A DNA stretch of 30,716 bases, taken from IMG/VR virus record IMGVR_UViG_3300014962_000039, positions 1 through 30,716 of that record, one strand, 5' to 3'. Source of the stretch: a virus. The notes below the pieces were generated by a model, which was not told where the DNA came from, did not search any database, and worked only from the letters and a program-made list of their open reading frames with translations. The stretch's first letter is position 1. Each line of letters begins with the position of its first letter. The translations under genes and the position numbers were made by a program. This document shows, one piece after another, positions 1-30,716 of the stretch.

Positions 1-1
1 G

Positions 2-457
2 TTCGATCACCTGTGCACCGCCGTGGATGCTTTCAGCGCCGCCGACATGGTGCGCAGCAAGTTCCCCAACTGGAAGCCGGCGCAGCTTGATAAGCGCGCC
101 TTCACGGTCAAGCCGCATGGCCTTGATCCAGCAGCAGACGCAATCGCGCCTAGCCTTGAGGAGATCAACAACCGCAAGCGCATTGTGAAGGGCAGCGACC
201 ATCTTGAGGACGCCCTGAAAGCGCTTCTCAATGGCAGGAAGCCTGCGAATGTCGATCAATTCCTGTGGACCGGCACCAGGGGCGGTTGGGACAACTACAC
301 CCACGTCAATGCCGATGACGTTGCGCGCCACATGGAAGCCAAGCGCAAGCAGGAGGACCGGATCGACGGCCTGCGGGTGAGCCGCGAGCCCTGCGGCTTC
401 TGCGGAACGCGCGCCGACATGCACGACCAGTTCGGTTGCAAGAGGTTTCGGGGCTGA
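2..457 (+). CDS. Partial phage protein with C-terminal Cys/His cluster
   Basis: The frame is open to the left edge, so the true start lies outside the window; an internal GTG at 23 is the first possible start here. The visible part is charged and mostly helical-looking. It ends with a compact CGFCG...MHDQFGC cluster (C-x2-C, then H and C), which resembles a small zinc knuckle. Its stop overlaps the methyltransferase start (TGATG at 455-459), so the two genes are translationally coupled in an early operon. I do not recognise the family. The zinc-binding idea is inference from residue spacing only. Confidence 0.6.
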   Translation, partial: FDHLCTAVDAFSAADMVRSKFPNWKPAQLDKRAFTVKPHGLDPAADAIAPSLEEINNRKRIVKGSDHLEDALKALLNGRKPANVDQFLWTGTRGGWDNYTHVNADDVARHMEAKRKQEDRIDGLRVSREPCGFCGTRADMHDQFGCKRFRG

Positions 458-1134
458 TGGTCGAGCTTGTGAAGATTGGCCGTGCAACGCTCTATAGGGC
501 CGATTGCCGCGAGGTGCTGCCGACGCTGGACCGTGTCGAACTGGTCTGCACTGACCCGCCTTATGGGATCAAGGCAGATTCCACGATGGCAAAGGCGAGT
601 GGCTTTCAGGGCGGCGGAATGATGGCCGCAAAGTCCCATTACGAGTCCACCGATTGGGATGTAAATCCGGTCGATCCCGGCCTTATGGCGCTGGTTCGCA
701 ATTCTGGCCGTTGGCAGATCATTTTCGGCGGCAACTACTACGATTGCCCGCCATCTTCGTGCTGGTTGGTTTGGGACAAGGAAATCAACGGGCACTTTGC
801 CGACTGCGAATTGGCATGGACGAACTTGCCTAAAGCTGTCCGCCGTATTCGGCATATGTGGAACGGAATGCTCCGCAAGGGGCAGGAAGAGCGCCACGGC
901 CACCCGACACAAAAGCCGCTTGAGGTGATGAAGTGGTGCATTGGCCACGCGCCCCACAGCGAGACGGTTCTCGATCCTTTCATGGGGTCGGGCACAACCG
1001 GCGTTGCAGCAGTGCAGATGGGCAAGGACTTCATCGGTATCGAGCGCGAGCCGAAATACTTTGAGATAGCCTGCCGCCGCATCGAAGAAGCCCAGCGCCA
1101 AGGCGACCTTTTCATAGACGGAGCGGCAGCATGA
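457..1134 (+). CDS. Orphan DNA methyltransferase, beta class (probably N6-adenine)
   Basis: This 225-residue protein shows catalytic motif IV as DPPYG (about residue 30) and the SAM-binding motif I as DPFMGSGTT near residue 172, followed by an FIGIERE..YFEIACRRIEEA tail. The order IV then I is the beta-class arrangement, as in CcrM and HinfI methylases. DPPY rather than SPPY favours adenine N6 methylation. I start it at ATG 457, which overlaps the preceding stop; an in-frame TTG at 436 would add seven residues. No restriction endonuclease lies next to it, so it is probably a solitary methylase that shields phage DNA from host restriction or tunes expression. The target sequence cannot be read from the protein. 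Confidence 0.85.
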   Translation: MVELVKIGRATLYRADCREVLPTLDRVELVCTDPPYGIKADSTMAKASGFQGGGMMAAKSHYESTDWDVNPVDPGLMALVRNSGRWQIIFGGNYYDCPPSSCWLVWDKEINGHFADCELAWTNLPKAVRRIRHMWNGMLRKGQEERHGHPTQKPLEVMKWCIGHAPHSETVLDPFMGSGTTGVAAVQMGKDFIGIEREPKYFEIACRRIEEAQRQGDLFIDGAAA

Positions 1135-1139
1135 ACCGC

Positions 1140-1168
1140 TTGCCCGTTCCCCCTTTGTTCGCTATATT
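1140..1168 (+). promoter_or_regulatory. Candidate sigma-70-type promoter for the replication genes
   Basis: TTGCCC (1140-1145) and TATATT (1163-1168) are separated by exactly 17 bases, in the gap just after the methyltransferase. Transcription would start near 1175 and read into the 70-residue gene and the replication genes. The -10 is an AT island in GC-rich sequence. The -35 matches four of six consensus bases. Confidence 0.45.
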
Positions 1169-1236
1169 AGCGGGCCGGAAAGGAGTTTGCCGCTCCCAAC
1201 CGGCCCTAACCACGAAACCTGACAAGGAGGTTCCGA

Positions 1237-1449
1237 ATGGCTCGTAAGGCCAATGCCACGCGCCGCGATGGCGCGCAACAGATTCCGACATTCCGCATCG
1301 ACGAAGCCCAGGTCGATAGGGCCTACGAAGCATTTTCCGTGCTTCGGCAAGCTGCCTGCGAGCGACCTGGACTGGTCGAGAACGAGTATTTCACCGCCCT
1401 ACAGGACACCGCCTTTGCGCGCTTCCTGGCAGTGTTCGAGGCGCTGTAA
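1237..1449 (+). CDS. Small phage protein, unknown function
   Basis: This 70-residue protein has a basic N-terminus (MARKANATRRDG) followed by an amphipathic helical region. A strong ribosome site, AAGGAGG at 1224-1230, sits seven bases before the ATG. Its TAA overlaps the next ATG (TAATG at 1447-1451), coupling it to the DUF1376 replication gene. No family recognised. Its position suggests a small replication or early regulatory accessory, which is inference. Confidence 0.75.
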   Translation: MARKANATRRDGAQQIPTFRIDEAQVDRAYEAFSVLRQAACERPGLVENEYFTALQDTAFARFLAVFEAL

Positions 1450-2066
1450 TGGCTGCGCTCCCTTACATGCCGCTCTACATTGCGGACTACCTTTCGGACG
1501 CGGCGCACCTGACGACGCTGGAGCACGGGGCCTACCTGCTGCTCATCATGGCCTACTGGCAGAGGGGTGAAGCCCTGCCGAACGACGACAAGAAACTGGC
1601 CCGAATTTGCCGCATGACACCCGGCCAATGGACGCGGATCAAACCGCAGATTTTGGAGTTTTTTGACGAAGCTGGAAAACAGCTTTGCCATTTAAGAATT
1701 GAGCACGAGCTAGCTAAGGTCCGCGCTAAGTCATTGAATAAGCGTAAAGGGGGCCTAGCACGTGCTAAGCAGATGCACAACAAATGCTCAGCACCTGCTA
1801 AGCTAATAGAAGATACAGATACAGATATTCAGTTAGATAAATCTAACTGCCCTGACGGGCCTTCCGACAAGGCGTTTTGGGACAACGCTTCAAGCTTCAT
1901 CGGTGGCAAGCGTTCGCTCATCGGCAAGTGGATCAAGGACCACGGGCGGGAAGCAACCGCCATAGCCATCACGACGGCGCAACTCGAACGCGCGGCGGAC
2001 CCCGTTTCCTACATCACGGCGACCCTTCGCAAGCGCGCCAAGCCGCAAGTGAAGGTCGGCATATGA
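1449..2066 (+). CDS. DUF1376 (YdaU-like) phage replication protein
   Basis: This 205-residue protein opens with the DUF1376 signature: YMPLYIADYLSDA, then LTTLEHGAYLLLIMAYW within the first 50 residues, and a winged-helix-like domain to about residue 90. A low-complexity linker with DTDTD follows (about residues 100-135). The C-terminal domain (about 140-200) ends in DPVSYITATLRKR. Proteins of this type are associated with phage replication initiation, where the N-domain is thought to bind origin DNA. It is coupled by overlap to the genes on both sides. The linker-coding DNA is AT-rich and repeat-filled in a GC-rich gene (see the origin candidate at 1702-1850), which matches the layout of lambda O. 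No Walker motif is present, so it is not itself a DnaC-type ATPase loader. Confidence 0.8.
   Translation: MAALPYMPLYIADYLSDAAHLTTLEHGAYLLLIMAYWQRGEALPNDDKKLARICRMTPGQWTRIKPQILEFFDEAGKQLCHLRIEHELAKVRAKSLNKRKGGLARAKQMHNKCSAPAKLIEDTDTDIQLDKSNCPDGPSDKAFWDNASSFIGGKRSLIGKWIKDHGREATAIAITTAQLERAADPVSYITATLRKRAKPQVKVGI
1702..1850. other. Candidate replication origin: iteron-like repeats, AT-rich tract and palindrome
   Basis: Inside the DUF1376 gene, GCTAAG occurs at 1713, 1725, 1764 and 1797. Two copies sit in a longer near-identical unit, AGCACSTGCTAAGC, at 1758-1771 and 1790-1803. Next come GATACA tandem copies at 1812-1827 and a perfect inverted repeat, CAGTTAGAT-AA-ATCTAACTG, at 1830-1849. The segment is strikingly AT-rich for this genome. 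All four repeats are read in frame as Ala-Lys with the codon pair GCT AAG. Iterons plus an AT-rich tract inside the initiator gene is the classical lambda O/ori arrangement. Initiator binding here is inference. Confidence 0.5.
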
Positions 2067-2455
2067 CCTGGACCCCAACCAAGGCGGGCAAGTTCACCTG
2101 CCCCGAGTGCAGCGCGGGCCGCAAGAACAAGGCCGACCGCTGCCTATCCGTCACCGCCAGGGACGGCGGCTTTGTCTATTTTTGCCATCACTGTGGCCTG
2201 AAGGGAGGAACCGGAAATGATCGAGGAACCGCATCGCAAGTGGCTGGAAGCCCGCGCCATCCCATCCGATTTGGCGGAGCGCCTTGGATTGACCACCGTG
2301 ACACGGGACAACGCCAAGTGGCTTTCGATCCCCTACCTGCACGACGGCGCAATCGTGAACCGGAAGTATCGGCGCACCAGCCAAAAGCAGCACAGCATGG
2401 ACAAGGGCGGCAAGCTGTGCCTGTGGAACGCAGAGTGCCTATCCGGGGTGGGTGA
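2063..2455 (+). CDS. Stand-alone primase zinc-binding domain protein
   Basis: This reading frame begins with ATG 2063, overlapping the upstream TGA (ATGA). Residues 13-44 hold a zinc ribbon: FTCPEC with C13 and C16, then YFCHHCG with C41 and C44. This is the fold found at the N-terminus of T7-like primase-helicases, where it reads the template primer site. The frame stays open to 2455, but past about residue 52 it only shadows the helicase gene, which is read in the +1 frame from 2217. Either this is a 130-residue protein with a non-conserved tail, or a +1 frameshift joins it to the helicase, or the split is a sequence error. The first 50 residues look genuine; the tail does not look like a domain. 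Confidence 0.6.
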   Translation: MTWTPTKAGKFTCPECSAGRKNKADRCLSVTARDGGFVYFCHHCGLKGGTGNDRGTASQVAGSPRHPIRFGGAPWIDHRDTGQRQVAFDPLPARRRNREPEVSAHQPKAAQHGQGRQAVPVERRVPIRGG

Positions 2456-3614
2456 GGTCATTATCACCGAGGGCGAATTTGACGCGCTTGCGGTGATGGC
2501 ATCCGGTTTCGAGCGGGTTGTGTCCGTTCCCAATGGCACCTCGGCCAGCGAGGCGAGCGACCCCTTCACCGGCAATGCCTACGCCTACATGTGGGAGCAC
2601 GAGGCGGCGCTGAAGGGCATCGAAAGCTTCGTTCTCGCCACGGACGGCGACAAGCCGGGACAGGCCTTGGCAAAGGGTCTGGCGGCGATCCTCGGGCCGG
2701 AGCGGTGCAAGTTCATTTCCTACCCGGAAGGCTGCAAGGACTTGAACGAAGTCCTGGTGAAGCATGGCGACCGCGAGGTTGTGAAGCTGATTGCCAGCGC
2801 CAAGCCCTACCCCATTGCGGGCCTCTACAAGCTGTCGCAGTTTCCCGAGGCGGCGGAAGTGCAGTCGATGGCCACCGGGATTGCCGCGCTGGACGCGCAT
2901 ATGTCGCTGGCGCTCGGCACCTTCACCGTGTTTTCCGGTTACAGCAACATGGGCAAATCTACCGTGTTGAACAGCATCATCGCCCATTGCATCGACCGGG
3001 ACGTTCCTGTTTGCGTGGCGTCATTCGAGACGGCCCCCAAGCCCATCCTGCGTGACGGCATTGCCCGCGCCCTGCTCGGGTGTAGCTTCCACGAATTGCC
3101 ACGCCATCCGCGCAAGCAGGAAGCCTATGACCAGATCGAGCGGCGGCTTTCGGTCATCTCCAACGCGCTGGACGATGAAAGCGACATCGATGTTGAAACA
3201 TACATCGAACTTGCCCGCGCCGCTGCGGTTCGGGATGGGGCGAAATTGATCATCCTCGACCCGTGGAACGAGTTGGAGCACAAGCGCGCGCCAAACGAAA
3301 CCGAAACGGATTACATCGGGCGGGCTATCCGTGCGCTCAAGCGGTTCGCCAGGCGCAGCAACGTGGCGCTGTGGGTTGTGGCGCACCCGACGAAGCCGCA
3401 GGGCCGCGATGGCGCGCCGGGGCTTTACGACATCGCAGGGTCCGCGAACTGGGCGAACAAGGCCGACTATGGCCTGATCTATCACCGCCCCGACAAGACC
3501 GTGAACGCTGGCACCCTGAACGTGGTCAAGGTCCGCATGGGCCTGCCCGGTGAGTGCGGAATCGTGAACGTGCGAATGGACGAAACGACAAGCCGCATCG
3601 TGGGCGCTGAGTGA
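2217..3614 (+). CDS. TOPRIM primase / RecA-fold helicase (T7 gp4 or Twinkle type)
   Basis: This 465-residue protein has a TOPRIM domain, with VIITEGEFDALA giving Glu85 and LATDGDKPG giving Asp143 and Asp145. A RecA-like hexameric helicase domain follows: Walker A GYSNMGKST at 241-249, Walker B LIILD at 344-348 and a VVAH motif ending at His390. It should unwind DNA 5'-3' at the fork and, if TOPRIM is active with a zinc domain, lay primers. An SD (GGGAGGAA, 2203-2210) precedes ATG 2217. A TGA at 2199-2201 in the same frame rules out a longer start, so this product lacks its own zinc-binding domain, like T7 gp4B. The zinc domain sits in the overlapping upstream frame. Confidence 0.88.
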   Translation: MIEEPHRKWLEARAIPSDLAERLGLTTVTRDNAKWLSIPYLHDGAIVNRKYRRTSQKQHSMDKGGKLCLWNAECLSGVGEVIITEGEFDALAVMASGFERVVSVPNGTSASEASDPFTGNAYAYMWEHEAALKGIESFVLATDGDKPGQALAKGLAAILGPERCKFISYPEGCKDLNEVLVKHGDREVVKLIASAKPYPIAGLYKLSQFPEAAEVQSMATGIAALDAHMSLALGTFTVFSGYSNMGKSTVLNSIIAHCIDRDVPVCVASFETAPKPILRDGIARALLGCSFHELPRHPRKQEAYDQIERRLSVISNALDDESDIDVETYIELARAAAVRDGAKLIILDPWNELEHKRAPNETETDYIGRAIRALKRFARRSNVALWVVAHPTKPQGRDGAPGLYDIAGSANWANKADYGLIYHRPDKTVNAGTLNVVKVRMGLPGECGIVNVRMDETTSRIVGAE

Positions 3615-3778
3615 AGCCCAAGTTCCCCGCCACTGAATTTTGGAAGGACGTAATCCGCATGAAGTTCAACCTAACCGACATGGGCAAGCCGGTAACGCGG
3701 GCAACGATCCGGGCGAACTGGAAGGCGGGGAAATACGCTGGCCTGCGGGCCGATTGGGCAAAGGAGTGGATGGAATGA
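3611..3778 (+). CDS. Small basic phage protein, unknown function
   Basis: A 55-codon gene starts at GTG 3611, overlapping the helicase stop as GTGA, and ends in ATGA with the next gene. The product is basic and tryptophan-rich (four Trp, with WKAGKYAGLRADWAKEW near the C-terminus). The tight overlaps on both sides support translation. No family recognised. It could be a small DNA-binding or replication accessory protein, but nothing in the sequence proves that. Confidence 0.6.
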   Translation: MKPKFPATEFWKDVIRMKFNLTDMGKPVTRATIRANWKAGKYAGLRADWAKEWME

Positions 3779-4149
3779 GCGAACCAGTTGAAGTGACGCA
3801 AGCGGATCGTGAGGCGGCGACCGAAGTGGTGCGCTTCTTCAACCCACATGTTGAAGGCGCGGGCGAGGGGGTATTGGTTGGCCAATATGACACCTGCCCA
3901 CACGTTCAAGCGTTCGCCCGCCACCGCATTGCAGCACAGGCCGAAGAACACCCCACCCCCGAAGACTACGCCAACAAGGCAGAGGCCGACATAGCGCGCC
4001 TGCGGGAACGGGTGGCGGAGTTGGAGGCTATCACCAAAGACCTCGCAGCAACGCCGCCTGGTGGTGAAGTGTGGGACCGGAGCAAATGGCTGCGCCAGTT
4101 CAGCGAACGCGCCCGCGCAGCACTTGGGGAGGTGTCAAGTGACGCATGA
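3775..4149 (+). CDS. Phage protein with coiled-coil segment, unknown function
   Basis: I start this 124-residue protein at ATG 3775 (ATGA overlap with the preceding stop) rather than at in-frame starts farther upstream, because that makes the operon contiguous. The first half contains REAATEVVRFF and a CPHVQAFARHR segment. A heptad-like helix, EADIARLRERVAELEAI, suggests dimerisation around residues 65-82. The start is similar to poorly characterised phage proteins that carry a coiled coil. Function unknown. Its end overlaps the NusG-like gene, so the two are probably expressed together. Confidence 0.65.
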   Translation: MSEPVEVTQADREAATEVVRFFNPHVEGAGEGVLVGQYDTCPHVQAFARHRIAAQAEEHPTPEDYANKAEADIARLRERVAELEAITKDLAATPPGGEVWDRSKWLRQFSERARAALGEVSSDA

Positions 4150-4720
4150 CACCATCCTGGACCTCGGCCAATGGTGCATTCTCCGCACCGCCCCCGCCGA
4201 TACCGTCAAGGCCATGCGCGCCCTTACCGCCGAGGGGATCGAGGCATGGACGCCGGTTGAACGCAAGGTCGGGCGCACCCCCCGCCAGCGCAACCGCTAT
4301 GAACGCGAGACGGCGCTGATGCCTAGCTACCTGTTCGCCGGGGCCAAGAGCATTGACCACCTGCTGCACTTGGCAAGGCAACCGTGGCTGGACTTTCCCA
4401 AGTTCCGGGTATTCACATACAAGGGCGGCATTCCCCTGGTGGCGGATAGCGAACTGCAATCGCTGCGCGCCGAGGAAGCCCGCTGCAACCGGCTGTTTGA
4501 GCGGTTGAAGCAGATCGGGCGCAAGGTGCCGCGCTTGCCCGAGGGAACGCAGGTGGAAATGCCAGACGGGCCATTCGTGGGCCTCACAGGCGTTGTGGAG
4601 GGCCACAGGGGCAAGGTGACGCTGGTTAGCTTCGCGGGCTTCCACAAGCCGATTGAGATTGCCTCGTTCCTGCTGGTGGACGAGGAAGCGGACGAAGCGC
4701 CGATTGCACGGCGGGCATGA
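4139..4720 (+). CDS. NusG-like transcription elongation/antitermination factor
   Basis: This 193-residue protein has the two-domain NusG plan. The N-terminal NGN domain is seen as QWCILRTAPADTVKAMRAL (11-29), EGIEAWTPVER (32-42) and the typical ALMPSYLFAG (59-68). A C-terminal KOW domain follows (about 135-180), with EGTQVEMPDGPFVGLTGVVEG and an FLLVDEE end. NusG paralogues such as RfaH bind RNA polymerase and suppress pausing or termination on particular operons. The start is GTG 4139 with the SD GGGGAGG at 4126-4132. It is the last gene before the promoter and leader feeding the packaging and virion genes, the right place for a late antiterminator. That role is inference; fold recognition is good. 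Confidence 0.82.
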   Translation: MTHDTILDLGQWCILRTAPADTVKAMRALTAEGIEAWTPVERKVGRTPRQRNRYERETALMPSYLFAGAKSIDHLLHLARQPWLDFPKFRVFTYKGGIPLVADSELQSLRAEEARCNRLFERLKQIGRKVPRLPEGTQVEMPDGPFVGLTGVVEGHRGKVTLVSFAGFHKPIEIASFLLVDEEADEAPIARRA

Positions 4721-4729
4721 CAATGACAC

Positions 4730-4757
4730 TTGACACAAAACAAGAACAAGCTATCCT
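4730..4757 (+). promoter_or_regulatory. Strong sigma-70-type promoter for the late genes
   Basis: A perfect TTGACA (4730-4735) is followed 16 bases later by TATCCT (4752-4757). The spacer is A-rich (CAAAACAAGAACAAGC), unlike the GC-rich surroundings. Transcription would begin at about 4763-4765 and enter the packaging and head genes. An apparent short open frame starting in this TTG is better explained as the -35 box. Confidence 0.7.
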
Positions 4758-4763
4758 GCGCAC

Positions 4764-4929
4764 ATACATCTGGCAGGACGTGGCTCAGCCCCCCGATGAT
4801 GTATCCCGCAAGCGCCCGGAGGGTCGGGTTTCTAGTCATGTCTGCGATATGTGAAATAGGGCGCGCTGCGAGTCTCCCTCTCCCTCCCGCGCCTGTCCGC
4901 CGCTCTCTCCGGGGGTAAGACGGCGGGCG
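4764..4929 (+). promoter_or_regulatory. Structured 5' leader of the late transcript
   Basis: No gene is visible between 4721 and 4946. At the predicted 5' end, ATACATC (4764-4770) pairs with GATGTAT (4798-4804), making a hairpin at the first transcribed bases. A pyrimidine-rich stretch covers about 4872-4910. A second stem, CCGCCG (4897-4902) with CGGCGG (4921-4926), lies just before the 56-residue gene and is extended by flanking wobble pairs. A leader of about 180 bases with a 5'-terminal hairpin resembles antitermination sites (put or RfaH-target types) in layout only; sequence homology is not claimed. Confidence 0.45.
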
Positions 4930-4946
4930 AAATTCAGCGAGGCCCC

Positions 4947-5117
4947 ATGCAAGCAAACATGAAGACGGCCATTGCTCTGAGGCGCGCGATGCGCCGCGAA
5001 CTGCTCCGCAAGGCCCACGGCCTGTTCGCCATGGATGACATGGAAGAGCTGACCGCTCCCGAACTGGACTACCTCGACCGCTGGATGGCCGATGCCTTTG
5101 GCGACAGGGTGAACTGA
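4947..5117 (+). CDS. Small phage protein, unknown function
   Basis: This 56-residue helical protein is the first gene after the late promoter and leader. ATG 4947 has only a weak SD (GCGAGG), and ATG 4959 is a possible alternative. It contains an RRAMRRELLRKAHG basic helix followed by an acidic APELDYLDRWMADAFG segment. Its place directly before the small terminase suggests a packaging or late regulatory accessory. No family recognised. Confidence 0.6.
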   Translation: MQANMKTAIALRRAMRRELLRKAHGLFAMDDMEELTAPELDYLDRWMADAFGDRVN

Positions 5118-5171
5118 TCCCACAACCTGACTGAAACCGCCCACCGGCAACGGAGCGGAAAGCGAGGTCTT

Positions 5172-5492
5172 ATGGCTGAAGATACAGCCCCCAAGCAGCC
5201 GGGACTTCCGGCGCATCTTCGTGATGACCTGAAATGGAAGCCTGGGCAGTCTGGCAACCCGGCAGGACGCCCCAAGGGGGCCCGGTCAATCCTTCAAGAG
5301 CAGTTCTTCAAGGCGTTGCAAAAGGACTTTGAGGAAAACGGCGCGGTGGTTCTTAAGGCTATGCGCGCTGAAAAGCCGAACGAATACGCCCGCATGGTGG
5401 CAGGCCTGATGAGTAAGGAACTGACAGGCGAGGACGGCGCTCCGCTGTTTCCCACATCGGTTGACTGGAATGTCCGCAAGCCTGCCAATTGA
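5172..5492 (+). CDS. DUF5681-domain protein, candidate small terminase
   Basis: This 106-residue protein carries the DUF5681 signature LKWKPGQSGNPAGRPKGAR at about residues 20-38, an AT-hook-like basic loop, then a helical region. Proteins with this motif commonly sit directly upstream of large terminase genes and are taken as terminase small subunits that recognise phage DNA and regulate the motor. The next gene, the large terminase, overlaps its end by about 20 bases. Its own start is ATG 5172 with the SD GCGAGG about nine bases upstream. The domain call is firm; the terminase role rests on context. Confidence 0.72.
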   Translation: MAEDTAPKQPGLPAHLRDDLKWKPGQSGNPAGRPKGARSILQEQFFKALQKDFEENGAVVLKAMRAEKPNEYARMVAGLMSKELTGEDGAPLFPTSVDWNVRKPAN

Positions 5493-6759
5493 ATGCGCGG
5501 AGGCATTCTCCCCACTTCTGGAGCGGGGGCGATATAAGGGGGCTTGGGGTGGGCGCGGCTCTGGCAAGAGCCAGTTCTTTGCCGACCTGATGGTTGCGAT
5601 GGCGGTAAGGAAACCCGGCTTTCGCGGGCTATGTTGCCGCGAGGTCCAGAAGTCTCTCAAGGAATCGGCAAAGCGCCTGATTGATCAGAAGATTGCCGCG
5701 CATAACCTTGGCGGGTTGTTCGAGGTGCAGGAATCGCAAATCAAGACGCCCGGTGGCGGGTTGATCGTGTTTGCTGGTTTGCAGGACCATACGAGCGAAA
5801 GCATCAAGTCTTACGAGGGCTTTGATGTCGCATGGGTGGAAGAGGCCCAGACGGTAAGCGACCGCAGCTTGAACCTGCTGCGCCCGACCATTCGCGCGCC
5901 GGGGTCTGAACTGTGGTTTAGCTGGAACCCGCGCCGCAAAGGCGATGCGGTGGACAAGATGCTACGCGGTGATGAGCTGCCGACCGGAGCAATCGTGGTG
6001 AAGGCGAACTGGGACCAGAATCCATGGTTCCCCGATGAACTGGAGCAAGAGCGCCTGGACTGCGTGAGGCAGCAGCCCGACCAGTATGACCACATCTGGG
6101 AAGGCGGTTATGTAACCGTTGCTGATGGAGCCTATTACGCCAGGTCACTGACAGAGGCCAAGCAGCAAGGGCGGATAGGCAAGGTGGCCTTTGACCCGCT
6201 TATGACCGTTCGGCTGTTCTGGGACATCGGCGGAACTGGCGCGCGGGCTGATGCGTGTTCGATCTGGCCCGCTCAGTTCATTGGCAAGGAAGTGCGGGTA
6301 AGGGATTATTACGAGGCGGTTGGGCAACCTCTGGCCGCGCATGTCAACTGGCTGCGCTCCATGGGTTATGGCCCTGACCGAGCGCAGATTGTGCTACCTC
6401 ATGACGGGGCGACACACGACAAGGTTTATTCTGTCTCATACGAAAGCGCGCTGCGCGAGGCGGGCTATCACGTGACGGTCATCCCCAACCAGGGGCGCGG
6501 CGCGGCCAAGGCTCGCATTGAAGCGGCGCGCCGGTTGTTCCCGCAGATATGGTTCGACGAAGAGACGACAGCGGCGGGGCGCGATGCGCTTGGCTGGTAT
6601 CACGAAAAGAAGGACGAAGGCCGGGGCGTTGGCCTTGGTCCTGAGCACGACTGGGCGAGCCATGGGGCGGATAGCTTCGGGCTGATGGCCGTTGCGCATG
6701 AGGACCAGCAGCAGCCGGTCAAACTCGACCTATCCAATCTGATGAAAGGCAGGGTATAA
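5470..6759 (+). CDS. terL: Terminase large subunit (PBSX/terminase-3 type)
   Basis: This 429-residue motor protein packages DNA into the prohead and cuts the concatemer. The ATPase half has Walker A GGRGSGKS (27-34), Walker B VAWVEEA with acidic residues 124-125, and the coupling segment WFSWNPRRKGD (149-159). The RNase H-like nuclease half has Asp252 in LFWDIGG, Asp312 in LPHDGATHDK and a C-terminal SHGADSFG with Asp401, the expected acidic triad. Length is normal for the family. ATG 5470 is chosen over TTG 5461. TAATG couples it to the portal gene. It looks intact. Confidence 0.92.
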   Translation: MSASLPIECAEAFSPLLERGRYKGAWGGRGSGKSQFFADLMVAMAVRKPGFRGLCCREVQKSLKESAKRLIDQKIAAHNLGGLFEVQESQIKTPGGGLIVFAGLQDHTSESIKSYEGFDVAWVEEAQTVSDRSLNLLRPTIRAPGSELWFSWNPRRKGDAVDKMLRGDELPTGAIVVKANWDQNPWFPDELEQERLDCVRQQPDQYDHIWEGGYVTVADGAYYARSLTEAKQQGRIGKVAFDPLMTVRLFWDIGGTGARADACSIWPAQFIGKEVRVRDYYEAVGQPLAAHVNWLRSMGYGPDRAQIVLPHDGATHDKVYSVSYESALREAGYHVTVIPNQGRGAAKARIEAARRLFPQIWFDEETTAAGRDALGWYHEKKDEGRGVGLGPEHDWASHGADSFGLMAVAHEDQQQPVKLDLSNLMKGRV

Positions 6760-8867
6760 TGGAATCTGAACCTGCATCAGAAACCGGCCTTGACGCTGGC
6801 GAGCTGGCATCGGTGCTGCGCAAGGAATATGACGCGGCCAAGAACTACGCCGATCAGCTTGCCCCCCTGCAGATTGCGGCCTTCCGCTATTACGAGGCGG
6901 ACATTTCGACGTTCCCGGCCCGCGACGGGGCATCGGAAGTCATCCTGCCGGACGTGCAGGAATCGGTTGACTACATGGCGCAGTCCGTATTGCGCACATT
7001 CCTTTCGTCTGACCGCGTGGTTGAGTTCGAGGCCACCGACGAGCATGGCCCAGCCTGCCAGGACCCTGCCTGCGAAGGCTGCGGGGATCAGGTTGCGGAC
7101 GACATCACCGAGACGATCAATTACGTGTTCATGCGCCAGCAGGACGGCGCGCGCATCCTTCACGACGCGCTGTTCGACGGCCTGCTCAAGAAGATCGGCG
7201 TATTCAAGACCGTGCGCGAGACGGAAGAGAAAGTCACGCGCGAAACCGTGATGGAACAGCCCGAAGTGCTGGCCATCGCGGCATCGGTGCAGGACTTCGA
7301 GATCGAAGCTGTGCAGGACAACGGCGACGGCACGGTAACGGCGCAGATCAAGCGTGAAAGCGTGGTGTCCCGCTTCGTCGATTACGCGGTGCCGCTTAAC
7401 CGCTTCAAGTTCTCCGCCCGCGCTCGCCATGAGGACGACGCGGATTACCTGTGCCATGATGAACCCAAGACCCGTTCGGAACTGGTCGAAATGGGATTCG
7501 ACAAGGAGCAGGTCTATTCGCTCCCTGCCTATACGCAAAACGATTGGCAGAACAACGAATCGTCTTCGCTGGACAATCTGGTGCAGAATGCCTCCCAGCC
7601 TGAACTTGAGGAAGTCCTGCTCTGCGAGGAATATGCCCGCATCGACATTGACGGCGACGGCATAGCCGAACGGGTCAAGGTCTATCGGGTCGAAAACGAG
7701 ATATTGCGCGAGGCCGGTGGCGAACTGTCCATTGAAACGGTCGATGACCAGCCCTTCGCCGTGTTCTGCCCCTATCCGCGTCCGCACAGGCTTGTAGGCT
7801 ACTCGCTTGCGGACAAGGTGATGGATATTCAGTTGGCGCGCTCCTATGTGGCTCGCCAGTTGTTCGATGGCATGGCTTTCGGCAACATGCCGCGCCCGGT
7901 TGTCGATATGAACCTGGCCGATGTCGATACGATCAACGACATCCTCAGCCCCATCCCTGGCTCGCCTATCCGCGCCAAGGGCGGCTCGGCTGCGGTTCAG
8001 CCCTTCAATGCCGGGGTTGATGTGGGCAAGTCGCTTCAGGCGATGGAATGGCTAACCGGCGAGCGCGAGAGCCGCACGGGCATCACCCGGATGAACCAGG
8101 GCCTTGATGCCGATGCACTAAACAAGACCGCGACCGGAACGGCGTTGATGCAGGCGCAGGGCCAGCAGGGCGAGGAAATGATCGCCCATCAGCTTGCCGA
8201 AACGGTCAGCCGCCTGTTCTACAAGAAATACAGGCTGATGAAGGCGGACGGGGAGCCGATCAAGATCAAGGTCCAGGGCAAGGTTCGCGAAGTGGACCCG
8301 CGCACATGGCCGGATGACATTGCCGTGTCGATCAAGGTTGGCCTGGGATCGAACAGCAAGGACAAGCGCATCGGCTACCGCATGGCGCTTGCTGGCGCAC
8401 TACAGGCTAGCGTGCAGAACGGCATGAGCGGCCCTGAACATGTGTTCAACTGGTTCGACGGCATGGCGCGCGATACAGGTGTGGGGCGCGGCGAGGATTA
8501 CGCCTACAACCCGGCGGAAGGCGGCGCTCCCGAAAGGCCCGACCCGGCGCAGATGAAGGCCAAGCACGAAGCGGAGATGGCGCAGGCCCAACTCGCGCTC
8601 GACAAGCAAAAGGCTGATGGGCAGCTTGCCCTGCAAGCACAGACCAACGCGGCGAACATCCAGGCGCTGCGTGACAAGCACACGCTGGAAATGGAACAGA
8701 AGCGCGAGGCTGCGGCGCTTGAAAATGAACTTGCCCGCGACAAGGCCGACGCCGAATATGGGCTCGCAATCTACAAGATTGACAGGGAAGCCGAGATCGC
8801 GGCTCACAAGGTTGCTTCCGAAGCGCACCTGAGCGCCAATCGTCCGGGCGGCGCGCTCGATGCGTGA
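6759..8867 (+). CDS. Portal (head-to-tail connector) protein, podovirus type
   Basis: This 702-residue protein directly follows the large terminase with a TAATG overlap. It has an acidic N-terminus, a region with PDVQESVDYMAQSVLRTF near residue 70, and FCPYPRPHRLVGYSLADKVMDIQ near residue 340, both typical of large portals. The last ~110 residues (about 585-695) form a long charged coiled coil, EMAQAQLALDKQKADGQL and on, resembling the barrel helix of P22-like portals. Twelve copies form the DNA gate, the motor dock and the neck platform. The family name is from context and general resemblance; confidence in the portal role is high. Confidence 0.85.
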   Translation: MESEPASETGLDAGELASVLRKEYDAAKNYADQLAPLQIAAFRYYEADISTFPARDGASEVILPDVQESVDYMAQSVLRTFLSSDRVVEFEATDEHGPACQDPACEGCGDQVADDITETINYVFMRQQDGARILHDALFDGLLKKIGVFKTVRETEEKVTRETVMEQPEVLAIAASVQDFEIEAVQDNGDGTVTAQIKRESVVSRFVDYAVPLNRFKFSARARHEDDADYLCHDEPKTRSELVEMGFDKEQVYSLPAYTQNDWQNNESSSLDNLVQNASQPELEEVLLCEEYARIDIDGDGIAERVKVYRVENEILREAGGELSIETVDDQPFAVFCPYPRPHRLVGYSLADKVMDIQLARSYVARQLFDGMAFGNMPRPVVDMNLADVDTINDILSPIPGSPIRAKGGSAAVQPFNAGVDVGKSLQAMEWLTGERESRTGITRMNQGLDADALNKTATGTALMQAQGQQGEEMIAHQLAETVSRLFYKKYRLMKADGEPIKIKVQGKVREVDPRTWPDDIAVSIKVGLGSNSKDKRIGYRMALAGALQASVQNGMSGPEHVFNWFDGMARDTGVGRGEDYAYNPAEGGAPERPDPAQMKAKHEAEMAQAQLALDKQKADGQLALQAQTNAANIQALRDKHTLEMEQKREAAALENELARDKADAEYGLAIYKIDREAEIAAHKVASEAHLSANRPGGALDA

Positions 8868-9225
8868 CCTGCTTGTCCGGCTCGTCCTGTGGGCCTGCCG
8901 AAAACTGGACATCAATCCGGTGGAACAGGCGCGGCTCGATGCGACTGGCGATGCTGTGCAACGCGGCATGAGGTGGGAACAATTCTACCGTGAGGACGGT
9001 GGGATTGCGGACATGATCGCGGCGCTGCGCCTTGATGCGTTCGAGGCCGCTGCCGAACTGGACCCCGCCGATACGGACAAGATTTACTACTGGGCAACCG
9101 CAGACCGCAACCTTCGCCGCCTTGACGGCAAGGTCCGCGCGATCATCGCCACCGGCAAGTTGGCCAAGGATCGCGGCGAAGAAGCCGAGAGGCTTGGCGC
9201 AATGAGGATTCCCAAGTCGGTTTAA
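8860..9225 (+). CDS. Phage protein between portal and scaffold, unknown
   Basis: This 121-residue protein overlaps the portal end by eight bases. It begins with a hydrophobic helix (LLVRLVLWACRKL) and continues as soluble helices ending in DGKVRAIIATGKLAKDRGEEAERLG. No domain recognised. Genes in this slot are often minor head proteins or assembly factors. The N-terminal hydrophobic stretch is too short and charged to be a convincing membrane anchor. Confidence 0.7.
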   Translation: MRDLLVRLVLWACRKLDINPVEQARLDATGDAVQRGMRWEQFYREDGGIADMIAALRLDAFEAAAELDPADTDKIYYWATADRNLRRLDGKVRAIIATGKLAKDRGEEAERLGAMRIPKSV

Positions 9226-9260
9226 CCCGCTGCCATGCAGCACAATCCAAGGAAGCAAAA

Positions 9261-10226
9261 ATGGAAGGCCCATCGGTCGAGACCGAAGCCGCCCCGCTTA
9301 GTGCGGATGAGAAGGTGGCGGAGTTTGAAAATTTCATGTTCCCCGAGGAGGATGAGGAACAGCAGGAGATTGAGGAAGCCGCTGATGAAGGCGACGACCT
9401 TGATGTAGAGGAAGGCGAGGCGGACGAACCGGAATCGGTCATCGAAGCGCCCGTCAGCCTCAATGCGGAGGAAAAAGAGGTCTTTGCGCAGCTTCCGCCG
9501 GAAGCCCAGCAGGCATGGGCCGCGAGTGAAACCCGCCGCAATGCACAGGTGCAGGAAGCCACCACGAAGGCAGCAGAGCGCGAAAGGGCGGCACAAACCG
9601 CAGCCCAGAGCGCCGACGCACATGCCCAGTCAATCTACGCAGCCCAGCTCAAGGCGTTTATCGAGCCGTTCAGGCCGACCGCGCCTGACCCGCAGCTCGC
9701 GCAGGTAGACCCCGCTTCTTACATCGCCGCCGATGCCCGGTATCGCGCCGAATCTGCCCAGTTCGAGGCAATCGAACAGCAGGTGGCCGAGATCAGGAAT
9801 AACGCGGTCGGACGGGCGCAGCAGATCGACCAGGAGTCGCGCGCCGCAGACCTTTTGACCGTTCCCAAACTTGCCGATCCGGCAACGCGGGATTCCTACA
9901 TTCAAGAGTCGTTGAACCTCGTGAAGGAACTGGGGCTCAGCCCCGAGGCCTTCGAGCAGGTTGCCGGTTCCGAAGACTTCCGCGCGCTTGAGAAGGCCGC
10001 AGAATGGAAGTCCAAGGCGGACAAATACGACAAGGCAATGGCGAAGCAGATGCAGAAGGTTCGGGCCGCGAAGGGCCGGACACTTCGCCCGAGCGGCGCA
10101 CCCCACGACAATTCGAGGGCGTCGGACAGCAACAAGGCATGGGATCGCGTCAGGGCGGCGGGCAACAACAAAGCCGCCAAGGATGCCGCATTCGCCGACT
10201 GGCTTGAGGCTTCGGGCAACCTTTAG
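9261..10226 (+). CDS. Capsid scaffolding protein
   Basis: This 321-residue protein has a strongly acidic N-terminal third (runs of E and D, for example FPEEDEEQQEIEEAADEGDD). A long Ala/Gln/Glu-rich helical middle follows (about 90-200), then a basic C-terminus (KMQKVRAAKGRTLRPSG and on). This composition, and its place between portal and capsid, match podovirus scaffolding proteins: the basic C-tail binds coat protein and the acidic part fills the prohead before leaving. SD AAGGA precedes ATG 9261. No protease motif is visible. Confidence 0.78.
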   Translation: MEGPSVETEAAPLSADEKVAEFENFMFPEEDEEQQEIEEAADEGDDLDVEEGEADEPESVIEAPVSLNAEEKEVFAQLPPEAQQAWAASETRRNAQVQEATTKAAERERAAQTAAQSADAHAQSIYAAQLKAFIEPFRPTAPDPQLAQVDPASYIAADARYRAESAQFEAIEQQVAEIRNNAVGRAQQIDQESRAADLLTVPKLADPATRDSYIQESLNLVKELGLSPEAFEQVAGSEDFRALEKAAEWKSKADKYDKAMAKQMQKVRAAKGRTLRPSGAPHDNSRASDSNKAWDRVRAAGNNKAAKDAAFADWLEASGNL

Positions 10227-10286
10227 GGTTCAATTCGCGGCGCTCTTTCGGGCGCTTCTCCCAAACTCAGCAAGTGGATATTCAAC

Positions 10287-11243
10287 ATGGCTGTTCCCAG
10301 CAATACGATTCAGAACGTTTCCCGCGTGGGCGTTCGTGAAGACCTCGACAACAAGATCGCCGAACTGTTCCCCGATGAAACCCCGTTCCAGGGTGCTATC
10401 GGCACTTCGACGATCTCCAACACCTACACTGAATGGCAGACCGATGCCCTTGCCGCCGCAAATCATGCGAACGCGGCGATTCAGGGCGACGACTTGTCGA
10501 ATGCTTCCCGCGCGAACACCGTCCGCGTCGGCACGCATACGCAGATTTTCACCAAGGTTGTTGGCTCCTCGTCCACCGTCGAATGGACCAACAAGGCCGG
10601 TCGCAAGTCGGAAATGGCCCGTGAAATGATGAAGTCGGCTCGCGAGCTGCGCACCGACAAGGAAAAGCGGTTCCTGGGCAACTACGCCTCTGTCGCCGCT
10701 GCTGCGGGCACCGCAGGCCAGACCGCTGGTGCGCTGGCGTGGCTCACGACCAACACGTCGCTGGGCACCGCCGGTTCTCCGGCCAACGGCGGGTTCTCTG
10801 CGGGCATCGTTGCCGCTGCCACCAACGGCACGCAGCGCGCCTATACGGAAACCCTGCTCAAGACCGTGCTGCAAAGCATCTGGGTCGCTGGCGGCAATCC
10901 GAAGATGGTGTTCACCAACGGCACGCAGAAGCAGACCGAAGCGGCCTTTGCCGGTCTTGCGACCCAGCGCCGCGAATCCGGCAACAAGAAGCTGACCATC
11001 GTTGCGGGTGCTGACATCTACGTCAGCGACTTCGGCGAGATTCAGTTCGTGCCGGATCGCTTCGCCTCTTCGCGCGATGCGCTGATCGTCGATCCCGAAT
11101 ACTGGGATGTTGGCGTTGGCGAGGGCATGACTACCTTCGACCTTGCCACCACGGGTCTCGCAACCCGCAAGGCGATCAGGAACGAAGTCGCGCTTCGCTG
11201 CCTCAATGAAGCGGCGAGCGGCGCGATCCGCGACCTGACCTAA
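10287..11243 (+). CDS. Major capsid protein, SU10/DUF5309 type
   Basis: This 318-residue protein begins VSRVGVREDLDNKIAELFPDETPF and contains EWQTDALAA, GRKSEMAREMMKSARELRTDKE and SDFGEIQFVPDRF segments. These are characteristic of the DUF5309/SU10-like capsid family, which adopts the HK97 fold and forms the icosahedral shell. It follows the scaffold gene and is followed by a strong hairpin, as expected for a highly expressed gene. A Gly/Ala/Thr-rich insertion (about 135-190) may be a surface loop. No decoration-protein gene directly follows. Confidence 0.88.
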   Translation: MAVPSNTIQNVSRVGVREDLDNKIAELFPDETPFQGAIGTSTISNTYTEWQTDALAAANHANAAIQGDDLSNASRANTVRVGTHTQIFTKVVGSSSTVEWTNKAGRKSEMAREMMKSARELRTDKEKRFLGNYASVAAAAGTAGQTAGALAWLTTNTSLGTAGSPANGGFSAGIVAAATNGTQRAYTETLLKTVLQSIWVAGGNPKMVFTNGTQKQTEAAFAGLATQRRESGNKKLTIVAGADIYVSDFGEIQFVPDRFASSRDALIVDPEYWDVGVGEGMTTFDLATTGLATRKAIRNEVALRCLNEAASGAIRDLT

Positions 11244-11249
11244 TGGGTT

Positions 11250-11273
11250 CGGGGGAGGTTCCGGCCTCCCCCG
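11250..11273 (+). terminator. Strong hairpin after the capsid gene
   Basis: CGGGGGAGG (11250-11258) pairs perfectly with CCTCCCCCG (11265-11273) over nine bases around a TTCCGG loop, seven bases after the capsid stop. The following bases, GCTTGTT, are only weakly T-rich. It may be a partial terminator that sets capsid above downstream genes, or an mRNA-stabilising 3' structure. Confidence 0.6.
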
Positions 11274-11295
11274 GCTTGTTCCGAAGGATAAGGCC

Positions 11296-11619
11296 ATGGA
11301 TTGGGAACTTCTCGACGATGGTTCGTGGAATGGCGTCCGCAAGTGGATCAGGAACGGTGATGAGGATGATTCCGTCCAGGTCCGCTATGAGGGCATTGGC
11401 GAACATCAGATCATTGAAGAAAACAAGCGCGCTGAAGAACGGGACAAGCGCTCCGAACTTTGGCACGTCGGGCACATCCCGGCTTCTGTCGGCCTCAAGT
11501 GGCTGGCGGAAGAGGGCATTGACATGTGGAACCCTCACCACTCCGACGCGCTCAAAAAAAAGCTGATGGATAGCGACTACCGGCACCTCGTTCCGGGCAT
11601 GGCGCGCATCATTCTCTAG
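11296..11619 (+). CDS. Conserved-looking head/neck protein, unknown
   Basis: This 107-residue protein is acidic at the N-terminus and ends HLVPGMARIIL. The central part, SELWHVGHIPASVGLKWL, looks like a short compact domain. It sits between capsid and adaptor, where minor virion proteins or completion factors occur. A run of eight A residues at 11554-11561 is read in phase as KKK (A AAA AAG), a known -1 slippage heptamer; slipping would end the protein after three codons. No family name is offered. Confidence 0.7.
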   Translation: MDWELLDDGSWNGVRKWIRNGDEDDSVQVRYEGIGEHQIIEENKRAEERDKRSELWHVGHIPASVGLKWLAEEGIDMWNPHHSDALKKKLMDSDYRHLVPGMARIIL

Positions 11620-11628
11620 GGGGCTAGC

Positions 11629-12246
11629 ATGACCGCTTTCAGCGTCCCGGTAAACCTGGCGTTTGACAATTACACGGAACTGACGGACGCGATTGCCGAC
11701 TGGATGAACCGTTCGGACCTGTCGGGTTCGGTGCAGTCGATGGTGGCGCTTTGCGAGGCGCGCTTGCGGCGTGAATTGCAGCCGCTGTTCGGTGAAACGA
11801 CCGGGAGCGTGGCTGTTGTGGATGGCACCGGGGCGCTTCCTGCGGGGTGCGACATTATCCGGCATGTGGCATACGATGGCGCGGTGATTCCCTGCGTCTC
11901 ACCCTACGAGGGCCGGTTGATCGCCGCCGGAAGCACGCCAACAGGCTACAGCATCGAGGGCAATTCGATATACTTGTGGCCATCGTGCGATGCCACGGTG
12001 GCGCTCACATACCAGTCAAAGCTGGTCGGCCTGTCTGAGGCCAACCCCACGAACGACATGCTTTCCGAGCATCCCGACCTCTACTTCTACGGTTCGATGT
12101 TGTTCGCGGAAGGATATGTGGCGAACGACGTCCGCGCGTCTTTGTTCAAGCAGTTATGGGACGAGGCGATTACCGAAACCAAGCGGTTTTTGATGCGGCA
12201 AATCTTCGGCGGGCCGCTCGTTCCTCGCGTCCAATTCGTTCCCTAG
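11629..12246 (+). CDS. Head-tail adaptor protein, SU10-adaptor-like
   Basis: This 205-residue protein has an N-terminal helical motif, YTELTDAIADWMNRSDL, followed by MVALCEARLRRELQPLF. These are typical of the phage adaptor family that docks under the portal. The middle is beta-rich (YSIEGNSIYLWP) and the C-terminus ends in helices around LFKQLWDEAITETKRFL. Its role is to extend the connector and receive the stopper or tail. Position after the capsid and before the propeller protein supports this. SD is GGGGGC-like at about 11618-11622. Confidence 0.78.
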   Translation: MTAFSVPVNLAFDNYTELTDAIADWMNRSDLSGSVQSMVALCEARLRRELQPLFGETTGSVAVVDGTGALPAGCDIIRHVAYDGAVIPCVSPYEGRLIAAGSTPTGYSIEGNSIYLWPSCDATVALTYQSKLVGLSEANPTNDMLSEHPDLYFYGSMLFAEGYVANDVRASLFKQLWDEAITETKRFLMRQIFGGPLVPRVQFVP

Positions 12247-12256
12247 GAGGTTACAA

Positions 12257-12550
12257 ATGGCAACGCTTTACGTTTCATATTACGGTTCAATTCACCGAGG
12301 CTGCGCTGGCAAGCCGTTAGGTTCGGAAACCATCACGACCAGCGGGGTAAGCGCTGCCGGGGGTTCCATACCCGCGAGTGCCGCTGTTGCCTTGTTCGTG
12401 TCCGATGCAACCCATTACATCACCATCGGCACGGGCACACCCACGGCTGCGGCAGCGAATAGCGGCGTTCAGTTCGCCAATGTGCCCTTGTGGGTGCTGG
12501 TTAACGAGGACACGTCGGCCACGCTCAAGGCTGCGGCAATAACGGCGTGA
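12257..12550 (+). CDS. Small beta-rich virion protein, unknown
   Basis: This 97-residue Ala/Ser/Thr-rich protein is likely all-beta (ATLYVSYYGS, ITIGTGTPTAAAANSG, WVLVNEDTSATL). It has an excellent SD (AGGAGGT, five bases before ATG 12257), suggesting high expression. Size, composition and location resemble small phage decoration or neck proteins, but I do not recognise a family. Its stop overlaps the next gene's GTG as GTGA. Confidence 0.7.
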   Translation: MATLYVSYYGSIHRGCAGKPLGSETITTSGVSAAGGSIPASAAVALFVSDATHYITIGTGTPTAAAANSGVQFANVPLWVLVNEDTSATLKAAAITA

Positions 12551-13950
12551 ATATCCAGCTTCCGGCTTTCCTGCCGGACCAGTCGGCCAACAGCGGGGCC
12601 TTGAGCGTCGCTAACAATGTCTATCCCAAGGTCGATGGCTACGGCCCGATTGCGGGGTTCAATTCGTTCACGGACGCGCTTCCCGCCGCCTTTGCGGGCG
12701 GGGCCTCGTTCATTGCATCCGACCGGACCTCAACGCTCCTGGTGGGCACGGCAAGCGGCTTGTCCAAGTATTCTTCCGGCTCATGGTCGGACCTTGAAAC
12801 AAGCATGACCGTTACCGGGCAATGGCGCTTTGCGCAGTTCGGCGACAACGCCATTGCGGTCAATGGCAGCGTCACGAAGGTTGTCGATCTGACGGCGGGA
12901 ACGAGTGCGGACCTGACCGACGCGCCCGCAGGCGTCTGCATCGCGGTGGTTGGCGATTACGTTGTCATCGGGCAGGATTCCAGCGACCTGCTGGGCATCT
13001 ACACGTCCGGTTTCAACGACCACACCGATTGGGATTACGTCAGTTCGACCGCGACCTATCAGCCCATGCTTTCGGGCGGCGAGGTCATGGGGCTTGCCGG
13101 GGGAGAATACGGGGTAATCCTGCAGCGCAGCCGCATCATGCGCATGACGCGCACGGGCGATGTTACCGCGCCGTTCCAGTATGACCAGATTACCGACAAC
13201 GTAGGGTGCGCGTCCAAGGGGTCCGTGGCGCAATCGGGCCGCTCGGTGTTCTTCCTTTCAGACCGTGGCTTCATGGCGCTGGATGACGGGCAGGCGCTGC
13301 GCCCTATCGGTTCGGAAAAGGTTGACCGCACCTTTTCCAGCGAGGTGTCGCGTGACGAATGGGAGGCCATTTCGTGCGCGGTCGATCCGCAGTCCAAGGT
13401 TGTCATATGGTGCGTGCCGAGCGGCAAGCAGTGGATTTACAATTTCGAACTGGACCGCTGGACGACCGCCACGCTCGATATTGAAGGGGTGTTCGCGGGC
13501 TTTACCTCGTCGGTCACGCTGGAAGAACTGGCGGTTACCTATACCGACCTTGATGCCATGTCGATCAGCCTGGACGATCCGCGCTGGACCGGCGGCAATC
13601 CAAGGCTTTATTGCGTCAACGGCGATGAGGTTGGAACATTCTTCGGCTCGACGCTTGAGGCGACCTTTGAATTTTCGTTCATGGAGCCTGTCAAGGGGCG
13701 GGTAACACGCGCGCGCTCGGTCAGGCCCATCACCGATGCAACGGACGGAAACGGGTTTACCATGGACTTCCGCGCCCGCCTTGGCGATGCCCCCAATATC
13801 GTCAGTGCCGGGGACATTCGCACGAACGGCGATATGCCGATCAGGGGCAGCGGGCGGTTTATCAAGCCCGCGTGGACGATAGCGGCGGGAACAAGCTGGT
13901 CTTACGCGCAGGGCTTTGACCTCGAAGCGGATGCGGGCGGTGGCAGGTAG
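12547..13950 (+). CDS. Propeller-like stopper / packaged-DNA stabilisation protein
   Basis: This 467-residue protein starts at GTG 12547, overlapping the preceding stop. It has repeated beta-strand blades, for example LLVGTASGLSKYSSGSW, NAIAVNGSVTKVVDL, SVFFLSDRGFMAL and WIYNFELDRWTT. The N-terminal NSGALSVANNVYP segment and this repeat plan resemble podovirus tail-completion proteins (P22 gp10-like stoppers), which plug the portal after packaging. Its position after the adaptor supports this. A catalytic site is not apparent. The exact family is inferred from pattern and context. Confidence 0.7.
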   Translation: MNIQLPAFLPDQSANSGALSVANNVYPKVDGYGPIAGFNSFTDALPAAFAGGASFIASDRTSTLLVGTASGLSKYSSGSWSDLETSMTVTGQWRFAQFGDNAIAVNGSVTKVVDLTAGTSADLTDAPAGVCIAVVGDYVVIGQDSSDLLGIYTSGFNDHTDWDYVSSTATYQPMLSGGEVMGLAGGEYGVILQRSRIMRMTRTGDVTAPFQYDQITDNVGCASKGSVAQSGRSVFFLSDRGFMALDDGQALRPIGSEKVDRTFSSEVSRDEWEAISCAVDPQSKVVIWCVPSGKQWIYNFELDRWTTATLDIEGVFAGFTSSVTLEELAVTYTDLDAMSISLDDPRWTGGNPRLYCVNGDEVGTFFGSTLEATFEFSFMEPVKGRVTRARSVRPITDATDGNGFTMDFRARLGDAPNIVSAGDIRTNGDMPIRGSGRFIKPAWTIAAGTSWSYAQGFDLEADAGGGR

Positions 13951-14335
13951 GTATCTACCGGAGACGGCCAACCGCAAGGACTGGCCGCGCCTTGTCGCAG
14001 ACGCGCACAGGGGGCACGAAAACCGCATCGCGGTGAATGAATCGTCGCTGGCCGACCATGAGACGCGGGTTACGGCGAACGAAGCCGATATTGCGGACCA
14101 TGAAAGCCGCATCACGACGCTTGAGGCTGTCGATCCCGTCCTGAAGGGCATTGCGACGTGGACGGCGGCAACTGGAACGGCCTCACGCGCGGCCCTGGCA
14201 AGTTATGCGGGGCAGACCGTATCGAACCCGCCGACACAGGCCGAGGTGCAGGCGCTGGACAACGCGGTGGTGGCTATTTCACAGGCTGTCGTGGCGCTGA
14301 TTACCGACCTTCGCGCTTCCGGGCTGCTGTCGTGA
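13931..14335 (+). CDS. Trimeric coiled-coil needle/fibre-like virion protein
   Basis: From ATG 13931 the product has 134 residues; TTG 13916 and GTG 13940 are also possible, all overlapping the previous gene. A heptad-rich stretch (about residues 22-55) contains near repeats SLADHETRVTANEADIADHE and SRITTLEA, then a Thr/Ala/Ser region. A C-terminal helix block (PPTQAEVQALDNAVVAISQ) is frequent at the ends of phage minor fibres. It is probably a trimeric fibre or needle attached at the neck. Function inferred from coiled coil and location. Confidence 0.6.
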   Translation: MRAVAGRYLPETANRKDWPRLVADAHRGHENRIAVNESSLADHETRVTANEADIADHESRITTLEAVDPVLKGIATWTAATGTASRAALASYAGQTVSNPPTQAEVQALDNAVVAISQAVVALITDLRASGLLS

Positions 14336-14703
14336 CGGTCGAAGCCTATTTCGCCCACAGGGACGCGATTGAGGCGATGCTGGACCGCAGCTTCTACCCG
14401 ATTGAATGGGTGGACGGGCAGGTATGGACGGGGGCGATCCAGACGCGCGGGGACGAACGGGCGGTGATCGGCTTTGAACTCAAGTCCTACCCCGGCGGGG
14501 CGCGTGAAATTCACGGCATGTTCGCAGCCGGTGATCTTGATTGCATTTTGAAACTCATTTCGGATGCCGAGGACTTTGGCCGCGAGTGCGGATGCACCCA
14601 CGCGACCATTTCAAGCCGCGCCGGTTGGGCAAGGCTTTTGGCAAAGCGCGGATACAGGCCGCACCAGCAGACGATTATCAAGGAATTGTGCCATGGGGCT
14701 TAG
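14332..14703 (+). CDS. GNAT-fold-like virion or internal protein
   Basis: This 123-residue protein starts at GTG 14332 (GTGA overlap). It shows the layout of a reduced N-acetyltransferase fold: central strand AVIGFELKSY, a helix DLDCILKLISDAEDFGREC, then THATISSRAGWARLLAKRGYRP, which matches the usual C-terminal helix-loop of GNAT proteins. The acetyl-CoA loop (Q/RxxGxG/A) is not convincing. T7 gp13, an internal virion protein, is a precedent for a GNAT-like fold among podovirus structural genes. Enzyme activity is unproven. Confidence 0.5.
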   Translation: MTVEAYFAHRDAIEAMLDRSFYPIEWVDGQVWTGAIQTRGDERAVIGFELKSYPGGAREIHGMFAAGDLDCILKLISDAEDFGRECGCTHATISSRAGWARLLAKRGYRPHQQTIIKELCHGA

Positions 14704-15550
14704 CGGATCGAAGACGACCCAATCGAACACGCCGTATTACGCGACGCAGCTGAACGATGCCGCGAACACGGTCACGGGTGTTTACAACCAGAACGCGGGC
14801 AAGGTGCAGGGCTATGCCGATTCAATCGGCTCCCTCGTCCCCGGCCTTCTGGACAGGTATAACGAGGGCAACCCGGCGCTTACGGCGGCCTCGGACTACA
14901 TCACGCGGACCCTTGGCAATACCGGCGGCAACCCCTTCCTTGGCGGCATCATCGACCAGTCGAACAATGACACGGCGCGCGCGCTTGGCACGAACCTTGG
15001 AACACGCGGGCTCACGGGCGGGTCTTCACTTGCCCGCATCCTGGCGAACGAGGTGTCGAAGAACAGCATGAACCTGCGTTACAACGACTACAACAACCAG
15101 CAGCAGTTGCAGGCGCAGGCGGCGGGAATGGCCCCGAACATCGCCCTTGGCGAACTTGCCAACATCACGCCCCTGCTTGGTGCCGCCACCACCGCGAGCG
15201 GCTTGCCGATGCAGGCGGCGGGGCAGTATGCAAGCGGCATCGGCGGCCTGCTGGGCCAATACACCAATACGACGCAGAAGAGCGGCGGCGGGCTGGGTGG
15301 CGTTCTCGGCGGTATTGGCGCAGTCCTGTCCGCAGCCCCCTTCCTTGGTATTTCTGATTCTCGCCTCAAGGAAGACGTGCGCCGTGTCGGGCAGACCGAT
15401 GGGGGGCTTACGGTCTATACCTACCGCTACAAGGGCGAACCGGCGGTTCACATGGGCGTCATGGCGCAGGAAGCCGCGCAGGTTCAGCCCCATGCGCTCG
15501 GTCCTGACATTGGCGGCTTCCATACCGTCAATTATAGGGAGGTGCGCTGA
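14693..15550 (+). CDS. Gly-rich virion protein with S74-like C-terminal domain
   Basis: This 285-residue protein (ATG 14693, SD AAGGA, ten-base overlap upstream) has an Asn/Gln/Ala-rich body. A Gly-rich hydrophobic segment (GGGLGGVLGGIGAVLSAAPFL) lies around residues 200-222. The last ~65 residues read SDSRLKEDVRRVG, then VYTYRYKG, HMGVMAQEAAQVQPHA and VNYREVR. That C-terminus matches the intramolecular chaperone (peptidase S74) pattern, including the Ser and Lys of SDxRLK. S74 domains usually end trimeric fibres and cut themselves off; here the carrier is small and looks internal, so it may be an ejection or tail-tip protein. Confidence 0.65.
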   Translation: MGLSGSKTTQSNTPYYATQLNDAANTVTGVYNQNAGKVQGYADSIGSLVPGLLDRYNEGNPALTAASDYITRTLGNTGGNPFLGGIIDQSNNDTARALGTNLGTRGLTGGSSLARILANEVSKNSMNLRYNDYNNQQQLQAQAAGMAPNIALGELANITPLLGAATTASGLPMQAAGQYASGIGGLLGQYTNTTQKSGGGLGGVLGGIGAVLSAAPFLGISDSRLKEDVRRVGQTDGGLTVYTYRYKGEPAVHMGVMAQEAAQVQPHALGPDIGGFHTVNYREVR

Positions 15551-16116
15551 TGCTCGGTTCGCTCAACCGTTCGTTGTTCGGCGGCATGACCAACGGCCTT
15601 GGCGGGCTTGGCTATCCGCAGGTTGACAACGCGCCTCCGATGGATGGCGCTTTGCCGCAGATGCAGGCGGCACCGAAGAAGAAATTTGATGTTGGCGCGC
15701 TGGGTGAAATGCTGATGATGCTTGGTTCGGTTGCGAATGGCAACACGACCGCCCCGCTGCAGTTTGCCATGATGCGCCGCCAGCGTGAGCAGCAGCTTTC
15801 CGACTACGAGATGAAGCGCCAGAACGAATGGGAGGACTGGCAGAAGCAGCAGCAGTGGCTGCGCGACAACCCCAAGCCGATCAATAACGACACGGTGAAC
15901 GATTACAACTTCTGGAAAAGCACGCTGACGCCCGACCAGTTCGAGAAGTGGCTGGCGAACCGCATCGACCCGCCTGTATATCGGCAGGACCAATTCGGGA
16001 ACTTCTACCCCGTCAACAAGAGCCCCGCGTCGCCGCCCAATGCTTCGGACTTCGGGCCAATTGTGGACACGCTGCCGGGAGGCGCTGGCGGCAACGCCAG
16101 CGGCGGCTTTCGTTAG
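15550..16116 (+). CDS. Virion-associated protein, unknown
   Basis: This 188-residue protein begins at ATG 15550, overlapping the preceding stop (TGATG). It has a Gly/Pro-rich N-terminus, a hydrophobic Met-rich helix (ALGEMLMMLGSVANG), then a Gln/Trp-rich helix (QREQQLSDYEMKRQNEWED) that may be coiled coil. It ends in a flexible Pro/Gly tail. Similar proteins lie next to transglycosylase genes in short-tailed phages and may be internal ejection proteins. No catalytic motif is present. The following lysozyme frame starts within or just after its 3' end. Confidence 0.65.
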   Translation: MLGSLNRSLFGGMTNGLGGLGYPQVDNAPPMDGALPQMQAAPKKKFDVGALGEMLMMLGSVANGNTTAPLQFAMMRRQREQQLSDYEMKRQNEWEDWQKQQQWLRDNPKPINNDTVNDYNFWKSTLTPDQFEKWLANRIDPPVYRQDQFGNFYPVNKSPASPPNASDFGPIVDTLPGGAGGNASGGFR

Positions 16117-16123
16117 CGGCTCG

Positions 16124-16495
16124 ATGCTCGACAACATCACGGTCGATTCGGAAAGCGGGGGCCAGCGTTACGCCCCCGTCGGCGGCTACACGACCTCACC
16201 GAAGGGCGCGATGGGCGAATGGCAGGTGATGCCATCGACCGCCCGTGACCCCGGCTTCGGGATTACCCCGTGGAACGGCTCGCCGGATGACCTCGCCCGC
16301 GTCGGGCGCGATTACCGCAGGGCGATGCAGAACCGTTACGGCGGCAACCTGCCTAAAATGTGGGCGGCATACAACGCCGGCCCGGGTCGCGTGGATGCCG
16401 CGATCAAGGACCGGGGCGAAGGATGGCTCGCCGGTCTCCCCGCAGAGACGCGGGCTTACGTGGAACGCAACATGCGAAAAGTTAGGGGCCGATAA
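16124..16495 (+). CDS. Lytic transglycosylase (SLT) for genome entry
   Basis: The 123-residue product from ATG 16124 has the SLT fold motifs: catalytic Glu10 in DSESGG, then SPKGAMGEWQVMPSTARDPG, and MWAAYNAGPGRVDAAI. It should cut peptidoglycan glycan strands locally when DNA is injected. The reading frame is open from 15929 and offers another ATG at 16040, inside the preceding gene; neither start has a clear SD. Start at 16124, eight bases after the upstream stop, fits reinitiation; a frameshift joining the two proteins is also possible. The enzyme itself is clear. Confidence 0.75.
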   Translation: MLDNITVDSESGGQRYAPVGGYTTSPKGAMGEWQVMPSTARDPGFGITPWNGSPDDLARVGRDYRRAMQNRYGGNLPKMWAAYNAGPGRVDAAIKDRGEGWLAGLPAETRAYVERNMRKVRGR

Positions 16496-19470
16496 TGGGT
16501 TACAGGCAGAACACCAAGACCGGCGAATGGTGGGAAGTTGACGCGCAGGGCAACCCCATCCGCCCTGTGTCATCCACCCCGCAGCCGAACAATGACCCCT
16601 TGATGAAGGGTCCCACGGCGCGGGCGAATGTCGGCAAGACCATTGCGGACACGCAGGGGCAGGCGATTGATAACTCGGTCAAGGGCGCGACGGCTCCCAG
16701 CGTAATCGCCAAAGCGGCGAAGGATGCGGACAAGGCCGGGAGCGAGGCCATAAAGAGCGCGGCGGAAACGCGGCTCAATGGATTGCCCGCTGAAACCTAT
16801 AAAAAGGCCATCGACCAGTTCAATGGCGCGCGGATGCTCGGTGGCATCGCGGGCGATCTGCAGGGCAAGTTTGATGAAGGCCCCGGAATGACCAGCGGGC
16901 TTGCTGGTGGGATCGAGGACTTTCTGCCGCTCCCCAGGAATCAGCGTTTCAACAAGGCCGCTGATTCCGCGCGGGGGCAGATTGTCACGGCGCTCGGCCT
17001 CATTGGCTCGGCGGTTAACAGTCCGGGAGAGGCGCAGCTTTGGACAGGGCCATATATTCCAAGTTCTTGGGATTATGACCAAACCATAACGGATTCCATT
17101 GGGCGCTTGAACAACATTCGCGAGAATGCCGCGCGCACAGCGATAATGACACTTGGGGGCGTCCCTGATACCACAGGTAAGGTATGGCCCCTTGGCTCCC
17201 CGGAAGCGGAAAGGGAACTTTCCGGCCTTGGCATGTCGAGCAGCCAGTTTGGCGCAGTCACCGTTCCCAGCGGAACAGTTGGCGGTCCCGGTGCTCCGCC
17301 CGCTGGGGCTGGTCCTAACGGAGCGCCCCCGACGCCATGGGATGCACCCGATAACTCGGCCATTGGCACGTCTTCGCTGGCCAAAGGGGATTCCAAGTTC
17401 ATTTTTGATGGGGAAACCTCGCGCGGCGTTGATTCTCTCATCGGTGCCGGACGGCCTTTCGCGGAGGCCGACGCCTACGTTAGGGCGCGCGGCTACCCGC
17501 AGGGGCTGAATCCCAAGAATTACAGCGAATGGGTGAAATACAAGAAAACGCACCCCAATAGCATGTCAACGAACATCGGGAGAGAAGAACCGATCTCCTA
17601 TGGAGAGGCGTTCAAGCGTAGTCCGGTGGCCGCTGGCGCGCTAGGCGCATCCAATGCCATGACGCTCGGGCTTAACGATGAGCTTCTTGCTGGCGGCATG
17701 TCGCTGCTCGGCCAAGGCGATTATGGGCAGTTGCTCGACCGCTACAACGCGGACAAGACTATCGCCGCGAGCGAAAACCCCAAGTCAGACATGTTTGGCA
17801 ACATCGCGGGCGGGTTCCTTGGTGGCTACGGTCTTGGCAGGCTTGCGCCTGGACTTGGCTCAGCAGCAGCGAAAGCCCCTCTTGCTACAGCCGGACTGTA
17901 TGGCGCGGCCTATGGCGCGGGCCAGGAAAATAACAACCGTCTCGGCGGGGCGATCCTCGGTGCCGCGACTGGGCTTGGTGGCGGCGCTGTTGGCAAATAT
18001 GCCATAGCGCCCGCGCTGGACAAGGCAGCCAACAGTGCGCTGGGGCAAACGTTGACCGATGCCATTAACCGCTACCGTCCCGGCACTGCGTCCCTGCCTT
18101 CGGTTGTTGGCCCGCAGGATATGGCCATGATAAAGGCGAAGCCGGACTTCGCCCGCGCTTCTGCCAACTTGCGCGATGCTGCCGACATGGGGCTGCCCTA
18201 CACCATCGCGGACGCGGACCCCAGGTTGCGCATTCTCGGTGGCGTTATTTCTCGCAAGTCCCCGAACGCCCGCGCCTTGGCGGAGGACACGTTCGGTCCT
18301 CGGGCGCAGGGGCAGGTTGATCGCTTCACGAGCGGCGTTAACGATTACCTTGCTGAACCTGCGGACATTGCAGCACGCGGAAGCAACATCCTCGATGCCG
18401 CAGACGTAGCCGCTGGCCCTTACTACCGGCAGGCATTCAATCGTCCCGGCCCGGTGGATGATACGCTTGCGGCCATGCTTGAAACGCCTGCTGGCAAGTC
18501 TGCGCTCGGCCACGCCCGCACTATCGCCGGAAACAAGCAGATCGACCCCAACAAGATCGGCATCGACCTGAACGACTTGGGCGAGCCGACACTGACCAGT
18601 GTTCCTTCCTATGAGACATTGCAGCTTGTTAAGCGCGGCATGGATCAGACCATCAATGATTACGCAGACCCGCTTGGGCGCGTGAGCGCGAGGGGCAATC
18701 CCCTTCTGCAATCGGTCATCGGCTTGAAGGACAGGTTCAATAGCCGCCTTGGCGAGATCAACCCGCTTTACGCCCAAGGCAATGCCGAGTGGTCGAAGTT
18801 CGCCAGGGCCAAGGATGCGCTTGATGCGGGATTTTCAGAACTGCCAAAGTCGAGCATGAACCAGAACGCCTTCGACCGTTATGTGGGCGGGCTGGACGAT
18901 GTGACGCTTCCCGAGGCCCGCATCGGCTACGCCACGGCCATGACAGACAAGGCCGCCAAAATGCGCTACAGCGGCAACCCCTATAACGCTGCATATGGCT
19001 CCCCACTTGAACGTGGCAAAGTCGCATCGCTGTTCCCTTCAGGTGCGCCGAAGTTCGACCGCCTTGCGGGGCTTGAAGGCGACATGGCCAAGACGGCATA
19101 CGAAACACTCGGCGGATCACCAACCGCCGCGCGTGTTGGTATGGATGAGGCTATGTCCGGTCCTCTTGCCGGTGTTGCAGGCGTTGCAGGCGACCTCGCC
19201 ACTGGAGGCAAATTGGGCCTGCTTCAATCCATGACCCGGCTACTTGGCAGGGGCGCAAGTAACGGCCTCTCTCGCGGGGCCAACAAGCTGGCAGAAAAGA
19301 ACGCCGAGAACCTGGCCCCCGTCCTGTTCAACCCGCGCAGCCCAGCAGAAGCGGCGGCTGCACTTGAGGACGTGCAGGTGCGCTACAATGAACTTCTGCG
19401 CCGTCGCGGGAGGATGGGCCTATTCGGGGGGCTTCTCGCTCCCGCTATTGCCCCTGTGGGTGGCCGCTAA
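16495..19470 (+). CDS. Large putative DNA-ejection/internal virion protein
   Basis: At 991 residues this is the longest gene. It is coupled to the transglycosylase by TAATG. The N-terminal ~300 residues are polar and Pro/Gly-rich at the end. Residues about 370-510 contain several Gly/Ala hydrophobic stretches (IAGGFLGGYGLGRLAPGLG, LGGAILGAATGLGGGAVG) that could insert in membrane. The C-terminal half is helical and ends with LRRRGRMGLFGGLLAPAIAP. Phage ejection proteins that form a trans-envelope channel share this size, composition and proximity to a lysozyme. It carries no enzyme motif I can recognise. The role is inferred. Confidence 0.7.
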   Translation: MGYRQNTKTGEWWEVDAQGNPIRPVSSTPQPNNDPLMKGPTARANVGKTIADTQGQAIDNSVKGATAPSVIAKAAKDADKAGSEAIKSAAETRLNGLPAETYKKAIDQFNGARMLGGIAGDLQGKFDEGPGMTSGLAGGIEDFLPLPRNQRFNKAADSARGQIVTALGLIGSAVNSPGEAQLWTGPYIPSSWDYDQTITDSIGRLNNIRENAARTAIMTLGGVPDTTGKVWPLGSPEAERELSGLGMSSSQFGAVTVPSGTVGGPGAPPAGAGPNGAPPTPWDAPDNSAIGTSSLAKGDSKFIFDGETSRGVDSLIGAGRPFAEADAYVRARGYPQGLNPKNYSEWVKYKKTHPNSMSTNIGREEPISYGEAFKRSPVAAGALGASNAMTLGLNDELLAGGMSLLGQGDYGQLLDRYNADKTIAASENPKSDMFGNIAGGFLGGYGLGRLAPGLGSAAAKAPLATAGLYGAAYGAGQENNNRLGGAILGAATGLGGGAVGKYAIAPALDKAANSALGQTLTDAINRYRPGTASLPSVVGPQDMAMIKAKPDFARASANLRDAADMGLPYTIADADPRLRILGGVISRKSPNARALAEDTFGPRAQGQVDRFTSGVNDYLAEPADIAARGSNILDAADVAAGPYYRQAFNRPGPVDDTLAAMLETPAGKSALGHARTIAGNKQIDPNKIGIDLNDLGEPTLTSVPSYETLQLVKRGMDQTINDYADPLGRVSARGNPLLQSVIGLKDRFNSRLGEINPLYAQGNAEWSKFARAKDALDAGFSELPKSSMNQNAFDRYVGGLDDVTLPEARIGYATAMTDKAAKMRYSGNPYNAAYGSPLERGKVASLFPSGAPKFDRLAGLEGDMAKTAYETLGGSPTAARVGMDEAMSGPLAGVAGVAGDLATGGKLGLLQSMTRLLGRGASNGLSRGANKLAEKNAENLAPVLFNPRSPAEAAAALEDVQVRYNELLRRRGRMGLFGGLLAPAIAPVGGR

Positions 19471-19572
19471 ACGTAAGCCAAGCCAAAACGCCATTGGCGT
19501 CAAAACGAGTGCAAGCAGGTGAAACATTTTACCGCAATAGCACGCAACCATTCCAGATGAAAGGAAAAGCCG

Positions 19573-19929
19573 ATGACTGTTTCAGTCGGCGACTGGTCGG
19601 AAACTCCGGCCAGCAATACGTCCGTTGACAGCATCAATATCGCGGAGGGCTGTTCGCCGGGAAACCTGAACGGCGCGCTGCGGTCGGTCATGGCGGGCGT
19701 AAAGACGTTCAAGCTGCTTTACGACGCCCTTGTTACCACCGTTTCCGGCAAGATGGCGGCGGCGGGCGGCACGTTCAGCGGAACACAGCCGATCTACACG
19801 GGCGAAGGCGCGTTCCTGCATCATGCGTCATCGTCGAATGCTTCCGGCAAGGTGTCGATCCTTGCTGACGGCACGTCCCTGCCCGCCTCGCCCGCTAACG
19901 GCGACATCGTGCTTTACTATACCCCGTGA
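19573..19929 (+). CDS. Tail fibre N-terminal/base protein
   Basis: This 118-residue protein begins VSVGDWSETPASNTSVDSINIAEGC, followed by SPGNLNGALRSVMAGVK and a GGTFSGTQPIYTGEGAFLHH segment. This DWS-TP-N / INIAEGC pattern is common at the virion-binding start of phage fibres. Here it stands alone rather than being fused to a long fibre, so it may be an adaptor for the fibres encoded next. The 102-base gap before it (19471-19572) holds a small ACGCC-ATT-GGCGT hairpin and no gene. Start ATG 19573 has the SD AAAGGAA. Confidence 0.7.
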   Translation: MTVSVGDWSETPASNTSVDSINIAEGCSPGNLNGALRSVMAGVKTFKLLYDALVTTVSGKMAAAGGTFSGTQPIYTGEGAFLHHASSSNASGKVSILADGTSLPASPANGDIVLYYTP

Positions 19930-20381
19930 GCGCCACCTCGCTGCGCATTTCGGGCGCATGGAAAGAACTGTCGTCCGGCAAGGTCCGGGTGGGCAACGCC
20001 TGGAAGACGGTGACGCAGGGCAAGATTTATGTCGGCGGCGCGTGGAAAGACCTGTTAGGCTTCACCCCGGCGCTTTCCCTGTCCGCATCCCCTTCGACGG
20101 CAATCGGGTCGGCCACATACGGCTTCGGCCCCGCCGTCACAAATTCGGTCACAGTTACCCCGACCGGCGGGCTTGCGCCCTACACCTATAGTTGGGCGCG
20201 GGTTTCAGGAACGATTGGATCAGCCGGTTCGCCGACCGCTGCGACCACTGTTTTCGGCGGCGATCCAAACCCTGATTACGTCGCGTCCTCAACCTTCCGC
20301 TGCACCTGCACTGACAGCCTTGGCAACACCGCCACGGCTGACGTTGGCGCGACCTTCACCCTCACTCCATGGTGGCTATAA
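19926..20381 (+). CDS. Ig/PKD-like fibre protein with tryptophan repeats
   Basis: This 151-residue protein starts at GTG 19926 (GTGA overlap). The first ~42 residues hold three short repeats built on GAWKEL, NAWKTV and GAWKDL, separated by KVRVG and KIYVG strands, a pattern of fibre shaft or base segments. The rest (about 50-150) is a beta-sandwich resembling a PKD/Ig-like domain: TPTGGLAPYTYSWARVSG, then FRCTCTDSLGNTATADV. Such domains bind surface sugars or stiffen tail fibres. It lies directly before the tailspike with no gap. Confidence 0.68.
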   Translation: MSATSLRISGAWKELSSGKVRVGNAWKTVTQGKIYVGGAWKDLLGFTPALSLSASPSTAIGSATYGFGPAVTNSVTVTPTGGLAPYTYSWARVSGTIGSAGSPTAATTVFGGDPNPDYVASSTFRCTCTDSLGNTATADVGATFTLTPWWL

Positions 20382-22490
20382 ATGTTTCACTGGTTCGGCG
20401 AATGCACCACGAACAAGGGCGATGCCCTCCCCAACTGGCAGGTCGAGTGCGTGGATTACACGGACGGTTCAACCGTCATCCCGATCTTCAGCGACGAGAA
20501 CTCGACGCCCATTTCGACGGTTTCCGGCATCACCAACCGCGCGCTGGTCGATGATGACGGGAATTACGACTTCTACGTTCCCGAAGACAACTACAGCCTG
20601 CGCTTCTATGACGACGCTGGCGTTTTCCAGAAAATCCAACGCTATCTCCCCATGTATGGCATGGATACCGTCGCGGGGGCCGAGGCGGCGGCAAGGGCTT
20701 CGATCAACACCGAACTTGCCGAGTTGACGGATTCCGTCCTTGCCACGCAGGCGGCGATGATTGACGCCCTGGCGGGGGCTACCGTTGTTGCGGACGTGCT
20801 TCTCCCAGCGTCATCGCTCGCCGCGCTCAAGGCCATCACGGACTACGGCAGCGGGTCCACCGCCATGCTGACCGAAACGGCAAGGGCGGGTGTCTTCGTA
20901 TTCTCGACCGGCGACTATTCCAGCCAGGTTACATCGGACCCCGACAACGGCCTTTACGTGCCGCCCGACAGCGACAATACCGGCGCAAGCGGGGCATGGG
21001 TTCGCCGCGTGTTCGGCCCTGAAACACGCCCGGTCTATCGGGCAAGCTGGTGGCTTGGAACCAACAAGACCGAGCAGCAGGACAAGATCAACACGGCGCT
21101 GCGCCTTGTTCCTACCGGCTGCACCTTCGTATTCGATGCGGGCACCTATACGCTCGACAACGCCACCGGCTCAACAATCTCGCAGAAGGGCTCAAGCGGG
21201 ACTGCCGTTGCGGCCATCTACGTTGACACCGACGACATCGAGGTTGCGGGCGCGGGCCTTTCCGCAACCATCCTGAACGGTCAGGGCAATGCCTGCAACT
21301 GCATCGAGTTCCGCGCGAACAACGGCAGGATTCGCGACCTCAAGGCAGGTAATGTCGCCGGTCAGCTACAGGTGAACGAAGCGGCGGCGGTTTCCTTTAC
21401 CGCAGCGCAATACACCGGGGGTCTCAATGACGGCGCGGACATCAAGGGCCTGATTGTCGAGAACTGCTGGCTCTACGACTGCGACAGCGGCGTTACCGCG
21501 CACCCCGACATGGACCTTGACGATGTAAATAACCCCATGTGGTTCGCCAGCGAGGCCACGGTGCGCCACAACCGCATCACCGGCTTTCGCAGGCAGGCGG
21601 TCGAACTGTTCCAGGCGAACAACAGCCACGTCTATGGCAACCTTGCCGTGGGCGGCAGCAAGGGGGGCTATTCGGTTTCCCGCTTCGTGCGCCAGATCGG
21701 CTCGCAGCGCGTGTCGATCCATGACAACAACGCCTATGGCTACGCCTCGACCGGCGGTTACTACGCGGTGCAGCTTGAAACGTCCGGCTTTTGGGGCGGG
21801 TCCGCACCCAATGCCGCCGCCGGGTTTGAAGACCCGGCAGACACGTCGATTTACGGCAACCGCTTCTACAACTTCGCTGAGGACCTGCGCGTTGACTGCT
21901 CGCGTGGCGTCATCGACTTCTACGACAACCAATCCTACACCGAGAACAACTCCAACGCGAATTACTGCATCCGCCTGACCACGACCGGCATCAGGGACGT
22001 GGACGACGACCCCGGCCCCGCATCAAACAAGAACGATGCTGTTATCGTCAATGTCCGCAACAACACCTGCATCGGCAAGGCGGTTTTCTTCTCGACGGCG
22101 GGCAAGCTGCGGCTTGCGGACGTTCGCAACAATATGTTCGTATCGAACGCGGCGACGAACGTATCGTTCGCCATCGTTACCCTGACCGTCACGGGATACA
22201 CCGAGACGGTCGGAATTATCCGTATCGTCGGCAACACCGGCATTATGAACCCGTCTGCATCGGCTAGCGGCGTCAACCGCATCAATGGCCTTAACTCGGG
22301 CGCATGGGTCGAATGGGCAGACAACCGCTTCACGCCCGACAGCAGCGGCGCAATCATGACCTACGACAACAGCGGCACACTGTTTGCGCCAAGCCCCACC
22401 AGCAACGTGATTCTGCCTGCCGGCCTGTGGGCCAGCGACTTCAACCCGCCGCGCAGCAGCGTGTCTGCCTACACCGATTGGAGCGCCTAA
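20382..22490 (+). CDS. Tailspike with right-handed beta-helix
   Basis: This 702-residue protein has an N-terminal beta domain (about 1-95), a short helical neck (about 96-145), then a GVFVFSTGDYSSQVTSDP/WVRRVF segment that often precedes spike catalytic domains. Residues about 225-640 form a parallel beta-helix: FDAGTYTLDN, then rungs such as GLIVENCWLYDCDSG, VRHNRITGF, SHVYGNLAVGG and VNVRNNTCIG. Such spikes bind and often cleave capsule or O-antigen polysaccharide. Two or more Asp/Glu lie in rungs, but I cannot assign a lyase or hydrolase class. Host range is probably set here. Confidence 0.78.
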   Translation: MFHWFGECTTNKGDALPNWQVECVDYTDGSTVIPIFSDENSTPISTVSGITNRALVDDDGNYDFYVPEDNYSLRFYDDAGVFQKIQRYLPMYGMDTVAGAEAAARASINTELAELTDSVLATQAAMIDALAGATVVADVLLPASSLAALKAITDYGSGSTAMLTETARAGVFVFSTGDYSSQVTSDPDNGLYVPPDSDNTGASGAWVRRVFGPETRPVYRASWWLGTNKTEQQDKINTALRLVPTGCTFVFDAGTYTLDNATGSTISQKGSSGTAVAAIYVDTDDIEVAGAGLSATILNGQGNACNCIEFRANNGRIRDLKAGNVAGQLQVNEAAAVSFTAAQYTGGLNDGADIKGLIVENCWLYDCDSGVTAHPDMDLDDVNNPMWFASEATVRHNRITGFRRQAVELFQANNSHVYGNLAVGGSKGGYSVSRFVRQIGSQRVSIHDNNAYGYASTGGYYAVQLETSGFWGGSAPNAAAGFEDPADTSIYGNRFYNFAEDLRVDCSRGVIDFYDNQSYTENNSNANYCIRLTTTGIRDVDDDPGPASNKNDAVIVNVRNNTCIGKAVFFSTAGKLRLADVRNNMFVSNAATNVSFAIVTLTVTGYTETVGIIRIVGNTGIMNPSASASGVNRINGLNSGAWVEWADNRFTPDSSGAIMTYDNSGTLFAPSPTSNVILPAGLWASDFNPPRSSVSAYTDWSA

Positions 22491-22491
22491 A

Positions 22492-22890
22492 ATGACCGGA
22501 AGGGCATACACACAAGCACAGTTCGGCGTCGTCCAGGGAACGATTGTCTATGGCGATAGCGGCAATGACATAGAGCTTGGCGACATCCCCCAGGGCGCGA
22601 ATGTAATCTCGGCCCGCGTCAACGTCACGGAAGCATTCAACGCCGGAACGACCGATTACCTGCGGCTTGGCATCAGCGCCGGGGGCATTAGCCTGTTGTT
22701 CGACGTTGACGTAAGCGCGGTGGGCGCAATCGACATTCCAAACGCCTTCGGATTGAACCCGCTTGCCGCGCTACGCACGATCTATGGGCGATATACCGGC
22801 TCGGGCACGGCCCCGACAACGGGCAGCGCGACCATCATTCTGATCTGGGAACTTGGCATGAACAAAGTTTCGTTCATCGGTGGAGGCTGA
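22492..22890 (+). CDS. Small beta-rich tail-associated protein, unknown
   Basis: This 132-residue protein follows the tailspike after a one-base gap. It reads as a jelly-roll-like all-beta protein: GTIVYGDSGNDIELGDIPQG, VISARVNVTEAF, GGISLLFDVDVSA, ATIILIWELG. It may cap or decorate the spike, or be a small fibre tip. No family recognised. It has a weak SD only, so translation may be coupled to the tailspike. Confidence 0.65.
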   Translation: MTGRAYTQAQFGVVQGTIVYGDSGNDIELGDIPQGANVISARVNVTEAFNAGTTDYLRLGISAGGISLLFDVDVSAVGAIDIPNAFGLNPLAALRTIYGRYTGSGTAPTTGSATIILIWELGMNKVSFIGGG

Positions 22891-22892
22891 CA

Positions 22893-23831
22893 ATGAGCGG
22901 GTTTGGCTTGGGGCTGGGCATGGGCTTTTCGCGGGGCGGGGCTGCGCCGTGGATACCTTCGTTGGACTTCACCACCGGCACGCTCGACAGCCATGTCACT
23001 GCGTCGGGTGGCACAAACGGCACGCGGGTCAATTCGAGCGGCAACGTGGTGTCCGCGACCGCGCCCCGCTTCAACTACAACCCGGTCAGCCACGCATCGA
23101 AGGGCATTCTGGTTGAACCATCCGGGACAAATACCGGCACACGCTCGGAAGCGCTCCCAAATGCCGCATGGCTGAAATCTGGCGTGACCGTCACTGCTGA
23201 TGCGGGCGTGGCTCCGAGCGGGGCGACAACCGCCGAACTGGTAGTCCCAACGGCGGCAACCACATATCATCAGGTCGGCCACATTACAGGTGCCGTCAGT
23301 GCTGGCGTGACCGCTGCCGCATCCATCTTCGTCAAGGCGTCGGGCCTCACCACCATCTGCTTGACCGACTGGAACACGGCGACACTTTATTACACCTTCG
23401 ATCTGGTCGCGCTTACCGCAACTCTCAATGGCGCGGATGCGAACCTTAGCCTGTCGGCTCCGGTGATCGAGGATTACGGGAACGGCTGGTATCGCATCTC
23501 CGCCACCTTTGCCGCGATTGGCACGTCAAAGATACCGTGTTGGTGCCCCGGCTCCACGCCGTTCAGCACGGGGGATGGGGTAAATGGTTGCTACTTGTGG
23601 GGTGCCCAGGTCGAAATGAACAAGAGCGCGGCGGGCAGCTATATCACCACCACCGCCAGTGCGGTCACGCGCACAGCGGACAGCCTCTCTTTCACGATCC
23701 CGGCGGGCGTTGCGACCCTGCGCTACACCTTTGACGACGACACTACGCAGGACGTGAGCGTTTCGGCTGGCCCCTACACCATTCCGACCAATCTCAACCG
23801 CCCAAACATCAAATCCATAGCGAGCGTGTAG
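22893..23831 (+). CDS. Head-spike-fibre-like / carbohydrate-binding virion protein
   Basis: This 312-residue protein has SD GGAGG (22883-22887) and a Gly-rich start (FGLGLGMGFSRGG). The domain at about 55-260 matches the pattern of phage head-spike fibre and related carbohydrate-binding modules: GILVEPSGTNTGTRSEAL, NAAWLKSGVTVTADAG, ASIFVKASG, GNGWYRISATF, YLWGAQVEMNKSAAGSYI and TRTADSLSF. Such modules form long thin fibres or sugar-binding domains on virions. It probably assists adsorption. The domain recognition is by pattern, not alignment. Confidence 0.72.
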   Translation: MSGFGLGLGMGFSRGGAAPWIPSLDFTTGTLDSHVTASGGTNGTRVNSSGNVVSATAPRFNYNPVSHASKGILVEPSGTNTGTRSEALPNAAWLKSGVTVTADAGVAPSGATTAELVVPTAATTYHQVGHITGAVSAGVTAAASIFVKASGLTTICLTDWNTATLYYTFDLVALTATLNGADANLSLSAPVIEDYGNGWYRISATFAAIGTSKIPCWCPGSTPFSTGDGVNGCYLWGAQVEMNKSAAGSYITTTASAVTRTADSLSFTIPAGVATLRYTFDDDTTQDVSVSAGPYTIPTNLNRPNIKSIASV

Positions 23832-23833
23832 CC

Positions 23834-24469
23834 ATGAACTTCCCAACCCTTCTCCTGATAGCCGCCCCGGCCATATTCGCCGCTGTGGCCTATTTCACCT
23901 ATCGCTGGCGGCACACGCAGCCGAAGGGCTGGCATATCGGCCCGCGCGTCAACGGGCGCAACTACTCCCACGGGATGCCCGGAAAGCCGACCCTGACGGA
24001 TACGGGCTGGAAGTTCGACCTTCCCCCCGGAGCGAATATCCACGCGGTCACGCATACCCCTGACAAGCCCCTGACGGGCTCTATCCGGGCGCGCTACCGG
24101 GTGACGCTGAACGGTGCGAAACTCAAGCCGCAGCAGCCCGACCTTGCGGCTTTCGAGCCCAAGCTGTCGCTCTATTTCCAGCGGCGCGGGGACGACTGGA
24201 CGGGGGTTGGCAAGTTCGGAACCTACCGCTGGTTTTCAACCACACTGTTCCCCATGACCGAGGGCGAGCATGTGGCGGAACTGCCCATCGACCTTGTGAA
24301 CTTTCAGGGCGTTCTCGCATCGTCCGACCTGACGCAACAGGCGCTCGATGATGCCTGCAACGACTGCTGGCAGGTTGGCGTCGGCTTCGGCTCGGCGGGC
24401 GGGCAAATCCACGGTCTGGAGACTGACCGAACGATCACGTTCGAGATGCTTGAGTTTTCGGTTAGCTAA
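23834..24469 (+). CDS. Membrane-anchored protein, unknown
   Basis: This 211-residue protein starts two bases after the fibre gene. Residues 4-22 (PTLLLIAAPAIFAAVAYFT) form a transmembrane helix or uncleaved signal anchor, followed by RWRH, so the rest is probably periplasmic or on the opposite face by the positive-inside rule only weakly. The body is beta-rich (GWKFDLPPGANIHAVTH, IRARYRVTLNG, TITFEMLEFSVS), like a lectin or jelly-roll. Function unknown; envelope modification or superinfection exclusion are possible but unsupported. Confidence 0.65.
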   Translation: MNFPTLLLIAAPAIFAAVAYFTYRWRHTQPKGWHIGPRVNGRNYSHGMPGKPTLTDTGWKFDLPPGANIHAVTHTPDKPLTGSIRARYRVTLNGAKLKPQQPDLAAFEPKLSLYFQRRGDDWTGVGKFGTYRWFSTTLFPMTEGEHVAELPIDLVNFQGVLASSDLTQQALDDACNDCWQVGVGFGSAGGQIHGLETDRTITFEMLEFSVS

Positions 24470-24480
24470 GGGGCTTCTAG

Positions 24481-24717
24481 GTGGGCGATGACACTTCAAC
24501 AATCCAGATGCTGTTCAACATCGCGGTGGGCATTGCCGCCTTCCTCGGCGGTTGGGTGCTTAACAACGTGAGTAAGGCGCTCGACCGGCTCGACAAGGAC
24601 GTGCGCGAAATGCCGCTCACCTATGTCACCAAAGCCGACTACCGCGACGACATCCGCGAGATGAAGGAGAAACTTGACCAAATCTGGAACAAACTGGACG
24701 GCAAGGCGGATAAATGA
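24481..24717 (+). CDS. Small one-TM coiled-coil phage protein (holin-like?)
   Basis: This 78-residue protein starts at GTG 24481 with AAGGGGC upstream. It has one transmembrane helix (MLFNIAVGIAAFLGGWVL, about 10-27), then a charged coiled coil (SKALDRLDKDVREM, and EMKEKLDQIWNKLDGKADK). Its plan resembles XhlA-like or other phage proteins near lysis genes. It may be a lysis accessory or a membrane-tethered virion factor. It lies well before the endolysin, so holin function is less certain than for the gene at 26757. Confidence 0.6.
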   Translation: MGDDTSTIQMLFNIAVGIAAFLGGWVLNNVSKALDRLDKDVREMPLTYVTKADYRDDIREMKEKLDQIWNKLDGKADK

Positions 24718-25790
24718 AGGGCGGCCTTCCCCCGCGCGAGTTCGATCCGCGCATCCTTGACTTTGCCACCGAGCGGCAGCGCATGGTCCTCGAAGCAATC
24801 CAGCGCACCGGCAGCGTCAACGCCGCAGCGCGCGAACTGGACATCCACAAGTCGCATATCTCCCGCACAGTCAAGGCGGTTGAGAAAAAGGCGGACGATT
24901 CCCCGCCTCCCGCCGTTCCCCTTGGCGAAAGCCTGCCCGACAAGGACGTTCCCATTGAGGACGTTATCAGCCACGCCCGTAGCCGCTTCAAGCGCCGCCA
25001 TGCACACAACGCGGCGAAACGCTGGCGCAGGTTCAATGTCCCCACCAGCGGGCCTTATGCGCTGATGTTCTTTGGCGACCCGCACCTTGACGATGACGGG
25101 TGCAACTGGCCGCTTTGGGAAAGCCATGTGGAATTGGCGGCAAGCACCGAAGCCCTCTATGCGATCAACATTGGCGATGCCACGAACAATTGGGTAGGGC
25201 GTCTCGCAAGGCTATGGGCGAACCAGGACGCGAGCGCAGAGACCGCGCAACGCCTGGTGAAGCACTACCTTGCCGACAGCGGCATTCCCTGGTTCATCTG
25301 GCTATCGGGCAATCATGACCTTTGGGATGGGCCTGTGGGCCGAGCGGTATTCGAGCGCCATGCCCCGCACTTCGTCACGCTGGAGGACTGGCAGGCCAAG
25401 GTCACGCTCGTATCACCCAACGGCCACGAACTGCGCCTGTGGGCCGCGCACAACTTCAAGGGCAATTCCATATGGAATAATTTACATGGACTGGAGCGCG
25501 CGGCGCAGATGCAGGATTGGGCGCACCTCTACGTTGCGGGCCACCACCATGATTGCGGCATGAGGCAGGGCGAGAACCCGCACCGGGGCTTCGTCTATAA
25601 CCTGCTGCGGGTGCGCGGATACAAGTTCGATGACGATTATGCCGATCACCACGGCTTTGGCGAATACCAGCACGGCGCGGCGGGTGTGGCGGTGATCGAC
25701 CCCGGCGCGGATAAGTTGAACTCCGTAACGTGCTTCCTTGACCCGTATGAGGCCGTCGAGTTCCTTGAATGGAAGCGGGCGCGGCAATGA
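24714..25790 (+). CDS. HTH-metallophosphoesterase fusion protein
   Basis: This 358-residue protein has an N-terminal helix-turn-helix (about 18-58: RQRMVLEAIQRTGSVNAAARELDIHKSHISRTVKAVE), a linker, and a calcineurin-type metallophosphoesterase. The metal-binding motifs are GDPHLDD (121-127), GDATNN (154-159), GNHD (199-202), AAH ending His246, and GHHHD (276-280). All ligands appear present, so it should be an active phosphatase or nuclease needing two metal ions. Similar catalytic domains in phages act on DNA or nucleotides. The HTH suggests targeting to DNA. It overlaps the neighbours on both sides (ATGA). Confidence 0.8.
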   Translation: MKGGLPPREFDPRILDFATERQRMVLEAIQRTGSVNAAARELDIHKSHISRTVKAVEKKADDSPPPAVPLGESLPDKDVPIEDVISHARSRFKRRHAHNAAKRWRRFNVPTSGPYALMFFGDPHLDDDGCNWPLWESHVELAASTEALYAINIGDATNNWVGRLARLWANQDASAETAQRLVKHYLADSGIPWFIWLSGNHDLWDGPVGRAVFERHAPHFVTLEDWQAKVTLVSPNGHELRLWAAHNFKGNSIWNNLHGLERAAQMQDWAHLYVAGHHHDCGMRQGENPHRGFVYNLLRVRGYKFDDDYADHHGFGEYQHGAAGVAVIDPGADKLNSVTCFLDPYEAVEFLEWKRARQ

Positions 25791-25969
25791 CCGACTGGCG
25801 CGCCATCTTCCCCGACATGGATAACCCGCCCCCCATTCCAGACTATGCGCGGGCCTATGCGCAAGCCCTGCTGGATTCGGTGGAACAGGTCATTTTCTAC
25901 GGGGAAAGCCCGGAGGAATCGGCGCGGGTGCTTCTGCCCTTGATCGAGGTCGCGGCGCGAAGGGTGTAG
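25787..25969 (+). CDS. Small acidic phage protein, unknown
   Basis: This 60-residue protein starts at ATG 25787, overlapping the metallophosphoesterase stop as ATGA. It has a Pro-rich start (MDNPPPIPDYARAY) and a helical acidic remainder (DSVEQVIFYGESPEESARV). No motif is recognised. Coupling suggests it is co-expressed with the phosphoesterase and might modulate it; that is speculation. Confidence 0.6.
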   Translation: MTDWRAIFPDMDNPPPIPDYARAYAQALLDSVEQVIFYGESPEESARVLLPLIEVAARRV

Positions 25970-25970
25970 C

Positions 25971-26067
25971 TGCGGGGTAATCTATACCGGCTCCCGCTTC
26001 CAAGTCCCGGAGAGGCGAGTTCGGTTCTAAGACCTCACTGGTGCGCTTCGCGGTCTGCCTCCGCACC
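25971..26067 (+). other. Structured non-coding stretch before the endolysin
   Basis: Between 25970 and 26154 I see no gene. Three inverted repeats follow each other: GCGGG (25972-25976) with CCCGC (25993-25997), GAGG (26012-26015) with CCTC (26033-26036), and GGTGCG (26040-26045) with CGCACC (26062-26067). The last is followed directly by A, giving a tRNA-like CACCA end, but no D, anticodon or T arms fit. It could be an attenuator, a small RNA or a processed leader controlling the endolysin. Weakly promoter-like TTGGCA at 26091 precedes the gene. Confidence 0.4.
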
Positions 26068-26154
26068 ACTTAGCCGGTCGCGATCCAGCTTTGGCAGGTG
26101 CCGCCATGGGCCGCGATTCTAACCCAACATTCCTGACATTACAAGGGAAATGCT

Positions 26155-26757
26155 ATGGACCGCGCAGCCTTTTTCAATGTCTGCCGCCGGGGCGTCATGG
26201 GGCCGACCCTTGACGGCGGCGAAGTCTCGGGAAGCGAGGCCATCCTTGACGCGATGCAGGGCACCCCGATCTCCTGGTGCGCCTATGCGCTGGCAACCGC
26301 TTGGCACGAGACAGCCCATTCGATGCAGCCGATCAAGGAATACGGCGGCGATGCCTACCTGACGCGCATGTATGACGTAACCGGCATGAACCCGAACCGC
26401 GCGGTTCGCCACGGCAACACCGAACCGGGCGACGGCATCAAATATGCGGGCCGTGGCTACTGCCAACTAACTTGGAAATGCAATTACAGGACGATGGGCG
26501 AAGCCTTGGGCTATGACCTCGTGGGCAATCCCGACCTTGCGCTGCAACCGAAGATTGCCGGACGCATCATGCGCGCCGGGATGGAACACGGCCTGTTTAC
26601 CGGCAAGGCGTTCCGCGACTACCTGCCGCCGCAAGGCTTGGCATCGGGGCGGGCCTTCACCCATGCGCGCCGGATCATCAATGGGCTGGACAAGGCGGAA
26701 CTAATCTCCCGCTACGCGCTGCAATTCCAGGCCGCGCTGCAAGTGGGTGGCTGGTGA
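26155..26757 (+). CDS. Endolysin, glycoside hydrolase family 19 (chitinase-like)
   Basis: This 200-residue muramidase-like enzyme has catalytic Glu52 in ATAWHETAHSMQPIKEYGG, with Glu62 as the probable second acid, and the family motif YAGRGYCQLTW at 97-107. Family 19 lysins cleave peptidoglycan glycan strands at the end of infection. No signal peptide or signal-anchor is seen, so it should need a holin to reach the wall. SD AAGGGA (about 26141-26146) fixes ATG 26155. It overlaps the holin candidate at its stop. Confidence 0.88.
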   Translation: MDRAAFFNVCRRGVMGPTLDGGEVSGSEAILDAMQGTPISWCAYALATAWHETAHSMQPIKEYGGDAYLTRMYDVTGMNPNRAVRHGNTEPGDGIKYAGRGYCQLTWKCNYRTMGEALGYDLVGNPDLALQPKIAGRIMRAGMEHGLFTGKAFRDYLPPQGLASGRAFTHARRIINGLDKAELISRYALQFQAALQVGGW

Positions 26758-27020
26758 TGGCATGGTTCAAGCACATCCTTACCGGCAAGGACAACGAGAC
26801 GGTAGCAATTGGCCGGGTTCTCGGCCTTATCGTGTTCGCCCTGTTTATTGTCACCGTGCCGATCATCGCGGTTGTAACGCTTCGCGCGGGCAGCGTTTCG
26901 GGTGCCGACTGGAAAGCGGTTTTCGAGGCGATGCAGGTCTATGTTCCCGCGATACTTCTTTCTGTGGCGGGCCTCATAGGCATTACGTCTGCGAGCGAAC
27001 CGCCGAAGGGGGGTGAATGA
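26757..27020 (+). CDS. Holin-like membrane protein
   Basis: This 87-residue protein (ATG 26757; GTG 26754 adds one residue) has two transmembrane helices: VLGLIVFALFIVTVPIIAVV and VYVPAILLSVAGLIGIT, separated by a DWKAVFEAM loop, and a charged C-tail. The FKHILTGKDNETVAIGRVLGL start resembles proteins found beside endolysins in many alphaproteobacterial phages. It probably forms inner-membrane lesions that release the endolysin. The call rests on topology and location directly after the endolysin. Confidence 0.7.
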   Translation: MAWFKHILTGKDNETVAIGRVLGLIVFALFIVTVPIIAVVTLRAGSVSGADWKAVFEAMQVYVPAILLSVAGLIGITSASEPPKGGE

Positions 27021-27154
27021 TGCCGACTGACATCTGGACAACCATACGCGCCGACCTGTCCGACCCGCTCTGGCGCTGGCCGTGGATTTTATGGGGCGCA
27101 ACCGTTCTCGCCGGGGCCGCTTATGCGGGCTGGCTTACGTTTGGGAGGCACTGA
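27017..27154 (+). CDS. Small single-TM protein of the lysis cassette
   Basis: A 45-codon gene begins at ATG 27017, overlapping the holin stop as ATGA. The product has a polar N-terminus (MMPTDIWTTIRADLSD) and one transmembrane helix, WPWILWGATVLAGAAYAGWL. It may be an antiholin, a holin partner or a second holin. Its 3' end overlaps the end of the minus-strand HTH gene. Tight overlap and clear membrane composition support it as real. Confidence 0.65.
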   Translation: MMPTDIWTTIRADLSDPLWRWPWILWGATVLAGAAYAGWLTFGRH

Positions 27155-27341
27155 CATGGCCATAGGCGTGGTTCAGCAGGCATTCCAGCGCAACCTGCAC
27201 GGGGCCGGGAATGGGCGTCCTGCCGTTCTCCCATGCGCTGATTGTCTGCCAACCATGCTTGCCCATGCGCAAAGCCTCGGCCAACCCGTGTTGGGTGTAG
27301 CCGAGAGCCTTGCGGGCGGCGCGGAAGTCAGCGGATGTCAT
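27135..27341 (-). CDS. Xre-type HTH regulator
   Basis: This 68-residue minus-strand protein is almost entirely a Cro/CI-type helix-turn-helix: FRAARKALGYTQHGLAEAL, then QTISAWENGRTPIPG. It has no peptidase or ligand domain. It is the second gene of a two-gene operon, starting four bases within the first gene's stop (ATGA overlap). It may repress its own promoter at 27662-27690, or be a DNA-binding partner of the upstream protein. Its 3' end overlaps the + strand small membrane gene tail by 20 bases. Confidence 0.8.
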   Translation of the reverse strand: MTSADFRAARKALGYTQHGLAEALRMGKHGWQTISAWENGRTPIPGPVQVALECLLNHAYGHVSASQT

Positions 27342-27622
27342 GCGTCCGAAGGTTCCGCTAGATTATTGCGGACCAGCCATGTGTTAACGCATCCTGCCTT
27401 CACCAAATCACGAAACGCTGTTCTGGCAGCGCGGACAATGCCGCTTGGGGATGCATCCGTATGCCAGCCTTGATAGGCTGCATCATCAATCATGTCCTCA
27501 AGTGCCTCTTGGCTCAATGAGATGCGCGACTTGCTGCCACCCCATGAGTGGACAAGCCCGACATCCAACCCGCGATCTTCGCGGTCGCGTAAAAAGGCCC
27601 TACTCACCTTAACCGTAATCAT
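27338..27622 (-). CDS. Unknown phage protein paired with the HTH regulator
   Basis: I start this 94-residue protein at the minus-strand ATG at 27622, preceded by CAGGAG. A longer frame to 27697 lies across the promoter and is rejected. The start MITVKVSRAFLRDREDRGLD and the segment LSQEALEDMIDDAAYQ resemble small unknown phage proteins that I have seen near accessory genes, but no function is known to me. No toxin motif is visible. It is transcribed opposite to the lysis genes together with the HTH gene. Confidence 0.68.
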   Translation of the reverse strand: MITVKVSRAFLRDREDRGLDVGLVHSWGGSKSRISLSQEALEDMIDDAAYQGWHTDASPSGIVRAARTAFRDLVKAGCVNTWLVRNNLAEPSDA

Positions 27623-27661
27623 CTCACATTCTCCTGTCGGCGGGGTCATCCCCTGCGATCC

Positions 27662-27690
27662 CTTATATAGGGCTGCCCCTATGCTGTCAA
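27662..27690 (-). promoter_or_regulatory. Strong promoter of the reverse two-gene operon
   Basis: On the minus strand, TTGACA (27690-27685) and TATAAG (27667-27662) are 17 bases apart. Transcription would begin near 27655 and give a leader of about 33 bases before the SD and ATG 27622. It is a near-consensus promoter in an AT island, in a position that opposes the lysis transcript. Confidence 0.68.
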
Positions 27691-27724
27691 TAGGCATTCC
27701 AACATTTTTTTCGCAGGTGAACCC

Positions 27725-28102
27725 ATGCCCCTAGCCTTCCTGACCGGCAACCTCTGGCGCACCGGAACGCTAGCCCTGCTGCTGGCGGTGGGCGCACTGT
27801 GGGCGCTGCACCGGCATGACGTGGGGCGGATCAACAAGGCTCGGGGCGCGCTCGTGGCCGAGCAGGCGCGGCACGCTGTCACCGCCAAGAGCCTGGACGA
27901 AACACTGGCAACGCTTGCCAGCCAGAACGCCGCTGTAAGGGCCTTGGAACAGGAAGGGGCCACGAGAGCCGCCGCTGCTCAAAAGGCGCTGAGAGAGGCG
28001 CAGGCGGCAAACAGGGGGCTATCCGAACAGATAGGGCGCATCAAGGCGCGCGAAGTGAAGGGCTGCGAGACAGGCGAGGAAATTATGGGGGCAGGGTTGT
28101 GA
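27725..28102 (+). CDS. Rz-like i-spanin
   Basis: This 125-residue protein has an N-terminal signal-anchor (TLALLLAVGALWALHRHDVG, about 14-33) followed by a long alpha-helical periplasmic region rich in Ala, Glu and Gln (RINKARGALVAEQARHAV to ANRGLSEQIGRIK). It is the classic inner-membrane spanin plan. With the o-spanin it would fuse inner and outer membranes at the last step of lysis. The next gene overlaps its stop. Sequence conservation among Rz proteins is low, so the call rests on topology and the lipoprotein next to it. Confidence 0.8.
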   Translation: MPLAFLTGNLWRTGTLALLLAVGALWALHRHDVGRINKARGALVAEQARHAVTAKSLDETLATLASQNAAVRALEQEGATRAAAAQKALREAQAANRGLSEQIGRIKAREVKGCETGEEIMGAGL

Positions 28103-28392
28103 ACCGCATTTCAGGCGCGCTTGCCATGTGCCTTGTGGCCTTCGTCGCGTTGTCCCTGGCGGGCTGTAGCGATCAGAGGCCAGCGGTTGAAGTCAGGACC
28201 ATGGAAGTCCTCAAGCCCGTTCCCGTGCCTTGCGTGAAGCGCGAACAGATACCCGCCGCGCCGCCGAGCATCCGCGACAAGCTGACCGGCAACGCTGCGG
28301 CTGACATAGGCCCTATCGCTGCGAGCGCGCTGGAACTACGGCAGGCGCTTAACGAAGCGCTTGCGCTGCTTGGCGGGTGTGTGCAGCCCTAG
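28099..28392 (+). CDS. Rz1-like o-spanin lipoprotein
   Basis: This 97-residue protein starts at GTG 28099, overlapping the i-spanin end as GTGA. It has a lipoprotein signal (CLVAFVALSLAGC), with lipobox LAGC and lipidated Cys23, then a proline-containing short mature chain (LKPVPVPCVKREQIPAAPPS). The outer-membrane partner of Rz normally looks like this. The gene lies downstream of, rather than embedded in, the i-spanin frame. Confidence 0.8.
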   Translation: MNRISGALAMCLVAFVALSLAGCSDQRPAVEVRTMEVLKPVPVPCVKREQIPAAPPSIRDKLTGNAAADIGPIAASALELRQALNEALALLGGCVQP

Positions 28393-28395
28393 CCG

Positions 28396-28419
28396 CCATC
28401 ACCAATTCGTCTGTGATGG
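28396..28419. terminator. Bidirectional hairpin between convergent genes
   Basis: CCATCAC (28396-28402) pairs with GTGATGG (28413-28419) around a ten-base loop. It lies exactly between the o-spanin stop and the stop of the minus-strand gene at 28420, so it can end both transcripts. No T-tract follows in either direction, so efficiency is uncertain. Confidence 0.5.
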
Positions 28420-28662
28420 TCAGTCATCGTTCTGCTCCTGTAGGATTGCGCGGACGGCGAGGCCGGTCGGGCAGTCAGCAGTGCTCAAGGTGTCAGGAAA
28501 GCCCAGGAGGGGCATTCCATCAACAGCCCCGCAGAAGATGCACTTGAAGTCGTAAAGGCTGCTGTCGGAAAAGCGAGTAACATGGCCGCGCGAGGCCTCG
28601 CTCAAACACTCGTCCCGCTGCGCCTTCGTCAGCTTGGCCGCTATCGCGTGTGCGTCAGTCAT
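28420..28662 (-). CDS. Small phage accessory protein, unknown
   Basis: This 80-residue minus-strand protein is started at ATG 28662 because GGAGG lies at a good distance upstream. The longer open frame to 28776 has no such site. The N-terminal KLTKAQRDECLSEA and C-terminal TGLAVRAILQEQ segments resemble small winged-helix-like phage proteins; a middle FKCIFCGAVDG offers a C-x2-C pair. No function recognised. It is convergent to the spanins and divergent from the remnant after it. Confidence 0.62.
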   Translation of the reverse strand: MTDAHAIAAKLTKAQRDECLSEASRGHVTRFSDSSLYDFKCIFCGAVDGMPLLGFPDTLSTADCPTGLAVRAILQEQNDD

Positions 28663-28685
28663 TGGGTTGGTCCTCCAATCTATAG

Positions 28686-28997
28686 GCGGCAACCCTCGCG
28701 CCGCGCGGCCTCGGTCTGTTTGAAACCTATTGCTCGGCGAATTGGACGCTTGAGCAGGTGCTCGACACCTTCTCAAAACCCAACCCCGGCGTTCCGGTGA
28801 TCGTGTGCGGCTATTCGGTCGATGACCCTACAGACGGCCATGCAGTTATAGCGATGGACGGAAAGGTGGTTCACGATCCGAGTGGGGCCGGACTGAGCGG
28901 GCCATACGATTGCCGGGAACCGGGTTGCGAGTGCGGGCAGTCATGGTGGTGGATTTACACGATCAGCGCTTCCTCTCGCTGGAAGGGGTCGCTGTGA
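28686..28997 (+). pseudogene. 5'-truncated phage protein with GHAV/HDPSG motif
   Basis: The frame is open from 28686 (TAG at 28683-28685) to 28997. Protein-like sequence begins at once (LFETYCSANWTLEQVLDTF) with no ATG and no SD; GTG 28758 is the first usual start. The conserved-looking core is GVPVIVCGYS, then DGHAVIAMDGKVVHDPSGAGL and WWWIYT. Phage proteins of this type usually have an N-terminal part before this core, with a papain-like layout where the Cys would lie; that part is missing here. I read it as a 5' truncation, possibly linked to insertion of the minus-strand gene. A short expressed protein from 28758 is the alternative. Confidence 0.5.
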
Positions 28998-29113
28998 TGG
29001 CCGAGCAGGACTTCGAGGTCGCGCCGGTGGGAACGCTCGCCCGCCTTGGCGAACTGGAAGGCAAGGTCGCCGAACTGGCGTTTATATACCTTGCAAACAC
29101 GATAGCGATGTGA
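28997..29113 (+). CDS. Small phage protein, unknown
   Basis: This 38-residue frame begins at ATG 28997, overlapping the preceding stop (TGATG). The product AEQDFEVAPVGTLARLGEL, then EGKVAELAFIYLANTIAM, is an amphipathic helix with a hydrophobic end. It stops 29 bases before the transposase ATG. It may be a complete small protein or a remnant cut by the insertion. Support is the overlap and coherent composition only. Confidence 0.45.
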   Translation: MAEQDFEVAPVGTLARLGELEGKVAELAFIYLANTIAM

Positions 29114-29118
29114 CATAA

Positions 29119-29136
29119 GATTCCTCGAAGGGAATC
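29119..29136 (+). promoter_or_regulatory. Hairpin over the transposase ribosome site
   Basis: GATTCC (29119-29124) pairs with GGAATC (29131-29136). The pairing covers part of the SD-like GAAGGGA at 29127-29133, seven to ten bases before ATG 29143. Transcripts entering from the lysis operon would fold this way and reduce transposase translation. Many insertion sequences guard against read-through in this manner; the effect here is inferred. Confidence 0.45.
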
Positions 29137-29142
29137 AAAGTC

Positions 29143-30096
29143 ATGTCTGTTCTGTCCAAGCCTTACTTTCACAATGAGGAAGCGGCCTTTGCTTACCTCG
29201 AAAGCATCGTGTGGGCGGATGGATCGGTTTGCCCCCATTGCGGCGGTATGGATCGCATCACGAAGGTGAAGGCCAATCCGGCCAAGCGCATTCGTGAAGG
29301 CCTGTGGCGCTGCGGCGACTGCAAGCGCCAGTTCACCGTCAAAGTGGGCACGGTGTTCGAGCATATGCGCCTGCCGCTGCACAAGGCGCTACAGGCGGTT
29401 TACCTCATCACCAGCAGCAAGAAGGGTATCAGCGCGCATCAGCTCCACCGTGTCCTTGAGATCACCTACAAGAGCGCGTGGTTTCTGGCGCACCGTATCC
29501 GCGAAGCCATGCGTGATGGAGGCATCGGCGTTCCCTTTGGTGGCGGCGGCACGGCGGTTGAGGTTGATGAGACCTATTTCGGCAAGCGCCCTGGCGTGAA
29601 GATGGGCAAGGGCGGTCATGTGCACAAATATGGCGTTCTGGCGCTGGTTGACCGGGCCACCGGCCAGATGCGCTCGTTCACCTTCGACAAGTTCAGCAAG
29701 GCCGAAGTCCACCCGATCATCCGGGCAAACATCTCTCGCGAGGCGCGCCTGATGACCGACGAGCACAAGATGTACTGGACCATTGGCCGCGAGTTTGCCG
29801 AGCACGGCACGACGCATCACGGCACCAAGATTTATGTCGATCCGACCGACCGCACCATCCACTCGAACACGGTGGAAGGCGCTTTCTCGATCTTCAAGCG
29901 CGGCATGAAGGGCGTGTATCAGCACTGCGGCGAGCAACATCTGCACCGCTATCTGGCCGAATTTGAGTTCCGCTATAACAACCGTGCCGCGCTCGGATGC
30001 AATGATGCTGATCGCTCTGTCGCGGCGTTGTCTGGCATCGTTGGCAAGCGCCTGACCTACAAGTCAGCTAACCGGATTGAAGTCCGCGCAGTCTGA
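29143..30096 (+). CDS. IS1595-family (ISXO2-like) transposase, complete
   Basis: This 317-residue protein has an N-terminal zinc ribbon with C30, C33, C57 and C60 (CPHCGG, CGDC). A helical region follows, then a DDE-type core: Asp142 in VEVDETYFG, Asp206 in MTDEH, and the family-specific HSNTVEGAFSIFKRG (240-254), then HLHRYLAEFEFRYNNR. The length and motifs are complete, so it should be active. I find no matching terminal inverted repeats in the flanking sequence. It belongs to a cut-and-paste or copy-in element, possibly with passenger genes downstream. Confidence 0.9.
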   Translation: MSVLSKPYFHNEEAAFAYLESIVWADGSVCPHCGGMDRITKVKANPAKRIREGLWRCGDCKRQFTVKVGTVFEHMRLPLHKALQAVYLITSSKKGISAHQLHRVLEITYKSAWFLAHRIREAMRDGGIGVPFGGGGTAVEVDETYFGKRPGVKMGKGGHVHKYGVLALVDRATGQMRSFTFDKFSKAEVHPIIRANISREARLMTDEHKMYWTIGREFAEHGTTHHGTKIYVDPTDRTIHSNTVEGAFSIFKRGMKGVYQHCGEQHLHRYLAEFEFRYNNRAALGCNDADRSVAALSGIVGKRLTYKSANRIEVRAV

Positions 30097-30120
30097 ACGG
30101 AGCAAGAGGAACCACAGCCG

Positions 30121-30183
30121 ATGGATAACCAAGCCGCACCGAAGATGGTAGCTTTACCCGGCGAATCCGCCGGAGTAGATTAA
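30121..30183 (+). CDS. Short leader-like frame after the transposase
   Basis: A 20-codon frame (MDNQAAPKMVALPGESAGVD) has GGAGCAAGAGGAA upstream and ends five bases before the next ATG. A perfect hairpin, CCGGCG (30158-30163) with CGCCGG (30168-30173), lies inside its 3' half. It may act as a coupling or attenuating leader for the downstream gene rather than encode a functional peptide. Confidence 0.35.
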   Translation: MDNQAAPKMVALPGESAGVD

Positions 30184-30187
30184 GCCG

Positions 30188-30716
30188 ATGTCTGGTTTTG
30201 AGCGCTTCGAATTTACTGTGCCGGGCTATACCCCGGAGACGATGCCGCTCGATCGGTTGATTGAATATCTCAATCAATTGATGGTGATTCTTGGAAATCC
30301 CTCTGACTTGCACCTAGTCAAAATTGAGACGGGCAGCACAAAGCCTGTCTTGCTTGCCCGTCACGATGTTGCCCGAAAGGTTCGGGGCCGCGCGCGTGAA
30401 GTTTGGTCTGGGGGTGGTCCTGCGCGCGCCCAGGATGCTTTCAGGCGTGTCAGACGAATGGTCGCTGAGGATGGCGGAAAGCCTGCCGTGCTTGCCAGTA
30501 AGAAGGTTACAATCCTAGAGTTCCAAGGTGACGAGATTGCGGAAAACCAGATTGTTCCTTCCGTTAGACAGGCGACCACGATAAACGGAAAGCTGGTGCG
30601 TATTGGTGGCACCAGTGAATATGCGCAGGCCCTTGTCGAAGATTTCTCTGGCGGTGTGATTGCAGGTTGCACGGTTGACCGCGATCATGCTGCGCAACTC
30701 GGAGCGATGCTTTACC
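30188..30716 (+). CDS. Partial passenger-like protein, unknown
   Basis: The frame from ATG 30188 runs off the right edge (176 codons visible). It begins MSGFERFEFTVPGYTPETMP, then LDRLIEYLNQLMVILG, HLVKIETGSTKPVLLA and an AREVWSGGGPARAQDAFRRVRRMV segment, then a beta-rich part (KKVTILEFQGDEIA). I recognise the general pattern as a conserved bacterial protein of unknown role, but have no name for it. It follows the transposase in the same direction. It lacks an obvious SD, so it may depend on coupling. Confidence 0.65.
   Translation, partial: MSGFERFEFTVPGYTPETMPLDRLIEYLNQLMVILGNPSDLHLVKIETGSTKPVLLARHDVARKVRGRAREVWSGGGPARAQDAFRRVRRMVAEDGGKPAVLASKKVTILEFQGDEIAENQIVPSVRQATTINGKLVRIGGTSEYAQALVEDFSGGVIAGCTVDRDHAAQLGAMLY

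Follow-up and report, generated by a model that had tools for sequence, protein, structure and literature searches.

A podovirus-like phage contig that very probably ends inside a cargo-bearing element of the IS1595 family

The window analyzed here is the whole of IMG/VR record IMGVR_UViG_3300014962_000039, a linear sequence of 30,716 bases. It represents a 30.7-kb fragment of a podovirus-like phage genome, with portal, capsid and terminase genes among those recognized by PHROGs, a scan that also found an endolysin gene. The capsid protein is at most 86% identical to those on other IMG/VR contigs, and a search of the phage collection with the portal protein gave no match of 60% identity or higher. 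Close to the right end of the window, an intact ORF at 29143-30096 on the plus strand encodes a transposase of 317 aa. As stated in the first-pass annotation, this is a complete IS1595-type transposase in line with the late genes. It contains the DDE domain (DDE_Tnp_IS1595, E=1.1e-31) and, upstream of it, the zinc ribbon (Zn_ribbon_IS1595, E=9.5e-14) that characterize the family. A genome scan revealed 240 bacterial stretches encoding relatives of this protein, the best 80 of which were kept and, together with three viral contigs, make up the 83 related loci used throughout. When aligned with these 83 relatives, the window transposase keeps the acidic residues D142, D206 and E245, and the conserved residue at 100 of the 101 positions that are at least 95% conserved. 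Its nearest relatives among the best 80 of 240 are from sphingomonads, which the tree also shows, while the protein itself sits on a long end branch with no well-supported closest set. The host of the phage is probably alphaproteobacterial, and probably a sphingomonad.

The transposase gene is embedded in several smaller features of the same strand. A possible promoter (TTGCAA, 17 bases, CATAAG) at 29091-29119, which overlaps the left end of the element described below, was recognized by reading the sequence and by its conservation in relatives. Behind the transposase, an ORF of 20 codons at 30121-30183 possibly encodes a leader or coupling peptide. It is followed by ORF2 at 30188-30716, which is cut by the end of the contig and, judging by its homologues and a match to phrog_19868 (E=1.2e-18), corresponds to the first 176 aa of a passenger protein of about 245 aa. 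GC3 is 0.53 in ORF2, versus 0.75 in the transposase gene and 0.67-0.78 in the six genes measured on the left flank.

As for the ends of the element, alignment of the 83 loci reveals a conserved end upstream of most of the related transposases, located some 65 bases 5' of the start codon and typically reading GGCGATTATATACCTTGCAAACACG or GGCGATTATGTACTTTACAAACCC. The window has such an end at the expected distance from its own start codon, namely the left terminal inverted-repeat region GGCGTTTATATACCTTGCAAACACG at 29077-29101 (+), which agrees at 24 of 25 bases with the consensus of nine related elements. The first-pass annotation, in which no terminal repeats were visible, is therefore right for the right end and wrong for the left. 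It had also placed the start of the feature at 29085 rather than 29077, and did not mention the truncated ORF at 30188. A search of the contig tail for an end sequence found none from the transposase to 30716. The right end is not there because the contig breaks off within the second gene (30188 to 30716) and, since related elements measure 1.9-3.8 kb, it is expected about 0.3-2.2 kb past the contig end. The region at 29077-30716 (+) would thus be the left 1640 bp of the element. The eight bases before it, GCCGAACT at 29069-29076, are by position alone the expected left copy of an 8-bp target repeat. No second copy of GCCGAACT occurs between the transposase and 30716, in agreement with the earlier remark that no target duplication is visible.

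On the left flank, an ORF end (MAEQDFEVAPVGTLARLGELEGKVAEL) at 28997-29076 (+) runs into the element and possibly belongs to a phage gene that the element interrupted; since this ORF has no homologue, the interruption is something that we infer. The stretch at 28997-29074 had no match in the phage collection. The preceding frame at 28713-28997 had only weak matches there, to Caulobacter phage Sansa and Xylophilus phage Lumi, and neither 33 related phage records nor the IMG/VR scan yielded a homologue of it. This frame of 94 aa seems to be cut on its 5' side and adjoins a minus-strand ORF at 28420-28776, an arrangement (28420-28997) that is perhaps an older rearrangement. An empty site was not found in the 33 related records, IMG/VR, the phage collection or local searches over the loci.

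The relatives show what a whole element of this group looks like. Sixty-five of the 83 loci hold complete elements, with inverted repeats and an 8-bp target repeat that is exact in 59 of them. These are the 66 loci with matching ends and a flanking repeat, less L055, which was excluded because of a run of N and a spurious end that left 670 bp after the transposase. Inverted repeats together with a target repeat were not obtained for 17 of the 83, some of which are contig ends. The exact-repeat test was passed by 55 of 66 usable loci, versus 8 of 1320 control pairings in which the downstream DNA came from another locus. Complete elements are 1914-3842 bp long (median 2756, n=65), and every one of the 65 exceeds what a bare IS needs, because 921-2807 bp lie behind its transposase. 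A search of plasmid DNA yielded 40 records with IS1595 transposases that are 65-81% identical over parts.

The sites at which these elements sit are rich in A+T. Outside one sister lineage, to which we return below, the target repeat has at least six A or T in eight positions in 39 of 43 complete elements, versus 296 of 8600 background 8-mers. The data support an A+T-rich target for the relatives, and the window site, where three of the eight bases before the element are A or T, does not fit it. Many flanks resemble a hairpin followed by a T-run, which the window site does not. Targeting of terminators as such is unsupported, because the folding energy beside A+T-rich sites is no different from the background (median -9.2 vs -8.5 kcal/mol).

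Homologues of ORF2, about 245 aa long, are found right after the transposase, and at the same distance as in the window, in two complete elements, L080 and L090, and behind a transposase fragment in two further genomes. These latter two are among the 9 genomes with ORF2 relatives in the 396 genomes of the order to which the Novosphingobium genome of locus L017 (G034) belongs. An ORF2 homologue is followed by a second gene, ORF3, in 14 of 15 loci (L080, L090 and 12 of the 13 loci L195-L207), with a 4-base overlap between the two genes in 13 of the 14; L207, the exceptional locus, shows just a partial match. Four residues of ORF3 that correspond to the acidic residues of PIN nucleases (D6, E60, D121 and D140) are invariant in 13 of 13 aligned sequences, and Pfam recognized a PIN domain in one of the four ORF3 homologues scanned (E=1.7e-6). 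A single-sequence model of the L090 ORF3 protein, with a mean pLDDT of 41, was set aside. ORF2 itself matched nothing in Pfam or PADLOC, and its homologues matched no Pfam family at E<=0.01 and contain no recognized antitoxin domain. When the profile of the ORF2 family was compared with that of L030-type first genes, a probability of 83% (E=9e-6, 8% identity) was obtained, which is a hint only.

From their sequences, ORF2 and its PIN partner are predicted to form a toxin-antitoxin-like or defence nuclease module. As seen in the homologues, the pair is like VapBC in the PIN type of ORF3, with its four conserved acidic residues, and in the coupled order of the two genes. It differs in its first gene, which encodes about 245 aa with no recognized antitoxin domain, and its function is a prediction. 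Usual VapB proteins are much smaller. The ORF2 homologues, with this length and no Pfam family, do not qualify as small DNA-binding antitoxins of this type. Their size is one argument for a different reading, in which the pair is no toxin-antitoxin system but a two-gene nuclease system acting against mobile elements or superinfection, ORF2 guiding the nuclease through an OB-like domain. We regard this as a serious possibility, if somewhat short of an even chance. It would suit a model of the L090 ORF2 homologue for which Foldseek found 55 PDB matches at E<=0.001, with a resemblance to OB-fold single-stranded DNA binders and LysRS. However, this model is of low confidence (mean pLDDT 62, pTM 0.46), the TM-scores on the query are 0.19-0.32, a PDB sequence search with the ORF2 and ORF3 profiles found nothing significant and PADLOC found no match. 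The gene neighborhood in Pseudomonas phage Pacha_bin_1 (L197, PQ533669.1), where the pair at 4983-6227 lies directly behind an annotated cI repressor gene, also speaks for this reading, genes against superinfection often being found next to a phage repressor. The annotation of PQ533669.1 splits or reverses ORF2. Pseudomonas phage Ostro has an ORF2-ORF3 pair as well.

Whatever the pair does, the region at 29077-30716 is very probably the left part of a cargo-bearing IS1595 unit, or "transporter IS," inserted in the genome of a podovirus-like phage. In such a unit, the transposase would act at the inverted repeats, where it cuts or copies the element, and each insertion would come with an 8-bp target repeat. 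The sequence that follows the transposase gene would be the first gene of the coupled module of ORF2 and PIN nuclease, 176 codons of which lie within the contig. For the window copy we infer the right end, the PIN gene and the target repeat. Such an element has thus probably inserted itself into the phage, which may carry the cargo, in which case it would act as a vehicle of the ORF2-PIN module. The idea of an ordinary insertion whose right end lies farther off, raised in the first-pass annotation, is borne out by a left end at the expected distance and by relatives of 1.9-3.8 kb, but the insertion is not quite ordinary, because this group of elements carries passenger genes.

It is quite improbable that we are dealing with a plain IS1595 insertion lacking functional cargo, next to which ORF2 would be a chance neighbor or a phage gene. 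The right end being outside the contig, ORF2 might lie beyond the element, and its homologues occur also without IS1595, including in the two Pseudomonas phages. However, there is no right end between the transposase and ORF2, none of the 65 complete relatives ends less than 900 bp behind its transposase and all 65 carry a passenger, and the ORF2 homologues of L080 and L090 lie at an equal distance behind theirs.

A cargo-bearing insertion in a phage has a precedent in a related phage contig (L155/L216), whose capsid protein is 73% identical to that of the window. L216 holds a complete IS1595 element of 2199 bp (1024-3222 in reverse-complement coordinates) with phage-contig sequence on both sides, inverted repeats matching at 15 of 16 positions and an exact 8-bp GGGGCCAC at both ends. 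Only one of the eight bases of this target repeat is A or T, an exception to the A+T-rich rule. The transposase, of 303 aa, is 39% identical to that of the window, and the cargo is an ORF of 203 aa with no family match. This is an independent insertion, because it precedes the terminase gene and lies on the opposite strand. These features of L216 weigh against the view that the window is a chimera in which phage sequence was misjoined to a host copy of the element. Such a misjoin would explain why the element runs off the end of the contig, and why the eight bases before it are unlike the usual A+T-rich target, but the junction falls exactly on the tip of the element, as in a real insertion. 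We consider a chimera very improbable.

IS1595-like transposases were detected in 2 of 98 loci of related phages, L216 and a second contig, L139, with a transposase fragment only. Neither is at the place seen in the window, and the transposase is accordingly not conserved at this place in sister phages, many of the 98 loci being fragments that fall short of the corresponding end. The phage collection has transposase matches in 3 of 50,697 records, at 34% identity or less. Since the close relatives are bacterial elements, found in 240 bacterial stretches, and the window has an element-type left end and a cargo gene, the earlier speculation about a transposase used, or domesticated, by the phage to make itself mobile is extremely improbable, despite the intact gene collinear with the late genes and the lack of an integrase. 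This lack agrees with the 19 window ORFs scanned against PHROGs (transposase and ORF2 included), but carries little weight, because the contig is a linear fragment of 30.7 kb and IMG/VR contigs with a related capsid gene reach lengths of 35-48 kb. Three other IMG/VR contigs (L004:4356-6549, L010:2028-3474 and L011:4399-5845) have an IS1595 transposase, of which only the end is present in L010 and L011, followed by a first gene and a PIN gene that are 71-81% identical to those of elements L086 and L087.

As for the cargo of the cargo-bearing elements in general, the scan covered the 97 ORFs of 130 aa or longer among 142 of 80 aa or longer; DNA so rich in G+C contains many ORFs that are not genes. 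Pfam recognized 16 families in these 97 ORFs at E<=1e-3, most ORFs having none. The commonest are DUF3800 (19 ORFs), PIN (5), SocA/Panacea (4) and DUF433 (2), and there were single matches to RelA/SpoT, PemK, GmrSD, Schlafen/AlbA, DUF5615, PIN_10 and others. As a control, the 123 nearest ORFs outside the same elements were scanned and gave 121 Pfam families, mostly housekeeping with some of phage type; going by the 25 commonest of these, DUF3800, PIN and SocA each occur in at most one of the 123. PADLOC found BstA in two cargo ORFs (best E 9e-116), PDC-S46 (5e-255) and PDC-S33 (3e-125) in one each, and one match each of short-pAgo type and to a methyltransferase. PADLOC alone shows no enrichment in defence functions, with 26 families at E<=1e-3 in the cargo (97 ORFs) and the control (123 ORFs) alike. 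Because these numbers are equal, the claim of toxin-antitoxin or defence cargo rests on the recurrent families and the very strong matches.

The cargo differs even between elements that are nearly the same otherwise. Of the 43 pairs whose transposases are at least 90% identical, 40 have no similar cargo ORF in common; the pairs form a few clusters and are not independent. Among pairs of complete elements, the cargo differs at transposase identities of up to 99.4%. The pattern is what swapping of the cargo as a cassette would give.

Tentatively, with the balance tilted slightly against it, we propose that this IS1595 clade transports exchangeable cassettes of toxin-antitoxin or anti-phage type. 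The transposase and the ends would change very little as one cargo takes the place of another, and the elements would enter A+T-rich sites in bacteria, the fronts of GTA-like clusters, and phages. Phages would then spread cassettes that may work against other phages or give the carrier protection.

The window is like the transporter ISs of the IS1595 family in its IS1595 DDE transposase with a zinc ribbon, and its relatives in having passengers next to the transposase inside the element. PMC11891212, which cites Siguier et al. 2009, describes such passenger-carrying elements, for example ISNha5, and names as passengers transcription regulators (in ISNha5), methyltransferases and resistance genes. 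In contrast, the passengers found here are DUF3800 genes, PIN pairs, SocA, BstA and others, they are exchanged between near-identical transposases, and one copy is in a phage. Transposons of the Tn3 family carry toxin-antitoxin gene pairs, PIN among them, according to PMC7157771, and the present elements share with them passenger pairs of this type, PIN included. They differ in their IS1595 transposase, which is the sole obvious transposition gene, in their length of 1.9-3.8 kb and in that the toxin-antitoxin function of ORF2-PIN is predicted. In the open-access papers searched, we found no IS1595 element with DUF3800 or toxin-antitoxin/defence cargo, and the passages of PMC6209633, PMC11578231 and PMC10214660 that were consulted describe no such cargo. 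If true, a group in which all complete members carry passengers, often of toxin-antitoxin or defence type and swapped, would be a compact route for moving such modules, also via phages. Cargo exchange in a small transposon becomes directly testable, and many stretches annotated simply as "IS1595 family transposase" plus "hypothetical protein" acquire a new reading.

The sister lineage consists of cargo-bearing IS1595 elements in Sphingomonadales (L019, L021, L025-L029, L032, L033, L035, L036, L038, L044, L046, L050, L051, L053 and L056) that share one conserved location, immediately after a promoter-like TTGACATCGTNACGCTGATATGGCACA. This sequence is conserved just before the element in 21 of the 25 rows of one clade (support 100/100), in the left flank roughly 50 bases from the element, which is at 5933-5936 in most loci. 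Terminase- and portal-like genes lie downstream. Of 13 genomes, 8 have a match to TIGR02217, which we take to be a GTA tail gene, some 11-15 kb downstream without a change of strand or contig; 2 have it on another contig and 3 lack it. The GTA model PF13547 matched in none of the 13, which counts against a GTA reading, and the cluster is for this reason called "GTA-like." Its front seems to be a fixed target of the sister lineage. Five of these loci (L026, L027, L028, L029 and L032) have transposases that are 97-99% identical and unrelated cargo, at a similar kind of site.
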